From: Burkholderiales bacterium
Lineage (GTDB): Bacteria > Pseudomonadota > Gammaproteobacteria > Burkholderiales > Burkholderiaceae_E
DNA: 64,000 nucleotides
Reading direction: 5' to 3'
Assembly (NCBI GenBank): GCA_003577305.1
Contig: QEVL01000019.1
Location: 1 to 64,000 of the forward strand
Shown: piece by piece, positions 1-64,000 of the stretch
How positions within the stretch are numbered: the first letter of the stretch is position 1
Layout: every line of letters begins with the position of its first letter
Made by a program: the position numbers and the translations under genes
The notes under the pieces: generated by a model
Databases searched by the model: none
What the model was told of the DNA's origin: nothing
The model's input: the letters and a program-made list of their open reading frames with translations, nothing else

Positions 1-13
1 CGCGGGAGCGAAG

Positions 14-96
14 CGGAGACCGCACGCGCGCAGCGCGAGTCGGCCCCTGTCTGAGGGAGCGAAGCGACCGAGTTGGGGCCGACGGTGCGGGCTCCG
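14..96. repeat. Nested inverted repeat in the intergenic region
   Basis: Two nested stems are visible. The outer arms are at 14-25 and 85-96 (11 of 12 bases pair). The inner arms are at 40-47 and 75-82 (TCGGCCCC against GGGGCCGA, perfect). The phrase GGGAGCGAAGCG also occurs twice. It lies past the end of the minus-strand CBS gene and could be a terminator or a REP-like intergenic repeat. There is no T-run, so termination is only a guess. The rest of 1-215 holds no gene I can support. Confidence 0.45.
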
Positions 97-215
97 CGCA
101 AGCGACCAAGCGTTTCCGTAGGACAGCGCGTCCGCGTCCGACACCGGGCGCACGGCCCCCAAGGGCGCCTACGGCCCACCGCTCGGGCGCCGCACGCAAC
201 CCAACGCAATCGCGA

Positions 216-680
216 TCACCCCTCGACCGGCCAGTCGCGGATGTACGCCTTCAGCATCCGGTTCTCGAAGCTCTGCTCCTCGAGCACCGCCTTGGCCACG
301 TCGTGAAACGAAATCACGCCGAGCAGCACCGTGCCGTCCATCACCGGCAGGTAGCGCTGGCGCGTCTCGAGCATCACCCGGCGCAGCTCGTTCACGTCCA
401 TCTCGGGGGAGACGACGAACGGGTCGGCGTTCATCACGTCGCGCACCACGATCTCGGCGACCGGTGGCGTGGGACCCGCGCGGTGCTCGAGCTGGCGGCG
501 TGCGAGCACGCGCACGATCTCGCGGAACGTGAGCATGCCGGCGAGTCGTCCGCGATCCATGACGACGAGCGAGCCGACGTCGTGATCGGCCATCGTGATC
601 ACGCAGTCGGACAGCATCGTTTCCGGGTTCACCGTGAACAGCGTGCTGCCCTTCACCCGAAGCACTTCGCTGACCTGCAT
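216..680 (-). CDS. CBS-domain protein
   Basis: A 154-residue cytosolic protein made of two tandem CBS motifs (about 1-65 and 80-150), a module that usually senses adenine nucleotides. The patterns DHDVGSLVVMD and RQRYLPVMDGTVLLGVISFHD are typical of stand-alone CBS-pair proteins. The start at 680 is chosen because a strong GGAGGAG ribosome site lies just upstream; longer in-frame starts give an unrelated Arg/Ser-rich leader. It is the last gene before the window edge on this strand, 100 bp after the chemosensory kinase, and may or may not be cotranscribed with it. The ligand and partner are unknown. Confidence 0.85.
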   Translation of the reverse strand: MQVSEVLRVKGSTLFTVNPETMLSDCVITMADHDVGSLVVMDRGRLAGMLTFREIVRVLARRQLEHRAGPTPPVAEIVVRDVMNADPFVVSPEMDVNELRRVMLETRQRYLPVMDGTVLLGVISFHDVAKAVLEEQSFENRMLKAYIRDWPVEG

Positions 681-780
681 GTCTCCTCCAGTGCATCCGT
701 TGCTGCCCCCGTCGGCCAGGATGCCCCGATCGATGCTATCGCAACGCGGCGCCCCGGGACAAGAGCGCCCCGGGCGGGCT

Positions 781-3700
781 TCAGCGCCGCTCGAGCAGGC
801 GCGCGATGTGGCTCGCGAGCGCGTCTTCGGTGTACGGCTTCGTGAGGAAGACGTCGACACCCGCATCGAGTGCGAGCTGCCGGTGCTTCTCGGAGGAGCG
901 CGAGGTGATCATGACGACCGGAACCGAGCGGGTCGCCGGCTTCTCGCGCAGCGCGCGCACCAGTTCCACGCCGTTCATCCGCGGCATTTCGAGGTCAGCC
1001 AGCACCAGCGCGGGCACGCGGCGCGCCACGCATTCGAGCGCCTCGATGCCGTCGGCGGCGCTGTCGGCCTGGAAGCCCAGGTCGCGAACGAAGTTCTCCA
1101 TCGTGCGGCGCACGCTCACCGAATCGTCGACGACCAGGCACACCGGCAGTGCGCGCCGTGCCGCCTCGAGCGCCGGCGCCGCACGTGCGCCTTCGCGCGC
1201 AGCCAGCAGCACGGGCAGATCGACCACCGGTGCGACGGCGCCGTCGCCCAGCACCGCGGCCCCTTCGATCCCGGGAATCGGCGGCAGGAACGCGGCCAGC
1301 GGGCGCACCACGACGTTGCGCGTCTGCCCGGGTTCGGCGACCAGCACCGCGACCCGCTCGCCGCCGGGCAGGCGCACCTGCAGCACCGCGGGCGCTGCGG
1401 GCTGCGCGCCGGGCGGTGGCGCGAACGCATCCTCGGGCAGCCCGAGTGCATCTTCGAGCCGCACCAGTCGCATCGGGCCCGAGGTGCCCATGAAGCGCCG
1501 CGTCCCGTCCGCGTCGTCGACGAAGCGCTCGGGACTCAGCACCTGCTCGACCTCGCGCACCGCCAGCGCCAGCACGTGCGAGTCCGAGCGCACCACGATG
1601 ACCGGCAACGCGGCCATGCGCACCGGCACGCGCAGGCGCACGCGCATGCCCTCGCCCGGCGTCGACGAGATGTCGACCGTGCCGCGCTGTTCGCGCACTG
1701 CCTGGTTCACGACGTCCAGGCCGATGCCGCGGCCCGAGAGCTGCGTTGCACGTGCGCGCGTGGAGAAGCCGGGCAGCAGAACGAAGCGCGCCAGCGTCGC
1801 GTCGTCGCAGCGCTCCCCCGCGTCGAGCAGGCCGAGCGCGACCGCGCGATCGCGCACCGCGTGCAGATCGAGCCCGCGGCCGTCGTCGCTGCAATCGATC
1901 ACCAGGTCGGCGCCCTCGCGGGCGAAGCCGAGCACGATGCTGCCGGCGGGCGGCTTGCCCAACGCCTGCCGCTGCAGCGGCGACTCGATGCCGTGATCGA
2001 TCGCGTTGCGCAGCAGGTGCGCCACCGGTTCGACCAGCGCCTGCAGCAACTGTGTGTCGATCTCGGTGGATTCGCCCTCGACCTGAAGGCTCGCCTCGTG
2101 GCCGCTCGCGCGCACCGCCTGCCGCACGGTGCGCCGCCAGCGCGGCAGCACCATGTCCACGCGCACCGTGCGCGTCTGCAGCGCCGCCTCGCGCAGTTCG
2201 ACCTGCACGCGCTCGAGCTGCGACAGCGAGTCGCGCAGCGCCGCCACCGTGCCTCCGAGCGTCTGTTCGATCAGCCGCCCGTCCGCGCCCGACTCGGCGA
2301 TGCGGCGCGACACCATGTGCAGGTCGTCGTATTCGTCGAGTTCGAGCGCGTCGAAGTGCGCACTCTCGCGCGCGCGGCGCTCGCCCAGCGCGGTGCCGCG
2401 CACGTCGACCAGTCGTTCCAGTTCTCCGGCGAGATCCTGCAGCTGGTCGGTGCCCATCCGCAACGTGGCGCGCATCCGGTCGACCTCGAGCGCCTGCTCC
2501 TGCGCCTGCGACAGCAGGATCGCCGCCTCGTTGGCGCTGGCCAGCAGGCGTTCGATCAGCGAGGCCGGCACCCTCAGCCATTCGTCGGCGCCCGCCCCCG
2601 GCTCGGGCGGCGGTGAAACCGGCTCGGCGGGTTCGGCAGCCGGCTCGATGACCGGTTCGACGACCGGCTCGACGGGTTCGGCGGCCGGTTCGACGACCGG
2701 TTCGACGATCGGCGCGGCCTGCTCGGCCCCGATCACCGGCGGGACGGGCGCCCGCCAGGCGTCGGGTTGCTGCAGCAGGCGGTTGGTCCAGTCGCGCACC
2801 GACCGCAGCACCTCGAGCGGCTGTCGCGGCGGCGCTCCGAGCCCGGCCACCGACTCGCTCATCTCGGCAACGCAATCGGCGGCGTCGGCCAGGACCCCGG
2901 CCAGCTCGGGCGAAAGCGCAGCGTCGGCCGGCGCCAACAGCTGCAGCAGGTCTTCGAGCTGGTGCGTGAGCAACGCGATGCCGCGCACGCCCACGGTGTT
3001 CGCGGACCCCTTCAGCGTGTGCGCGATGCGCTGCGCCGATGCGATCGCCTCGGCCGAACCCGCGCCGACGCGCTCGATGCACGCGGAGAGCTCCGCCGAC
3101 AGCGCCGGCAGTTCGCGCAGCAGGTTCTCGACCACGCCGCGGTCGGCGTCGAACGGGATCTCGAGCGACAGTTCGCTCTCGTCGACCGCCTCTTCGGCGG
3201 CAGCGACGCGCCGTGTGCCGACCGTGGCGAGCGTGTCGAAACGGTGCCGGGCCGCGGCGATCGCCTCCGGCGCTGCCGGCCGCGGCCAGGCCGGGTCTTC
3301 GAGCAGGGCAAGCGCGCCGGCGGTCGCCTGCGGCGAGGGCGCGCCGAACAAGCGTGCCCAGGCAGGCCCGAGCTGCGCGAGCAGCTCGCGATGCCGTGCG
3401 GCGAACCGCGGGGGTTCGCGCGCGAGCGTCAGCAGGTTGGCGCCGAGCCCTTCGAGCACCGCGGCAACCGGCTCCAGGCCGATGAAGCCCACCGCGTTCG
3501 CGAAACGCTCCACCGCATCGGCGGCGGCCTCCAGCGCATCGGCGAGTTGGGCCTCGTGCTGCCCGGCCGGCGTGGCGGGATCAGCTTCGGCGAGCGCTGC
3601 GGCGAACTCCTCGTCGAGTTGCCCGGCCGCCTCGGCGAGCATCTCCAGTTCGTCCGCACCGACCTCCAGCGCGGCGGGCTGCATCGCTGCCAGCGTCGCG

Positions 3701-4221
3701 GCCGCGATCCGCTCGGCGTCCTGGCGCAGCCGCGCGGAGATCGGCCCGAGCAGATCGGCGCTCACGCGCGCGGCCATTCCCGGCCAGTCGCGCAGCCGCT
3801 CGATCAGGCTGCCGGCTTCCGACGCAGGCAGTTGCCCGCTGCAGAAAGCGATTGCGTCCGACACCCAGCCCTCGGCCGATGCGAGTTCCAGCGCGCCGTC
3901 CTCGGGACGCACCGGGCCGAGCAGGTGCGCACGCAGCAGCCCCACCGCGTGACCGAGCCCGACCAGTTCGAGTTCCAGTGCGGCGCGGGCGAGCCGCCCG
4001 AGCGCGTCGGCAAGCCCGGTGCGCCAGCTTGCGACGGCCGCTGCTGCGCCGGCAGCCTCCTGCGGCGCGTGTCCGACCACTTCGGCGTCGGTCGCGTGAA
4101 TCAGCGGCTCGAGAAGGCCGACCGCCGCCGCATCCAGCGCATCGAGCCGGGCGTCGCCCTGCGCGGCCGCGCGCCGGGCCGGATCGTCCGGATGCGGGGT
4201 CGGGTTCGGAGTCGGGCTCAC
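781..4221 (-). CDS. pilL: Hybrid chemotaxis histidine kinase of the Pil-Chp system (ChpA/PilL-like)
   Basis: A 1146-residue CheA-type kinase that should control type IV pilus extension and retraction. The N-terminal ~330 residues are helical and probably hold degenerate Hpt repeats. A canonical Hpt follows with phospho-accepting H401 in AHTLKGSANTVG. A Glu-Pro-Val-rich linker spans about 504-540. The catalytic core shows the N box HLLRNAIDHGIE (735-746), DDGRGLD and GRGIGLDVV, then a CheW-like domain. The C-terminal receiver has D1031/D1032, phospho-site D1076, T1106 and K1128. Translation starts at GTG with GGAG upstream, 16 bp after pilJ. One full Hpt is fewer than in Pseudomonas ChpA. Confidence 0.92.
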   Translation of the reverse strand: MSPTPNPTPHPDDPARRAAAQGDARLDALDAAAVGLLEPLIHATDAEVVGHAPQEAAGAAAAVASWRTGLADALGRLARAALELELVGLGHAVGLLRAHLLGPVRPEDGALELASAEGWVSDAIAFCSGQLPASEAGSLIERLRDWPGMAARVSADLLGPISARLRQDAERIAAATLAAMQPAALEVGADELEMLAEAAGQLDEEFAAALAEADPATPAGQHEAQLADALEAAADAVERFANAVGFIGLEPVAAVLEGLGANLLTLAREPPRFAARHRELLAQLGPAWARLFGAPSPQATAGALALLEDPAWPRPAAPEAIAAARHRFDTLATVGTRRVAAAEEAVDESELSLEIPFDADRGVVENLLRELPALSAELSACIERVGAGSAEAIASAQRIAHTLKGSANTVGVRGIALLTHQLEDLLQLLAPADAALSPELAGVLADAADCVAEMSESVAGLGAPPRQPLEVLRSVRDWTNRLLQQPDAWRAPVPPVIGAEQAAPIVEPVVEPAAEPVEPVVEPVIEPAAEPAEPVSPPPEPGAGADEWLRVPASLIERLLASANEAAILLSQAQEQALEVDRMRATLRMGTDQLQDLAGELERLVDVRGTALGERRARESAHFDALELDEYDDLHMVSRRIAESGADGRLIEQTLGGTVAALRDSLSQLERVQVELREAALQTRTVRVDMVLPRWRRTVRQAVRASGHEASLQVEGESTEIDTQLLQALVEPVAHLLRNAIDHGIESPLQRQALGKPPAGSIVLGFAREGADLVIDCSDDGRGLDLHAVRDRAVALGLLDAGERCDDATLARFVLLPGFSTRARATQLSGRGIGLDVVNQAVREQRGTVDISSTPGEGMRVRLRVPVRMAALPVIVVRSDSHVLALAVREVEQVLSPERFVDDADGTRRFMGTSGPMRLVRLEDALGLPEDAFAPPPGAQPAAPAVLQVRLPGGERVAVLVAEPGQTRNVVVRPLAAFLPPIPGIEGAAVLGDGAVAPVVDLPVLLAAREGARAAPALEAARRALPVCLVVDDSVSVRRTMENFVRDLGFQADSAADGIEALECVARRVPALVLADLEMPRMNGVELVRALREKPATRSVPVVMITSRSSEKHRQLALDAGVDVFLTKPYTEDALASHIARLLERR

Positions 4222-4237
4222 CGCTTCGCTCCGGCAC

Positions 4238-5629
4238 TCACGGCCTGGAGGTTCTGAAGACGCTGACTTCCTCGACGAGCGAGCGCGCGTATTCGACCAG
4301 GCGGCGCGTCTCGATCGACTGCGCCCGCAACTGCCGGGCGGTCTCCGCGCTCGCCTCGCGGATCACGTCGGCGCGCGCCTGCAGCGCCGAGCTGACCCGC
4401 GCCTGTTCCTCGGAAGTGGCCGCGATCTCGCGCACATTCTCGACCAGCGATTCGGTCTCCTGTCGCGTGCGCCGCATCGCCTGTCCGGCATCGTCGGCCA
4501 TCCGGCTGATCTGCACGACCTGCGCAATCGCCTCGTTCATCGCGCGCACCGTCTCGTGCGTGCCTGTCTGGATCGCGTTGACCAGCCGCGAGATCCGCGT
4601 CGCCGACTCGCGCGCCGACTCCGAGAGCCGCTTCACCTCGTCGGCGACCACCGCGAAGCTGCGCCCCGCCTCTCCGGCGCTCGCCGCCTGCATCGAGGCA
4701 TTGAGCGCGAGAATGCCGGTGCGCTGCGCAATCGCCTGGATGATGCCGACCACCTGGCCGATCTCCTGCGAGCGCTCGCCCAGCTGCTTGATGCGCTTGC
4801 CGGTCTCGCGGATCAGCTCGCGCGACTGCGCAATGCCCTGCAGCGTGGCGCCGACCACGCGCACCGCCTCGCCGGTTTCGACGCCGGCGCGCACCGCCGA
4901 CTCGTTCACCTGGCGCGCGCGATCGGCGACGGCGACGAGCGCCTGCGCGGCGCGCGCCAGTTCGGCCGCCGCCAGCCCGACTTCGCGCTGCTCGCGCGCC
5001 GCCGCCTGGATCGCGAGATCCGACTGGCCGCGCACCGCGAACGTGGCCTGCGCCACGTCGCCCGAGAGCGCAGCCACGTTGCTCAGCACGCGCGCGGTCT
5101 CCTCGGTGAGCAGGTTCAGCGCATCGGCGATCGCGCCGGTGACGTTCTCGGTGACCGGCACGCGGATCGACAGGTCCTTCGTCGAGGCGATCGTGCCCAC
5201 GGCCTGCATGATCGCGATGACCGAGTCGTTCAGGTCTTCGCTCTCCCGGATTGCGCGGTTCAGGCCCGCGACGCGATCGTCGAGCAACCGGTCGAGCGCG
5301 TCGGCCAGCCCCGCGAACTCGTCGCGCCCGGGCCAGCGCACGCGTGCGTCGAGATCGCCGTCGGCCAGCGCCTCGAGCGTGGCCTGGATGCGCTCGATCG
5401 GCTCGCTTGCCGAGCGGGCCAGCCGCCGGCCGTAGACGAAGCCGCCGAGTGCCAGCAGCGCGGCCAGCCCCATCACCACCACGACGATGCCGATCGCCTG
5501 GCCTGGTGCCAGCACTTCGCGCGCGATCAGCCACGCGAGCACGGCGGCGATCGTCGCCACTGCCAGCGGAACCGCCGCCAGCACGGTGATGCCGCGGCGC
5601 AATTGCTGCGCGAACGAGCGCGAGGCCAT
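4238..5629 (-). CDS. pilJ: Methyl-accepting chemotaxis protein, PilJ-like, without periplasmic domain
   Basis: A 463-residue inner-membrane receptor that would feed the Pil-Chp kinase. Two transmembrane helices lie at about 13-35 and 45-67, separated by only ~9 residues, so the large periplasmic sensor normal for PilJ is absent. HAMP follows (about 68-120), then a PilJ-type second HAMP-like region, then the signalling hairpin. The tip sequence RTGILALNASMQAASAGEAG carries the AASAGEAGR variant typical of PilJ. The start at 5629 gives a short N-terminus before TM1, 8 bp after pilI. The longer upstream reading is Arg-rich overlap with pilI. Confidence 0.9.
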   Translation of the reverse strand: MASRSFAQQLRRGITVLAAVPLAVATIAAVLAWLIAREVLAPGQAIGIVVVVMGLAALLALGGFVYGRRLARSASEPIERIQATLEALADGDLDARVRWPGRDEFAGLADALDRLLDDRVAGLNRAIRESEDLNDSVIAIMQAVGTIASTKDLSIRVPVTENVTGAIADALNLLTEETARVLSNVAALSGDVAQATFAVRGQSDLAIQAAAREQREVGLAAAELARAAQALVAVADRARQVNESAVRAGVETGEAVRVVGATLQGIAQSRELIRETGKRIKQLGERSQEIGQVVGIIQAIAQRTGILALNASMQAASAGEAGRSFAVVADEVKRLSESARESATRISRLVNAIQTGTHETVRAMNEAIAQVVQISRMADDAGQAMRRTRQETESLVENVREIAATSEEQARVSSALQARADVIREASAETARQLRAQSIETRRLVEYARSLVEEVSVFRTSRP

Positions 5630-5637
5630 CGTTGCGT

Positions 5638-6117
5638 TCAACTCCGCACCAGCACCTCGAACAGGCGCTCGGGATCGACTTCGTAGAGGGCTTCGCCGAC
5701 CTCGGCCGACGCGCGGGGCTCGGGCGCGGCGACATCGAGCGCCGCGGCAAAGGCGCAATCGGGGCGTGTGCCGCGCACCGGATGCCATTGGCCGTCGGCA
5801 AGCGCACGCGGCGGACCGTCAACCAAGAGCGCGGCGGCCTGCGGCGGCCTGCCCACCACCAGCACGTCGTGGCGATCGATCGCCACCGCCCCCGGGGGCC
5901 GGGGCGACGCGTCGAGCACGACCAGCGGCTGGCCGCGCAACTGCATCAGGCCCGCCACGCGCATCGGGGCGAGCGGCAGCGGGTAGAGCGTCGCGTCGGC
6001 GACGAACTCCAGCGGCGTGCCGGCGGGCAGCGCGACGCTCACGCCACCGAGCCGCGCGGCGAAGCGCGTCGCCGACGGCGGCGCGGCATCCGACTCGTCG
6101 AAGGCGGGCGAGCTCAT
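5638..6117 (-). CDS. pilI: CheW-like coupling protein PilI
   Basis: A 159-residue CheW-domain adaptor that should connect the PilJ receptor to the ChpA/PilL kinase. The CheW fold is recognised from the beta-strand pattern around MRVAGLMQLRGQPLVVLD and HDVLVVGRPPQAAALLVD. Its ATG overlaps the TGA of pilH by 4 bp (6114-6117), which implies translational coupling. Identity rests on the weak CheW pattern plus its fixed position between pilH and pilJ. Confidence 0.85.
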   Translation of the reverse strand: MSSPAFDESDAAPPSATRFAARLGGVSVALPAGTPLEFVADATLYPLPLAPMRVAGLMQLRGQPLVVLDASPRPPGAVAIDRHDVLVVGRPPQAAALLVDGPPRALADGQWHPVRGTRPDCAFAAALDVAAPEPRASAEVGEALYEVDPERLFEVLVRS

Positions 6118-6521
6118 CGAAGCGCGAACCTCAGCGCATCGAGCACCTGCGCATCGCTGAAGGGCTTGCCGATCAGCGCCTTGCCGCCCTGCATGCGCGC
6201 CCAGACCTGGTCGGCCCGCTGGCACTTGGTGGAGACGAAGACCACCGGAATCGAGCGCGTGAGCGGATCGACCGCGAGCTTGCGGCAAGTCTGGTAGCCG
6301 TCCATGTCCGGCATCACGATGTCGAGGAAAATGATCGACGGCCGCTCGGCGCGGGCTTTCTCGAGCGCCTCGGCAGCACTGCCGGCGGTGCTCACGCGCC
6401 AGCCGGCATCGGTGAGGATCGTTGTCATCCGCGCGCGCGCGCTGGCCTGGTCGTCGACCACCAGCGCGGTGCGGGCGCACTCGTGCGCCTTCGGCTCCGG
6501 TGCGCGCATCGCCGCGGTCAT
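6114..6521 (-). CDS. pilH: Response regulator PilH-like
   Basis: A single-domain CheY-like receiver of 135 residues. The acidic pocket is D23/D24, the phospho-acceptor is D67 in FLDIVMPDMDGYQTCR, the switch residues are S97/T98 and the lysine is K119 in GKPF. The sequence PDMDGYQTCRKL and the WARMQGGKAYLIGKP-like stretch match PilH regulators of twitching motility. The start at 6521 overlaps the upstream TGA (ATGA), and pilI overlaps its own stop. It probably acts with the PilB/PilT motor side of the type IV pilus; no pilus structural genes lie in this window. Confidence 0.9.
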   Translation of the reverse strand: MTAAMRAPEPKAHECARTALVVDDQASARARMTTILTDAGWRVSTAGSAAEALEKARAERPSIIFLDIVMPDMDGYQTCRKLAVDPLTRSIPVVFVSTKCQRADQVWARMQGGKALIGKPFSDAQVLDALRFALR

Positions 6522-7765
6522 TGTCCCGCCGAACGGGAAGTGCGGCCGGCGGCCGCGTCGTCGCGGGCCGGCGCCGCTGCGCCCTGCGATGCGCCACGCG
6601 CCTGCTGCGGATCGGGGCTCAGCCGGATCAGGCCACCCAGGTCGTCGATGGCCAGCGAGCGGCGCAGGTGTTTCACGACGGCCGCTTCCAGCTGACGCAG
6701 CGGCACCGGCTTCACGAGGTAGCTGCTGCAACCGGCGAGCGCGCCGCGCGCAAGGTCGAACGGCGAGGAACGGCTGGTGAGGATGATGACCGGCAACCCG
6801 CGATGGCGCCGCCGGATCTGCCGGGTGAGCTTGTAGCCGTCCATCTCCGGCATCACGACGTCGACCAGCGCGAGGTCGTAGTGATGCTCGTCGAGCCGCT
6901 CGAGCGCCTGCGCGGCGCTGGCCACCGCGTCGCATTCGATGCGCATCCGGGCGAACGCCAGCGACAGCTGCTTGCGCACCGTCGGACTGTCGTCGACCAC
7001 CAGCACGCGGAGTCGCGGCGCGGATGCCTCCCCGTTCAGCGGGAACGCGAGCAGGTTCGAGGCCGGCCGGGATGCGGCTGCGGCATCGGGCGCAGCCTGC
7101 GGCGTCGGTGCGGGGGGCGCAGCCTGCGGCCCCTGCGCGGGCGCGGCCTGCGGCCCCTGTACAGCCGGGGCCGGCGCGGCGCCGCGTGCAGCCGCTGCGG
7201 CGGTGGCCGAATCGTCCGGCCCTGCGGGCGCGGCTGGCGCTGCCGCAGCCGGTGCGGCGGCGAGCATCGCCGCCTCGCGCGCGCTGTCGCCCTCGCGCGA
7301 CAGACGCGCGGCCTCGCGCAGGAAATCGCGCGTCTGCGGGCTGCCGGCCGCGCCGCCCTGCCCCGGCACCACCGGCGGCGCTGCGCGCAAACCCGCGCGC
7401 AACTCCGGTGCCTGCGCCGTGGGCGCGAGCAGTTCCATCTCGACCACCCGGTTCAGGATCGGCAGCAACTGCAGCGTCAGGCGATCGATCGAGAGCGCGT
7501 GGCGCGCACTGCCCGTGGCCCCGCGCGCCACAGCGTGGACCACCGGCACCCGCCGGTCGAGCGCGCCCAGCCAGTCGAGCGCCCGCACTCCGTCGGGACT
7601 GGCCGGATCGACGATCAGGATGTCCAGGCGATCGGACACCAGCACCGGCTCGAACACGAACTCGAAGCGGTTGTACTGGCTGTGCTTGAACACGATCTCG
7701 ATCAGCCGTACGTCGCGCGGATCGAGACCGGCCGCGGCCACGCGATAGACCGGTCTGCTTGGCAT
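6518..7765 (-). CDS. Two-module PilG-like response regulator with long N-terminal extension
   Basis: A 415-residue protein in the pilG position. The C-terminal receiver (about 252-370) has D258/D259, phospho-acceptor D302 in LVDVVMPEMDGYKLTRQIR, T330 and K352, as in PilG. Residues 1-115 look like a second, degenerate receiver-like alpha/beta domain (strands near VYRVAAAGLD and LDILIVDP). Residues ~165-235 are an Ala/Pro/Gln linker. Typical PilG is only ~130 residues. The start at 7765 is the first ATG with a plausible fold; no good ribosome site is visible, so the exact start is uncertain. It heads the chemosensory operon, divergent from metY. Confidence 0.85.
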   Translation of the reverse strand: MPSRPVYRVAAAGLDPRDVRLIEIVFKHSQYNRFEFVFEPVLVSDRLDILIVDPASPDGVRALDWLGALDRRVPVVHAVARGATGSARHALSIDRLTLQLLPILNRVVEMELLAPTAQAPELRAGLRAAPPVVPGQGGAAGSPQTRDFLREAARLSREGDSAREAAMLAAAPAAAAPAAPAGPDDSATAAAAARGAAPAPAVQGPQAAPAQGPQAAPPAPTPQAAPDAAAASRPASNLLAFPLNGEASAPRLRVLVVDDSPTVRKQLSLAFARMRIECDAVASAAQALERLDEHHYDLALVDVVMPEMDGYKLTRQIRRRHRGLPVIILTSRSSPFDLARGALAGCSSYLVKPVPLRQLEAAVVKHLRRSLAIDDLGGLIRLSPDPQQARGASQGAAAPARDDAAAGRTSRSAGQ

Positions 7766-8033
7766 GGACGATTCGTTCAGTCGTCTTGGCGTGGTTCGTC
7801 GACACGCATTGTCGCTTGAGATGCGCCCGAACCCAAGTCGCCCCCGCACGGCTGTCCCGCGCCGACCACGCGCGGACCGACGACCGGCGCCGGCCTTCGC
7901 GCCGGCGGCACGCCGAATCGTCTCCGGCGGCACCGGTTCGCGCCCGCAGCGCCGCGTTCGCCCGTGCTAGGATCGAACCAGCCCCCGCGAGGCCCGCGGC
8001 CGGCCGCCATCCTTCGTCACCGGGACAGCACCG

Positions 8034-9338
8034 ATGAGCCAGCGCGACTACTACGCATTCGACACGCTGTCGCTTCACGCCGGTGCCGTGCCCGATCGCG
8101 AAACCGGCGCCCGCGCCACCCCGATCTACCTGTCGACCGCCTTCGTGTTCCGCGATTCGGATCACGCTGCCTCGCTGTTCGACATGGAGCAGTCCGGGCA
8201 CGTCTATTCGCGCATCAGCAATCCCACGGTGGCGGTGCTCGAAGAGCGCATCGCCGCGCTCGAGGCCGGCGTGGGCGCGATCGCCACCGCCAGCGGACAG
8301 GCGGCGCTGCACCTGGCAATCGCCACGCTGGCCGGCGCCGGCTCGCACATCGTCGCGTCGCGCGCGCTCTACGGCGGCTCGCACAACCTGCTCGACTTCA
8401 CGCTGCGCCGTTTCGGCATCCAGACCACTTTCGTCGATCCGCGCAGCCCCGATGCCTGGCGCGAAGCGCTGCGTCCGGAAACCCGCCTGCTGTTCGGCGA
8501 GACACTCGGCAACCCGGGGCTCGACGTGCTCGACATTCCGGTGGTGGCCGAGATCGCGCACGCCCACCGCGTGCCGCTGCTGGTCGACTCCACTTTCACC
8601 ACTCCGTATCTCGTGCGCCCGGGCGAACTCGGCGCCGACCTCGTCTGCCATTCGGCGACCAAGTTCCTGTGCGGGCACGGCACCGTCGTCGGGGGGCTGC
8701 TGGTGGACACCGGCCGTTTCGACTGGGACGCCTCCGGGCGCTTTCCCGAACTCACCGAGCCCTACGCGGGCTTTCACGGCATGGTCTTCAGCGAGGAGTC
8801 GACCGTGGCGCCGTTCCTGCTGCGCGCGCGCCGTGAAGGGCTGCGCGACTTCGGCGCCTGCCTGAGCCCGGTGAACGCGTTCGAGATCCTGCAGGGCATC
8901 GAGACGCTGCCGCTGCGCATGGCACGCCACGTCTGCAACGCCGAGCGCGTGGCGCACTTCCTCGCCGCGCACCCGATGGTGACACGCGTGGCCTATCCCG
9001 CGCTGCCGCAGCACCCCGACCACGCGCTCGCGCGCCGGCTCATGCCGCGCGGCTGCGGGGCGGTGATCGGCTTCGAGCTGAAGGGCGATCGCGCGGCCGG
9101 CGCCCGCTTCGTCGAGGCACTGCGGCTGTTCTCGCACCTGGCCAACGTCGGCGACGCACGCTCGCTGGTCATTCATCCGGCCTCGACCACGCACTTCCGG
9201 ATGGACGAACGCGCACTGGCGGCCGCCGGCATCGGCGAAGGCACGCTGCGGCTGTCGATCGGGCTGGAAGATCCCGACGACCTGGTCGCCGACCTCGAAA
9301 CGGCCTTCAAGGCAGCTGCGCGCGCGCCGAAGGCCTGA
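8034..9338 (+). CDS. metY: O-acetylhomoserine aminocarboxypropyltransferase (sulfhydrylase)
   Basis: A 434-residue PLP enzyme of the Cys/Met metabolism family that makes homocysteine (or methionine) directly from O-acetylhomoserine and sulfide or methanethiol. The PLP lysine is K210 in SATKFLCGHG; YSRISNPT and ATASGQAA are family signatures. The length and the insertion after VVGGLLVDTGRFDW favour MetY over the ~390-residue succinyl-homoserine enzyme MetZ. A -10-like TAGGAT (7968-7973) lies ~60 bp upstream without a convincing -35. An alpha/beta hydrolase gene follows on the same strand after 55 bp. Confidence 0.9.
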   Translation: MSQRDYYAFDTLSLHAGAVPDRETGARATPIYLSTAFVFRDSDHAASLFDMEQSGHVYSRISNPTVAVLEERIAALEAGVGAIATASGQAALHLAIATLAGAGSHIVASRALYGGSHNLLDFTLRRFGIQTTFVDPRSPDAWREALRPETRLLFGETLGNPGLDVLDIPVVAEIAHAHRVPLLVDSTFTTPYLVRPGELGADLVCHSATKFLCGHGTVVGGLLVDTGRFDWDASGRFPELTEPYAGFHGMVFSEESTVAPFLLRARREGLRDFGACLSPVNAFEILQGIETLPLRMARHVCNAERVAHFLAAHPMVTRVAYPALPQHPDHALARRLMPRGCGAVIGFELKGDRAAGARFVEALRLFSHLANVGDARSLVIHPASTTHFRMDERALAAAGIGEGTLRLSIGLEDPDDLVADLETAFKAAARAPKA

Positions 9339-9393
9339 GAGCCCGATCCCGCGCCGACCGATCCGCTCCCGACCAACCGACCCGCCGCCCGTC

Positions 9394-10236
9394 ATGCTCG
9401 TCGACGTCAACACCATTCCCGCCTGGGCCTACACCGGCGGACGCCCTTTCGACGCGACGCGCCCGGTCGTCGTCTTCGTGCACGGCGCGCAGAACGACCA
9501 CAGCGTCTGGGCACTGCAGTCGCGTTACTTCGCCCACCACGGCTTTGCGGTGCTGGCGGTCGACCTGCCGGGGCACGGCCGCAGCGCCGGGCCGGCGCTC
9601 GAGTCGATCGAGGCGCTCGCCGACTGGCTGCTCGCGCTGCTCGATGCCGCGGGCGTGGCGCGCGCCGCGCTGGTCGGCCACAGCATGGGTTCGCTGATCG
9701 CGCTCGAGGCGGCGGCGCGCGCGCCGCAGCGCATCGAGCGCATCGCACTGGTCGGCACCGCGTTTCCGATGAAAGTGTCCGACGCGCTGCTCGCAGCGGC
9801 GCGCGACGACGAACCGCGTGCGTTCGACATGATCAACTACTGGTCGCATTCCACGATCAACGCGCGCCCGGGCTCGCCTGCCCCCGGCTTCTCGGTGTTC
9901 GTGCAGAACCGCCGCCTGATGGAACGACAGCGCCCCGGCGTGCTGAGCACCGATTTCGAGGCCTGCAACGCCTATGCCGGCGGGTTCGCCGCTGCCGATG
10001 CTCTCGCCTGCCCGGCGCTGTTCGTGCTGGGCCAGCGCGATTCGATGACTCCGGTGCGCGCGGCGCGGGCGCTGCTCGAGCGCTGCCGTGCCAGCGCAGC
10101 GGCCACCGGACTGCCGGTGCCCGAACTGGTCGAGATCGCCGACTGCGGCCACGCGATCATGAGCGAGCGGCCCGACGCGCTGCTCGCGGCGCTGCGCGGC
10201 TTTCTCGGCGCCGCAGTGCCGGCCGCGAGCCGCTGA
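9394..10236 (+). CDS. Alpha/beta-hydrolase fold protein
   Basis: A 280-residue cytosolic hydrolase. The nucleophile elbow GHSMGS places the catalytic serine at S97. An oxyanion HGAQND motif is at 30-35, and a late Asp (LGQRDSMTP) and His (CGHAIM) complete the triad. It has no signal peptide. The substrate is not evident. Proximity to metY suggests cotranscription, but the families have no fixed link that I can name. It ends 69 bp from the convergent yihY gene. Confidence 0.85.
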   Translation: MLVDVNTIPAWAYTGGRPFDATRPVVVFVHGAQNDHSVWALQSRYFAHHGFAVLAVDLPGHGRSAGPALESIEALADWLLALLDAAGVARAALVGHSMGSLIALEAAARAPQRIERIALVGTAFPMKVSDALLAAARDDEPRAFDMINYWSHSTINARPGSPAPGFSVFVQNRRLMERQRPGVLSTDFEACNAYAGGFAAADALACPALFVLGQRDSMTPVRAARALLERCRASAAATGLPVPELVEIADCGHAIMSERPDALLAALRGFLGAAVPAASR

Positions 10237-10304
10237 GCGCGCCTGCGCCGGCGCGTCGCTGCACCGCCCCCCGGCGCGCTGCACGCGGCGCGTGAGCCAC
10301 GTTC

Positions 10305-11645
10305 TCAGCACTGCGCGTCGGCGATCAGCGGCTGGTCGAGAAAGGCCGCCGGGAACGCGGCCCCGGTGTCCGGCGCCGGTCGCCCTTCCTGCCAGATCGC
10401 TTCGAACAGCGCGCGCGGCGTCATCGTACGCGGGTCGTCAGCCCAGGCCCAGCGCTCGGCCCAGATCGATTCCGCGTCGGGACGCGCAGCCGACCAGCGT
10501 CGCGCAAGCTGCGGCGCGAGCCGCCCGCGCCGGGTCGCCGCCGCGTCGCCTCCGCCGATCAGGTCGCCGAGCGAGACGAAGCGCGTGACGTAGCCCAGTT
10601 GCGCCAGCAGCAGTGCCGCCTGACCGGCGCGTTCCGGATCGTGGTCGAGCAGTGGTGCGAGCCCCCTGACCGGCAAGGCACCGTGGCGCTCGCCGCCCAG
10701 CGTGCGGCACATCGCCCGCAGCACGCCGTGGACGTCGTCGAAACGCTCGGCCGGGCTGCGCGAGAGGTGCGGCTCGCCGGGCTGGTCCCAGAACCGCAGG
10801 TTCGCCGCCAGCAGCGCACCCGCGAGCAGCGCCATCCACCACAGCGCGAGCCAGAGCAGGAACACCGGCAGCGCCGAGAAGGCGCCATAGACCACGGTGT
10901 AGGTGGACAGTCGCGCCACGTACCAGCCCAGCAGCGCGCGCAACAGTTCGAACAGCACCGCCGCGAGCAGCGCGCCGGCGAAGCCCTCGCGCCAGCGCAC
11001 CAGTGCGCTCGGCAGCAAGCGGTAGAGCAGCGTCAGCCCGCCGACCGTCGTGATCCAGGGCAGCGCCACGAACCAGGCCCCGCGCACTTCGCGCAGTTCG
11101 GCACCGCGCAGCCACGCGCTCGCCACCATGCCGTACCCGGCGATGTAGGCGCCCAGCAGCAGCGGTCCGAGCGTGAGCAGCACCCAGTAGAGTGTCAGCC
11201 GGTTGGCCAGCGGCCGCGGCCGGTCCGCGCCCCAGATGCGGTTGAGCGTGCGCTCGACCGTCACCAGCGCGGTGAAGGCGGTCAGCAGGAACGCGGCAGT
11301 CCCGATCAGCGACAGTTCGTTCGCCTTCGCAGCAAACTGGTTCAGGTAGCCGATGACGGTCTCGCTGATCGCAGGCGGAAACAGGTTCGTCAACAGGAAC
11401 TTCTGCAGCGCGTCGCGCAGCCGGCCGAACGCCGGCGAGGCGGTGGTCACCGCGAAGACGATCGAGAACATCGGCACGATCGCCAGCAGCGAGAGAAAGG
11501 CGAGGCTGCCGGCGGCCTGCGGCAGCTGAAGCTGGCGCGCCTGGCGCGTCATCGCGCGCGCCAGGCGCAACAGCGACTGCCCCAGCGGCCGCGCAGGCGC
11601 AGTCGCGGCGTCTTCGGTGCTCTCGCGAGAATCGGGAATCATCAT
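10305..11645 (-). CDS. yihY: YihY/UPF0761 family inner-membrane protein
   Basis: A 446-residue integral membrane protein of the YihY (BrkB-type) family, recognised by GSLAFLSLLAIVPMFSIVFA and the YTVVYGAFSALPVFLLWLAL segment. About six transmembrane helices fill residues ~45-305; a ~140-residue soluble tail follows. The transport or envelope role of the family is unsettled, and older claims that it is RNase BN are wrong. Two adjacent ATGs (11645, 11642) could start it. Confidence 0.88.
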   Translation of the reverse strand: MMIPDSRESTEDAATAPARPLGQSLLRLARAMTRQARQLQLPQAAGSLAFLSLLAIVPMFSIVFAVTTASPAFGRLRDALQKFLLTNLFPPAISETVIGYLNQFAAKANELSLIGTAAFLLTAFTALVTVERTLNRIWGADRPRPLANRLTLYWVLLTLGPLLLGAYIAGYGMVASAWLRGAELREVRGAWFVALPWITTVGGLTLLYRLLPSALVRWREGFAGALLAAVLFELLRALLGWYVARLSTYTVVYGAFSALPVFLLWLALWWMALLAGALLAANLRFWDQPGEPHLSRSPAERFDDVHGVLRAMCRTLGGERHGALPVRGLAPLLDHDPERAGQAALLLAQLGYVTRFVSLGDLIGGGDAAATRRGRLAPQLARRWSAARPDAESIWAERWAWADDPRTMTPRALFEAIWQEGRPAPDTGAAFPAAFLDQPLIADAQC

Positions 11646-11655
11646 CGACGCTATC

Positions 11656-11661
11656 TATAAT
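11656..11661 (+). promoter_or_regulatory. Perfect -10 hexamer next to a start codon
   Basis: TATAAT ends 8 bp before the ATG of the DUF2069 gene. No good -35 is visible 16-18 bp upstream. If used, transcription would begin at or within a few bases of the ATG, giving a leaderless or near-leaderless message. The same bases read on the other strand give TATAGA upstream of yihY. Confidence 0.35.
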
Positions 11662-11669
11662 CGGCAGCC

Positions 11670-12080
11670 ATGTCGCTCTCCACCCTGCGCCGCATCGTCG
11701 CCGGCGCGTTCGTCGCGCTGATCGTGCTCGGCCTGGCATGGGAGCTCTGGCTCGCGCCGTTGCGCCCGGGCGGATCGGCATTGTCGCTGAAGGTGCTTCC
11801 GCTGGCCGCCGCGCTGCCCTGGCTGCAGCGCGGCCGGGTGCGCACCTACCAGTGGTGGTCGATGCTCGTGCTCGGATATTTCGCGGAAGGCCTGGTGCGC
11901 GCAACCTCCGAGCGCGGCCCGGCCGTGCTGCTGGCGAGCGTCGAGACCGCGCTCGCCGTGCTCGCGTTCACTGCAATTCTGCTGTACGTGCGCGCTGCGC
12001 GCCGCCCGATGCACGCAGTGCCTGCAGCGCCAGATCGAGCGTACGCGGCCCCTCGGTCGCCAGCAGCGCCGGATCGCTGA
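11670..12080 (+). CDS. DUF2069 membrane protein
   Basis: A 136-residue protein with about four hydrophobic helices (near 8-28, 38-50, 62-78, 88-107), including the TYQWWSMLVLGYFAEGLVRA block typical of DUF2069. It is predicted to lie in the inner membrane; its function is unknown. Its last 113 bp overlap the convergent dusA gene, so its soluble Pro/Ala tail is encoded antisense to the end of dusA. It stands next to yihY, divergently arranged. Confidence 0.8.
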   Translation: MSLSTLRRIVAGAFVALIVLGLAWELWLAPLRPGGSALSLKVLPLAAALPWLQRGRVRTYQWWSMLVLGYFAEGLVRATSERGPAVLLASVETALAVLAFTAILLYVRAARRPMHAVPAAPDRAYAAPRSPAAPDR

Positions 12081-12972
12081 GCGTGCGGCGCCAGCTGCGC
12101 GCTCCGGGCAGGCCGTTGAACAGGCCGAGCATCGGCCGCAGCACCGCACGCACCGGCTCGCCTGCCGTCACCTCGCGCATGAGGTAGGGGCGCATCGCCT
12201 CGATCGTCTCCTCGCGATCCGCCCGCGGCCCGCGTTCCCCGAAATAGCGCTCGTCGACCTGCGCGAGCATCCACGGGTTCTCGCAGGCCTCGCGCCCGAT
12301 CATCACGCCATCGACCCGCGCCAGCTGCGCGAGCGCCACAGCGTGGTCGCGCAGCCCGCCGTTCAGCACGATCGTCAGCGCAGGGAAGTCGCGCTTCAGC
12401 CGCGCCACCGTCTCGTAACGCAGCGGCGGCACGGTGCGGTTTTCCCGCGGGCTCAAGCCCTTCAGCCAGGCATTGCGCGCGTGCACGAGGAACACTTCGC
12501 AGCCGGCCAGCGACAGCGTGCCGACGAAATCGCGCACGAAGCCGTAGTCCTCCACCCGGTCGAGGCCGATGCGGTGCTTCACCGTGACCGGAATCGAGAC
12601 CGCATCGCGCATCGCGCGCACGCAGTCGGCCACCAGTGCCGGCTCGGCCATCAGGCAGGCGCCGAACGCGCCGCGCTGCACCCGCTCGCTCGGGCAGCCG
12701 CAGTTCAGGTTGATCTCGTCGTAGCCGGCGCGCTCGCCGATACGCGCCGCCTGCGCCAGTTCGTGCGGCTCGCTGCCGCCGAGCTGCAGCGCCACCGGAT
12801 GCTGCGTCCCGTCGAATCGCAGCAGCCGCTCGCGCGGCCCGAACAGCAGCGCGCCGGTCGCGACCATCTCGGTGTACAGCCGCGCGCGGCGGCTCAGCAG
12901 TCGATGAAAGTGGCGGCAATGCCGATCGGTGAGATCGAGCATCGGGGCCACGCAGAAGCGGTGGGGGCTCAT
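11968..12972 (-). CDS. dusA: tRNA-dihydrouridine(20/20a) synthase
   Basis: A 334-residue flavoprotein that reduces uridine to dihydrouridine in the tRNA D-loop. The opening RFCVAPMLDLTDRHCRHFHR, the catalytic-cysteine region NLNCGCPSERVQ and MIGREACENPW are DusA signatures, and the length fits. The start at 12972 begins exactly where DusA homology begins; the longer frame upstream is unrelated. The 3' end overlaps DUF2069 on the other strand. Confidence 0.92.
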   Translation of the reverse strand: MSPHRFCVAPMLDLTDRHCRHFHRLLSRRARLYTEMVATGALLFGPRERLLRFDGTQHPVALQLGGSEPHELAQAARIGERAGYDEINLNCGCPSERVQRGAFGACLMAEPALVADCVRAMRDAVSIPVTVKHRIGLDRVEDYGFVRDFVGTLSLAGCEVFLVHARNAWLKGLSPRENRTVPPLRYETVARLKRDFPALTIVLNGGLRDHAVALAQLARVDGVMIGREACENPWMLAQVDERYFGERGPRADREETIEAMRPYLMREVTAGEPVRAVLRPMLGLFNGLPGARSWRRTLSDPALLATEGPRTLDLALQALRASGGAQRARTAELQ

Positions 12973-13220
12973 GACGAACGGCGAGCGTGCGCGCGGATCG
13001 TGCGCGGCGAGGGTGCCCGGCGAAGCTGCGGAGCGAGCACCCGGATTATGCCTGCGGCCGTGAGGAATCCCGGCAATATCGCGTATCCTTGCCCCTCCGA
13101 GCAAGCCCCGATAGGCCTTTTGGCCGACGGCGCGCGATCGATGCGGGCGGCTGCTTGACGCGCGATCGCCGCAGCCAGTAAAACGATCGTCCCGAAACGC
13201 TCGCTCGACGGAGAACGGCC

Positions 13221-13880
13221 ATGGCGGTCTGCGTGCTGATCATCGACGACCATCCGCTGATGCGCGATGCGGTGCGCATGACGATGGACGCGGTTGCCCC
13301 GGGCAGCCGCATCGACCTCGCCGCGAGCTTCGCCGAGGCGCGGCGGCTGCTGGCGCTGAACAGCGCCTACGACTTCACGCTGCTCGACCTCAACCTGCCC
13401 GACAGCGCCGGCTTCGAGGCACTGAAGGCACTGCGTGCGCAGTATCCCCAGCTGCCCACGGTGGTGCTCTCGGCCGAAGTCGATCGCGAAACCATCCTGC
13501 GCTGCCTCGACCTCGGTGCGGCCGGCTACATCCCGAAGACCTATCACGCCGACGTGATCACGCATGCGCTTCGCCTGGTCACCTCGGGGCACGTCTACGT
13601 GCCGCGCGAGGCGCTCGAGCCGCGCCGCGACGCCAACGAGCCGATCCGCCCGAGGGTCGTCGGCAGCGATCCGCGCGGGCTGGGGCTCACCGATCGGCAG
13701 TGCGACGTGCTGCGCCTCATCCTGCGCGGCCTGCCCAACAAGCTGATCTGCCGCCAGCTCGACCTCGCCGAAGGCACGGTGAAGGTTCACGTGAGCGCGG
13801 TGCTGCGCGCGCTGGGCGTGCGCAACCGCACGCAGGCAGTCATCGCGGCGAGCCGGCTCGGCCTGCGCATGAGCGACTGA
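13221..13880 (+). CDS. NarL/LuxR-family response regulator, orphan
   Basis: A 219-residue transcription factor. The receiver spans 1-120, with D9/D10 and phospho-acceptor D56 in LLDLNLPDS, then K106 in YIPKTY. The C-terminal LuxR helix-turn-helix lies at about 152-210 (LTDRQCDVLRLILRGLPNKL, then GTVKVHVSAVLRALGV). No histidine kinase lies nearby, so its partner must be elsewhere or it responds to another donor. trxC follows after 7 bp on the same strand. Its targets are unknown. Confidence 0.88.
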   Translation: MAVCVLIIDDHPLMRDAVRMTMDAVAPGSRIDLAASFAEARRLLALNSAYDFTLLDLNLPDSAGFEALKALRAQYPQLPTVVLSAEVDRETILRCLDLGAAGYIPKTYHADVITHALRLVTSGHVYVPREALEPRRDANEPIRPRVVGSDPRGLGLTDRQCDVLRLILRGLPNKLICRQLDLAEGTVKVHVSAVLRALGVRNRTQAVIAASRLGLRMSD

Positions 13881-13887
13881 TCCGGCG

Positions 13888-14316
13888 ATGAGCGAATCGA
13901 TCCACGTCGTCTGCCCGCACTGCGACAAGACCAACCGGCTGCCCGCCTCCCGGGCCGGCCAGCGCCCCGATTGCGGCGCCTGCGGTCGCCCGCTGTTCCC
14001 GGGCAAACCGCTGGAGATCGGCGAAGCCCGCTTCGACGAATACCTGCGCCGCACCGATCTCCCGGTCGTCGTCGATTTCTGGGCCGCCTGGTGCGGCCCG
14101 TGCCGGATGATGGCGCCGCAGTTCGAGCAGGCCGCCCAGCGGCTGGCCGGGCGCGTGCAATTCCTGAAAGTCGACACCGACGCGAACCCGGCGTTGAGCC
14201 AGCGCTACGCGATCCGCAGCATTCCGACGATCGCATTGTTCCATGGCGGACGCGAAGTGCGCCGCAGCGCCGGCGCGATGAGCGCGGCGCAGATCGAGGC
14301 CTGGATCGGTGCGTAG
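13888..14316 (+). CDS. trxC: Thioredoxin 2
   Basis: A 142-residue cytosolic thioredoxin. The N-terminal zinc ribbon is CPHC (9-12) and CGAC (29-32). The thioredoxin fold has active site WCGPC and the cis-proline region RSIPTIALFHGG. Both features define TrxC rather than TrxA. It probably reduces disulfides under oxidative stress. It lies between the response regulator and aroG in one tightly spaced run. Confidence 0.93.
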   Translation: MSESIHVVCPHCDKTNRLPASRAGQRPDCGACGRPLFPGKPLEIGEARFDEYLRRTDLPVVVDFWAAWCGPCRMMAPQFEQAAQRLAGRVQFLKVDTDANPALSQRYAIRSIPTIALFHGGREVRRSAGAMSAAQIEAWIGA

Positions 14317-14334
14317 CGCACACCCCCCGAAGGC

Positions 14335-15459
14335 ATGATGCATCCCGACGAATCCGACAGGACATCGATCACCGACGACGAACGCCTGCTGCAGGTCGTC
14401 GTCCTGCCCCCGCCCGAAGACCTGATCCGCTTCTTCCCCATCCAGGGAACGCGCGTCGAGCGCCTGGTCGCCGACTGCCGTGGCGCGGTGCGGCGCATCG
14501 TGCACGGCGACGACGACCGTCTGCTGGTAGTGATCGGTCCGTGCTCGATCCACGATCCGCGCGCCGCGCTCGACTACGCGCAACGTCTGGCCGCCGAGCG
14601 CCGGCGTTTTCGCGACACGCTCGAGATCGTGATGCGCGTGTACTTCGAGAAGCCGCGCACCACCGTGGGCTGGAAGGGGCTGATCAACGACCCCTATCTC
14701 GACGAGAGCTGCCGCATCAGCGAGGGCCTGCGCATCGCGCGCTCGCTGCTGATCGACATCGCGCGGCTCGGCGTGCCCGCCGGCAGCGAACTGCTCGACA
14801 CCACGTCACCCCAGTACCTGGCCGACCTCATCGCCTGGGGCGCGATCGGCGCGCGCACCACCGAAAGCCAGGTGCACCGCGAACTGGCCTCGGGCACCTC
14901 GTCGCCGATCGGTTTCAAGAACGGCACCGACGGCAACGTGCGCGTGGCGATCGACGCGATCGTCGCCGCGCGCAATCCGCACAATTTCCTCGGCATCCAC
15001 AAGAACGGCCGCGTCGCGATGATCCGCACCGGGGGCAATCCCGACTGTCACCTGATCCTGCGCGGCGGACGCGAACCGAACTACGACAGCGCGAGCGTCG
15101 CGGCCGCGTGCGCCGAGCTGAAGCAAAGCGGCTGCGCACCAGCGGTGATGATCGACTGCTCGCACGCCAACAGCGCCAGGCAGCCGCAGCGCCAGGTCGA
15201 GGTCGCCGCCGACATCGCCGCGCAAATGGCGGGCGGCAACGCCAGCATCATCGGCGTGATGGTCGAGAGCCACCTGCTCGGTGGCCGGCAGGCGTTCACC
15301 CCGGGCAGCGACGATCCTTCGGCGCTCGTCTACGGCCAGAGCATCACCGACGGCTGCCTCGGCTGGGACGACTCGGTGCGCGTGCTCGAGATGCTCGACC
15401 GGGCGGTCGCGGAGCGGCGCGAGCGCGTCTCGGCCGCCGGCCTGCGCAGCTGCCGCTGA
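14335..15459 (+). CDS. aroG: 3-deoxy-7-phosphoheptulonate synthase, class I
   Basis: A 374-residue DAHP synthase that joins PEP and erythrose-4-phosphate as the first shikimate step. Motifs include VVIGPCSIHDP, RVYFEKPRTTVGWKGL, SPIGFKNGTDG and MIDCSHANS. This is the AroF/G/H family with the usual length. Which aromatic amino acid inhibits it cannot be read from the sequence with certainty. The double ATG at 14335/14338 leaves the first residue open. A small hairpin sits immediately after the stop. Confidence 0.92.
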   Translation: MMHPDESDRTSITDDERLLQVVVLPPPEDLIRFFPIQGTRVERLVADCRGAVRRIVHGDDDRLLVVIGPCSIHDPRAALDYAQRLAAERRRFRDTLEIVMRVYFEKPRTTVGWKGLINDPYLDESCRISEGLRIARSLLIDIARLGVPAGSELLDTTSPQYLADLIAWGAIGARTTESQVHRELASGTSSPIGFKNGTDGNVRVAIDAIVAARNPHNFLGIHKNGRVAMIRTGGNPDCHLILRGGREPNYDSASVAAACAELKQSGCAPAVMIDCSHANSARQPQRQVEVAADIAAQMAGGNASIIGVMVESHLLGGRQAFTPGSDDPSALVYGQSITDGCLGWDDSVRVLEMLDRAVAERRERVSAAGLRSCR

Positions 15460-15476
15460 GCCGGCCCGCGGCCGGC
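15460..15476 (+). terminator. Hairpin immediately after aroG
   Basis: Perfect 7-bp arms GCCGGCC and GGCCGGC enclose a 3-base loop, starting at the last base of the aroG stop codon. The only T-run (T7, 15520-15526) is ~45 bp further on, so this is not a classical intrinsic terminator. Confidence 0.35.
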
Positions 15477-15520
15477 ACCCGAAGCCTGCAGATCGTCATG
15501 GGAATCCATAAAGCCATATT

Positions 15521-16890
15521 TTTTTGGGAGAGCTGGGGATTGCGCTGATCGGGCGCGGGCCTGCCACGGCCAATGCGCTGCACGGCGCGGTCTACGCCGG
15601 CCGCACCGGCTCGAAAGTGCTGCTGGTGTTCGGCGAGTGCGCGATGCTCGACGAGAACCCGAACCGCCCGGGCCGTGCTCGCCGAAGCAGTGCACGCGGC
15701 GCGACGCGGCACCGCGGCGGCACTGCTGCTGCCGCTGGACGTGCAGCGCGCCGCGATCGACCCGGCCGGCGTTGCCGAGCCGCCGGCGCAGGCACAGGCG
15801 CCGTCGCGCGCCCCCGCGGCGCGCGTGCAGGCGATCGCCGCCGCCGCATCGATGCTCTCGCACAGTCGCAGGCCGCTCTTCGTCGCCGGGCTGGGTGCAC
15901 ACCATGCCGGCGCGAAAGAGGCGATCGAAGCGCTGGCCGCGCACACCGGAGGCGTCCACGCCACGACGCTCGAGGCCAGGGACATGTTTCGCGGCAACCC
16001 GTGGAACCTCGGCATCATCGGCTCGTTCTCGCACTCGGCGGCCCGGCAGCTGATCGACCAGGCCGACTGCGTGGTGGTGTTCGGCGCGAGCTTCAACCAG
16101 CGCACGACCAGCGGCGGCGAAGCGCTGCCGCACGCCGCACCCGTGATCCACGTCGATCTCGTGCGCAGCCACATCGGGCGCTGGGGTCCGGCCGACCTCG
16201 CGGTGGTCGGCGACGCGCGCGAGGTCGCGCAGCAACTGGCCGCGGCGCTGCCCGCACGCCCCGCGGCCGACAAGCCCTTTCACGCCGATGCGGTACGCCG
16301 CAAGCTGGCCGGTTTCGAGATGGCCGGCGAGTTCCGCCCCGAGCACACGGTCCGCACCGTCGATCCGCGCGCGCTCGCGCTCGAACTCGACCGCCTGCTG
16401 CCCGCCACGCGCAACCTGGTCTACGACTCGGGCAATTTCCTGCAGATCCTGCCCTACCTGGGCACGCCCGGCCCCGGGCACATCAAGCACACGAGCGACT
16501 TCTTCTCGGTGGGCATGGGCTTCGGGACCGCGCTGGGTTTCGCCCGGGCGCGTCCGGACGACGCCACGGTACTCGTCATCGGCGACGGCGCTTCGCGATG
16601 ACGCGGAACGAACTCGACACCGCGGCGCGCGAGGACATCCCGCTGATCGTGGTCGTGATGAACGACTGCGCCTACGGCGCCGAGCGGCACTACCTCGAAC
16701 TCGAGCACATGCCGATCGCCCGGGCGGTCTTTCCCGACGTCGACTACGCGCCCGTGGCCGAGGCCTTCGGTTTTCGCACCGCCACCATTCGCTCGCTCGA
16801 AGACCTGCGCCGCGCCGCGCCGCTGCTGCAGTCGCCCGACGGGCCGGTGCTGCTCGACTGCAAGATCAACGCCGCGATCGCCGCGCCCTT
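15521..16890 (+). pseudogene. Decayed TPP-dependent enzyme (acetolactate synthase-like)
   Basis: Homology to thiamine-diphosphate enzymes starts abruptly at IALIGRGPATANALHGAVYA. In intact proteins that lies well inside the N-terminal Pyr domain, so the 5' end is missing. The reading frame changes after ENPNRP (~15662), where a run of residues usual in the family is also missing. It changes back at the cofactor motif VIGDGA (~16592), where one base appears lost before FAMTRNELDTA. The middle and PP domains are otherwise well preserved (VVVFGASFNQRT, SVGMGFGTALGFA, NDCAYGAERHYLEL). An ATG at 16598 could still start a 273-residue product running into the next fragment. Confidence 0.85.
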
Positions 16891-17419
16891 CACGCCGGAG
16901 ATGGCCGCGCATCAGAATGCCGACGAACGCCTGATGCACAAGTACGGCATCGACGAGGCGCAGCTCACGGCCAACCGTGCGGCGATCCGTGAACGCGCCG
17001 CGGCCCTCGGGGTCGTCATCGACACCGGCCACGGCAGCCGCGTCTGGAACACCTTCGACGCACACCGGCTGCTGCACTGGGCCGGTCTGCAGGACGCCGA
17101 AGCGGCATTGAGGTTGAAGCGGGCGCTGCTCCGTGCCTACTTCACCGACAACGATAACGTCGCCGACCACGGTGTGCTGATACGCGCTGCCACCGATGCG
17201 AAGCTCGACGTCGGCGAAGCGCGCCGGATACTCGAAAGCGACCAATACGCCGACGAAGTGCGTGCACAGGAACGACACTTCCAGCAGGCGGGCATCCACT
17301 CGGTGCCCGCCACCATCATCGAGAACGGCTACCTGATCGCGGGCGGACAACCGCCGGATGCGTTCGAACAGGCGCTGCGCAAAGTCGCGCTGGCGCAGCG
17401 CCCGATCGACACCCGCTGA
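16886..17419 (+). pseudogene. 5'-truncated DsbA-family (FrnE-like) oxidoreductase fragment fused to the TPP pseudogene
   Basis: From about residue PF at 16886 the frame switches in homology, without a stop, to the C-terminal two thirds of a FrnE/HCCA-isomerase-type DsbA protein: VWNTFDAHRLLHWAGL, ALLRAYFTDN, YADEVRAQERHFQQAGIHS, VPATIIENGYLIAGGQPP. The N-terminal strand with the CPWC-type active site is absent. The join looks like an in-frame recombination at similar Pro-Phe positions. A redox function is unlikely without the cysteines. Confidence 0.8.
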
Positions 17420-17446
17420 CGAATCCCGTGCCGGTGCAGCCGCGGG

Positions 17447-17860
17447 TTACGAGCGCGCGGCCAGCCGCAGCGACAATACCTCTGCGCCCAGCCACAGCGT
17501 GGCGACGATCATCGCCGCGCCGCCGAGGAAGACCAGCGCCGGCGGCACCCCGAAGAGCGCGTGCAGCACGATGCCGATCGGCATCAGCAGCCCGGCGAGC
17601 GCGAGCCACGAGATCCAGCGTGCCCGCGACGCAGGAATCGGCAGTGCGAGCAGCGCAAGCCCGACCGCAACGTTGATCAGGCCGAAGAGCCCGCCGTGCG
17701 CATGCGCCATGCGGCTCTCGAAGTGCATTCCGCTCGCGTACTGCGCGATCCACTCCTCCTTCTGCGGCGCGATGTCGTGCATGTAGCCGAGGAAGAAGCC
17801 CACGGTCATGAACAGGCCGAGGAACAGGAAACCCCAGCCGACGTTCTTTCTTCCTTCCAT
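17447..17860 (-). CDS. Small four-helix membrane protein of unknown function
   Basis: A 137-residue protein with predicted membrane helices at about 8-27, 53-75, 83-102 and 106-127. His residues in RMAHAHGGLFGLINV and IVLHALFG could bind a metal or cofactor, but I do not recognise the family with confidence. The start at 17860 has GGAGG upstream. It converges with the TPP/FrnE pseudogene and is divergent from the DUF433/DUF5615 pair. Confidence 0.7.
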   Translation of the reverse strand: MEGRKNVGWGFLFLGLFMTVGFFLGYMHDIAPQKEEWIAQYASGMHFESRMAHAHGGLFGLINVAVGLALLALPIPASRARWISWLALAGLLMPIGIVLHALFGVPPALVFLGGAAMIVATLWLGAEVLSLRLAARS

Positions 17861-17996
17861 GGATGCCTCCGTGAAACGGGTAACGTATGCAATTCCCCGG
17901 ATCTCCGCTGCACCGTTCATGAGACCAGGTTCTGCGCGGCTCGCTCGGTGCATGCAAACGTACTACCATTCGACGTGTCCCGGCGTGGAGACCCCT

Positions 17997-18227
17997 ATGG
18001 CGCAGTTCGACCGCATCAGCCAACAACCCGACGTGATGGGTGGCAAGGCATGCATCCGCGGTATGCGGGTCACTGTAGGCATGATCGTCGGCCAGATCGG
18101 CGCAGGTCACAGCATCCAGGAGATACTCGCCGATTATCCCTACCTCGAGCGCGAGGACATCTTGCAGGCATTGCGATACGCTGCGTGGCGAGCAGAGGAG
18201 CGTGAAGTCGTATTGGCCAGCGAATGA
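17997..18227 (+). CDS. DUF433 antitoxin
   Basis: A 76-residue DUF433 protein, recognised by PDVMGGKACIRGMRVTVGMI and the C-terminal helix EREDILQALRYAAWRAEER. In this family the protein is a small HTH-type antitoxin that pairs with a PIN-like DUF5615 toxin. The next gene is exactly that, overlapping by 4 bp (ATGA). It probably autoregulates the pair; I see no clear operator. Confidence 0.88.
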   Translation: MAQFDRISQQPDVMGGKACIRGMRVTVGMIVGQIGAGHSIQEILADYPYLEREDILQALRYAAWRAEEREVVLASE

Positions 18228-18595
18228 GGGTGCGCGTCGACATGAATCTGTCGCCCCGCTGGATGGGCCTGCTGGTCGGTGCATCCATCGAGGCGGTGCA
18301 CTGGTCGACGGTCGGTCCGGGCGATGCACCAGATTCGCAGATCATGGCCTTCGCCAAGGCGAACGGCTATGTGGTGCTCACGCACGATCTGGATTTCAGC
18401 GCGATTCTGGCGGCCACACACGGTGACAAGCCCAGCGTGGCACAGATTCGCTCCGAAGACATCGATCCGGACGTCATCGGCAAGCCGGTGATCGCCGCCT
18501 TGCAGCAACTGTCCACGGAGCTGGATGACGGCGCGCTGATCACGATTGAGCCCAGCCGCACTCGACTGCGAGTGCTTCCCTTGCGTCGCGGCTGA
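18224..18595 (+). CDS. DUF5615 PIN-like toxin
   Basis: A 123-residue PIN-like nuclease of the DUF5615 family. The acidic residues are visible: D6 in VRVDMNLSP, D37 in GPGDAPDS, and D55/D57 in LTHDLDFSAIL, a pattern matching the Mut7-C/PIN metal site. It is translationally coupled to the DUF433 gene. The RNA target is not predictable. It lies ~130 bp from the 3' end of tRNA-Glu, a common place for small mobile cargo. Confidence 0.88.
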   Translation: MRVRVDMNLSPRWMGLLVGASIEAVHWSTVGPGDAPDSQIMAFAKANGYVVLTHDLDFSAILAATHGDKPSVAQIRSEDIDPDVIGKPVIAALQQLSTELDDGALITIEPSRTRLRVLPLRRG

Positions 18596-18724
18596 CGATC
18601 GGCACCCGTCGGGAAACGAGAGGAGACTGACCTCAAACGAAGAGGTCGCGGCGTACTTGGCAGGCGCGCTTGCCAGGTGATCGAGCGTGTGGATGTTTCC
18701 CGACACTCACCCTTGCTGGGCAAG

Positions 18725-18800
18725 TGGCGTCCCGTAGGGGATTCGAACCCCTGTTACAACCGTGAAAGGGTCGTGTCCTAGGCCTCTAGACGAACGGGAC
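18725..18800 (-). tRNA. tRNA-Glu (TTC)
   Basis: A 76-nt tRNA on the minus strand with a 7-bp acceptor stem (GTCCCGT... ACGGGAC), anticodon loop CTTTCAC giving TTC, T-loop GGTTCGAATCC and an encoded CCA end at 18725-18727. Confidence 0.97.
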
Positions 18801-18827
18801 TCGTCGTAATTCTTGCAGCTTGTTCTT

Positions 18828-18903
<76 letters not shown>

Positions 18904-19053
18904 GAAGAGCCCGCGATTGTAAGGCACGACCGCTGCGGTGCGCAAGTCGGATGGCGTCGCGTGCTAGACTCGATCGCACCGGCCATCGCATCGCGCGCGG
19001 CGCTGCCGCGGCGGCGCGAGCCCTCCTCCCCCCAGCTTTTCCGGACCGCACCG

Positions 19054-19905
19054 ATGACCGCCAGGATCCTCGACGGCGCAGCACTCGCCAAGTCCATCCG
19101 CGCCGAAGTGGCGCAACGCGCCGCCGCGCTGGCCGCACGCGACCGCCCCGCGGGGCTCGCGGTGATTCTCGTCGGCGAAGACCCCGCCTCGTCGGTCTAC
19201 GTGCGCAACAAGGTGAAAGACTGCGAGGAGTCGGGCATCCGCTCCACGCTCGACCGCATGCCGGCCGACACCACGCAGGCCGCGCTGCTCGCGCGCATCG
19301 CCGCGCTGAACGCCGACCCGGCGATCCACGGCATCCTGGTGCAGCTGCCGCTGCCGCCGCAGATCGATGCGCACGCGGTGATCGAGGCGATCTCGCCCGC
19401 CAAGGACGTCGACGGCTTTCACGTCGCGAGCGCCGGCGCGCTGATGACCGGCCAGCCGGGCTTCAGGCCCTGCACGCCGTACGGCGTGATGAAGATGCTC
19501 GAACACGCCGGGGCCACGTTGCGCGGCGCCGAAGCCGTCGTCGTGGGGCGCAGCAACATCGTCGGTAAGCCGCAGGCGATGCTGCTCTTGCAAGCCGACG
19601 CCACCGTCACCATCTGCCACAGCAGGACGCGCGATCTCGCCGCCCACACGCGTCGCGCCGACGTGCTCGTGGCGGCGGTGGGCCGCACGAAGATGATCAC
19701 CGGCGACATGATCAAGCCCGGCGCGATCGTGATCGACGTCGGCATGAACCGCGACGAGGCTGGCAAGCTGTGCGGCGACGTCGATTTCGACAGTGCGCGC
19801 GAGGTGGCCGGCTGGATCACGCCGGTGCCCGGCGGCGTGGGCCCGATGACCCGCGCGATGCTGCTGGTGAACACGATCGAGGCGGCCGAGCGCGCGGCCC
19901 GATGA
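19054..19905 (+). CDS. folD: Bifunctional methylenetetrahydrofolate dehydrogenase/cyclohydrolase
   Basis: A 283-residue enzyme interconverting 5,10-methylene- and 10-formyl-THF. The catalytic region [45 protein letters not shown] and the C-terminal [15 protein letters not shown] are all FolD signatures. The start at 19054 gives the normal MTARILDG beginning; the upstream in-frame leader runs into the tRNA region. A -10-like TAGACT lies at 18964 without a clear -35. Confidence 0.95.
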
Positions 19906-19957
19906 GCGACGCCGCAAGCCGCACGGCCGGCGCGCGACGAACCGACTGATCGAACCG

Positions 19958-22144
19958 ATGGATCAACGCCCGACGATGCAAGCTCCCGCTCCCACTCCTG
20001 CTCCCGCTTCCGCCGCTGCCGCTTCCGCTCCCTCGGCCCCGGCGGCCTCCACCGCCAATCCGCTGCTCGACTTCTCCGGGTTGCCGCGCTTTGCGGAGTT
20101 CGAGCCCGGGCAGGTGGCGCCCGCGGTCGACGCGCTGCTCGCCGAGGCCCGCGCCACGCTCGCCGCGGTCACCGACCCGGCCACGCCGACCACCTGGGAC
20201 GCGTTCGTCGAGCCGCTCGAAGACGCTACCGAGCGCCTGGGGCGCGCCTGGGGCATGGTCGGGCACCTGAACGGCGTGGCCGACACGCCGGCGCTGCGCG
20301 AGGCCTACAACGCCAACCTGCCGAAGGTCACGCAGTTCTTCACCGAGCTGTCGCAGCACGAGGCGCTGTTCGCGAAATACAAGGCGTTCGCGGCCTCGAC
20401 GCAGTACGCGCAGCTGCCGGCGGTGCGCAAGCGCATCGTCGATCACGCGCTGCGCGACTTCCGGCTGGGCGGCGCCGAGCTGAAGTCGCCCGCGCGCGAG
20501 CGCTTCGCCGAGCTGCAGGAGCGGCAGGCGGCGCTCGCGCAGAAGTTCTCCGAGAACGTGCTCGACGCGACCAACGCGTTCACGCTGCTGGTCACCGACA
20601 GGTCCGACCTCGCCGGCCTGCACGCCGACACGATCGAGGCCGCGCGCGAGGCCGCGCAGAAAGACGGCGAGGCCGGCTGGAAGTTCACGCTGCAGTTTCC
20701 CTCCTACCTGCCGGTGATGCAGTACGCGGTGCACCGGCCGCTGCGCGAGCGTATGTACCGCGCCTACACGACCCGTGCCTCGCACGAGGCGCTCGCCCCC
20801 GAAGGCGAGGCGGGCGCAGCGCTCGACAACGCACCGATCATCGACGAGCTGCTCGCGCTGCGCCACGAAGAAGCCGCTCTCCTCGGCTACGCGAACTTCG
20901 CCGAAGTCTCGCTGGTGCCGAAGATGGCCGAATCGCCCGCGCAGGTGATCGCCTTCCTGCGCGATCTCGCGCAGCGCGCGCGCCCGTTCGCCGAGCGCGA
21001 CCTGGCCGAGCTGCGTCATTTCGCCGCGGCCGAACTGGCGCTGCCCGACCCGCAGGCCTGGGATCTCGCCTTCGCCAGCGAGCGGCTGAAGGAGGCGCGC
21101 TACGCGTTCTCCGACCAGGAGGTCAAGCAGTACTTCCAGCTGCCGCGCGTGCTCGACGGCCTGTTCGGGCTGATCGAGCGGCTGTATTCGGTGCGCATCC
21201 TGCCCGACGAGGCGCCGGTCTGGCATCCGGACGTGCGCTTCTACCGCGTCGAGCGCAACGGCCAGCTGATCGGCCAGTTCTACACCGACCTGTACGCGCG
21301 CGCCTCCAAGAGGCCGGGCGCCTGGATGGACGACGCGCGCTCGCGCCGGCGTCGCCACGGCTCGGTGCAGACGCCCATCGCCTACCTGGTCTGCAACTTC
21401 CAGCCGCCGGTGGGCGCCCGCCCGGCGCTGCTCACGCACGACGACGTCACCACGCTGTTCCACGAATCCGGTCACGGCCTGCATCACCTGCTCACCCGGG
21501 CCGATGACCTCGCGGTCTCGGGCATTTCGGGCGTGGAGTGGGACGCGGTCGAACTGCCCAGCCAGTTCATGGAGAACTTCTGCTGGGAGTGGGAGATCGT
21601 CGCCTCGATGAGCGCGCACGTCGACACCGGCAAGCCGCTGCCGCGAGAGCTCTTCGACCGGATGCTCGCCGCGAAGAACTTCCAGAGCGGCATGGCCATG
21701 CTGCGCCAGATCGAGTTCGCGCTGTTCGACATGCGCCTGCACGCGGAGTTCGCGCCCGGCGGCGCACGCAGCGTGCAGGATCTCCTCGACGAAGTGCGGC
21801 GCGAAGTCGCGGTGGTCATCCCGCCCGCCTGGAACCGCTTCCAGAACAGCTTCTCGCACATCTTCGCCGGCGGCTACTCGGCCGGCTACTACAGCTACAA
21901 GTGGGCCGAAGTGCTGTCGGCCGACGCCTACGCAGTCTTCGAAGAGGCGATGGCACTGCCCGACGCCTCGGCTCGCGTGGCCGAAACCGGGCGGCGTTTC
22001 CTCGAAGAGATCCTGTCGGTGGGCGGCAGCCGACCGGCCATCGACTCGTTTCGCGCGTTCAGAGGACGGGACCCGGAACTGGATGCCCTGCTTCGCCATA
22101 ATGGGATGGTCGAGGCATCCGCTCCGGAACCGTCCAATGCCTAG
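19958..22144 (+). CDS. prlC: Oligopeptidase A (M3 metallopeptidase)
   Basis: A 728-residue zinc oligopeptidase that degrades short peptides in the cytosol. The zinc motif is HESGH (H502, E503, H506), followed by the substrate-loop region AGGYSAGYYSYKWAEVLSAD. The core matches the ~680-residue OpdA/PrlC family; the first ~35 residues are an Ala/Pro/Ser tail that may not all be native (M7 is an alternative start). Its stop overlaps the next gene by 8 bp, so the two are coupled. Confidence 0.93.
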   Translation: MDQRPTMQAPAPTPAPASAAAASAPSAPAASTANPLLDFSGLPRFAEFEPGQVAPAVDALLAEARATLAAVTDPATPTTWDAFVEPLEDATERLGRAWGMVGHLNGVADTPALREAYNANLPKVTQFFTELSQHEALFAKYKAFAASTQYAQLPAVRKRIVDHALRDFRLGGAELKSPARERFAELQERQAALAQKFSENVLDATNAFTLLVTDRSDLAGLHADTIEAAREAAQKDGEAGWKFTLQFPSYLPVMQYAVHRPLRERMYRAYTTRASHEALAPEGEAGAALDNAPIIDELLALRHEEAALLGYANFAEVSLVPKMAESPAQVIAFLRDLAQRARPFAERDLAELRHFAAAELALPDPQAWDLAFASERLKEARYAFSDQEVKQYFQLPRVLDGLFGLIERLYSVRILPDEAPVWHPDVRFYRVERNGQLIGQFYTDLYARASKRPGAWMDDARSRRRRHGSVQTPIAYLVCNFQPPVGARPALLTHDDVTTLFHESGHGLHHLLTRADDLAVSGISGVEWDAVELPSQFMENFCWEWEIVASMSAHVDTGKPLPRELFDRMLAAKNFQSGMAMLRQIEFALFDMRLHAEFAPGGARSVQDLLDEVRREVAVVIPPAWNRFQNSFSHIFAGGYSAGYYSYKWAEVLSADAYAVFEEAMALPDASARVAETGRRFLEEILSVGGSRPAIDSFRAFRGRDPELDALLRHNGMVEASAPEPSNA

Positions 22145-22838
22145 CCAACATCCAGCAGCCCCTCTGCGCGCGGCCCTCGGCGTCGCGCTCGCCGCCAGCG
22201 CACTCGCCGCGGCGCTTGCCGCGCCCGCCGCGCATGCGCAATACAAGTGGATCGACGCCAACGGCCGCGTGAACTACGGCGACCGTCCGCCGGCATCCGA
22301 CAGCCGGCGGGTGATGCAAGCCCCGCCCGGAGTGCATTCGTCCGCGGCACCGGCTGCCGGTGACCACCGCCTGCCTTATGCGCTGCGCTCGGCCACCAGC
22401 CGCTACCCGGTCGTGCTCTACAGCACACCCGACTGCGCGCCCTGCGATCTGGGCCGCAGCCACCTCACGCAGCGCGGCGTGCCGTTCACCGAGAAGGTGG
22501 TCCAGACCGCCGCCGACCTGCGCGCGTTCAATGCGCTGCAACTCGGCGCCACGCAGTTTCCGGTGCTCACGGTCGGCAGCGACCGGATGGCCGGCTTCGA
22601 GGCAAGCATGTGGAACCGCATGCTCGACGCCGCCGCGTATCCGCGCTCGTCGATGTTGCCGCCGAGCCAGGTCGCGCGCACGCTCGAGCCGATGAGCCCT
22701 GCGGAGCAGACACCGTCCGCGGCCGGCGACGAAACGGGCCGTCCGCAGGTGGCGCAGACCGCGCGATCGGCGCAGGCTGGCGGCAGCGGGCTGATTCCGG
22801 CGCAACAGCCGGACTTCCGCAACCCGATCCGCTTCTGA
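22137..22838 (+). CDS. Exported DUF4124-glutaredoxin protein
   Basis: A 233-residue protein. A signal peptide (cleavage near AHA, ~34) is followed by a DUF4124 segment (YKWIDANGRVNYGDRPP) and a glutaredoxin-like domain with C100-x-x-C103 in STPDCAPCD and the cis-Pro stretch TQFPVLTVG. The C-terminal 70 residues are low complexity. It probably acts as a periplasmic thiol redox protein; the partner is unknown. The start overlaps the end of prlC by 8 bp. Confidence 0.85.
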   Translation: MPSQHPAAPLRAALGVALAASALAAALAAPAAHAQYKWIDANGRVNYGDRPPASDSRRVMQAPPGVHSSAAPAAGDHRLPYALRSATSRYPVVLYSTPDCAPCDLGRSHLTQRGVPFTEKVVQTAADLRAFNALQLGATQFPVLTVGSDRMAGFEASMWNRMLDAAAYPRSSMLPPSQVARTLEPMSPAEQTPSAAGDETGRPQVAQTARSAQAGGSGLIPAQQPDFRNPIRF

Positions 22839-22902
22839 ACGCGCGGGTGCCCGCGCGCCGCCCAGGGCGCGCGCCGGCACCCCGGCTCGCCTGCGCGTTC
22901 AG
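22835..22902. terminator. Large stem between convergent genes
   Basis: Outer arms CTGAACGCGC (22835-22844) and GCGCGTTCAG (22893-22902) are perfectly complementary and include both stop codons. Inner arms GGGTGCC and GGCACCC, and CGCGCGCC with GGGCGCGCG, extend the fold. There is no T-run on either side, so it may end transcription by structure or simply separate the two convergent messages. Confidence 0.4.
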
Positions 22903-24356
22903 TCGCGGCGCAGCTTCGAGACCCAGTGCTCCATCAGCTTGCCGGCCGCCTCGCGGCCGCCGAGCCCGAACGACAGCGCCACCGCAACCGCCACGGCACC
23001 GAGCGTAAGCCCGAAAGCCAGGTTGACGATCGAGTCGGCAATGCCCATCGCTCGCAGCCCCATCGCGAGCACCAGCCCGATGATCAGCGCGCGCACCAGA
23101 CTGCCCAGCCACTGCGCGTCATGATGCTGGCTACGCCCGACCGCAGCACCGAGCAGGTTGGCCAGCCACAGTCCGACCAGGAGGATAGCGATGCCCAGCA
23201 GCACGTCGCCACTGAACACGATGAAACCGCCGATCAGTTCACTGAGCTGCACGAACTGCAAGCGATTGGCGGCTTCGGCAGCCGCCAGCAACATCGCGAA
23301 GAACACGAGAAGCCGACCCACCAGATGCGACAGGCGCAGCTCACCCAGCATCGGCTGCAATCCGAGCCGCTCGCCGAGCCGGTCGGCCCCAGCGCCTTCG
23401 AGCACGTTCGACACCAGCCCTGCCACGAAGCGCGCGACGTACCAGGTGAGCCCGAGAATCAGCGCGGCGGCAGTCAACTCGGGCAGCGCGGCGATGAATC
23501 GGGTGAGCATGTGCCTGGCCGGCTCCGACACGGCTTCGAGGCGCAGCGCATCGAGTGCCGAGATCAGCGCCGGCACGAAGATGACGAAGAAAACGATCAT
23601 CCCCGCCAGACCGGGCAGATCCGCCGCATCGTCGAGCCCGGCGCTGCGCGCCAGCGACTGCACCCGCGTAGCCACCAGCAGGTTGGTGACGATACCGCGC
23701 ACGATCTTCGCGACGTAGTAGCCGACCACTACGATGACCCCGGCCGCAAACAGGTTCGGCAGGAAGCCGAGCAGCCTGTCGACCAGGTTCTGCACCGGAC
23801 CCAGCAGTCCCTGCAGGCCGAGCGCACCCAGCACCATCGGCAGGAACAGCAGCAGCACGACCCAGTACCCGACGTGCCCGATGCTGTCGCTGATCGGCCG
23901 CATGCCGGCCTCGGCGCTGAGCCGCTCGTCGATGGTCGTGCGATCGAGCAGTCGAGCGAGTCCGGTGCGCACCAGCAGCGCAAGCAGCCAGCCGGCGATC
24001 GCCAGCACCAGCGCAGCCACCACCTGCGGCAGGTAGCCGACCACGTCGCCGATCATCGACGCGAACGGTGCCGAGACCATCTCGAGGTTCAGGCTGTTGA
24101 AGACCGCGACCAGCGCAACCAGCAGGATGAACCAGAACACCAGCCGCGACACCACGCGCTCTGCATCGAGCGTCTGACCGAACGCCGGCGCGAGCCGGCG
24201 ATTGACCTGTGCCATCGACATGACACGATGCACCGCAGCGGCTGCGATCAACGCGGCGATCCAGCCCAATAGCAACAACGCGACCGCACCGACGACCGAA
24301 AGCAGTTGCGCGCCCAGAGCGTCTTTCAGCGCGGCAGTGAACACTCCTCCCTGCAT
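22899..24356 (-). CDS. Conserved-TM-helix channel protein, CmpX-like (mechanosensitive channel superfamily)
   Basis: A 485-residue inner-membrane protein with ~10-11 hydrophobic helices arranged as repeats. Each repeat contains a pattern like LPQVVAALVLAIAGWLLALLV, LPNLFAAGVIVVVGYYVAKI or LPELTAAALILGLTWYVARF, the conserved TM helix repeat of CmpX/YnaI-like small-conductance channels. The last helix pair ending in SFGLGGREAAGKLMEHWV is typical. No soluble MscS beta domain follows. It is probably involved in osmotic or envelope homeostasis. Confidence 0.82.
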   Translation of the reverse strand: MQGGVFTAALKDALGAQLLSVVGAVALLLLGWIAALIAAAAVHRVMSMAQVNRRLAPAFGQTLDAERVVSRLVFWFILLVALVAVFNSLNLEMVSAPFASMIGDVVGYLPQVVAALVLAIAGWLLALLVRTGLARLLDRTTIDERLSAEAGMRPISDSIGHVGYWVVLLLFLPMVLGALGLQGLLGPVQNLVDRLLGFLPNLFAAGVIVVVGYYVAKIVRGIVTNLLVATRVQSLARSAGLDDAADLPGLAGMIVFFVIFVPALISALDALRLEAVSEPARHMLTRFIAALPELTAAALILGLTWYVARFVAGLVSNVLEGAGADRLGERLGLQPMLGELRLSHLVGRLLVFFAMLLAAAEAANRLQFVQLSELIGGFIVFSGDVLLGIAILLVGLWLANLLGAAVGRSQHHDAQWLGSLVRALIIGLVLAMGLRAMGIADSIVNLAFGLTLGAVAVAVALSFGLGGREAAGKLMEHWVSKLRRD

Positions 24357-24485
24357 GCCTCCTCTCCTCCGGGAATTGACGATCGTTCGAGTCTAACAGC
24401 GCTTCGCGCGTCCATGGCCCATTGCACCTTCCATGCGCGTGCACGCTCCGGATTCATCGGGTGGCGGATCCGGTACGATCGTGGC

Positions 24486-25265
24486 ATGAAACTCGCCACC
24501 TGGAACGTCAATTCACTGAAGGTCCGCCTGCCGCACGTGATCCACTGGCTGCGCGAGAACGCGGTCGACGTGCTGTGCCTGCAGGAGACCAAGCTGCGCG
24601 ACGAGCACTTCCCGCATTCGGCGCTCGCCGCACTGGGCTACGAATCGGCGTTCGCCGGGCAGCCGACCTACAACGGCGTGGCGATCCTCGCACGGCGCGA
24701 CACGGTGGGTGCTCCGTCGGCGGTCGCCGTCGGCAACCCGCTGTTCCCCGACGAGCAGAAGCGCCTGATCAGCGCCGACCTCGGCGGCCTGCGCGTGGTG
24801 AACGCCTATTTTCCGAATGGCCAGGCCGTGGGCAGCGACAAGTACGACTACAAGCTGCGCTGGATCGACGCGCTCGCCGACTGGCTGGCGGTGCCTGCGG
24901 CGCTGCCGGTGGTGCTGGTGGGCGACTTCAACATCGCCCCGGAAGATCGCGACGTGCACGATCCGAAGGCCTGGGAAGGCCAGGTGCTGTGCTCGGCCGC
25001 CGAACGCGAACGCTTCGCCCGGCTGATCGGGCTGGGCTTCGTCGACGCGTTCCGGCTCTTCGAGCAGCCGCCGAAAACCTACAGCTGGTGGGACTACCGC
25101 CAGCTGTCGTTCCGCCGAAACGCCGGGCTGCGCATCGATCACATCCTGGTGCACCGGGCGCTCGCAGCGTCGGTGCGCGGCTGCCGCATCGACCGCGAGC
25201 CGCGCAAGCGCGAGCAGCCCTCCGACCACGCGCCGGTGATCGCGGAGATCGACCTGGTCGCGTAG
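24486..25265 (+). CDS. xthA: Exodeoxyribonuclease III
   Basis: A 259-residue AP endonuclease/3'-5' exonuclease of the ExoIII family for base-excision repair. Motifs are LATWNVNSLKVRLPHV, LCLQETKL, VVLVGDFNIAPEDRDVHDP, YSWWDYR, RIDHILV and PSDHAPV. The start at 24486 matches the family N-terminus exactly. It is convergent with the DUF4124 gene downstream of glnA. Confidence 0.95.
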   Translation: MKLATWNVNSLKVRLPHVIHWLRENAVDVLCLQETKLRDEHFPHSALAALGYESAFAGQPTYNGVAILARRDTVGAPSAVAVGNPLFPDEQKRLISADLGGLRVVNAYFPNGQAVGSDKYDYKLRWIDALADWLAVPAALPVVLVGDFNIAPEDRDVHDPKAWEGQVLCSAAERERFARLIGLGFVDAFRLFEQPPKTYSWWDYRQLSFRRNAGLRIDHILVHRALAASVRGCRIDREPRKREQPSDHAPVIAEIDLVA

Positions 25266-25291
25266 CGGCCGACGCCGGCGTGCCGGTCGGC

Positions 25292-25831
25292 TCAGTCGCG
25301 GATCGTGTCGAGCTCGCGGCGGATCGACGCGATGTTGCCCTCGGAGCGGCCGATGTCGTCCTTGAGCCGCTGCACGCGGTCGAGGTATTTCTGGTAATTG
25401 CGCTCGTCGCCCAGGCGATCGGGCTCGCCGTCCTTGTAGACCGCCTTCAGCTCGGCCAGCCGCGTCTCTTCCTTGCGCAGTTCGTCCTCGAGAATGCGCC
25501 GGCGCTCCAGATCGCGCTCGCGCTGCGTGTTCGCATCGACCTTCGGGAAAGCGTTCGCGCCGCCGGGCCGTGCGGCCGCGGCCCCGGCCTGCGCAGGGGC
25601 GGTGCCGGCGGCCGGGCGTGCCCCCGCCGGCAACTTCGGCGCCGGAATCGTGGTGAGCGGTGCGAGATCGATCGCGCGGCAATTGCGTCCGTTCGGCGTG
25701 CCCTGGTAGACGGGCACCCCGCTCTCGGACTCACAGCGATAGACCTCGGCGGCGGCCGGCGCGGCCAGGCCGATGGCCACGGCCGCCAGCGAGGCGGCGC
25801 GAACCAGCGTGACGGTGCGAAGCGATCTCAT
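25292..25831 (-). CDS. Exported DUF4124 protein with coiled coil
   Basis: A 179-residue protein with a signal peptide (cleavage about 28, APAAAEVYRC) and a short DUF4124 domain (VYRCESESGVPVYQGTP). An Ala/Pro linker and a charged coiled coil from ~100 to the end follow. It sits downstream of glnA on the same strand with a 160-bp gap. Proteins of this type often lie beside glnA in Burkholderiales, but their role is unknown. Confidence 0.8.
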   Translation of the reverse strand: MRSLRTVTLVRAASLAAVAIGLAAPAAAEVYRCESESGVPVYQGTPNGRNCRAIDLAPLTTIPAPKLPAGARPAAGTAPAQAGAAAARPGGANAFPKVDANTQRERDLERRRILEDELRKEETRLAELKAVYKDGEPDRLGDERNYQKYLDRVQRLKDDIGRSEGNIASIRRELDTIRD

Positions 25832-25938
25832 GCTGAGGCCGGAGAGAGTCGAACTGGAAGCGGTCGGGCCGGGAACTCCGCGGCCAGTGTAAGGCAGCCC
25901 GGATGGCGAGACAAACCCGACGGACGGCCGACCGACCT

Positions 25939-25968
25939 GCGGGGCGTGCAGCCCGACCTGCGCCCCGC
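25939..25968 (-). terminator. Hairpin downstream of glnA
   Basis: GCGGGGCGTGCAG (25939-25951) pairs with CTGCGCCCCGC (25958-25968) with one bulge and a 6-base loop, 24 bp after the glnA stop. No T-run is present, so it may attenuate rather than end transcription. Confidence 0.35.
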
Positions 25969-25991
25969 TCCGGGCGTGCCGCGCGCGCGCA

Positions 25992-27404
25992 TCAGAGGCT
26001 GTAGTACATGTCGAACTCGACCGGATGCGTGGTCATGCGCAGCCGCGTGACCTCCTCCATCTTCAGCTCGATGTACGCATCGATCAGGTCGTTGCTGAAC
26101 ACTCCGCCGCGCGTGAGGAACTCGCGGTCCTTGTCCAGGTACCCGAGCGCCTCGTCGAGCGAGGCGCAGACGGTCGGGATGCTCGCCGCCTCTTCGGGCG
26201 GCAGGTCGTACAGGTTCTTGTCGGCCGCTTCGCCGGGGTCGATCTTGTTCTGCACGCCGTCCAGGCCCGCCATCATCAGTGCGGCGAACAGCAGGTAGGG
26301 ATTGGCGCTCGGGTCGGGAAAACGCGCCTCGATGCGCCGTCCCTTCGGATTGGTCGCGTACGGAATGCGGATCGACGCGGAGCGGTTGCGCGCCGAGTAG
26401 GCGAGCTTCACCGGCGCCTCGAAGCCGGGCACCAGCCGCTTGTACGAGTTGGTGCCCGGGTTGGCGATCGCGTTGAGCGCGCGCGCGTGCCGGATCACGC
26501 CGCCGATGTAGTGCAGCGCGAAATCGGACAGCCCGGCGTACTTGTCGCCTGCGAACAGGTTCTCGCCGTCCTTCCAGATCGACTGGTGCACGTGCATGCC
26601 CGAGCCGTTGTCGCCGACGATCGGCTTGGGCATGAAAGTGGCGGTCTTGCCGTAGCTGTGCGCGACGTTGTGGATCACGTACTTCATCGTCTGCAGCCAG
26701 TCGGCACGCTGCACCAGCGTCGAGAACTTCGTGCCGATCTCGTTCTGCCCGGCTCCGCCCACCTCGTGGTGATGCACTTCCACCGGAATGCCCATCTGCT
26801 CGAGGATCAGGCACATCTCCGAACGCATGTCCTGGAACGAATCGACCGGCGGCACCGGGAAATAGCCGCCCTTCACCGGCGGCCGGTGCGCCAGGTTGCC
26901 GCCCTCGATTTCCCTGCCGGTCGACCACGAAGCCTCTTCGGAAGTGATCTTCACGAAGCAGCCCGACATGTCGACGCTCCAGGTGACCGAGTCGAAGATG
27001 AAGAACTCGGGCTCCGGGCCGAACCAGGCGGTGTCGCCGAGGCCGGTGGACTTCAGGTAGGCCTCGGCGCGCCGCGCGAGCGAACGCGGATCGCGCGAGT
27101 AGCCCGTGCCGTCGGCCGGTTCGACGACGTCGCAGGTGACGATCAGCGTCGGCTCCTCGCGAAACGGATCCATGTTCGCGGTGGCCGGATCGGGCATCAG
27201 CAGCATGTCCGAGGCCTCGATGCCCTTCCATCCGGCGATCGACGAACCGTCGAAGGGGTGGCCCGACGTGATCCGGTCCTCGTCGAAGATCTTCGCCGGC
27301 AGCGAAACGTGCTGCTCCTTGCCGCGGGTGTCGGTGAAGCGCAGATCGACGAACTTCACTTCGTTGTCGGCGATCATCTTCATCACGTCTTTGACGGTGG
27401 CCAT
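25992..27404 (-). CDS. glnA: Glutamine synthetase type I
   Basis: A 470-residue GSI enzyme making glutamine from glutamate, ammonia and ATP. It shows the latch/beta-grasp start, [17 protein letters not shown], the NEIGTKF stretch, the ATP site [21 protein letters not shown] and the adenylylation tyrosine Y399 in NLYDLPPEE. It is therefore probably controlled by GlnE. An ATG with an AGGAGAA site is at 27404. ntrB and ntrC, which often follow glnA, are not here. No sigma-54 -24/-12 pair was obvious in the 174 bp upstream. Confidence 0.97.
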
Positions 27405-27578
27405 GCTGGCGTTCTCCTGGTCTCGGGGGTCTCGTGTTGCGGGGCGGCAGCGCGCTGCGTCGCCTCTTTCGACATCATCGCACCATCGTCGAAGCCACCG
27501 CGATGGCGCGCCCGCGGCTGCGCTGCACGCACCGGCGCACGCACCGGTGCGCGCGCGGCTGCGCCCGGTGCGAGCCCA

Positions 27579-29270
27579 TCAGGCAGCCGCCGTCGGCTCG
27601 CCCGCCGACGGCTCGTCGGGCCAGCGGAAGGCCGCGAAACGCTCGCGCAGCCGCGCCTTCCAGAACTTGCCGGTCGAGGTGCGCGGCACCGCGTCGATGA
27701 ACTCGAAAGCGTCGGGCAGCTGCCAGCGGGCGAACTTCGGCGCGATGAACGCGCGCAGTTCGTCGGCGCTCACGGCGGCGCCGGGCCGCAGCGCCACGCA
27801 GGCGAGGGGCCGCTCGCCCCACTTCGGATGCGCGATCGCGATCACCGCCGCTTCGGCCACCGCCGGATGCGCCATGATCGCGTTCTCCAGGTCGACCGAG
27901 CTGATCCACTCCCCGCCCGACTTGATCAGGTCTTTCGTGCGGTCGGCAATGCGGATGTAGCCGCTGGGGTCGATCGCCGCCACGTCGCCGGTGCGCAGCC
28001 AGCCGTCGGCGGTGAACTTGTCGGCCCCCGGCGGCTCGGCGTGGTACGAGCCGGTGATGAAGGGCCCGCGCACCTGCAGCTCGCCCACGTCGGTCCCGTT
28101 CCAGGCGCACGGGCCCGCGTCGCCCATGATGCGCACCTCCACCAGCGGCACCGGTACCCCGGCCATCGCCTTGCGTGCGAACCACTGGTCTTCGTCCAGG
28201 CGAGCGCGCAGTTCGGGTTTCTCGAAGAACAGCGACCCCATCGGCGAGGTCTCGGTCATGCCCCAGCCCTGCGCGAGCCGGATGCCGTGCCGCTCGAACT
28301 GGCGGATCAGCGCTTCGGGCACCGCCGCGCCGCCGACCATGCTGCGCATCCCCGCCGGCAGCCGCCAGCGCTGCGGCTGGGCCTCGTAGGCCTGGATCAG
28401 CGCCAGCCAGATCGTCGGCACGCCGAGCGTGAGCGTGGGCGGCTCCTGCTGCATCAGGTCGAGCAGATCCTCGGGGTGCAGGTGCGGGCCCGGAAAGACC
28501 AGCTTCGCTCCGAGCATCACCGCCGCGTACGGAATGCCCCAGGAATTCGCGTGGAACATCGGCGTGACCGGAATCACCACGTCGCGCGAGGACAGCGCCA
28601 CGTAGTCGGGCAGCGCGCAATTGAGCGAATGCAGCACGGTCGAGCGGTGCGAGTACACCACTCCCTTCGGCCGGCCGGTGGTGCCCGAGGTGTAGCACAT
28701 CGCCACCGGGTCGTTCTCGTCGTGCGGCACGTAGTCGAAGCCGGCGGGCGCCTGCGCGAGCAGCACCTCGTAGTCGTCGAACGCCGGTTCGCCGTCGTGC
28801 GGATCACCGATGCTGGTCTGCACCGCGGCACCGGAGAACGGAAACACGATCACCCGCTCGAAGCGATGCTGGGCGGCGAACTGCCGGTACAGCGGCAGCA
28901 GGATGTCGTCGACCACCAGGAAGCGGTCGCGCGCGTGGTGCGCGATCCAGCCGATGTCGTCGGGCGCCAGGCGCAGGTTCAGCGTGTGCATGACGCCACC
29001 GGCGGCCGGGATGCCGAAATAGCATTCGAGGTGCGCGTGATGGTTCCAGCACAGCGTGGCGACGCGGTCGCCCTTGCGCAGGCCGAGCTTCTTCAGCGCT
29101 GCCGCCAGCGCCCGCGTGCGCCGGTACCAGTCGGCATAGCGATACCGGTGCAGCGACTTGTCGGGCAGCCGCGAGACGATCTCCGACTCGGCGAACAACT
29201 GGCCCGCGTGCTCCATCAGCCGGTTCAGCGACAGCGGCACCGGCATCATCGTGGTCTTGACCGAATGCAT
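27579..29270 (-). CDS. Long/medium-chain acyl-CoA synthetase (AMP-forming)
   Basis: A 563-residue ANL-superfamily ligase that activates a fatty or other carboxylic acid as its CoA thioester. The P-loop YTSGTTGRPKGVVYSHR, GWGMTETSP, DGWLRTGD and the C-terminal lysine in RTSTGKFWK are intact. FHANSWGIPYAA resembles FadD3/medium-chain or DMSP-type ligases; the substrate is uncertain. I start it at 29270, where GAGAGAGGG precedes the ATG by 4-12 bases; an upstream ATG at 29285 has no ribosome site. hemW ends 15 bp upstream. Confidence 0.88.
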   Translation of the reverse strand: MHSVKTTMMPVPLSLNRLMEHAGQLFAESEIVSRLPDKSLHRYRYADWYRRTRALAAALKKLGLRKGDRVATLCWNHHAHLECYFGIPAAGGVMHTLNLRLAPDDIGWIAHHARDRFLVVDDILLPLYRQFAAQHRFERVIVFPFSGAAVQTSIGDPHDGEPAFDDYEVLLAQAPAGFDYVPHDENDPVAMCYTSGTTGRPKGVVYSHRSTVLHSLNCALPDYVALSSRDVVIPVTPMFHANSWGIPYAAVMLGAKLVFPGPHLHPEDLLDLMQQEPPTLTLGVPTIWLALIQAYEAQPQRWRLPAGMRSMVGGAAVPEALIRQFERHGIRLAQGWGMTETSPMGSLFFEKPELRARLDEDQWFARKAMAGVPVPLVEVRIMGDAGPCAWNGTDVGELQVRGPFITGSYHAEPPGADKFTADGWLRTGDVAAIDPSGYIRIADRTKDLIKSGGEWISSVDLENAIMAHPAVAEAAVIAIAHPKWGERPLACVALRPGAAVSADELRAFIAPKFARWQLPDAFEFIDAVPRTSTGKFWKARLRERFAAFRWPDEPSAGEPTAAA

Positions 29271-29285
29271 CGTCCCTCTCTCCAT

Positions 29286-30455
29286 TCAACGCCGGTCGTC
29301 GTTCTTCAGGAACAGCCCCAGCAGATCGTTCAGGAAGCGCAGCCCCAGCGGCGTGGCGCGAATCCGGGTCGGATCGGCTTCGAGCAGGCCGCGCTCGACC
29401 GCCCTCGCGCGTTCGCGCCCGATCGCCGCCACCGACTGGCCGGTGCGTTCGGAAAACCATGCCGCCGGTACCCCTTCGGTGAGCCGCAGGGCGTTCAGCA
29501 TGAACTCGAACGGCAGTTCGTCGCAACTCACGATGCGCTCTTCCCCGATCGCCGAGGCGGCGAGCGCCGCATCGACGTAGCGCTCGGGCTGGCGCACTCG
29601 TGCCTCGCGCACGATGCGGTCGTGAAACGTCAGCTTGCCGTGCGCGCCCGCGCCGATGCCGAGGTAGTCGCCGAACTCCCAGTAGTTCAGGTTGTGGCGG
29701 CAGCGCGCACCCGGTCGCGCCCACGCCGACACCTCGTAGCGCTCGAAACCGGCCGCCCCGAGCGTGTCGCCGGCCAGCGCCAGCATGTCGGCCGACAGGT
29801 CGTCGTCGGGCAGCGGCGGCGGCCGTTTCGCGAACGCCGTGGCGGGCTCGATCGTCAGGTGGTACAGCGACAGGTGCGGCGGCCCGAACGCCAGCGCGCT
29901 GGCGAGGTCGTCGCGCAGCCCCTGCAGCGTCTGGCCCGGAAGCGCGTACATCAGGTCGATGTTGAAACTGGCGAAGCTGCGCGCCGCCTCCTCGATTGCC
30001 GCGCGCGCCTGGCGCGCGTCGTGCACGCGCCCGAGCGCGCGCAGCGCGTCGTCGCTGAAGCTCTGCACGCCGATCGACAGCCGGGTCACGCCGGCCTGCG
30101 CATAGGCGGCGAAGCGCTGCGCCTCGAACGTGCCCGGATTCGCCTCCATCGTCACTTCCGCGCCGGGCGCAACGCGCAGCCGCGCACGGATCGTCGCGAG
30201 CAGCCGCTCGATCGCGTCCGGCGAGAACAGGCTCGGCGTGCCTCCGCCGATGAACACGGTCGAGACGCTGCGGCCCCGGACGTTCGGCAGCGAGGCCTCG
30301 AGATCGGCCTGCAGCGCATCGAGATAGCGTGCCTCGGGCAGTTCGCGCAGGCTCCCGCGCCAGGCGTGCGAATTGAAGTCGCAATACGGGCACTTGCTCA
30401 GGCACCAGGGCAGGTGCACGTAGAGCGACAGCGGCAGGGCGACGTTTTCAGGCAT
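29286..30455 (-). CDS. hemW: Radical SAM heme chaperone HemW
   Basis: A 389-residue radical SAM protein. The CxxxCxxC cluster is C18, C22, C25 in PWCLSKCPYCDFNSH. FIGGGTPSLFSP, TMEANPG, RLSIGVQSF and the HemW C-terminal domain (NYWEFGDYLGIGAGAHG) follow. Family work places it as a heme chaperone rather than coproporphyrinogen oxidase. Its start overlaps rdgB by 8 bp, within the kinase-PP2C-rph-rdgB-hemW operon. Confidence 0.93.
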   Translation of the reverse strand: MPENVALPLSLYVHLPWCLSKCPYCDFNSHAWRGSLRELPEARYLDALQADLEASLPNVRGRSVSTVFIGGGTPSLFSPDAIERLLATIRARLRVAPGAEVTMEANPGTFEAQRFAAYAQAGVTRLSIGVQSFSDDALRALGRVHDARQARAAIEEAARSFASFNIDLMYALPGQTLQGLRDDLASALAFGPPHLSLYHLTIEPATAFAKRPPPLPDDDLSADMLALAGDTLGAAGFERYEVSAWARPGARCRHNLNYWEFGDYLGIGAGAHGKLTFHDRIVREARVRQPERYVDAALAASAIGEERIVSCDELPFEFMLNALRLTEGVPAAWFSERTGQSVAAIGRERARAVERGLLEADPTRIRATPLGLRFLNDLLGLFLKNDDRR

Positions 30456-31110
30456 CGACCAGTCGATCGCGCCGCAGCCGCTCGACGAGCAGCCGCAGCG
30501 CCTGTCCGCGGTGGCCGAGCAGGTTCTTGCGCTGCGGGTCGAGCTCGGCAGCGGTGCAGCCCAGCTCGGGCAGCAGGAAGTGCGGGTCGTAGCCGAAGCC
30601 GCCGCTGCCGCGCGGCGTGTCGATCACCTCGCCGTACCAGCTCGCATCGGCGATGAGCGGCTGCGGATCGTCGGCCGCGCGCAGCAGCACGAGCACGCAG
30701 TAGTAGTGCGCGGCGCGCTCGGCGCAGCCCGCCAGATCGGCGACGAGCTGCGCGTTGTTGGCCGCGTCGGTGTCGAGCGCCGCCGCACTGGTGCCCGCGC
30801 TGGTGCCCGAGCTGGCGCGCGCGCTGCGCGCCGCCCAGCGCGCCGACATCACGCCCGGACGCCCGCCGAGCGCGTCCACGCACAGCCCGGAATCGTCGGC
30901 GAGCGCCGGCAGGCCCGTGAGACTGCTCGCGTGCCGCGCCTTGGCGAGCGCGTTCTCCACGAAGGTGGCGAACGGCTCTTCGGCTTCGGGCACGCCGAAC
31001 GCCGACTGCGGTTCGAGCGCCAGCCCCAGCGGTGCCAGCAGCGCGGCGAGCTCGCGCAGCTTGCCCGCGTTGTTCGAGGCCAGCACCACGCGCCGCAGCC
31101 GCTCAGCCAC
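30448..31110 (-). CDS. rdgB: XTP/dITP diphosphatase
   Basis: A 220-residue house-cleaning pyrophosphatase that removes [21 protein letters not shown], the substrate loop [27 protein letters not shown] and [12 protein letters not shown] are signatures. It uses a GTG start at 31110, overlapping rph by 8 bp. An Ala/Ser/Gly/Thr insertion of roughly 15-20 residues (about 92-112) interrupts the usual SARYAG...DAANNAKL region; it is probably a surface loop. Confidence 0.92.
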
Positions 31111-31825
31111 GGAGCGCGGCCCGCTGTGCGTCGATCAGGCGCCGGATGCCTTCGGCCGCGAGATCGACCAGCCGGTCCAGCTGCTCGCGGGTGAACGGCT
31201 CGCCTTCGGCGGTGCCCTGCACTTCGACGAAGCCGCCGGTGCCGGTCATCACCACGTTCAGGTCTGTCTCGCAGGCGGAGTCTTCGGCGTAGTCCAGGTC
31301 GAGCACCGCGGTGCCCTGGTAGAGCCCGACCGAGACCGCCGCGACGAAGTCGCGCACCGGCGTGCGCTCGATCGCGCCCGAGGCGAGCAGTCCGGTCACC
31401 GCGTCGTGGGCCGCGACGAACGCGCCGGTGATTGCAGCGGTGCGCGTGCCGCCGTCGGCCTGCAGCACGTCGCAGTCGAGCGTGATCGTGCGCTCGCCGA
31501 GCCGCTCGAGTTCGAACACGGCGCGCAGGCTGCGCCCGATCAGGCGCTGGATTTCCTGGGTGCGCCCGCTCTGCCGGCCGCGCGCCGCCTCGCGCTCGAT
31601 GCGCGTGTGCGTCGAGCGCGGCAGCATGCCGTACTCGGCAGTGAGCCAGCCGCGTCCGGCGCCGCGCAGGAACGCCGGCACCTTCTCCTCGACACTGGCG
31701 GTGCACAGCACGCGCGTGTCGCCGAACTCGACCAGCACCGATCCTTCGGCTTGGCGCGTGAAACCGCGGGTGATGCGCACCGCGCGCAGCGCATCGGGCG
31801 CTCGGCCGCTCGGACGGATCGACAT
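31103..31825 (-). CDS. rph: Ribonuclease PH
   Basis: A 240-residue phosphorolytic 3'-5' exoribonuclease trimming tRNA 3' ends. [66 protein letters not shown] and [20 protein letters not shown] are canonical. The start at 31825 gives the standard N-terminus; an ATG 4 codons earlier (31837) is possible. Confidence 0.95.
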
Positions 31826-31839
31826 CGCTGGCTGCATCC

Positions 31840-32748
31840 TCAATGGCCGCCCGTGCGCGAAATCGCCTCGCGGATCTCCTCGATCGTGCGTTCGATCTCG
31901 TCTTCGGTCAGCGCGTCGCCGGCCGCGGTCTCGTCGATCGAGCCGACCGCGATCGTGGTGGTGATCGCGCCATCGGGCACCTCGTCGGACGAGAGCGCCG
32001 GCACGTTCGCGCCGGCCTCCCAGGTCATTGCCAGCGCGGTCGCGTTGTCGGCCAGCGATCCCGCGTGCCCGACCGCCTGCGCGACGAGACGCGGCACCCC
32101 GGTGAGCACCGACTCGGCCGTCAGCGGCTCGAGCAGATCGCTCTCGGGCAGTGCCGACCACACGCCGTCGCTGCACAGCATCAGCGTGTCGCCCGGCCGC
32201 AGCGCCACGTCGCCGCCCTGCTCGATGGTGGGCTCGAACGGCGAACCCAGGCAGTTCAGCACCTTGTTGCGCTCGGGGTGCGTGGCCCGGTCGCACTCGT
32301 CGATCATGCCCAGGTCGATCAGGTTCTGCACCTTCGAGTGATCGCGGGTTCGCATCGCCACCTGGCCGCCGCGCACCAGGTAGAGCCGCGAGTCGCCGGC
32401 GTGCGCCCACCAGGCTCGCCCGTGCTGCACCACGCATCCGACGATCGTCGTGCGCGGCGACTCGGGCAGGCGATGCATGTCCTGGTAGCGCAGGATCTCG
32501 CGATGCGCACGCCGCAGCGCGCGGTCGAGGAAAGCCGGCGGATCGGCCAGCACCGGACGCGCCTCCTCCTGGAAAACGGAAGCCGCCACCTGCAGCGCCA
32601 GGTGCGCGGCGACCTCGCCGCGCGCGTGCCCGCCCATGCCGTCGGCGACCAGCATCAGCAGGCTGTCGCGCGTGTAGCAGTAGCCCATGCGGTCCTGGTT
32701 CGACGCCCGCGCGCCGATCAGGCTGTCCTGGTAGATCGAGAAGCGCAT
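31840..32748 (-). CDS. PP2C-type serine/threonine phosphatase
   Basis: A 302-residue PP2C/Stp1 phosphatase. The metal site shows D19 in [44 protein letters not shown] and DNATALAM. The C-terminal ~50 residues are acidic. It lies 23 bp after a Ser/Thr kinase gene, so the pair probably forms an opposing phosphorylation switch. Such a pair in front of rph is usual in Burkholderiales. The target proteins are unknown. Confidence 0.92.
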
Positions 32749-32771
32749 CGGATCTCCGCGGCGCGCGTCGC

Positions 32772-33776
32772 TCAGCCGGGAAGCGTCAGGTTTTCGTCGT
32801 CGCGCCGCCGGATGCCGGCACGCAACGCGAGCGTGTCGAACCAGCGCGCCGCGGGCTTCGGCTTGCCGGGCGGCTCGGCGGGCACCTCGATGAGCCGCAG
32901 CGCGCGCTGCAGCGCGAAGACGCTTTGCGGGCGCTCGAGCGGATCGAGCTTCAGGCACCACGAGACCAGGTCGAGCAGCGCGCGCGAATAGTGCTCGGCC
33001 AGCGCGTCGATCGCGCGCGGCAGCTTGTCTTCCAGTTCGCGCTGGTCGGCCGGCTGGGGCGGCTGCCCGGACATGCAGCCGAGCATGCTCGCGCCGAGGC
33101 CGTAGACGTCGGTCCAGGGGCCCAGCCGCTGCGTGCGCCGGTAGAGCTCGGGCGCGGCAAAGCCCGGCGTGTACATCGGGAACAGCTTCTGCGGCTGCGC
33201 GTCGAGCGTGCGCCGCGCCGCGCCGAAGTCGAGCAGCAGCGGCGTGCCGTCGAGCCGCAGGTAGATGTTGGCCGGCTTCAGGTCGAGATGCAGCAGCCGG
33301 TTGGCGTGCACCTCGCGCAGCCCGTTCATCACCAGGTTGAAGACCCGCAGCACGTGCCGCTCGGGCAGCACCGCCTTGTCGGCCTGGCGCCCGCGATGGC
33401 GCAGCACGAGTTCCTGAAGGCTGCGCCCGCGCTCCCAGGCCATCACCATGTAGACCGTGTCGTTGGCGCGGAAGAAGTTGACCACCCGCACCACGTTGGG
33501 ATGGAAAATGCGCGCGAGCGCGCGACCTTCCTCGAAGAAGCAGCGCAACCCGTTGCGGAAAGTGGCCTCGCTCGCTGTCGCGATCTCGGGCGCCAGCTGG
33601 CCGGGGCCGCGCTTGACCAGCGCGCTGGGCAGGTATTCCTTGATTGCGAACTTCTCGCCGGCTGCATCCTCGGCGAGGTAGACGATCGAGAATCCTCCGC
33701 TCGAGATCTTCCTTACAATGCGGTATTCGCCGAGTTCGTGCCCTTCGGGCAGCGGCGCGTTCGTCTGGGTGCCCAT
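32772..33776 (-). CDS. Hanks-type serine/threonine protein kinase, non-RD
   Basis: A 334-residue soluble kinase without a membrane helix or PASTA repeats. The Gly loop is [14 protein letters not shown], the ATP lysine K46 (FAIKEYLP), the catalytic loop [10 protein letters not shown] with D165, and DFGAARR with D183. Leu replaces the Arg of HRD, making it a non-RD kinase. It heads the operon kinase-PP2C-rph-rdgB-hemW. Its start codon is only 18 bp from a MITE-like element, so its promoter probably lies in or beyond that element. Confidence 0.93.
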
Positions 33777-33794
33777 CGCGTCGGAGTATCCGGC

Positions 33795-33971
33795 CTAGGG
33801 CGTGTTCACACTACGATCGTCCCCGCGCCGGGGCCTGCCGGACCGCCAAACGAGGCGCCGGCGACGCGCGTGGCGGTGCCACGCAAGGAGCCGGCAACGA
33901 ACGCTTTGCGCCTCGATTGCGCGCTTTTTTCGGACTCACGCGGGGACGATCGTAGTGTGAACACGCCCTAG
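33795..33971. mobile_element. MITE-like element with 30-bp perfect terminal inverted repeats
   Basis: Bases 33798-33827 (GGGCGTGTTCACACTACGAT then CGTCCCCGCG) recur exactly, inverted, at 33939-33968. CTA(G) flanks both ends (33795-33798 and 33968-33971) and could be a target duplication. The 111-bp interior has no transposase and no supported gene. GGGCGTGTTCACA resembles ends I associate with IS5-type elements, but that is only resemblance. It sits between the divergent kinase and yicC genes and must shape their promoters. Confidence 0.75.
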
Positions 33972-34066
33972 CCTTCGATAGTCGATCCGTACGCATTCTA
34001 AAGACTTCCCGTCCCCGATCACCGATCTTGAGCCAACGATCCGCCGAGCGGCACCCCCTACAGAGC

Positions 34067-34942
34067 ATGACCGGCTATGCGTTGGCCACGCGCGACGCTC
34101 CGGCCGGACAGGTGAGCGTCGAGCTTCGCAGCGTCAACTCGCGCTTTCTCGACCTCGCCTTGCGCATTCCCGACGAGCTGCGGTTGGTCGAACCGGCCTT
34201 GCGCGAGCTGATTGCCGCCCGCGTGCAGCGCGGCAAGGTCGAATGCCGGGTCGGATTGCGCCCGCTCGCCCGCAGCGAAACCGGGCCGCAGCCCGACGCG
34301 CGCGTACTCGCGCAATTCGCCGCGCTGGCCCGGCGCATCACCGAGGCGCTGCCCGAGGCGTCGCCGCCTTCGGTGACCGAGATCCTGCGCTGGCCAGGAG
34401 TGCTCGGCGAACCCGCCAGCGCCGAGGCGCTCGCCCCCGAGGTGCTGGCCGCAGCGCGCGCCGCACTCGACGAGTTCGTCGCCAGCCGCGCGCGCGAGGG
34501 CGAAAAACTCGCCACCTTCCTGCGCGAGCGCGCGCTGGCCATCTGCGCGATCATCGAGCCACTGCGCCAGCGCAGCCCCGAGCTGCTCGCCGCGTGGCAG
34601 GCGCGGCTCGTCGAGCGGCTGCGCGGCGCGCTCGAACAGACCGAAGCCGCGGTGCCGCCCGAGGAGACCATGGCGCGCGTGCGCCAGGAAGTCACCGCCT
34701 ACGGCTTGCGCATCGACGTCGCCGAAGAACTCTCGCGACTCCAGGCCCACGTCGACGAACTGCGGCGCATCCTCGATGCCGGCAGCCCGGCGGGCAAGCG
34801 ACTCGACTTCCTGATGCAGGAGTTCAACCGGGAGGCCAATACGCTCGGCTCGAAAGCCGCCGCGATCGATCTCACCGGCGCCTCGATCGAACTGAAGGTC
34901 CTGATCGAGCAGATGCGCGAGCAGGTGCAGAACATCGAGTAG
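34067..34942 (+). CDS. yicC: YicC family endoribonuclease
   Basis: A 291-residue YicC protein. The N-terminal SMTGYALA, the RSVNSRFLDLALRIPDELR block and the C-terminal FLMQEFNREANTLGSKAA and EQMREQVQNIE are family signatures. Recent work on the family supports endoribonuclease activity on small RNAs. I start at the ATG of MTGYA because family members begin there within a few residues; a TTG at 34028 gives 13 more residues. It is normally next to gmk; here a toxin-antitoxin pair separates them. Confidence 0.9.
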   Translation: MTGYALATRDAPAGQVSVELRSVNSRFLDLALRIPDELRLVEPALRELIAARVQRGKVECRVGLRPLARSETGPQPDARVLAQFAALARRITEALPEASPPSVTEILRWPGVLGEPASAEALAPEVLAAARAALDEFVASRAREGEKLATFLRERALAICAIIEPLRQRSPELLAAWQARLVERLRGALEQTEAAVPPEETMARVRQEVTAYGLRIDVAEELSRLQAHVDELRRILDAGSPAGKRLDFLMQEFNREANTLGSKAAAIDLTGASIELKVLIEQMREQVQNIE

Positions 34943-35004
34943 CTTTCGCAACGGCCGCAGACCGCGGGATGCGCTGGTCCTCGCGGATCGGGTCGTGCAC
35001 GCGT

Positions 35005-35044
35005 TTGTGATCCGGGTCGAAACACATTATCATATTGGTGATAA
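35005..35044 (+). promoter_or_regulatory. Promoter with overlapping palindromic operator for the toxin-antitoxin pair
   Basis: TTGTGA (35005-35010) and TATCAT (35028-35033) are spaced by 17 bp, a good sigma-70 pair. TTATCA (35027-35032) and TGATAA (35039-35044) form a perfect inverted repeat covering the -10. The region is AT-rich against very GC-rich surroundings. It lies 21 bp before the antitoxin ATG and fits autorepression by a ribbon-helix-helix antitoxin. Confidence 0.7.
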
Positions 35045-35064
35045 AGCACCAACGAAGGGCTCGC

Positions 35065-35304
35065 ATGAACCGCCTCACCATCACCCTGTCCGAGGCCCGC
35101 TACAAGGCGCTGAAGGAAGCGGCCGTGCAGCGCGACAAGACCATCGGCCAGCTCATCGACGAGAGCCTGGAGTTCTACGGCATCAAGTCGCGCGAAGACG
35201 CGCGTGACCTGGTGCGCCGCGCCCGTGCTCGCAGCAGGCTGCCGGAAGATCAGGCCCTGGCAGTGGCGCAGGAGCATGTGCGGGCGGTGCGGCGCAAGGC
35301 GTGA
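35065..35304 (+). CDS. Ribbon-helix-helix antitoxin
   Basis: A 79-residue protein. The opening MNRLTITLSEARYKALKEAA is a ribbon-helix-helix DNA-binding start (beta strand RLTITLS, then two helices). The charged C-terminal helix would bind the toxin. It overlaps the PIN toxin gene by 4 bp (GTGA), and a palindromic operator lies just upstream. I do not assign it to a named subfamily beyond CopG/Arc-type. Confidence 0.85.
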   Translation: MNRLTITLSEARYKALKEAAVQRDKTIGQLIDESLEFYGIKSREDARDLVRRARARSRLPEDQALAVAQEHVRAVRRKA

Positions 35305-35717
35305 GCCGGCGGGCCGTCGTCATCGACACGAACGTGCTGGTTGCCGGGTTGCTCACCGGCGATCCGGCGTCGCCCGTCGCGCGTATCCTCGACGGCATGC
35401 TGTCGGCAGCCTTCCCCTTCGTGGTGTCCGAGGCATTGCTGGCCGAGTACCGCGAGGTTCTCGTCCGCCCCGGCTTGCGCAAGCGACACGGCCTCACGAC
35501 GACGGAAGTCGACACCCTGCTCACCGACATTGCCCAGCACGCGATCGTGCTGGCGCCTGGCGCAGGCTCGCCGGCGCCCGACCCCGGCGGTCAACTGCTC
35601 TGGGACCTCCTCGCGTCGAGGACCGATCTCGTGCTGGTCACGGGCGACCAGACCCTGCTCGATGACGCGCCGATGCAGCCACGCGTGCTCTCGCCTCGCA
35701 ATTTCCTCGACAAGTGA
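35301..35717 (+). CDS. PIN-domain toxin of the COG1569 type
   Basis: A 138-residue putative ribonuclease toxin. The acidic residues are D9 in VVIDTNVLVAGLL, E44 and E49 in VSEALLAEYREVL, D102 in LLWDLL and D115 in LVTGDQTLL. It starts at GTG inside the stop of the antitoxin. The module has been placed between yicC and gmk, which are usually neighbours, without damaging either. The RNA target is unknown. Confidence 0.87.
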   Translation: MSRRAVVIDTNVLVAGLLTGDPASPVARILDGMLSAAFPFVVSEALLAEYREVLVRPGLRKRHGLTTTEVDTLLTDIAQHAIVLAPGAGSPAPDPGGQLLWDLLASRTDLVLVTGDQTLLDDAPMQPRVLSPRNFLDK

Positions 35718-35721
35718 CCCC

Positions 35722-36369
35722 ATGAGCGACCACCAAGCCCGCGCCGGCAGCCTGTTCGTCGTTACCGCCCCGTCGGGCGCCGGCAAGACCTCGCTGCTGC
35801 GTGCCCTGCTCGCCGACGCGCCGCTGATGCAGTTGTCGGTCTCGTTCACCACGCGTGCGCCACGCCCCGGCGAGATCGACGGCCGCGACTACTTCTTCGT
35901 CGACCGGCCCGAGTTCGAGCGGCGCCGCGAGGCCGGCGAGTTCCTCGAATGGGCCCAGGTGCACGGCAATCTCTACGCCACCTCGCGCACCTGGATCGAA
36001 GGCCGCATCGAGGCTGGCGTCGACATCGTGCTCGAAATCGACTGGCAGGGCGCCACGCAGGTGCAGCGCCTGTTTCCCGACGCGATCGGCGTGTTCATCG
36101 TGCCGCCTTCGATCGACACGCTGCGCGAGCGGCTCATGCAGCGCGGCCAGGACAGCGCCGAGGTGATCGAGCAGCGCGTGGCGGCTGCGCAGGCCGAATT
36201 GAGGCAGGCCCATCGCTTTCAATATGTTATTATTAATCAAGACTTTGCGAGTGCGCTCGCCGATCTCCGCACGATCGTCCAGGCGGCGCACTTGCGATTC
36301 GCGAAACAGCAGGCCCGGCATTCGGCCACCTTCGCCGCGCTGGGCATCACCAAGCGAAAACAGGTGTGA
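35722..36369 (+). CDS. gmk: Guanylate kinase
   Basis: A 215-residue kinase converting GMP to GDP. The P-loop [49 protein letters not shown] and [13 protein letters not shown] are canonical. It starts 4 bp after the toxin gene stop and is followed one base later by rpoZ, so the toxin, gmk and rpoZ may share a transcript. Confidence 0.95.
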
Positions 36370-36370
36370 C

Positions 36371-36574
36371 ATGGCCCGCATCACCGTCGAAGACTGCCTG
36401 AAGCACATTCCCAACCGGTTCGAGCTCACACTCGCGGCCACCTACCGGGCGCGCATGCTCGCGCAAGGACACACGCCGAAGGTCGAGTCGAAAGACAAGC
36501 CGACGGTCACCGCGCTGCGCGAAATCGCCGCCGGCAAGGTCGGCGTCGAGATGTTGCGGCGCGTACCCACCTGA
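36371..36574 (+). CDS. rpoZ: RNA polymerase omega subunit
   Basis: A 67-residue omega subunit: [19 protein letters not shown], then [10 protein letters not shown]-like [12 protein letters not shown], and [18 protein letters not shown]. The length equals that of beta-proteobacterial RpoZ. It helps assemble RNA polymerase and forms part of a ppGpp site, which fits its place before spoT. Confidence 0.95.
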
Positions 36575-36612
36575 AGGAGCCGGCGGCTGGTCCGGTCGCG
36601 GTCGCCGCGAGC

Positions 36613-38934
36613 ATGGCCTCCCGGCACACGCCTCCCGTCGAAACACCCGCCAGGCGCGGGCGCCGTCACTCCTCGGCCGCCAACACGCAGCAGCCCCGGG
36701 CGCGGACTCCGGCAGCCTCCGCGACTCGCACTGCGCCGATCGCCGAAACGCCCGTTGCGGCCCCCGCGCTGGCCGACGCCGGGTTCGTCGCGGTTGCCGA
36801 CGAACGACAGGTAGTCTCGCTCGCGGGCCTAACCCGCAAGGCCTCCGTCTACCTGTCCGACACCGACCTCGAACGCATCCGCGAGGCCTGGCGCTTCTCC
36901 GACGAGGCGCACCTCGGGCAGTTCCGCTCCAGCGGCGAACCCTACATCTCGCACCCGATCGCGGTCGCCGAGATCCTCGCGGGCTGGAAGCTCGATGCCG
37001 ATTCGCTGATGGCGGCGCTGCTGCACGACGTGATCGAAGACACCACGGTCGCCAAGCAGATCCTGATCGAGCGCTTCGGCCCGCACGTGGCCGAGCTCGT
37101 CGACGGCCTGTCCAAGCTCGAGCGTGTCGAGTTCGCCTCGAAGGAGCAGCAGCAGGCCGAGAGCTTCCGCAAGATGCTGCTGGCGATGGCGCGCGACGTG
37201 CGCGTCATCCTGATCAAGCTCGCCGACCGGCTGCACAACATGCAGACGCTCGACGCGGTGCCCGCCGACAAGCAGCGCCGCATCGCGCGCGAGACCATCG
37301 AGATCTACGCGCCGATCGCCAGCCGGCTCGGCCTGCACGAACTGTTCCGCGAACTGGTCGACCTGTCGTTCAAGTACCTGCACCCGTGGCGGCACCGCAC
37401 GCTGCAGAGGGCGGTGCAGGCCGCGCGCGGCAACCGCCGCGAAGTCATCGGCAAGATCCTCGAGGCGGTGCAGAAGACGCTGCCCGAGGCCGGCGTCAAC
37501 GCCGAGGTGTTCGGTCGCGAGAAGACGCTGTACGCGATCTACTGCAAGATGCGCGACAAGAAGCTGTCGTTCTCGCAGGTGCTCGACATCTACGGCTTTC
37601 GCGTGCTGGTCGACACGGTGCCGCAGTGCTATCTCGCGCTGGGCGCGCTGCACGCCGCCTACAAGCCGGTGCCTGGCCGCTTCAAGGACTACATCGCGAT
37701 TCCGAAGATCAACGGCTACCAGTCGCTGCACACCACGCTGGTCGGGCCCTTCGGCACGCCGGTCGAATTCCAGATCCGCACCCGCGAGATGCAGCGCGTG
37801 GCGCAGGCCGGCGTGGCCGCGCACTGGCTCTACAAGGCCGAGAAGGAGAGCTTCACCGACCTGCAGAAGCGCACCCACGAGTGGCTGCAGTCGCTGCTCG
37901 ACATCCAGAGCCAGACCGGCGACTCGCTCGAGTTCATCGAGCACGTGAAGGTCGACCTGTTCCCCGACGCGGTCTACGTCTTCACCCCGCGCGGCCAGAT
38001 CCGCGCGATGCCGCGCGGCGCCACCATCATCGATTTCGCCTACAGCGTGCACACCGACATCGGCGACCAGGCGGTGTCGGCGCGAGTGAACCAGCGCCAG
38101 GTGCCGCTGCGCACCGAGTTGCAGAACGGCGACGTGGTCGAGGTGTTCACCGACCCGCACTCCCACGCCAACCCGAACTGGCTGAGCTTCGTGCGCACCG
38201 GCAAGGCGCGCGCCGGCATCCGCCAGTGCCTGAAGACGCTCAAGTACAAGGAGTCGGTCGAACTCGGGCGCCGCCTGCTCGAACAGGCACTGGGCGCGCT
38301 GCGCATCGACGCGGCTTCGCTCGACGCGGCGATGATCGACCGCGGCGCGCGCGACGCGGGCGCCCGGAGCGTCGAGGAGCTCTACGCCGACATCGGCCTG
38401 GGCAAGCGCCTGGCGCCCGTCATCGCGCGCACCATCGCGCTGCAGTTCACCGGCAAGCCCACCGGCGCCACGCTGATCCTGCCGCGCCCGGCGCCGATGC
38501 AGATCAGCGGCACCGAAGGCGCGGCGGTTACCTATTCGCCGTGCTGCCACCCGTTGCCGGGCGACGAGATCATCGGTCACCTGCGCGGCGGCCACGGCCT
38601 GTTCGTGCATCGCGCCGACTGCAAGGTGGCGCACCGCCAGCGCGCGAAAGACGCCGAGCGCTGGATCGACGTCGACTGGGCCGACGACATCGCCGGGCAG
38701 TTCCGCACCGGCATCGAGGTGCAGGTGCGCAACGACCGCGGCGTGCTCGGCAAGGTGGCCGCCGAGATCGCCGCGAGCGAGGCCAACATCGTGCACGTGG
38801 CGATGGACGAGGAGCCCGCCGAGTCGGCCGTGCTGCGCTTCGCGATCCAGGTGCGCGACCGCGTGCACCTGGCGCAGGTGATGCGCAACCTGCGCCGCCT
38901 CGCCGAAGTGGTGCGGATCAGCCGCAGTAGCTGA
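36613..38934 (+). CDS. spoT: Bifunctional (p)ppGpp synthetase/hydrolase
   Basis: A 773-residue long RSH protein. The hydrolase HD site is intact (H114 in YISHPIAVAEIL, HD 138-139, ED 142-143, D205 in KLADRLHNMQTL). The synthetase domain (DIYGFRVLVD, KDYIAIPKINGYQSLHTTL, EFQIRTREM), TGS (VYVFTPRGQIRAMPRGATII), a zinc-finger-like TYSPCCHPLPGDEI and a C-terminal ACT domain follow. The first ~70 residues are a Ser/Thr/Ala/Pro-rich extension. Its 3' end overlaps greB on the other strand by 17 bp. Confidence 0.96.
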   Translation: MASRHTPPVETPARRGRRHSSAANTQQPRARTPAASATRTAPIAETPVAAPALADAGFVAVADERQVVSLAGLTRKASVYLSDTDLERIREAWRFSDEAHLGQFRSSGEPYISHPIAVAEILAGWKLDADSLMAALLHDVIEDTTVAKQILIERFGPHVAELVDGLSKLERVEFASKEQQQAESFRKMLLAMARDVRVILIKLADRLHNMQTLDAVPADKQRRIARETIEIYAPIASRLGLHELFRELVDLSFKYLHPWRHRTLQRAVQAARGNRREVIGKILEAVQKTLPEAGVNAEVFGREKTLYAIYCKMRDKKLSFSQVLDIYGFRVLVDTVPQCYLALGALHAAYKPVPGRFKDYIAIPKINGYQSLHTTLVGPFGTPVEFQIRTREMQRVAQAGVAAHWLYKAEKESFTDLQKRTHEWLQSLLDIQSQTGDSLEFIEHVKVDLFPDAVYVFTPRGQIRAMPRGATIIDFAYSVHTDIGDQAVSARVNQRQVPLRTELQNGDVVEVFTDPHSHANPNWLSFVRTGKARAGIRQCLKTLKYKESVELGRRLLEQALGALRIDAASLDAAMIDRGARDAGARSVEELYADIGLGKRLAPVIARTIALQFTGKPTGATLILPRPAPMQISGTEGAAVTYSPCCHPLPGDEIIGHLRGGHGLFVHRADCKVAHRQRAKDAERWIDVDWADDIAGQFRTGIEVQVRNDRGVLGKVAAEIAASEANIVHVAMDEEPAESAVLRFAIQVRDRVHLAQVMRNLRRLAEVVRISRSS

Positions 38935-39484
38935 TCGCGAGCACCTCCAGCTCGTCGGCGCCCGCCGGCGTGCGCAGCGTCACCACGTCGCCCTCGCGCG
39001 CCCCGAGCAGCGCGCGCGCCACCGGCGAGATCCAGCTCACGCAGCCGTTGGCGGGATCCACCTCGTCGATGCCAACGATGCGCACCGTCTCCTCGCGCTC
39101 GCCGTTGCGCAGGTAGCTGACGGTGGCGCCGAAGAACACCTGCTCGCAGCCTTGCTGCAGCGCCGGCTCGACCACCTCGGCAGCATCGAGCCGGCGCGTG
39201 AGGAAGCGGATGCGCCGGTCGATCTCGCGCAGCCGCTTCTTGCCGTAGATGTAGTCGCCGTTCTCGGAACGATCGCCGTTCGAGGCCGCCCACGAGACGA
39301 CGCGCACCACCTCCGGCCGCTCGACGTCGATCAGCCCGAGCAGCTCGGCCTTCAGCCGCTCGTAGCCCGCGCGCGTGATGTAGTTGCGCCCGCCCGCCGC
39401 CGGCAGCGCCTGCGCCGCGAGGTCGGCCTCGTCAATCTCGTCGGACTCGCCGGCCGCGTCGTCTTTCACGAATGCCTTGCTCAT
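38918..39484 (-). CDS. greB: Transcript cleavage factor GreB
   Basis: A 188-residue factor that rescues backtracked RNA polymerase. A variable acidic N-terminus (~30 residues) precedes NYITRAGYERLKAELLGL, the coiled-coil tip SNGDRSENGDYIYGKKRLRE with the catalytic Asp/Glu pair, and the FKBP-like C-terminal domain (VDPANGCVSWISPVARALLG). The YIYGKKRLREID pattern marks GreB rather than GreA. It is convergent with spoT. Confidence 0.94.
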   Translation of the reverse strand: MSKAFVKDDAAGESDEIDEADLAAQALPAAGGRNYITRAGYERLKAELLGLIDVERPEVVRVVSWAASNGDRSENGDYIYGKKRLREIDRRIRFLTRRLDAAEVVEPALQQGCEQVFFGATVSYLRNGEREETVRIVGIDEVDPANGCVSWISPVARALLGAREGDVVTLRTPAGADELEVLAISYCG

Positions 39485-39585
39485 CGCCCCCTGTTTCCGT
39501 GACGCAGTTCCTTGGACCGCAGCGCCCCACGCATGATCATCGGGCCATGCCCGACGTCGGGTTCGTGCCGTGCGAGGTGTCCGTC

Positions 39586-39813
39586 ATGACTGACCATCGA
39601 CTGCTCCGCCGCTACCAGGCCATCGTGCGCAATGCCGACGAACTGCTCGACGAACTCGGCGACGGCGCGGTGACCGCCGACCCGGCGCCGGCGGAAGCCA
39701 TCGCACTGCTCGACGAACTGAGCGCCTCGCTCGAGCCGAGCGTGCGGATGATGGCCGACACCGCGCCCGACCCCGGCGAAGTGCTCCGGCAGCTTGCCGG
39801 CTGGGTGCACTGA
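39586..39813 (+). CDS. Small acidic protein of unknown function
   Basis: 75 residues, mostly helical and acidic (NADELLDELGDGAVTADPAP, then LLDELSASLEPS). No family is recognised. The ATG at 39586 has GAGGTG upstream; an in-frame ATG at 39547 would add 13 residues. Codon use looks coding (regular third-position G/C), and no other gene occupies the stretch between greB and pmbA. Confidence 0.55.
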   Translation: MTDHRLLRRYQAIVRNADELLDELGDGAVTADPAPAEAIALLDELSASLEPSVRMMADTAPDPGEVLRQLAGWVH

Positions 39814-39862
39814 ACCGCGTCCGCCCGAACCGCGCGCCGGCGCGGGCCGCGCGCCGCCCGCT

Positions 39863-41203
39863 TCAGCTTCCGGCAACAGCCATCTCGTCGATCAGCACCG
39901 AACCGGTGCGCTTGGTGCCGCGGGTGATCTCGTCGGCGCCGATCGCCACGATGCCGCGGAACATCTCGCGCAGGTTGCCCGCAATCGTGATCTCCTCCAC
40001 CGGATGGCGGATTCGCCCGCCCTCGACCCAGTAGCCGCTCGCGCCGCGCGAATAGTCGCCGGTCACGTAGTTCACGCCGTGGCCCATCAGGTCGGTGACC
40101 AGCAGCCCGGTGCCCAGTTTCGCGAGCATGTTCTCGAACGAGTCGCCGCGGCGCGTCGCGCGGCTCGCGAACCACAGGTTGTGCGAACCGCCCGCGTTGC
40201 CGGTGCTCTTCATGCCCAGCTTGCGCGCCGAGTAGGTCGACAGGAAGTAGCCCTTCAGTTCGCCTGCCTCGACCACCTTGCGCCGGCGCGTGGCCACGCC
40301 CTCGCTGTCGAACGGTCTGCTGCCCGACTCGCCGGGCCGATGCGGATCCTCGACCACGTCGACGTGCTCCGGAAACAGCGCCTGCCCGAGCGCATCGACC
40401 AGGAAGCTCGCCTTGCGATACAAGGCGCCGCCGCTTGCGGCCTGCACGAAATGACCGAGCAGCCCGCAGGCCAGCGGCGCCTCGAACAGCACCGGCACGC
40501 GCCGCGTGGACAGCCGCCGCGCGCCCAGCCGCGCCAGCGCGCGCTCGGCCGCGTAGCGCCCGAGTGCCTGCGGGTCGGCCAGCCGCGCCGGATTGCAGTG
40601 CGACGAATACCAGTCGTCGCGCTGCATCTCGCCGCGGCGCCGCGCGATCGGCGCACAGGCGATCGAGTGGCGGCTGAAGCGATAACCGCCCGTGAAGCCC
40701 AGCGTGTTGGCCGCGATGAAGTGGCCGTGACTCACCGTGACCGACGCGCCCTCCGAGTTCGTGATCAACGGCGAGGTGTCGAAGGCCGCGCGCTCGGCGC
40801 GCCGCGCGATCTCCACCGCCTCGTCGACCGTGATCGGCCACTGGTGAAAGACCTTCGGGTCGGGCTGCGAGGCGGCGAGCGTGTCGACGTCGGGCAACCC
40901 GGCGCAGGGATCTTCGGCGGTGAAGCGCGCAATCTGCCAGGCGGCGCTCACCGTCTCGCGCAGCGCCGCGGGCGAGAAATCGGTGGAACTCGCGTGCCCC
41001 TTGCGCCGGCCCGAATAGACGGTGACGCCGAATCCCTTGTCGCGATTCTGCTCGATCGTCTCGATGCGTCCCTTGCGCACGTTCACCGACAGGCCGCTGT
41101 TCTCCGAGACGTCGACCGCGGCGTCGCTCGCGCCGAACTCGCGCGCGATGGCGAGTGCCGTCCGGGCGATCTCGCGCAAGCGCGCCTGGTCGTATTCGAA
41201 CAT
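39863..41203 (-). CDS. pmbA: Metalloprotease PmbA (TldE)
   Basis: A 446-residue TldD/PmbA-family protein. Together with TldD it processes peptides such as microcin precursors and degrades CcdA-like antitoxins. VTVYSGRRKGHASSTDFSP, LVTDLMGHGVNYVTGDYSRG and TIAGNLREMFRGIVAIGADE are typical. The zinc-binding HEXXXH lies in TldD, not here, as expected. The start at 41203 fits MFEYDQARL; the longer frame overlaps darP. It is divergent from darP. Confidence 0.92.
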   Translation of the reverse strand: MFEYDQARLREIARTALAIAREFGASDAAVDVSENSGLSVNVRKGRIETIEQNRDKGFGVTVYSGRRKGHASSTDFSPAALRETVSAAWQIARFTAEDPCAGLPDVDTLAASQPDPKVFHQWPITVDEAVEIARRAERAAFDTSPLITNSEGASVTVSHGHFIAANTLGFTGGYRFSRHSIACAPIARRRGEMQRDDWYSSHCNPARLADPQALGRYAAERALARLGARRLSTRRVPVLFEAPLACGLLGHFVQAASGGALYRKASFLVDALGQALFPEHVDVVEDPHRPGESGSRPFDSEGVATRRRKVVEAGELKGYFLSTYSARKLGMKSTGNAGGSHNLWFASRATRRGDSFENMLAKLGTGLLVTDLMGHGVNYVTGDYSRGASGYWVEGGRIRHPVEEITIAGNLREMFRGIVAIGADEITRGTKRTGSVLIDEMAVAGS

Positions 41204-41267
41204 CGTTTCGCGGGCCTCGGTGGACGGGAGCGAAGTATCATAGCAGCGCCGTTCCGCCTCCCACGCC

Positions 41268-41768
41268 ATGCGCGCCCGAACCCGAGACCCGCAACCCGCC
41301 GAAGGACCCAGCAAGTCGCAGCGCAAGCGCGAGATGCTCGCGCTGCAGGCGCTCGGCGAGAGCCTGCTGCCGCTGGCCGACGAGCGCCTCGATCATCTGC
41401 CGCTCACGCCCGAACTGATCGACGCAGTGCGCACCGCGCGCGCGATCCGCGCCCACGAAGGCCGGCGGCGCCAGTTGCAGTACATCGGGCGGCTGATGCG
41501 CGAGATCGACGCCGACGCATTGCGCGCCGCGCTGTCCGACGAAACGCGCCAGCACAGGATGGCCACCGCGGTGATGCACGCCGCCGAGCGCTGGCGCGAG
41601 CGCATCCTGGCCGACGATCGCGCGCTCGGCGACTGGTTCGCCCAATACCCCGACACCCGCGAGAGCCTGGAACCCCTGGTGCCGCGCGCGCGCGGCGAAC
41701 TGGCCGCCGGCGGCCCGGGGTACGCGTTTCGCGAACTCTTTCGCAAGATCCGCGACCGCCTCGGCTGA
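41268..41768 (+). CDS. darP: Ribosome biogenesis factor DarP (YjgA, DUF615)
   Basis: A 166-residue basic helical protein with the DUF615 signatures SKSQRKREMLALQALGE and RRRQLQYIGRLMREID. It is known from the family to associate with 50S precursor particles. It is paired with pmbA in divergent orientation, the usual arrangement in beta- and gammaproteobacteria. mog follows after 28 bp. Confidence 0.9.
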   Translation: MRARTRDPQPAEGPSKSQRKREMLALQALGESLLPLADERLDHLPLTPELIDAVRTARAIRAHEGRRRQLQYIGRLMREIDADALRAALSDETRQHRMATAVMHAAERWRERILADDRALGDWFAQYPDTRESLEPLVPRARGELAAGGPGYAFRELFRKIRDRLG

Positions 41769-41796
41769 CCCTGGCCCCACGACGAGAACCGCCGCC

Positions 41797-42399
41797 ATGA
41801 GCAACCCCGCCCGCCCGATCCGCATCGGACTCGTCTCGATCAGCGACCGGGCCTCGCAAGGCGTCTACGCCGACCAGGGCGTGCCAGGGTTGCAGGAGTG
41901 GCTCGCCGGCGCCCTGCTCACGCCCTGGGAACCGGTGCTGCGCCTGATCCCCGACGAGCGCGCGCAGATCGAGCGCACGCTCGTCGAACTGGTCGACCGC
42001 GAAGGCTGCAGCCTGGTGCTCACCACCGGCGGCACCGGCCCCGCCCGGCGCGACGTCACCCCCGATGCCACGCTGGCGATCGGCGATCGCGAGATGCCCG
42101 GTTTCGGCGAGCAGATGCGCCAGATCAGCCTGAACTTCGTACCCACCGCGATCCTGTCGCGCCAGGTTGCCGTGGTGCGCGGCCGCGCGCTGATCGTCAA
42201 CCTGCCCGGCCAGCCCAAGTCGATCCGCGAGACGCTCGAAGGCCTGAAAGACGCCGACGGCCGCCAGAAAGTGCACGGCATCTTCGCGGCGATCCCCTAT
42301 TGCCTCGACCTGATCGGCGCGCCGTACGTCGAGACGAACGAAGCCGTCTGCAAGGCGTTCCGCCCGAAGTCGGCCCAGCGACCGCCTGCCTCCTCCTGA
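41797..42399 (+). CDS. mog: Molybdopterin adenylyltransferase
   Basis: A 200-residue Mog/MoaB-type enzyme that adenylylates molybdopterin before metal insertion. IGLVSISDRASQGVYADQGV, the nucleotide loop LTTGGTGPARRDVTPDAT and VNLPGQPKSIRETLEG are characteristic of Mog. No other moa/moe gene is in the window. It is convergent with relA across an unusual 770-bp palindromic region. Confidence 0.92.
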   Translation: MSNPARPIRIGLVSISDRASQGVYADQGVPGLQEWLAGALLTPWEPVLRLIPDERAQIERTLVELVDREGCSLVLTTGGTGPARRDVTPDATLAIGDREMPGFGEQMRQISLNFVPTAILSRQVAVVRGRALIVNLPGQPKSIRETLEGLKDADGRQKVHGIFAAIPYCLDLIGAPYVETNEAVCKAFRPKSAQRPPASS

Positions 42400-42420
42400 C
42401 GCCGCACGCGCAGCGGCGGC

Positions 42421-42734
42421 CTCGCAGCGGCGGCCTCACAGCGGCGCCTTCGGAGCGGGGGGGCGCGGGGGCTTGGGCGCATGGCGAGGGGTTAGCCCGG
42501 GGCATCGCGTGCGATGGCTGCGCCCCGGCTTCGCCGGGGTTCCGGCGCCTACCTCGCAAATCGGCACCCGCGTCGTACGCGCTTCGCGCGGACGAGCGGG
42601 TCCCGCCGATTTGCTTTCGGTAGCGCGCCGCTTGCCAACGCACGCGATGCCCCGGGCTAACCCCTCGCCATGCGCCCAAGCCCCCGCGCCCCCCCTCCGC
42701 TCCGAAGGCGCCGCTGTGAGGCCGCCGCTGCGAG
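42421..42734. repeat. Palindrome A: 98/101-bp mirror arms around a 115-bp core
   Basis: The left arm 42421-42518 is the reverse complement of 42634-42734 except for one substitution and one 3-nt indel. The loop 42519-42633 is itself structured: CCCCGGC/GCCGGGG near 42523, then GCAAATCGGC (42556-42565) against GCCGATTTGC (42605-42614), with further pairing inside. The core is ~88% identical, in opposite orientation, to the core of palindrome B. Tandem units like CAGCGGCGGCCTC occur at the outer ends of both arms. Confidence 0.85.
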
Positions 42735-42769
42735 ACTGTCGCTGTGAGGCCGTCGCTGTAAAACCGTCG

Positions 42770-43196
42770 GGCGTCATCCAGGCGCGCCGGCGCTGAGAGC
42801 GGCCCCAGGGCGCCACGCGGGGCAAGCGCAACGGGCGCGTGCCGGCGGTTGCCCGCAATTGGCGGCGGGCAACGGGCGCGTGCCGGCGGTTGCCCGCAAT
42901 TGGCGGCGGGGGCCGGGCGCGAGGGGGTGCGCGTTTGCGGGCAATTGGCGAGCGGCGTGCTGCCGAAAGCAAATCGGCGGGACCCGCTCGTCCGCGCGCA
43001 GCGCGTACGACGCGGGTGCCGATCTGCGAGGCAGACGCCGGAAGCCCCGCGAAGCGGGGCCGAAGCCTCTTGCCCGCAAACGCGCACCCCCTCGCGCCCG
43101 GCCCCCGCCGCCAATTGCGGGCAACCGCCGGCACGCGCCCGTTGCGCTTGCCCCGCGTGGCGCCCTGGCTCAGCGCCGGCGCGCCTGGATGACGCC
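42770..43196. repeat. Palindrome B: mirror arms that include the end of relA, around an inverted copy of the same core
   Basis: The right arm 43070-43196 reappears inverted at 42770-42944. The left copy differs by exactly a 41-bp tandem duplication and a 7-nt insertion. The outermost 27 bases of the right arm are the last 8 codons and stop of relA, so 42770-42796 spells GVIQARRR-stop on the plus strand. The loop 42945-43069 is the core shared with palindrome A. No protein gene is supported anywhere in 42400-43169. Confidence 0.85.
42829..42910. repeat. Perfect 41-bp tandem duplication
   Basis: 42829-42869 and 42870-42910 are identical (starting CAACGGGCGCGTGCCGGCGG). The mirror arm of palindrome B has a single inverted copy at 43104-43144, so the duplication arose after the arms were formed. 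Confidence 0.9.
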
Positions 43197-45407
43197 GCTC
43201 ACATCCCGGACTGCGGCGAGCGTGCGGGCCAGCTGTCCGGCGTCGGGCACTTCGACGGTGAACCGCATGCTCGCCACCTGCGCGCGCGACAGCGTCTGCA
43301 CCGCGATCACGTTCAGCCGGTCGCGCGCGAACACCTCCGTGATGTCGCGCAGCAGGCCCGGACGGTCGCTGGCGCGCACCTCGACCTCGGCCGGGAAGCG
43401 CCGCGTGCGCCCGTCGGAACCGCCGGACAGCGCATCTTTACCCCAGGCGGTCTCGATCACCCGCTCGGGCGCACGATCGGCCATGCGCGCGAAGGTCGTG
43501 CAGTTCTCGCGGTGCACCGACACGCCGTGCCCCCTGGTGACGAAGCCCACGATCGCATCCGGCGGCACCGGTCTGCAACAGCGCGCCAGCTGGGTCATCA
43601 GCGAATCGATGCCGACCACCAGCACGCCATCGCCGCGGCCGCTCGCCTCGCGCGCGCGCCGGCGCGGCGCGACGACCGGAAGCTGCTCGGCCGCCGGGGC
43701 CGGCGCGCCCGTGGCGGCGGCGGCCGGCCCGCGCACCGCTTCCTCGAGCTGACGCACGCCGATCTCGTCGCGTGCCACCGCGAGGAACAGCGGCCCCGCC
43801 GCTTCGAACCCCAGCCGTCGCGCCAGCTCCTCGAACGCGAGCGCGGTGCGCCCCTCGCGCTGCAACACCCGCTCGACCCGCTCGCGGCCCGCGGCGGTGT
43901 CGCGTTCGAGCTCGAGCGCGTTGAACCACTGGCGCACCTTGTTGCGCGTGCGCGGGCTGCGCACGTAGCCGAGCTGCGGATTGAGCCAGTCGCGCGACGG
44001 CCCCTCGTGCCCCGTTTCCTTCGCTGCGACGATCTCCACCGTCTGGCCGCTTTGCAACGCGGTGTTCAGCGGCACCATGTGCCCGTCGACCCGTGCGCCG
44101 CGGCAGCGATGTCCGAGGCTGGTGTGCACGTGGTAGGCGAAGTCGATCGGCGTGGCGCCCGCCGGCAGCTCGATCACTCGCGCCTGCGGCGTGAGCACGT
44201 AGATGCGCTCCTCGAGCGCGGGTTGCGCCGCCGGCCCGGCCGCCTGCGCGCTGCCCAACGCCTGTCCGACTTCGCGCTGCCAGGCGAGCAGCTGGCGCAT
44301 CCAGGCGATCTGCTCCTCGTGCCCCGCCCCGGCGGCACGCGCACCGCGCGCGCTCGCCCCCGACCCGCCCTCCTTGTAGCGCCAGTGCGAGGCGACGCCG
44401 TACTCGGCAAAGCGGTGCATCTCGCGGGTGCGGATCTGCACCTCCAGCGGCCGATCGTCGTCGGCCAGCACCACGGTGTGCAGCGATCGATAGCCGTTGG
44501 GCTTGGGCCGCGCGATGTAGTCGTCGAATTCGTGCGGCACCTGCGTCCAGATGGCGTGGACGATGCCCAGAGCGGTGTAGCACTGCGCGACCGTGTCGAC
44601 GATCACCCGCAGTCCGCGCAGGTCGCTGATCTCGTCGAGCGCACGCTGTTTGCTGCGCATCTTGTTGTAGATGCTGTACAGGTGCTTGGGCCGGCCGCTC
44701 ACTTCGGCGCGCACCCCCGCCGCGGCGAGCTCGGTGCGCAGCCGCCGCATCGCCGACTCGACGAAAGCCTCGCGCGCGGCGCGGCGCTCCTCGAGCCGGC
44801 GCGCGAGCTCGCGATAGGTGTCCGGGTCGAGGAACCGGAATGCGAGATCCTCGAGTTCCCACTTCAATTGCCACAGGCCGAGACGGTTGGCCAGCGGCGC
44901 CAGGATCTCGAGCGTCTCGCGCGCGATCGCCGGGTCGGGCGGGTGGCGTTGCGCCGCGTGATGGCGCAGCGTGTGCAGCCGCGAGGCCAGCCGCAGCAGC
45001 ACCACGCGGATGTCGGCCGCCATCGCGAGCAACATCCGGCGCAGCGTCTCGGCCTGTCCGTCGGCAGCCGCGCCCGCAATCGAATGCAGCTCGCGCAGCC
45101 GCTGGATCTGCCGCATGCTCTCGACCAGTCGCGCGACTTCGTCGCCGAAGTGCGCAGCAACGTCGCGCAGCAGCAGCCGATCGGCCGGAGAGATCAGTGC
45201 CGCAGCCGTGAGCACTGCAGTATCGACGCCGAGTTCGCGCAGGATCCCGATCGTCGCCCGGGCGTGGTCGACGTAACGCTCGCCGCTGCGGCCGGTCGCG
45301 TCGCCCGCGCGCTCCTGCATCCAGGCGAGCGCGCGCTGCACCACATCTTCATCTGTGGCACCCGGCTGCACCCCCGCTGCGTCGACGACGGCTGGTCGCG
45401 TACCCAT
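43170..45407 (-). CDS. relA: (p)ppGpp synthetase RelA
   Basis: A 745-residue RSH protein. The hydrolase domain is degenerate: where HD/ED should be it reads ALISPADRLLLRD, so only synthesis is expected. The synthetase domain (KMRSKQRALDEISDLRGLRV, DDYIARPKPNGYRSLHTVVL, EVQIRTREMHRFAE), TGS, a CC-type zinc motif (LARCCRPVPPDAIVG) and an ACT domain follow. It responds to uncharged tRNA on ribosomes in the family. Its last eight codons are duplicated in inverted orientation just downstream. An ATG at 45407 is preceded by a divergent mtfA promoter region. Confidence 0.95.
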   Translation of the reverse strand: MGTRPAVVDAAGVQPGATDEDVVQRALAWMQERAGDATGRSGERYVDHARATIGILRELGVDTAVLTAAALISPADRLLLRDVAAHFGDEVARLVESMRQIQRLRELHSIAGAAADGQAETLRRMLLAMAADIRVVLLRLASRLHTLRHHAAQRHPPDPAIARETLEILAPLANRLGLWQLKWELEDLAFRFLDPDTYRELARRLEERRAAREAFVESAMRRLRTELAAAGVRAEVSGRPKHLYSIYNKMRSKQRALDEISDLRGLRVIVDTVAQCYTALGIVHAIWTQVPHEFDDYIARPKPNGYRSLHTVVLADDDRPLEVQIRTREMHRFAEYGVASHWRYKEGGSGASARGARAAGAGHEEQIAWMRQLLAWQREVGQALGSAQAAGPAAQPALEERIYVLTPQARVIELPAGATPIDFAYHVHTSLGHRCRGARVDGHMVPLNTALQSGQTVEIVAAKETGHEGPSRDWLNPQLGYVRSPRTRNKVRQWFNALELERDTAAGRERVERVLQREGRTALAFEELARRLGFEAAGPLFLAVARDEIGVRQLEEAVRGPAAAATGAPAPAAEQLPVVAPRRRAREASGRGDGVLVVGIDSLMTQLARCCRPVPPDAIVGFVTRGHGVSVHRENCTTFARMADRAPERVIETAWGKDALSGGSDGRTRRFPAEVEVRASDRPGLLRDITEVFARDRLNVIAVQTLSRAQVASMRFTVEVPDAGQLARTLAAVRDVSGVIQARRR

Positions 45408-45488
45408 CCGTGTTGCCCCGCGCTTGATCGATTCGCTGCCTGCATCCGATTATAGGCAGGCGCACGCCACCACCCGAAGGAACCAGGA

Positions 45489-46316
45489 TTGTCGCTGCTG
45501 CGAAAACTGCTGGGCCTCGCCCGGCCCGAACCGATCGACCCCGAATTGTGGCGACGCATCACTGCCGACCTGCCGTTCCTCGGCCATCTTGACGAGGCGG
45601 AACTCGAAATGCTCGAGAGCCAGTGCGCGGCCTTCCTCGGCGCCAAGCAGTTCAGCGGCGCTGCCGGCTTCGTGGTCGACGACGAGGTGCGCGTGGCGAT
45701 CGCGGTACAGGCCTGCCTGCCCGCATTGCACCTCGGCCTCTCGGGTTACCGCGATTTCGTCGAGATCGTCGTCTATCCCGATCGCTTCGTCGCGCCGCGC
45801 AAGCAGGTCGACGACGCCGGCGTGGTCCACGAATACGACGACGAACTGGCCGGTGAAGCGATGCAGGGCGGTCCCGTGGTGCTGTCCTGGCCCGACGCCG
45901 ACCCGGCCGGCGGCCACGTCGGCTACAACGTGGTGATCCACGAATTCGTCCACAAGCTCGACATGCTCGGCGGCCCGCCCGACGGCGCACCGCCGATGCT
46001 CGCCGGGATGCGCGAGCGCTGGGCGCACATCATGTCCGACGCCTATGAAGACTTCTGCAAAAGGGTCGAGCGCATCGAAGCAGCGATTCCGCGCCACGTC
46101 GATCCCGAATCGCCGGCCGCCGACGCCTGGTACGAGCGCCTGCCGCTCGACCCTTACGCGGCCAGCGACCCCGGCGAGTTCTTCGCAGTGACCGCCGAGG
46201 CTTTCTTCACCGCGCCGCGGGCGCTCGTGCGCGCCTACCCGGCGGTGTATGCGCTGTTTCGCGACTATTTTTGCCAGGACCCGCTGACGGGCCGAATTCC
46301 GGAGACAGGGGTCTGA
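45489..46316 (+). CDS. mtfA: Zinc peptidase MtfA (M90 family)
   Basis: A 275-residue soluble metallopeptidase. The zinc motif is H151-E-F-V-H155 in VIHEFVHKLDML, with the downstream acidic ligand in FFAVTAEAFF. In enterobacteria MtfA binds the repressor Mlc; that partner is not implied here. It starts with TTG at 45489 after AAGGAACCAGGA. It diverges from relA and converges with the Tad locus. Confidence 0.9.
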   Translation: MSLLRKLLGLARPEPIDPELWRRITADLPFLGHLDEAELEMLESQCAAFLGAKQFSGAAGFVVDDEVRVAIAVQACLPALHLGLSGYRDFVEIVVYPDRFVAPRKQVDDAGVVHEYDDELAGEAMQGGPVVLSWPDADPAGGHVGYNVVIHEFVHKLDMLGGPPDGAPPMLAGMRERWAHIMSDAYEDFCKRVERIEAAIPRHVDPESPAADAWYERLPLDPYAASDPGEFFAVTAEAFFTAPRALVRAYPAVYALFRDYFCQDPLTGRIPETGV

Positions 46317-46379
46317 CGGGCGCCAGGGTCGCGCCGATCCCGCTTCATGGCACGCCGTAGCATCGACCCCGACGCACGC

Positions 46380-47507
46380 CTACGTGCACGCCCCCGGTAC
46401 CGAGAACGTGCGCTCCGCGCCGATTCCCAGCCAGCCGCTGTCGGCGCGGCTGCGGCTGCCGTCGTTGTCCACGCTCGCGGCCACCGGGCCGCCGCTGGCG
46501 ACCGGTACCGTCGGTACGGTCGGTACAGGCGAGCCGGGCGGGTCGGGCGACCGGGCCGATGCGGGAGGCGCAGGCGGCACCGAGGGCACCGAGCCGCCGG
46601 TGCTCGCCACGGCTGGCCCCGCCGCGCCCCCGAAAACCGGCGATTCCCTGCGGTGCGGCGTCTTCGCGCTTTGCCGGGCCGGGCTTTGCATGCGGATCGT
46701 CGCGGCCGTGCGCACCGGCCAGCGCGGCACCGGGTTGCCGGTCGCGTCGGGCGCCAGGTAGAACGGGCAGGTCCAGGCGCGCGGCGCACCGATCGGAGCG
46801 GGCACGCCGAGGTCGACCGTGCCGAGTTGCCGCCCCGACGGCGCCGCGCAGCCGTCGACGATGCGCATCAGCCACACCGCGAGGCGGCCGACGAGCGGCA
46901 CGTTCATCGGCACGCCGTAGCGCAACTCGAGCTTCAGCAGGTTGGCGTCGTTCAGGGTCTGCAATGATCGGGCACCGATCGGTTCGTCGCCGCGCATGCC
47001 TGCAGCACCGCCGGCCGGCTGGCGCAACGAGGCCCACTGCAGGCTGTCGTTGGGAATCTCCACCAGGCTCGCCACCGGATACCCGGCCGCATCGCGCGCC
47101 GGCTCGCCCCAGTCGCCGAAGCTCTCCACCGTGGGTGCGAGCTGGCGCCACGCGATCCAGCCCGCGGCGATGGCCTGCCTCAGTTGCGCGTTCGATTCCG
47201 CGACCGCGGCCGCCCACGGTCGGTTCGCGTCGACGCCGAACCAGAACGGCATCAGCCCGCGCGCGAGTCCGCTCTCGATCGCGTCGGGGCGCGCCTGCGC
47301 CACGCTGCCGGCGCGTGCGCCCTCGAGCAGCGCGTATTCGAGCGCAGTGCGCGCATGAAAGAGCAGCGCCCACTGCAGCGCACCGAGACCGAGCAGCAGG
47401 ACGACCGGAATCGCGACCAGCGTCTCGACGAAGGCCGTGCCGCGCGCGGCGAACCGCGCCCTCGTACGCGCTTGCCGCAGCCACTGCGCCCGACCTGCAC
47501 CGTTCAT
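46380..47507 (-). CDS. TadE-like pilus assembly protein
   Basis: A 375-residue protein with an N-terminal class-III-like signal and a single helix (ARGTAFVETLVAIPVVLLLG then ALQWALLFHARTAL, about 21-58), the TadE/TadF pattern. The C-terminal ~90 residues are Pro/Ser/Val-rich and probably disordered. It is the last gene of the Tad locus; its ATG overlaps the tadD stop by 4 bp. It is probably a pseudopilin-type component in the inner membrane/periplasm. Confidence 0.8.
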   Translation of the reverse strand: MNGAGRAQWLRQARTRARFAARGTAFVETLVAIPVVLLLGLGALQWALLFHARTALEYALLEGARAGSVAQARPDAIESGLARGLMPFWFGVDANRPWAAAVAESNAQLRQAIAAGWIAWRQLAPTVESFGDWGEPARDAAGYPVASLVEIPNDSLQWASLRQPAGGAAGMRGDEPIGARSLQTLNDANLLKLELRYGVPMNVPLVGRLAVWLMRIVDGCAAPSGRQLGTVDLGVPAPIGAPRAWTCPFYLAPDATGNPVPRWPVRTAATIRMQSPARQSAKTPHRRESPVFGGAAGPAVASTGGSVPSVPPAPPASARSPDPPGSPVPTVPTVPVASGGPVAASVDNDGSRSRADSGWLGIGAERTFSVPGACT

Positions 47508-48280
47508 GGCCGCGGCGCTCCGCGTATGTAGTCGACCCGCGGCAGCTCGGACTCCGCCTCACTGCGCGGCGGCGCCTCTCGCGAACGCGTGCGCAAGGGC
47601 GCTCGCGGCGCAGGTGCCGAGGCTTTCGACGCGGGCGCAGCGGCGCCCGATGCGGCAGCCGCGGCGTCGTGCAACGCGGTGCGTTCGCCGGGCGGCGCGA
47701 ATGCCTCCAGTCGCTGCCGGGCCGCAGCCACCGCCGCCGACAGCGGCTCGCGCGGGCCTGCCGCCGCCGCGGGCGGCCCCATGCGCTCGAGCGTGCGCAG
47801 CGTCTGTTGCGCCAGTTCGAGGTTGATCATCGCGAGGTTGTAGAGCGCCTTGGCGCGCAAGGCCGGGTCTATGCCCTCGCCCGCACTGCGCGCCGCCGCG
47901 CGCCGGTATGCGCCCAATGCCTTGAACCAGTCGCGACGCTGCTGGTGCAGGTTGCCCAGGCGCAACCACGCGAGCGCGTGATCGGGTTCCATCGCCACGA
48001 CCTGCTCGAAGGCGGCGAGCGCCGCGTCGCTGCGGCGGGCACGGTAGGCAGCCTCGCCCTCGGCCAGCAATCGTGCGAGATCCGCGCGGCTCGCCGCGGC
48101 GTCGCCCGCCGGGCTGGAGCGTGGCGCATCGACGACATCGACCCATGCATCGGGCATCGGGGTCGCATCGATCACCTGCGTGGTGCACGCCCCGAGCACG
48201 GCCGCAGCCGTCGCGGCAGCGATCAACAGGCCGCGCCTCGGGCGTGCTGTCGCAAGATGCGGGCGGATGGCGAGCTTCAT
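47504..48280 (-). CDS. tadD: TPR lipoprotein TadD
   Basis: A 258-residue outer-membrane lipoprotein candidate. The lipobox LGAC is at about 29-32, then a TPR block (~65-175; DAALAAFEQVVAMEPDHALA, WLRLGNLHQQRRDWFKALGA). The C-terminal third is Ala/Pro/Arg-rich. TadD helps the secretin assemble in Tad systems. It is coupled by 4-bp overlaps to the genes on both sides. Confidence 0.83.
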   Translation of the reverse strand: MKLAIRPHLATARPRRGLLIAAATAAAVLGACTTQVIDATPMPDAWVDVVDAPRSSPAGDAAASRADLARLLAEGEAAYRARRSDAALAAFEQVVAMEPDHALAWLRLGNLHQQRRDWFKALGAYRRAAARSAGEGIDPALRAKALYNLAMINLELAQQTLRTLERMGPPAAAAGPREPLSAAVAAARQRLEAFAPPGERTALHDAAAAASGAAAPASKASAPAPRAPLRTRSREAPPRSEAESELPRVDYIRGAPRP

Positions 48281-48696
48281 CGATTCCCTCCCTGTCGACG
48301 ATCGGCGGCGAGCGGCAGCGTCGGCGCCGCTCTCGACCATTCGAGCCGCGTGCCTGCGCGCAGCCCGATGCGCGCCGCCTCGCCGGCGCGCAGTTCGAGC
48401 ACTCTGCGTGCGCCCGGGCCGACGCGCACGCGCCGCGGCGGCACCGCCGCCTCGATGCGCTGCACGACCATGCAGGCCGAGACGAAAACGAGATCGAGCG
48501 CCTCGGGCACGCCGAAGGTGTGCACCGCCGAACAGGGCTCGATCCACAGCCCGTGGCCGCTTTCGGGCGCAGCCCGGCCGATCAGGCCGCGCAGTCGCGC
48601 GGCGAAGCTGCAGGCGCGCGTCACGCGGATTCGCGCACGCCGACCGTCACTGCATGCGAAGTGCAGTTCGTGCAGCAGCGTTGCGCCGCGCCTCAC
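48277..48696 (-). CDS. DUF192 protein in the Tad locus
   Basis: A 139-residue DUF192 protein: ACSFAARLRGLIGRA, then GLWIEPCSAVHTFGVPEALD and a C-terminal VLELRAGEAARIGLRAGTRL. It uses a GTG start overlapping the tadC stop (GTGA). No signal peptide is evident. DUF192 members often ride along in Tad loci of beta-proteobacteria; the function is unknown. Confidence 0.82.
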   Translation of the reverse strand: MRRGATLLHELHFACSDGRRARIRVTRACSFAARLRGLIGRAAPESGHGLWIEPCSAVHTFGVPEALDLVFVSACMVVQRIEAAVPPRRVRVGPGARRVLELRAGEAARIGLRAGTRLEWSRAAPTLPLAADRRQGGNR

Positions 48697-49568
48697 AGCA
48701 CGCCCTCGCGCAGCAACTGGTGCACCACCGGAAAGAGCAGAATGGCGAAAGTGCCCGGAAAGATGCACAGCACCAGCGGAAACAGCATCTTCACCGGCGC
48801 CTCCATCGCGAGCCGCTCGGCGCGCAGGAAGCGCTCGGTGCGCCGCTGCTCGGCCTGTGCGCGCAGGATCGGCGCGAGGCTCGCACCCTGTCGCTCCGCA
48901 GCCAGCAGCGCCGCCACCACGTTCGAGATCGCCGGCAACGCGAGCCGCGCAGCGAGCGCATGCAGCGCCTCGTGACGCGGCTGGCCGGCACGCACGTCGC
49001 GCAGCACGCGCTGCCATTCGTCGCGCAATGGGCCGGGCGGCCCGTGCTGCGCGGCCTGCCCGAGTGCGGAACCCAGGTTCAGCCCGGCCTCAACCGCCAG
49101 CGTGATCAGGTCGAGGTCGTGCGGCAGTTGCCTGAGAATCGCGTGGCGGCGGCGCGCGGCGCGCTCGCGCAGCGCAATGCGCGGCAGCATCGCCCCGAGC
49201 AGTGCGACCGGAACGCCGAGCCAGACGGGAAGCGCACCGCCCGCCCAGCCGATCAACATCAGGAAACCCGCTGCCGCTGCAGCCACCACTTGCGCGGCGA
49301 TCAGTTCCTCGGCAGCGAGCGTGCGATCGAGCCCTGCGCGGGCCAGCAGTTCGCGCAGCCGTTCGCGCTGCAGCGCGCTCATCAGGTTGTCGGCCACCGG
49401 GGCGAGCCGGCGCACCAGCGGCCAGGCGGGTCGCCACAGCGGCGGCAGCGCCGCTGCGGAAGCGAGCGGGCGCGGCAGCGGCCGGCTCCAGGCGCTCGCC
49501 AGTGCCGCGAGCAGCGCCACGACCGCGACGAAAATCGCGGCCAGCGACAACAGCAGCCAGCCGTTCAT
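48693..49568 (-). CDS. tadC: Tad inner-membrane platform protein TadC
   Basis: A 291-residue protein with the T2SSF (GspF-like) domain. It has a hydrophobic N-terminus, a middle pair of helices, the signature LPHDLDLITLAVEAGLNLGS and ERFLRAERLAMEAPVKMLFP before the last helix. It pairs with TadB to form the platform under the ATPase. ATG/TGA overlaps of 4 bp join it to tadB and to the DUF192 gene. Confidence 0.9.
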   Translation of the reverse strand: MNGWLLLSLAAIFVAVVALLAALASAWSRPLPRPLASAAALPPLWRPAWPLVRRLAPVADNLMSALQRERLRELLARAGLDRTLAAEELIAAQVVAAAAAGFLMLIGWAGGALPVWLGVPVALLGAMLPRIALRERAARRRHAILRQLPHDLDLITLAVEAGLNLGSALGQAAQHGPPGPLRDEWQRVLRDVRAGQPRHEALHALAARLALPAISNVVAALLAAERQGASLAPILRAQAEQRRTERFLRAERLAMEAPVKMLFPLVLCIFPGTFAILLFPVVHQLLREGVL

Positions 49569-50431
49569 ACGTCGATCGCCACGATGCGGCGAATCATCGC
49601 CACGCCCGCCGCCTGCAGTGCAAGCACGGTGGCCGACACCACCCAGCCCTGCCAGGTGTCGACGAGCGCACGCATCGCCACCGGCTCCACCAGGAACAGC
49701 AGCACCGCGAGCACCCCCGGAAGCGCTCCCATCACCCAGGCCTGCAGGCGGCCTTGCGCGGTGAGCGCGCGGATCTTGCCCTCGATCGCGAGCTTGCGGC
49801 GCATCGCCTCGGCGAGCGATTCGAGCGTGGCGGCCATGCTGCCGCCCGACTCGGCGCCGATGCGCAGCGCCGACGCGAACAGCGTCGTCTCCTCGATCGG
49901 CATGCGCCGGGCCAGGCCGGCCAGCGCTTCGCCCAGCCCCACGCCGAGCCGCTGCTCGCGCAACAGCAGCCCGATCTCCTGGCGCGCCGGCAATTCGATC
50001 TCGGCGGTGGCCTGCGCGAGCGCCTGCCCCAGGCCGCTGCCGGCGCGCAGCCCGCCCGCCACCAGCATCAACAGGTCGGGCATCTGCTGCCGAAACGCCT
50101 CGATCCGCCGCTTGCGCAGCCGGCGCAGCAGCACTGACGGCATCGCACCGGCGGCGAGCGCCACCGCGAGCGCCACCTGCCAGTGCCCGCTCAGCACCCA
50201 GGCCGCAAGCGTTGCCGCGGCGGCCGCCAGGTGCTGCAGCACGAAGAGGCGCGCGGTGTCGACGAACAGGAACGACTCGCGCATGCGCACGCCCACCGCG
50301 CGCTCGAAGCGCTCGCGATGGCGCCGCGCGAATCGGCTCCCGAGCAGCGTGCCCAGCCCGAGCAGCGCCGCCGCGCCCGCGAACACCGCAAAGAGCACCG
50401 GCCACAGGCCGATCGCCGAAGCCGCGTTCAT
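49565..50431 (-). CDS. tadB: Tad inner-membrane platform protein TadB
   Basis: A 288-residue T2SSF protein: FRQQMPDLLMLVAGGLRAGS, then LGEALAGLARRMPIEETTLF and GGSMAATLESLAEAMRRKLA. Hydrophobic helices lie near residues 8-28, 88-112 and at the C-terminus. It starts at 50431, overlapping the tadA stop by 4 bp. Confidence 0.9.
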   Translation of the reverse strand: MNAASAIGLWPVLFAVFAGAAALLGLGTLLGSRFARRHRERFERAVGVRMRESFLFVDTARLFVLQHLAAAAATLAAWVLSGHWQVALAVALAAGAMPSVLLRRLRKRRIEAFRQQMPDLLMLVAGGLRAGSGLGQALAQATAEIELPARQEIGLLLREQRLGVGLGEALAGLARRMPIEETTLFASALRIGAESGGSMAATLESLAEAMRRKLAIEGKIRALTAQGRLQAWVMGALPGVLAVLLFLVEPVAMRALVDTWQGWVVSATVLALQAAGVAMIRRIVAIDV

Positions 50432-52041
50432 TTCGCCTCTCCGAAGATCGACAGGTCGCACTCGACGCCTTCGTCGCGCAGCGCCTCGTAGAACTGCGGC
50501 GGATTGCCGCAACCGGTGAAGCGCCCGCCTGCGCCGCCCGCCGAAGCGCGCCGCTCGAAGCGAAACAGCGGCTGCATCAGCACGCGCTGGCCTTCGAGGC
50601 CGGTGAACTCGACGATCTCCACCACCCGCCGGCGCCCGTCGGCAAGCCGGGCCTGGTGCACCACGATGTCGATCGCGGCGGCCACCTGTTCGCGGATTGC
50701 CAGCACCGGCATCTCCACGTCGGCCATCAGCACCATGGTTTCGAGGCGCGAGACCACGTCGCGCGGGCTGTTCGCGTGCACCGTGGTGAGCGATCCGTCG
50801 TGCCCGGTGTTCATCGCCTGCAGCATGTCGATCGCCTCACCGCCGCGGCACTCGCCGACCACGATCCGGTCCGGACGCATGCGCAGCGCATTGCGCACCA
50901 GGTCGCGGATCGTCACCTGCCCGCGACCCTCGGCGTTGGCCGGCCGCGCTTCGAGGCTCACGCGGTGCGCGTGCGCGAGACGCAATTCGGCGGCGTCTTC
51001 GATCGTGACCACGCGCTCGCCGGGCGGAATCAGGTTCGACAGCAGGTTCAGCAGCGTGGTCTTGCCCGAGCCGGTGCCGCCCGAAACGACGATGTTGCGG
51101 CGCGTGCGCACGCACACCGCGAGAAAGTCGAGCATCGGCTGCGACAGCGACCCGATCTCGACCAGGTCCGCAGGCTCGTAGAGCCGACGGTTGAAGCGGC
51201 GGATCGTGATCGACGGCCCGCGGATCGCCAGCGGCGCGATCACCGCGTTCACGCGCGAGCCGTCGGGCAGGCGCGCATCGACCATCGGCGAACCCTCGTC
51301 CACCCGCCGCCCGATCGGCGTGACGATCCGGTCGATCGCCGCGCGCACCGCGTCTTCGCCGGTGAACGCGGTGGGGGCGCGCTCGAGCCGGCCGTCGCGC
51401 TCGACGTAGATCTCGTCGGGCGCATTGACCATGATCTCGGTGATCGTGTCGTCGCGCAGCAGCGGCTCGAGCGGCCCGAGGCCCACCGCTTCGTCGAGCA
51501 CCTCGCCGATCAGCCGCTCGCGATCGATGCGGTGCTCAGCTGCCGGATGTCCTGCCGACGCAGATCGATCGCCGCGAGCAGGCGCCGGTGCAGCAACAGT
51601 CGCCATTCCAGGTCTGCGCTCGCGCCTTCGCGGGCACGGGCGTCGGGCCGCATGTCGGGTGGCGCAGCGGGCGGCGCAGCGGGTGGCGCAGCGGGTGGCA
51701 CATTCCGCGGCGCATCGGCTTTTGGATCGCGGCCTCGCTCGAGACCGGCATCGATCGGCAGGTCGGCGCGTGCGCCGCCGGCCTGCGGATGCACCCGCAA
51801 CCTGTATCCCGCGATCGCGATCTCGTCGTCCGCGGCCAGCGGCGCGTATTCGACGATGCGCTCGCCGTTCGACCAGCTTGAAGCCGCGATCGATGCGGTG
51901 GATCTCGGCGTGCAGGCGCGCCACGCGCCAGCCCGCGAGCCGCACCTCGCTGTCGGTCTGCCGCCCGATGCGGCTCGGAAAGCGCGCCAGCCGCAGTTCC
52001 CTGGGCACATCACCCTGGGCTTCGACGATGAGCGTCAACAT
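50428..52041 (-). CDS. tadA: FHA-TadA/CpaF fusion ATPase with an out-of-frame middle
   Basis: A 537-residue open frame. Residues 1-56 start an FHA domain (RFPSRIGRQTDSEVRLAGWR). Residues ~57-166 are Arg/Ala/Cys-rich nonsense. In another frame the same DNA reads as the rest of FHA (NGERIVEYAPLAADDEIAIA), an Ala/Pro linker and the start of the CpaF N-domain (RLLAAIDLRRQDIRQLS). From ~167 the ATPase is intact: Walker A GGTGSGKTT (321-329), Asp box TIEDAAEL, Walker B RIVVGECRGGEA, His box GHDGSLTTVHANSP. Two indels that restore the frame, or assembly errors, explain this. The ATPase powers Tad pilus assembly. Confidence 0.8.
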   Translation of the reverse strand: MLTLIVEAQGDVPRELRLARFPSRIGRQTDSEVRLAGWRVARLHAEIHRIDRGFKLVERRAHRRIRAAGRGRRDRDRGIQVAGASAGRRRTRRPADRCRSRARPRSKSRCAAECATRCATRCAARCATRHAARRPCPRRRERRPGMATVAAPAPARGDRSASAGHPAAEHRIDRERLIGEVLDEAVGLGPLEPLLRDDTITEIMVNAPDEIYVERDGRLERAPTAFTGEDAVRAAIDRIVTPIGRRVDEGSPMVDARLPDGSRVNAVIAPLAIRGPSITIRRFNRRLYEPADLVEIGSLSQPMLDFLAVCVRTRRNIVVSGGTGSGKTTLLNLLSNLIPPGERVVTIEDAAELRLAHAHRVSLEARPANAEGRGQVTIRDLVRNALRMRPDRIVVGECRGGEAIDMLQAMNTGHDGSLTTVHANSPRDVVSRLETMVLMADVEMPVLAIREQVAAAIDIVVHQARLADGRRRVVEIVEFTGLEGQRVLMQPLFRFERRASAGGAGGRFTGCGNPPQFYEALRDEGVECDLSIFGEAK

Positions 52042-52053
52042 GCCAGAAACTCC

Positions 52054-53364
52054 TCATTCGGCCATCCGGATCTGCTCGCGCGCCTGCTCCAGCTGCTGCG
52101 CGCTGCGCTCGACCATCTCCCGCTGCGCCGGGCTCGCCGGCGTGACGAACCGAGGCGTGATGAACACCACCAGGTCGGTCTTGCGATCGCGAAACTCGCG
52201 CGAGCGAAACAGCGCCCCGAGAATCGGCAGCGCGCCCAGCCCCGGCACGCGATCGATCGACCTCGACGACTCGTCGCTGAGCAGCCCCGCGATCACCAGC
52301 GTCTCGTTCTCGCGCAGGTTCACCTCGGTTTCGGCGCGGCGTTTCAGCAGGCCCGGCACGTCCTGAACCTGGATCTCGAAGTTGATCGCCGAAATCTCGG
52401 TGGCGATCTTCGCGGCGATGACGCCCGACTCGCTCGCCACCGGGCTCACGTCGAACTTCACGCCGTATTCCTTGAAGCCCACCGAGACCGTGCCCAGCCC
52501 GCTTGCGAAGGGCACCGGCAACTCGCCGCCGGCGACGAAGCGCGCCGAGCCGCCGCTGCGGCACGACAGGCGCGGCTCGGCGAGCACGACCGCGTCGCCG
52601 TTTTGCACCAGCAGGTTGATCACCGACGAGATCGAGCCGGCCAGGCCGAGCATCGTGGCAAACGGCGCCACGCGCGTGCGCGTCGCGAGCCCGGCCTCGG
52701 CGGCGGCGCCGCCGGGCTGGAAGGCGCGGCTGCGGTGCAGGTCGCCCAGGATGCCGAAGCTCGGCCCCTGCATGCTGCCGTTCCAGCGCACGCCGATGTC
52801 TTCGAGCAGGTCGCGGCGGATCTCGAGCATGCGCACGTCCATCTCGATCATCCGTTCGAGCCCCACCCGGCTGATCAGGTTCACCACCTGCGGATAGCGC
52901 CGTGCGATCTCGGTGAGCCGGGTGGCCTCTTCTTCCGACAGTTCGCTGCCTTCGAGCACCACCTTGTCGCCGACGATGCGCGCACGCACGCGACTCGACT
53001 CGCCGAGCATCGCGCGGATCTCGTCGAGCAGCCGGTTCGCGTCGGCGGGCACCACGCTGATCGCGAAACTGGTCTCCGTGCCGTCCTTGCCCCAGAGGTG
53101 CAGCGTGCTCTGCCCGGCCGCCTCGGGGATCACCAGCACCTGCCCGCCATCGAGCGCAGTGGCCTGGATCACCTTGCCGTTGCCCACCGCGACCCGCTTC
53201 AGCTCGCCCGCGCGGATCAGGTGAACCTGGCCCACGTACAACTCGATCGGGATCGGCGGCAGGGTTGCGGAGACCGAAGAGGCCGCGGCGCCGCCCGGGC
53301 TGCCGGCCAGGCACCAAAACGCCACCGCGATCGCGCCGGCGCACCGGATCGAAGACATGTTCAT
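52054..53364 (-). CDS. rcpA: Tad secretin RcpA/CpaC
   Basis: A 436-residue outer-membrane secretin. A signal peptide (~1-28) is followed by the pilus-secretin N-domain (IELYVGQVHLIRAGELKRVA), a BON-like segment and the secretin core (VLAEPRLSCRSGGSARFVAG GELPVPFA, and ENETLVIAGLLSDE, TDLVVFITPRFV). It would form the pore for Flp pili. The ATG at 53364 overlaps the cpaB stop; an ATG at 53358 is an alternative. Confidence 0.92.
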   Translation of the reverse strand: MNMSSIRCAGAIAVAFWCLAGSPGGAAASSVSATLPPIPIELYVGQVHLIRAGELKRVAVGNGKVIQATALDGGQVLVIPEAAGQSTLHLWGKDGTETSFAISVVPADANRLLDEIRAMLGESSRVRARIVGDKVVLEGSELSEEEATRLTEIARRYPQVVNLISRVGLERMIEMDVRMLEIRRDLLEDIGVRWNGSMQGPSFGILGDLHRSRAFQPGGAAAEAGLATRTRVAPFATMLGLAGSISSVINLLVQNGDAVVLAEPRLSCRSGGSARFVAGGELPVPFASGLGTVSVGFKEYGVKFDVSPVASESGVIAAKIATEISAINFEIQVQDVPGLLKRRAETEVNLRENETLVIAGLLSDESSRSIDRVPGLGALPILGALFRSREFRDRKTDLVVFITPRFVTPASPAQREMVERSAQQLEQAREQIRMAE

Positions 53365-54359
53365 TCGGGCTTCACCTGTGTGGCAGCCCCCGCAGCGGGA
53401 GCGAAACGATGCAGCGACCACGGCGCGGCAGTGTCTTTCGCCAACGCCGCCTCGGTCGCCTCCGTGGCCGGGACGCGCATCGCCACCAGCGTGCCGCGGC
53501 CGCCGACGTACAGTTCCGGGCCCGGCGCGGAGGCCCGCGCCGGTGCCGGCAACTCGGGCCGGGCGATGCCCAGCAGCGCGTTGAGGTCGAGCGCCCGCGC
53601 CCCCAGCGGCTGGCGGTCGTCGGGGTGCCGGAGCATCGCGGTGAGCTTTCCGGTGCGCTGCGCGACGATCAGTTGCTGCGCCTGCTCGGGCGAGACTTCC
53701 ACCGTGATCGCGGTGAAGTGGCGCGTCGCGCCGCCCTCGTCGGCGCTGGCGCGCACCTGCCGCCCGGTGGCGAGCACCGCAAGGTCTTGCATCAGCGTGG
53801 CGGTGACTTCCTGTGCGGGCGGCTGTCCCGCCGCAACCGGCGGGCGCACCGAGAACAGCAGGTCGATGCGATCGCCGGGCTGCAGCATTCCCGAGACCGA
53901 GTTCACCTCGTCGACCAGGATCGACATAGCGCGAATGCCCTGGCGGATGCGACTCGAGAAGCTGCCCGCGTCGGCGCCGCGTATTGCGCCCATGAGCAGC
54001 GGCTCGCCGCTGCGCATCGGCTGCTCGAGCCGCGCTCCGACGAATTGCTCGAAGCGCTCGGGGCGAATCGCGCTGCCCGGAAGGAACTCCGCCGGCACCT
54101 CGCGCAGCGCCATGTTCTCGGGTGCGACCAGTTCGCCTCGATCGAGGTCGCGCCGCGCAACCACCACCTCGACGGTCGCCTGCTTCGGCAGCAGCCTCGC
54201 TCTCTCGATTTCGAGCCGCTCGGCAATGTAGCCGCGCGCACCGAACGCCGCGAGCGCGCCGAAGGCCAGCGCGAGCGCGAACAGCAGCAGGCTTCGATGG
54301 CGCAGCCCGAACGACCAGGCGCGCCGCAACGGATCAGTGGCGAGGTTCACGAGGTTCAT
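53361..54359 (-). CDS. cpaB: Flp pilus assembly protein CpaB/RcpC
   Basis: A 332-residue protein with one N-terminal membrane helix (~22-44) and then an SAF domain (VVVARRDLDRGELVAPENMA) and the RcpC region (VDEVNSVSGMLQPGDRIDLL). It is likely periplasmic and may stabilise the secretin at the cell wall. It overlaps the preceding small pilin-like gene by 4 bp. Confidence 0.9.
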   Translation of the reverse strand: MNLVNLATDPLRRAWSFGLRHRSLLLFALALAFGALAAFGARGYIAERLEIERARLLPKQATVEVVVARRDLDRGELVAPENMALREVPAEFLPGSAIRPERFEQFVGARLEQPMRSGEPLLMGAIRGADAGSFSSRIRQGIRAMSILVDEVNSVSGMLQPGDRIDLLFSVRPPVAAGQPPAQEVTATLMQDLAVLATGRQVRASADEGGATRHFTAITVEVSPEQAQQLIVAQRTGKLTAMLRHPDDRQPLGARALDLNALLGIARPELPAPARASAPGPELYVGGRGTLVAMRVPATEATEAALAKDTAAPWSLHRFAPAAGAATQVKPE

Positions 54360-54580
54360 GGCAGCGAGATCGCGTGAGTGAAACGTTCGTAGCGATCGCC
54401 GAACGCCTCGAAGAGGAGCTCGAGCGGGCTGTGCGGGCCGGCGGTGAGTGCCAGCACGAAGAGCATCAGGACGACCAGGTACTCGACCAGCGACTGGCCG
54501 CGCATCGACCGGCCGGAGACCGGCCGCCACACGATCGACCACTGGTGCTGCCTCCGGGTTCTCATGGCTGCTCCCTTCAT
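54356..54580 (-). CDS. Small prepilin-like Tad protein
   Basis: A 74-residue protein with a short basic leader, RGQSLVEYLVVLMLFVLAL and a soluble tail. The Gly-x-x-x-x-Glu arrangement matches the class III cleavage site of Flp/TadE prepilins, so it is probably a minor pilin. Two starts, 54580 (AGGAG upstream) and 54565 (GGGAG upstream), both look usable. Confidence 0.72.
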   Translation of the reverse strand: MKGAAMRTRRQHQWSIVWRPVSGRSMRGQSLVEYLVVLMLFVLALTAGPHSPLELLFEAFGDRYERFTHAISLP

Positions 54581-54590
54581 GGCTGCTCCT

Positions 54591-55355
54591 TCATTGCGCG
54601 GCGCGCACGTGGTACAGCACGACGCCGGTGCCCTGCGCTTGCGCATGCAGCGTGACCAGCAGTTCTGCGCCCGGCGCCCGGAAGAAGCGCGCGCGGTCGT
54701 TGCGCGAGCCGAGTTCGCGCGCGGCGCCGGGCGCGCGCATCGGCACGAAGCCGCTGCGGCGCAGGTGCAGTTCGATGCGCCGCTCGGCCTCGTCGATCGA
54801 GTGCGGCAGGCTGCCGATCAGCGTGTCGGTCGTGCGCGCGCCGCCTGCGGCGGCATCGTGCGAACCGAGCTGACGCACTACCTTCGCGTCGGCGGGCAGC
54901 AGGCGCGCACTGCCCACCGCATCGACCGCGCGGCGATCGCGCTCGCGCCACCGCGTGAGCAGCCCCTCGGCACCGCCGCGCAGCGACGCGCGCAACTGCA
55001 GCGTCTCGTAGCCGCGCTCGGTTCGCCGCGACAGCACCCTCCAGGCGCCGCTGTCGGCACGCAGCACCACCGCGCCGTCGCGGCTGCGCCAGCGCCGCTC
55101 CACGCGCGCCAGCGCCTCGACGGGATCGAGCCGGCTCGCGACTTCGCTCACTTGCACGGCGTGCCCCGCCAGCTCGCCCGCCGGAACCACCACGCGGCGC
55201 GCATCGAGCCCGGGCAACGCGTCGTCCGCATCGGTGGCAGCGTCGTGCGCGCCCGAAGCGAGGGCCGCCGCGCCTGCGGCTGCGAGCGGCACCGCCAGCA
55301 TCCACGCTGCCGCGCGCGGCGTGCTGCGTTCGCGTCGAAGACCGGCCCGCTTCAT
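54591..55355 (-). CDS. Exported protein of unknown function in the Tad locus
   Basis: A 254-residue protein with a signal peptide or N-terminal anchor (~16-36, AAAWMLAVPLAAAGAAALAS). The rest is soluble and Arg/Ala-rich, with no family I recognise. Its ATG overlaps the stop of the upstream TadE-like gene, and it stands 10 bp before the small pilin gene, so it belongs to the operon. The repeated RVERRWRSRD / LRASLRGGAEG segments do not match a known Tad component. Confidence 0.7.
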   Translation of the reverse strand: MKRAGLRRERSTPRAAAWMLAVPLAAAGAAALASGAHDAATDADDALPGLDARRVVVPAGELAGHAVQVSEVASRLDPVEALARVERRWRSRDGAVVLRADSGAWRVLSRRTERGYETLQLRASLRGGAEGLLTRWRERDRRAVDAVGSARLLPADAKVVRQLGSHDAAAGGARTTDTLIGSLPHSIDEAERRIELHLRRSGFVPMRAPGAARELGSRNDRARFFRAPGAELLVTLHAQAQGTGVVLYHVRAAQ

Positions 55356-56191
55356 GGCGCGATCCGGTCGGCCGGCACCAGGTCGACGTCGACGTGGTGC
55401 GGCGTGAACGCGCCTGCACTCGGTTCGAGCCCGGCGAGATCCATCAATTCGAGCGTCCAGCGGGTGAGCTGGTAGCCCACCGCGATCTGCGCCTGGTGAA
55501 CCGGATCGAGCCGGCTGCCCTGCTCCACCCGCGCCTCGACGCGGCCCGGATCGCCGCCGTAAGGGCCCGACGCATTCCAGGCATCGGTGAGCACCGCGGT
55601 GCGCGCCTGCATCGACAGCGGCAGCGAGTCGAGCCGCGCGAGCCGCTCGTTGCCCGCCTCGCCGGGCGAGACGCGCAGCTTCACGCGCGCCTCCACCAGG
55701 CCGCCGCTGATCGACAGCCCGAAGCGCGCCGGCCCGGCCAGCCGGTCGAGCAGCGCCGCCGCGCCCGAGGCGGCGCGCCCGATCGCGGTGGAGCGGCCGG
55801 CGTCGAACGGCGGCGAGGACAGCGCGACGTCGACGTCGGTGAAGCGTTCGAGCAGCGGCTGGCCGCGCCGGTCGACCCACAGCGGATTGCGCTCGTGCGT
55901 CGGGGCGGAGTCTCCGAGGACGTCGTTGCTCAGGATCTCGCGATCGATTCGGCCGAAGTGGCGGCGCCGCACTTCTTCGGCGAGTGCCGCCTGCGATGCG
56001 CCATTCGCGCACGCGCCCGGTCGCACGGTGCACTCGAAAGCGAGCGTGCGCGACGCCGCGATCGTCGCCTGTTGCATCGACTGATACTTGCCCAGCAGGA
56101 TCGCGAGCAGCGCCAGCGGCACCAGCACGAGCGCGGCGACGAAGGTCTCGACCAGCGCCTGGCCGCGCTGGCGACGGGCTTCAGTGCACAT
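55352..56191 (-). CDS. TadE/TadG-like pilus assembly protein
   Basis: A 279-residue protein with the TadE start RRQRGQALVETFVAALVLVP and a single N-terminal helix (~14-35), then a periplasmic domain. It starts at 56191, overlapping the upstream gene by 11 bp, and its stop overlaps the next ATG. It is probably a minor pseudopilin. Confidence 0.8.
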   Translation of the reverse strand: MCTEARRQRGQALVETFVAALVLVPLALLAILLGKYQSMQQATIAASRTLAFECTVRPGACANGASQAALAEEVRRRHFGRIDREILSNDVLGDSAPTHERNPLWVDRRGQPLLERFTDVDVALSSPPFDAGRSTAIGRAASGAAALLDRLAGPARFGLSISGGLVEARVKLRVSPGEAGNERLARLDSLPLSMQARTAVLTDAWNASGPYGGDPGRVEARVEQGSRLDPVHQAQIAVGYQLTRWTLELMDLAGLEPSAGAFTPHHVDVDLVPADRIAP

Positions 56192-57542
56192 AGGCCATTG
56201 CCGCTGCGCGCTGCGCCGCCGTAGGTTCGGCCAGGCGCACCTGCCAGTACGGGTTGTAGAGGCTCGCATACTCGATGCGCTCCGGGGCGCCGGGCGGGCG
56301 GCGAAAATAGACCTCGCCGACCGACATCGCCCAGACGCGGTTGCCCGCGAATTTCTCGAACAGGCGCAGCCGGCCGGTGCCCACGTTCAGCGTGTTGGCG
56401 GTGCGCGCGCGCTCGGCTTCGGCGCGGGCGAGCACCACCACCTGCGTGACCGGAAAGCGCCGGTCGGCCAGCGCGGCGTAGTCGAGTTCGCGCACCCGCT
56501 CGATGCCGCTGTAGCGCTCGAAGCCCGGGTAGCCCGACCCGGACATCTCGACCGAGGCGAAGAGCGTGGCCACCGCGTTGTCGAGCGTGTCTCCCGGATT
56601 GCCGGTCACCATGTTCATGGGCGCGTGGTCGGTGGCCTCGGCCGCGCCCCAGCCCACCGGCAGCCATTCGCGCTGCCGGCAACCCGAGGACAGGAAGCCG
56701 CGGCGGCGATAGTCGTGAATCGACCCGGTGTCGACTGCCTGCCAGCGCTCGAGATCGGGCGACATTTCGGTGCCGCCGCGCTTGCGCCACCGACGGAACC
56801 AGCGATCGACGTTGCTCGTGGTGCCGAAGCACGACGAGGGCAACAGCAGCAGCCGCAAGTCGTCGCTTCGCGGCCCCTTCACGAAGCGATCGAGCGAGTC
56901 GTTCACCACGGCCTGCAGCCGGCGGCGCTCGTCGTCGCTCGCATGGCGGCGCGTGAAGCGGTTGAAGGCGCCCGAGTCGCCGAGCGCGAAGGCGAAGAAA
57001 CCCGGGTCGTTCGCGCGCACCACTTCGTTGGCCACCGCGCCCAGCCCGAAGGTGTCGGCCGCCAGTTGCAGCGCTTCCTGGCTGCGCTGCAGCAGCGTCT
57101 TGTAGCCGAGATCGGGGGCGGCGCGCGCCTCGATCTCGTCGGCGGCAGTGCGCTCGGTGAGCTCGCGCGCGGTCGTCGCCACCGAGGCGGCCGCCGACAA
57201 TACCGGCGCGACCGCCGGCCACGCAGTGGCGAGCACCTGCGCGTTAGTCGTGAAGTGCTCGAAATACTTCGCCCACGAAGCGAGCGTGACCGCCTGCGCG
57301 ACCGCCACTTCCTGGGCCACGATCGCTCGATTGGAGTACGCGTGAAAATTCAGCACCCGGGCGCGCCAGAGTGCTGCGCTGTAGGCCGCCGCGTCGGCGG
57401 CGTTGTTCAGGCGCTGCTTCGTTGCCGACACCTGGCCCGTGCCGAACATGAAGAACAGCCCGAGCAGGCCGGCGAACATCAGCACCAGCGCGAGCACCAG
57501 CGCCTGGCCGCGCTGCGCGCGCCTTGAACGAAGCGGGTTCAT
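56181..57542 (-). CDS. TadG-like protein with Tad N-terminal domain
   Basis: A 453-residue protein. Residues 10-60 match the TadE/G-like N-terminal domain (RGQALVLALVLMFAGLLGLF, then GQVSATKQRLNNAADAAAYS). The large periplasmic remainder has no domain I recognise. In Tad systems such proteins anchor or tune the pilus. It lies 89 bp after the flp-like gene. Confidence 0.8.
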   Translation of the reverse strand: MNPLRSRRAQRGQALVLALVLMFAGLLGLFFMFGTGQVSATKQRLNNAADAAAYSAALWRARVLNFHAYSNRAIVAQEVAVAQAVTLASWAKYFEHFTTNAQVLATAWPAVAPVLSAAASVATTARELTERTAADEIEARAAPDLGYKTLLQRSQEALQLAADTFGLGAVANEVVRANDPGFFAFALGDSGAFNRFTRRHASDDERRRLQAVVNDSLDRFVKGPRSDDLRLLLLPSSCFGTTSNVDRWFRRWRKRGGTEMSPDLERWQAVDTGSIHDYRRRGFLSSGCRQREWLPVGWGAAEATDHAPMNMVTGNPGDTLDNAVATLFASVEMSGSGYPGFERYSGIERVRELDYAALADRRFPVTQVVVLARAEAERARTANTLNVGTGRLRLFEKFAGNRVWAMSVGEVYFRRPPGAPERIEYASLYNPYWQVRLAEPTAAQRAAAMAYVH

Positions 57543-57631
57543 CGCCGTGGCTCCGCGTGTCGGGGCTGTGTTGCCGGGCTGTCGCCGGTCTACCGTCGGG
57601 CTGCTGGTCGACTGCTGGCGCGCCGCGTGCG

Positions 57632-57940
57632 TCAGCGATTGCCAGCGTCGTAGTTGTCGAGCCCCTTGCGCGTGTTCGCGTTGGTCGACGCGGTGTTCGC
57701 ATTGGTCTGCGCGTTGCCGATCGCAGTGGAAGCCGTCTGCCCCGACACCTCGAGCGCCAGGCCCGCGGTCTGGTTGCGGATCGTCTGCCCGAACAGCGTG
57801 TAGACGCCGATCGCGGCCACCGCGATCAGCGCCACCACGATGATGTACTCGGTCATCCCCTGGCCTGCCTGGCGGCGGGCCGAGCGCGGCAAGGCGCCGC
57901 GGGTGCGGGCGTTCATGGAAAGAGAGAGGTCTGGGTTCAT
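57632..57940 (-). CDS. Flp-type major pilin candidate
   Basis: A 102-residue prepilin. A 28-residue leader ends in RQAGQG, followed by MTEYIIVVALIAVAAIGVYT, with Glu at +3 as in type IVb pilins. The C-terminal ~45 residues are Asn/Thr/Ala-rich (NAQTNANTASTNANTR). It is longer than classical Flp (~75 residues). AGGAG precedes the ATG at 57940, and it is first in the operon, as expected for the major subunit. Confidence 0.82.
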   Translation of the reverse strand: MNPDLSLSMNARTRGALPRSARRQAGQGMTEYIIVVALIAVAAIGVYTLFGQTIRNQTAGLALEVSGQTASTAIGNAQTNANTASTNANTRKGLDNYDAGNR

Positions 57941-57978
57941 GTCGATCTCCTGTGCAAGTGTCGAGAGGCGCACGGAGA

Positions 57979-58008
57979 TTTATAGGCGCGAGCGCGCGCC
58001 GCGAACAT
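57979..58008 (-). promoter_or_regulatory. Possible promoter of the Tad locus
   Basis: On the minus strand TATAAA (57984-57979) is a good -10, placed ~38 bp before the flp ATG. The -35 region 17-18 bp further up (TGTTCG) is weak, so an activator may be needed. Confidence 0.35.
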
Positions 58009-58020
58009 TCGACGCAGTGC

Positions 58021-58734
58021 CTAGTCGATCGGCCGATCCGTTATCCACCTGTAGGCCGACCGATCGCATCCGCAATCAGGCGAACGCTCGCGCGATGGCG
58101 CAAGCGACGGCGCCTCGATCACGAACGGGTTCTCCGGCCTGATGCTCGAATGCGCTGCGGAGAAATCCTTCACGATGCGCTGGGCATCCGCATCGCGCCC
58201 GACGAACAGCAAGGCTCCGGCCAACCGCGCAGCCGCGGACGGCATGCCATCGCCCCCCAGCAGCGTGGGCAGCAGTTCGGAAGAATCGCGCACCATCGCC
58301 AGCGCGATTTCCGCCTCGCGCGGATGCTCGATGAAGAAACTCGGCCCGACCAGACACAGCGCATCGGCCACCGGCCAGACCTGCAGGCCACTTCGCTCGA
58401 CGCGCGATCGCGGCACCCGCTTCGTGTCCTGGTACAGAAGCAGCGAGGTACCGAACGGCAGCGAGAGCGTCTTGGCGCCCGTCTGCCTGGCTACCGCGAC
58501 GACCTGGCGCGGCACCGCCGTGTTGCCGGTGTGCAGCAGCAGCGAGGCCTCCGGGTTCAGGCAGTAGCGCTTGCCGAAGCGCTTGGCCAGGTAGCCGGAG
58601 AGGAACGCCCAGAACGATGCATACCAGGCGGTCGAGTCGCCTCGATCCTCGGCCGGATCGGCACAGATGTACCAACCCTTCATGACCTGTCTCAGAAAGC
58701 CGGTCGCAAGCAGCGCCGTCCTGTGATCGTCGCT
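58021..58734 (-). pseudogene. Remnant of a Fic-family protein (N-terminal part only)
   Basis: The frame carries TALLATGFLRQVMKGWYICA, then WYASFWAFLSGYLAKRFGKR, CLNPEASLLLHTGN and LALAMVRDSSELLPTLLGG, the N-terminal region of a large group of Fic proteins. Homology already begins upstream of the only ATG (58683) and is cut by a TAG at 58735-58737. It ends soon after RPENPFVIEAP. The catalytic HPFxxGNGR Fic core is absent from the window, so AMP-transfer activity is lost. An ORF of 220 codons remains open and could still be translated. Confidence 0.7.
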
Positions 58735-58795
58735 CTAGCTGCCCGCCGCGCAACTCCCGCACGTCCGGCGGTGCGTCATGCCGCGCGCCGAACCA

Positions 58796-58825
58796 ACAAA
58801 AAAGGCCGGCTTGATGCCGGCCTTT
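58796..58825 (-). terminator. Intrinsic terminator of aceA
   Basis: On the minus strand AAAGGCCGGC, a 5-base loop (ATCAA) and GCCGGCCTTT form a perfect 10-bp stem followed by TTT (T6 in all). It lies ~55 bp after the aceA stop. Confidence 0.9.
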
Positions 58826-58880
58826 CCGCTTCGGCAAGCAAGCCGCCTCGCGGCGGCCCGCCCTCGCCGATCGTCGACGC

Positions 58881-60209
<1,329 letters not shown>

Positions 60210-60515
60210 GGAGAGGCTCCTTGAGCGTCGTGTGTTGGAAAACAGTGTGCGCGCGCCGCGGACCGGACCGCCCGCGCGCATGCATGCCCGTCAGATTACC
60301 GAAAACGTGCCGCGCCGCAACAGCGAATTTCGAGAAATGCCACCAATTCTTTTCGATCGCTGCATCAGACAGTTACGGAATAATTGTCACAACATGGAAT
60401 ATTCGTTGCCGCAATGAAAAAAACTGATGGTGCGTTGCGGTGCGTCAATTTCTTATCGTGGGAAGATATTTTCTGCGGCAAAAAACCCGCCGGCATCACG
60501 CGCGAACCGCGATGA
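60210..60515. other. AT-richer intergenic region between divergent aceA and SDR genes
   Basis: About 300 bp without a gene. Base composition drops sharply in GC between 60340 and 60500, with tracts such as GGAATAATTGTCACAACATG and AAAAAAACTGATG. It must contain the aceA promoter, but no -35/-10 pair stands out; TTGCGG with TAATCT at 16 bp spacing on the minus strand is the best weak candidate. Short open frames here do not look coding. Confidence 0.5.
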
Positions 60516-60548
60516 TTGACATTCTTCCGCTCATGAATGAACATTCAT
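60516..60548 (+). promoter_or_regulatory. Promoter and palindromic operator upstream of the SDR-TRAP genes
   Basis: TTGACA (60516-60521) is a perfect -35. A 17-bp spacer leads to GAACAT as a weak -10. ATGAATG (60533-60539) and CATTCAT (60542-60548) form a perfect palindrome with 2-bp centre, covering the -10. Its spacing suits a TetR-family repressor. The regulator gene is not in the window. Confidence 0.6.
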
Positions 60549-60611
60549 TCAGTCAATTGGCTCGACCAGCGGGCTCGAGCGTCTCCCGCTCCGCAAGGAA
60601 GGAACCTCTCG

Positions 60612-61358
60612 ATGAAGCTCAACGACAGCATCGCGATCGTCACCGGCGCCGCCTCGGGCATCGGTCTGGCCACTGCGCAGGGGTTGGCGCAGGCCGGCGC
60701 TACCGTGGTGCTCGGCGACATCGCCGACGACAAGGGCGAGCAGGCCGCGGCCGCAATCCGCGCCGACGGGCGTCGCGCCGATTACCTGCGCTGCGACGTC
60801 ACCGACGCGACCTCGGTGACCGCGTTTCGCGATGCGGTGCTCGCGCGTCACGGGCGGGTCGACGTCGTGGCCAACGTCGCCGGCTGGGGCAAGATCCAGC
60901 CGTTCCTCGAAAACGACGACGCGTTCATCGACCGCGTGATCGAACTGAACTTCATGGGCACGGTGCGCGTGGTGCGCGCCTTCCTGCCCGGAATGGTCGA
61001 GCGCAAGCGCGGCAAGATCGTCAACGTGTCGAGCGACGCGGGGCGCGTCGGCAGCACCGGCGAAACGGTGTACTCGGGCGCCAAGGGCGGCGTGATCGCG
61101 TTCACCAAGGGGCTCGCGCGCGAGATGGCACGGCACAACATCACCGCCAATTGCGTCTGCCCCGGCCCCACCGACACGCCACTGCTGCAGGCGGTTCCCG
61201 AGAAGCACCGCGAAGCGTTCCTGCGCGCGATTCCGATGCGCCGCTTCGCGCAACCTTCGGACATCGCCGACGCGGTGACCTTCTTCGCCAGTTCGCGCTC
61301 GGACTACATCACCGGGCAAGTCCTCAGTGTCAGCGGCGGGCTGAGCATGGTAGGTTGA
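60612..61358 (+). CDS. SDR-family dehydrogenase, BadH-like
   Basis: A 248-residue NAD(P)-dependent oxidoreductase. The nucleotide motif TGAASGIG (11-18), CDVTD, NVAGWG, and the catalytic S140/S141, Y154, K158 (VYSGAKGG) are intact, as is the CPGPTDTPLLQ stretch. The sequence VAGWGKIQPF and the ending ITGQVLSVSGGLSMVG resemble 2-hydroxycyclohexanecarboxyl-CoA dehydrogenase (BadH), which suggests an alicyclic or aromatic acid pathway; this is a resemblance, not proof. The start at 60612 gives the standard N-terminus. It precedes a TRAP transporter by 67 bp. Confidence 0.85.
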   Translation: MKLNDSIAIVTGAASGIGLATAQGLAQAGATVVLGDIADDKGEQAAAAIRADGRRADYLRCDVTDATSVTAFRDAVLARHGRVDVVANVAGWGKIQPFLENDDAFIDRVIELNFMGTVRVVRAFLPGMVERKRGKIVNVSSDAGRVGSTGETVYSGAKGGVIAFTKGLAREMARHNITANCVCPGPTDTPLLQAVPEKHREAFLRAIPMRRFAQPSDIADAVTFFASSRSDYITGQVLSVSGGLSMVG

Positions 61359-61425
61359 CGCGCCGCTACAGACGATCACAATCAACGGGCCGCAGATAAC
61401 GAACGGATTCACAGAGGAGACACCG

Positions 61426-62454
61426 ATGACCAACGCATCACGACGCAGCGCGCTCCAGGCGGGCGCGGCACTGGGCCTCGGCCTGGCCGGCCTTCCCCGC
61501 GTCGCCACTGCGCAGGAGCCGATCAAGCTGCGCATGTCGCACTTCCTGTCGCCGATGGCGCCGGCGCAGACGAAGCTGTTCCAGCCCTGGGCCGACCGCG
61601 TCGAAAAAGACTCCGGCGGGCGCATCAAGTGCGAGATCTATCCGGCGATGCAGCTCGGCGGCAAGCCGCCGCAACTCTACGACCAGGTGCGCACCGGCGT
61701 GGCCGACGTCATCTGGACCGTGCCCGGCTACACGCCGGGGCGCTTCCCGCTCTCGGCCGTCTTCGAGTTGCCCTTCGTCGTGGGTTCCAGCGCGCTGGCC
61801 ACCGCCCAGGCGATCTGGGAGTTCTACAAGGCGCACCTGCGCGACGAGTACAAGGACGTGCACCCGTTGCTGCTGCATTGCCACGCGCCCGGGCTCGTCC
61901 ACATGAAAGACAAGCTGGTCACCCGCATGGAAGACCTGCACGGCAAGAAGCTGCGCCTTCCGACCAAGCCGGTGGGCGACGCGCTCAAGCTGATGGGCGC
62001 GATCCCGGTGGGCATGCCCCTGCCCGAGGCCTATGAAGCGCTGTCGCGCGGCGTGGCCGACGGCGTCACGGTGCCCTGGGAAGTGATGAAGCCGCAGCGG
62101 CTGAACGAACTGGTGAAGTTCCACACCGTCACGGGTCTCTACACGAACGTGTTCCTGATGGCGATGAACAAGGCCAAATACGACAGCCTGCCGCCCGACC
62201 TGAAGGCGGTCATCGACAAGAACTCGGGCGACAACTTCATCAAGGAGATCGGCAAGGCCTGGGACGACGCCGAACTGCCCGGCCTCGAGCAGGCGAAGGA
62301 GATGGGGCACACGATCGCCACGCTCGCGCCCGAGGAGAAGGCGCGCTGGAAGAAGACCACGCAGCCGGTGGTCGACGCGTGGATTGCCGGCACCCCGAAC
62401 GGCAAGGCGCTTCACGACGAAGCGGTGTCGCTGATCGCGAAGTACGACAAATGA
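61426..62454 (+). CDS. dctP: TRAP transporter solute-binding protein DctP
   Basis: A 342-residue periplasmic receptor. A twin-arginine-type leader (SRRSALQAGAALGLGLAG) suggests Tat export. The DctP fold is shown by LRMSHFLSPMAPAQTKLFQP, WADRVEKDSGGRIKCEIYPA, GYTPGRFPLSAVFELPF and the signature arginine region KLRLPTKPVGDALKLMGAIP. It probably binds a carboxylate. It overlaps dctQ by 4 bp. Confidence 0.92.
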   Translation: MTNASRRSALQAGAALGLGLAGLPRVATAQEPIKLRMSHFLSPMAPAQTKLFQPWADRVEKDSGGRIKCEIYPAMQLGGKPPQLYDQVRTGVADVIWTVPGYTPGRFPLSAVFELPFVVGSSALATAQAIWEFYKAHLRDEYKDVHPLLLHCHAPGLVHMKDKLVTRMEDLHGKKLRLPTKPVGDALKLMGAIPVGMPLPEAYEALSRGVADGVTVPWEVMKPQRLNELVKFHTVTGLYTNVFLMAMNKAKYDSLPPDLKAVIDKNSGDNFIKEIGKAWDDAELPGLEQAKEMGHTIATLAPEEKARWKKTTQPVVDAWIAGTPNGKALHDEAVSLIAKYDK

Positions 62455-62978
62455 GCGAGGGCGGCAGCCGCGCCGGCGACGCCGGTGCGGCGGCCCGTCC
62501 CGGGCTCGAACGCGCGCTCGAGCGCGCGTGCACCTGGCTGGCGGTGGGCGGCGGCGTGGTGCTGCTCGCTTTCACCGCGGTCTCGGTCGGCAGCATCCTG
62601 AGCCGCACTTTCCTCGGCTCGCCCCTGGTGGGCGACTTCGAACTCACCGAGCGCGGCACCGCGATCGCGGTGTTCGCGATGCTGCCCTACTGCCACCTGC
62701 GAGGCGGCAACGTGGTGGTCGACATGTTCGTCGACATGTTTCCGGCGGCGGTGCGGCGTGCGCTGGCGGTGCTCGGCGAAGTGCTGTTCGCGATCGTCGC
62801 GGCACTGATGACCTGGCGGCTCGCGCTCGGCGGCATCAACCAGTACGACTTCAACGACATGTCGATGATGCTGCTGATCCCCACCTGGTGGATGTTCGTG
62901 CCGATCGTCGCGTCGATGGCGCTGCTCACCCTGGTGTGCGTGGCGCGCGCAGCCCGCGGCGGCGGGGAGTTCCGATGA
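62451..62978 (+). CDS. dctQ: TRAP transporter small permease DctQ
   Basis: A 175-residue membrane protein with four helices (about 31-53, 70-88, 108-128, 145-166), including GDFELTERGTAIAVFAMLPY and CHLRGGNVVVDMF, typical of DctQ. Its ATG overlaps the dctP stop and its stop overlaps the dctM ATG. Confidence 0.9.
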   Translation: MSEGGSRAGDAGAAARPGLERALERACTWLAVGGGVVLLAFTAVSVGSILSRTFLGSPLVGDFELTERGTAIAVFAMLPYCHLRGGNVVVDMFVDMFPAAVRRALAVLGEVLFAIVAALMTWRLALGGINQYDFNDMSMMLLIPTWWMFVPIVASMALLTLVCVARAARGGGEFR

Positions 62979-64000
62979 GCGGGATGGCCATCTCGCTGAC
63001 GATGTTCGGCGTGCTGATCGGATTGCTGATGATCGGCGTCAACGTCGGCCTGTCGCTGCTGCTGGTGGGCGGCATCGGCTACATCTGGGTGTCGGGCCTG
63101 GAGCCGATGCTCAACTACATGAACTCGGCGCCCTACTTCCAGACGGCCGCCTATTCGCTGTCGGTGATTCCGCTGTTCGTGCTGATGGGGTCGTTCGCCA
63201 CCGCTTCGGGGCTGTCCACCGGCATCTTCAACGCCGCGGCCGCCTGGCTCGGCCACCGCCGCGGCGGCGTGGCGATGGCGGCGATCGGCGCCTGCGCCGC
63301 ATTCGGCTCGATCTGCGGCTCGTCGCTGGCCACCGCGGCCACGATGGCGCACGTGTCGTTGCCCGAGATGAAGCGGCTGAAGTATTCCGGCCGCCTCGCC
63401 ACGGGGTCGCTGGCGGCCGGCGGCACGCTGGGCATCCTGATCCCGCCCTCGGTGGTGCTGGTGATCTACGCGATCCTCACCGAGCAGTCGATCGGCAAGC
63501 TGTTCATCGCGGCGATGGTGCCGGGCGTGCTCGCCGCGCTCGGCTACATGATCGCGATCGCGATCCTGGTGCGCTTCGATCCCGAAGCGGGCCCGGCCGG
63601 ACCGAAGGCCACCTTCGCGCAGAAGACGAAGACGCTGCTCGAGCTGATGCCGGTGATCATCGTCTTCGTGGTGATGATGGGCGGCATGTACGGCGGCTTC
63701 TTCACGCCCACCGAAGGCGCGGCGGTCGGCGCGGCAGCCACCGGGGTGATCGCGTACGTGCGCGGCGGCATGCGCATGAAGGGGCTGATCGAGTGCCTGC
63801 TCGGCACCGCGAAGATCACCGGGATGATCTTCCTCATCCTGATCGGCGCCGACCTGTTCAACGCGTTCCTCGCGATCACGCAGATGCCCACGCAGGCGGC
63901 CACCGCGATCGCCAACAGCGGCTATGCCCCGATGACGGTGCTCGCGCTGATCCTGCTGATGTACCTGGCGCTCGGCTGCGTGATGGACTCGATGTCGATG
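62975..64000 (+). CDS. dctM: TRAP transporter large permease DctM (3' truncated by the window)
   Basis: 342 codons are visible with no stop; the gene continues past the window end. The polytopic protein shows SVIPLFVLMGSFATASGLST, AAIGACAAFGSICGSSLATA, GSLAAGGTLGILIPPSVVLV and YGGFFTPTEGAAVGAAATGV, all DctM signatures. It starts at 62975 within the dctQ stop (ATGA). It is the channel subunit of the DctPQM importer. Confidence 0.93.
   Translation, partial: MSGMAISLTMFGVLIGLLMIGVNVGLSLLLVGGIGYIWVSGLEPMLNYMNSAPYFQTAAYSLSVIPLFVLMGSFATASGLSTGIFNAAAAWLGHRRGGVAMAAIGACAAFGSICGSSLATAATMAHVSLPEMKRLKYSGRLATGSLAAGGTLGILIPPSVVLVIYAILTEQSIGKLFIAAMVPGVLAALGYMIAIAILVRFDPEAGPAGPKATFAQKTKTLLELMPVIIVFVVMMGGMYGGFFTPTEGAAVGAAATGVIAYVRGGMRMKGLIECLLGTAKITGMIFLILIGADLFNAFLAITQMPTQAATAIANSGYAPMTVLALILLMYLALGCVMDSMSM

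Follow-up and report, generated by a model that had tools for sequence, protein, structure and literature searches.

A conserved structured core flanked by mirrored, largely locus-specific arms in Zeimonas/Lautropia-like Burkholderiaceae

The window (the whole 64,000-nt stretch of DNA that was analyzed) carries convergent mog-like and relA-like genes, and the gap between them is filled by two large palindromes. As the initial annotation had described, the arms of the two palindromes are unrelated and their centers are one common core in inverted orientation, an arrangement that was confirmed both by a search for inverted repeats and by fold-back alignment (Table 1). The best explanation for these palindromes, to which we assign a probability of roughly 60%, is fold-back (template-switch) DNA copying of the neighborhood, seeded by the core.

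In palindrome A, the inner arms (42457-42518 and 42634-42695, 62 nt) are 98% complementary and the outer arms (42400-42463 and 42692-42755) are 86% complementary. Palindrome B has arms of 81 nt (42869-42949 and 43065-43145) that are 98% complementary, further arms (42805-42880 and 43093-43168) at 96%, and outermost arms of 28 nt (42770-42797 and 43169-43196) at 100%. Arm lengths determined by fold-back alignment are 101/104 nt for A and 125/173 nt for B, which is close to the values of 98/101 and 127/175 reported earlier, and the B arms are unequal mostly because 41 bp of the left arm are perfectly duplicated in tandem (42828-42868 and 42869-42909). Cores A (42516-42638) and B (42945-43067) are 90% identical over 123 nt, for which the earlier estimate was ~88%. 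The folding energy of palindrome A is -350.5 kcal/mol, compared with -201.1 +/- 5.8 for 100 shuffled sequences, and its structure is therefore not due to chance. The stop codon of relA (43170-43172) and the codons that precede it form the outer 27 bp of palindrome B, and these are mirrored at 42770-42796. No intrinsic terminator is predicted across positions 42300 to 43300, and it is plausible that the mog and relA transcripts would both end in long RNA hairpins.

Table 1. Features of the mog-relA region of the window
Feature	Position	Strand	Basis and remarks
mog-like gene	41797..42399	+	ORF and codon-score gene finder; upstream gene of element A
Palindrome A, gene-proximal (5') arm	42411..42511	+	Fold-back alignment, inverted repeats; weaker symmetry to 42400
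Core A, sense to mog	42516..42640	+	Genomic repeat, covariation, fold z = -7.05
Palindrome A, distal (3') arm, mirror of proximal arm	42641..42744	+	Inverted repeats, fold-back alignment
Palindrome B, distal arm, with mirrored relA tail (42770-42796)	42770..42942	-	Inverted repeats, fold-back alignment
Perfect 41-bp tandem duplication, distal arm of B	42828..42909	.	Direct repeat
Core B, sense to relA	42943..43067	-	Inverted match to core A, genomic repeat, model match
Palindrome B, gene-proximal arm, which includes relA coding sequence and its stop codon at 43170-43196	43072..43196	-	Inverted repeats, ORF, fold-back alignment
relA-like gene	43170..45407	-	ORF; upstream gene of element B

The region was compared across 18 genomes of the genus (Zeimonas/Lautropia-like Burkholderiaceae), which include the genome of the window itself (G000). 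Orthologues of mog were found in 14 of these 18, and mog and relA were found together in 13, of which 8 have no element between the two genes and 5 have two facing elements each. The recurrence of the pair in five genomes indicates that it is not a quirk of the assembly of the window's genome. In seven of the element-free genomes the two genes lie 16 to 95 bp apart, and in the eighth they are separated by 260 bp of different sequence.

With a covariance model derived from 60 cores, at least 95 matches were found in at least 13 of the 18 genomes, with 1 to 17 matches per carrier and at least 7 copies in G000. These counts are lower bounds, since the pattern and model searches recovered cores in G015 that had escaped a DNA search. 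Outside the genus, a search of 74 genomes of the family gave one match each in three genomes of one other genus. An exact core pattern was found in at least 47 stretches of the GTDB species collection, which are titled Burkholderiaceae, Burkholderiales, Zeimonas, Lautropia, or Limnobacter with the exception of one contig binned as Pirellulales (L111). This contig carries the core together with a flank that is 91% identical to a G005 locus, and judging from this sequence it is probably mis-binned. The exact pattern has no match among viral contigs, and we therefore rejected a phage origin of the core. A known RNA family was likewise rejected, as the only sequences of the 64-kb window that reach Rfam gathering scores are two tRNAs. 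The core is ~115 to 125 nt long and has a three-way-junction fold, in which a hairpin is followed by a long kinked stem that carries an internal loop and a CCC bulge, both conserved. In G003, G007, and G008, a second inner module takes the place of the core's inner stem while the outer frame is kept; among other loci, it is seen at mog-relA in G008 (L071) and G003 (L072). Based on this alternative module within a single outer frame, the element looks modular.

The initial annotation had held that the core is the repeated unit and that whatever flanks it becomes mirrored, and the wider set of copies bears this out. There are 74 deduplicated cores, and with the 8 that lie too near a contig end dropped from the arm statistics, 66 are measurable. 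Flanks are mirrored at 62 of these 66, in each case with a score above that of every one of 650 random positions drawn from the same loci. The search of the genome and its relatives that the annotation called for thus has the outcome that would support this view: mirrored flanks are the rule, and the arms are largely locus specific. A comparison of 52 arms, each trimmed of its inner 25 nt, gave 18 similar pairs: 10 between loci with orthologous flanks, 3 within G003, and 5 others among copies from G001, G003, and G008. In this comparison there were no similar arms between loci within G000 or within G005. Copies of the G001/G003/G008 type have short outer motifs in common, and in G003 and G008 strong mirroring often extends over the inner ~35 nt only. 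A search of G000 with the window arms returned no strong match other than their own mirror copies, and one further hit at an E value of 0.0015; as this search, made in G000 with the window arms only, found no good source, we rejected the possibility that they were copied from elsewhere in the genome.

The direction of copying can be read at two loci where the end of a gene lies within an arm. The protein encoded by relA ends in QARRR followed by the stop codon in six of eight genomes that have no element, and likewise in G000 and G005, in both of which the mirror of the relA tail is also present. Because this ending is found without an element, the copy on the gene side is ancestral and the far copy is derived. 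At the second locus, the order is gene, element, and convergent neighbor. The gene ends in RSRLADFATDAL and a stop codon, which is conserved with slight variation in 16 of 16 genomes aligned to its end, and the core is present in 3 of those 16. In G000 (locus L026, C13, 1885-2270), the neighbor ends in SRLADYATDAL and a stop codon, the same peptide as the facing gene, while elsewhere its C-terminus is SPQSNRTDAL (G005) or APSP (G013). The C-terminus of the G000 neighbor has apparently been overwritten by copying through the palindrome. G014 lacks the core at the second locus, but inspection by eye found that the end of its gene is mirrored over a short distance, in a 10-bp palindrome that spans the stop codon, so part of the palindrome can precede or outlive the core. 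This small palindrome may be either a scar of loss or a precursor.

Between G000, G005, and G013 (L026, L036, and L041), the flanks of the second locus are 90 to 97% identical and the cores are 84 to 92% identical. The arms have identities of only 0.43 to 0.54 between these three species, which is the level of shuffled sequence, yet each arm pair is 95 to 100% self-mirrored. Intergenic regions without an element are 79 to 96% identical in 7 of 8 cases, although these 8 include one 50-bp region three times, in different species pairs. The one remaining region (88 versus 40 bp) has an identity of 0.43, which speaks against the arm-replacement reading. These alignments show that close relatives can differ by the replacement of entire arms, as at the second locus. 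Wholesale replacement requires a source of new arm sequence, and none was found. In contrast, arms are stable elsewhere, with 97% identity over 91 nt between those of L092 and L125, and the turnover of arms is thus episodic.

One alternative is that the core belongs to a conventional MITE-like or REP-like mobile element, with arms that either arrived with the element or belonged to a pre-existing palindrome into whose center it inserted, and that diverged later. Orthologous sites exist both with and without the element, copy number per carrier is low, the small palindrome in G014 lies over a stop codon without a core, and copies of the G003/G008 type share outer motifs, all of which would fit such an element. 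However, MITEs have terminal repeats in common between copies, and within G000 and within G005 no shared terminal inverted repeats were found, as arms are unrelated between loci. Simple insertion also yields neither the mirrored coding tails of relA and other genes nor the turnover of arms at a fixed site. For a target-site duplication, element-free sites exist, but intergenic divergence is too high for a clean junction. Like MITEs and the hairpin elements of sponge mitochondria (passages of PMC2800124), the core family is dispersed, noncoding, and hairpin forming, but in the sponge elements the stems are conserved and the loops vary, which is roughly the reverse of what we observe. Likewise, REPs and BIMEs are extragenic hairpin repeats that form opposed dimers, some of them inside longer palindromes (passages of PMC3733652). 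REP units are 20 to 40 bp long with GTAG or CGTC tags, as described there, whereas the core is ~120 nt long and has no conserved tag: among 60 aligned cores, the GGTAG positions also read GGTGG, GGCAG, and GGAAG. The same passages note that some REP families have degenerate tags and that REPs with CGTC tags are said to lack a dedicated transposase.

The distribution of candidate enzymes also argues against a mobile element of this type. The Y1 transposase family PF01797 has matches in 3 of the 18 genus genomes, 2 of them over the cut-off; 3 of 13 core carriers have a match, and the 10 carriers in which it was not found include G000, G001, G003, G005, G008, and G013. Reverse transcriptase (PF00078), which a group II intron or retron-like element would bring, is present in 5 of the 18 genomes but in only 2 of 13 carriers (G005 and G007); it was not found in G000, G001, G003, G006, G008, or G013. 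Neither gene family tracks the core across the 18 genomes, and we therefore rejected mobility driven by a reverse transcriptase or a RAYT as the default. Taken together, we consider an ordinary mobile element unlikely.

The position of the cores relative to genes was analyzed with gene calls from a codon-score script rather than an annotation, and the 7 of 74 cores without a called upstream gene were left out. The upstream gene is on the strand of the core in 52 of 67 cases (p = 6e-6), and the rule persists when orthologues are collapsed (36 of 46, p = 1.6e-4). Since the core usually lies in sense orientation 3' of a gene, an opposed pair such as that of the window represents two convergent genes with one element each. 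Neither the sense 3' position nor the wholesale replacement of arms was part of the earlier interpretation. The 15 of 67 cores that are not sense to the upstream gene include three orthologous elements between divergent genes; these (L065, L117, and L118) lie in 5' regions and have arms that are 75 to 76% identical. The core often starts about one arm length past the stop codon of the upstream gene. Among 24 well-mirrored elements (upstream gene on the same strand, arm identity of at least 0.85, and score of >30), arm length is correlated with distance to the stop codon (Spearman 0.65), and the arms of 10 reach at least 6 nt into the gene. In 14 of the 24, the arm ends within 20 nt of the stop codon, compared with 37% when distances are permuted (p = 0.015).

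This placement is what would be expected if an RNA structure, such as a terminator, a 3' end protector, or an RNase III target, were under selection and the arms covaried point by point. The cores are mostly sense and just past stop codons, the predicted RNA folds of core and palindrome A are strong, and arms end near the stop codon as if translated RNA limited the stem. The pattern of substitutions, however, is difficult to reconcile with RNA selection. In the core stems, 196 of 1,532 cells differ on both sides, 3 differ on one side, and 19 are unpaired, and by base there are 3 G-U and 7 A-C combinations among 1,558. In the arms, G-U mismatches are no more common than A-C mismatches, both over 66 elements (82 versus 95) and in the 28 best arms (18 versus 35). 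Selection on RNA would tolerate G-U pairs and strand copying would not favor them, and their scarcity, together with the near absence of one-sided intermediates from the core stems, points to change at the DNA level. In addition, the unrelated arms of ~75 to 140 nt at a single locus would be hard to reach by point selection, and no U-tract terminator is predicted. We regard selection on RNA structure as quite unlikely to account for the palindromes.

To follow change in the arms, columns of 12 arm-pair comparisons between species were scored as same, coordinated (changed in both arms), or single. On the mog side of G000 and G005, 75 columns are the same, 22 are coordinated, and 4 are single, and the corresponding values for L027/L032 are 48, 16, and 0. 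For L092/L125, the closest arm pair, the counts are 108 (same), 1 (coordinated), and 7 (single); as most changes in this pair are single, recent changes there are still unmatched. Single changes also exceed coordinated ones in four comparisons of Zeimonas-type elements or of the L065/L117/L118 group, namely L065/L118, L117/L118, L049/L058, and L047/L057 (14:1, 16:7, 28:10, and 16:10, not necessarily in the order of these pairs), mostly in the outer arms, and the orthology of L047/L057 lacks flank support. Single changes thus prevail in 5 of the 12 comparisons. In the comparisons involving L026/L036, L030 and the relA side of the window, L038, L040, and L045, unrelated arms were forced into alignment, and the columns of these comparisons were not counted. 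Coordinated arm changes without a wobble bias, the hallmark of template switching, are therefore found, though not uniformly across loci.

The same footprint of coordinated change would be left by recombination between arms, that is, gene conversion of the kind known for Y-chromosome palindromes, with the core as a passive spacer. Core B of the G005 mog-relA locus (L030, 2463-2605) and core A of G000 (window 42505-42647) are identical over 143 nt, while cores at the same position differ between the two genomes. This indicates an exchange or swap between neighboring elements and shows that sequence moves between them, a point in favor of recombination. Nevertheless, the arms here would be short for RecA-dependent conversion, and conversion alone would neither extend symmetry into the gene of the neighbor, as seen in G000, nor replace both arms. 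We consider this explanation very unlikely. Assembly artifact from chimeric or inverted reads has a negligible chance of being correct: two G000 contigs do end inside a core (C16, end 289225, and C26, end 65564), so that fragmented assemblies may lose some elements, but the mog-relA pair recurs in other genomes, and copies lie within contigs of 3.7 and 3.3 Mb and in Zeimonas arvi, the genome of which is not titled as a MAG.

Fold-back DNA copying is the best account of the coordinated change, the lack of wobble bias, the mirrored gene tails, and the outward growth of the arms. To this extent the mechanism suggested in the initial annotation stands; that the core is its trigger is a step that we infer. 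The inherited part of the repeat would be only the structured core, usually in sense orientation just past a stop codon. When the locus becomes single stranded, for which replication or repair would be the occasion, the core would fold. A nascent or broken 3' end would then fold back, and its extension by DNA template switching would copy the neighboring strand, so that the DNA of one side would be rewritten as its reverse complement on the other. The gene side probably serves as the source in most cases, as suggested by the two loci with mirrored gene tails. Repeated rounds would keep the arms alike and extend them into coding sequence, and they may rewrite whole arms. Any role for the host, for example in the structure of mRNA 3' ends, would be secondary.

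SbcCD cleaves long hairpins in Escherichia coli. No SbcD match above the family cut-off was found in any of the 18 genus genomes, against 8 of 14 control genomes that have one, and even weak matches are absent from G000 and G005. The SbcC model is uninformative on the loss of SbcCD, as only 1 of the 14 controls passes its cut-off and all 18 genomes have weak hits. A lack of SbcCD may allow long palindromes here. Weak SbcD-like matches were found in G003 (C1:1059693), G008 (C1:11741), and G001 (C31:787), with a weak SbcC-like neighbor in G003 and G008. The elements of these three genomes have mostly short perfect arms, and those of G000, G005, G013, and G006, which have no SbcD match, have mostly long arms. 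Exceptions are G011 (L065) and the genome of L117, which have no SbcD hit and yet have arms that are only 76% identical. A link between the SbcD-like gene and arm length, with G007 left out of account, is thus suggestive, with exceptions, and we do not claim one.

Similar copying has been described in other systems. Template switching has been proposed as a single-step route by which hairpin stems arise and are repaired, also through self-priming of a folded nascent strand (passages of PMC8794818). Quasipalindrome mutation by template switching is described for yeast and E. coli; in yeast, transcription can stimulate it, and it depends on replication direction (passages of PMC3820800). As in our elements, reverse-complement copying at quasipalindromes extends or corrects arms and produces coordinated multibase changes, but the passages of both papers describe it at individual sites or stems, whereas here a conserved core is dispersed and has locus-specific arms of up to ~170 bp. 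The nearest case that we found of actively maintained long arms is that of the coding palindromes in Nematomorpha mitochondria, which have long perfect arms through inferred conversion or template switching, mirrored coding sequence, and gains and losses. These differ in being mitochondrial and inside genes, and no common core is reported in the passages of PMC6649704 that describe them. In searches of open-access literature, we found no element with only its tip conserved and no paper combining "Zeimonas" and "palindrom." Inverted repeats in Proteobacteria were reportedly surveyed by Lavi et al. in 2018. Every known family that was tested differs from this repeat in a feature that defines the family, and this kind of repeat is therefore likely to be categorically new, while its likely mechanism, template switching, is already known.

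We tentatively suggest a further possibility, which we think has somewhat less than an even chance of being correct: that the core is an active palindrome-writing element, the DNA fold of which turns the replication or repair machinery back and builds fresh stems from the local gene end. If this is true, the element would inherit only its tip, rewrite 3' ends, move gene tails onto neighbors, and renew its stems in single events, and the core would possibly be served by a dedicated factor. The core stems also give a reason for caution, since they covary almost without G-U intermediates, and covariation that is nearly perfect should not be taken as proof of RNA selection. The roughly 100 natural replicates, together with element-free relatives, provide a means of measuring fold-back copying, which is usually inferred from single mutations, and they reveal a route by which the C-terminus of one gene may be copied onto its neighbor. 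Repeats are normally recognized by their shared ends; copies of this family have only the tip in common and their ends are local, and a repeat of this kind would exist in a different way from others.
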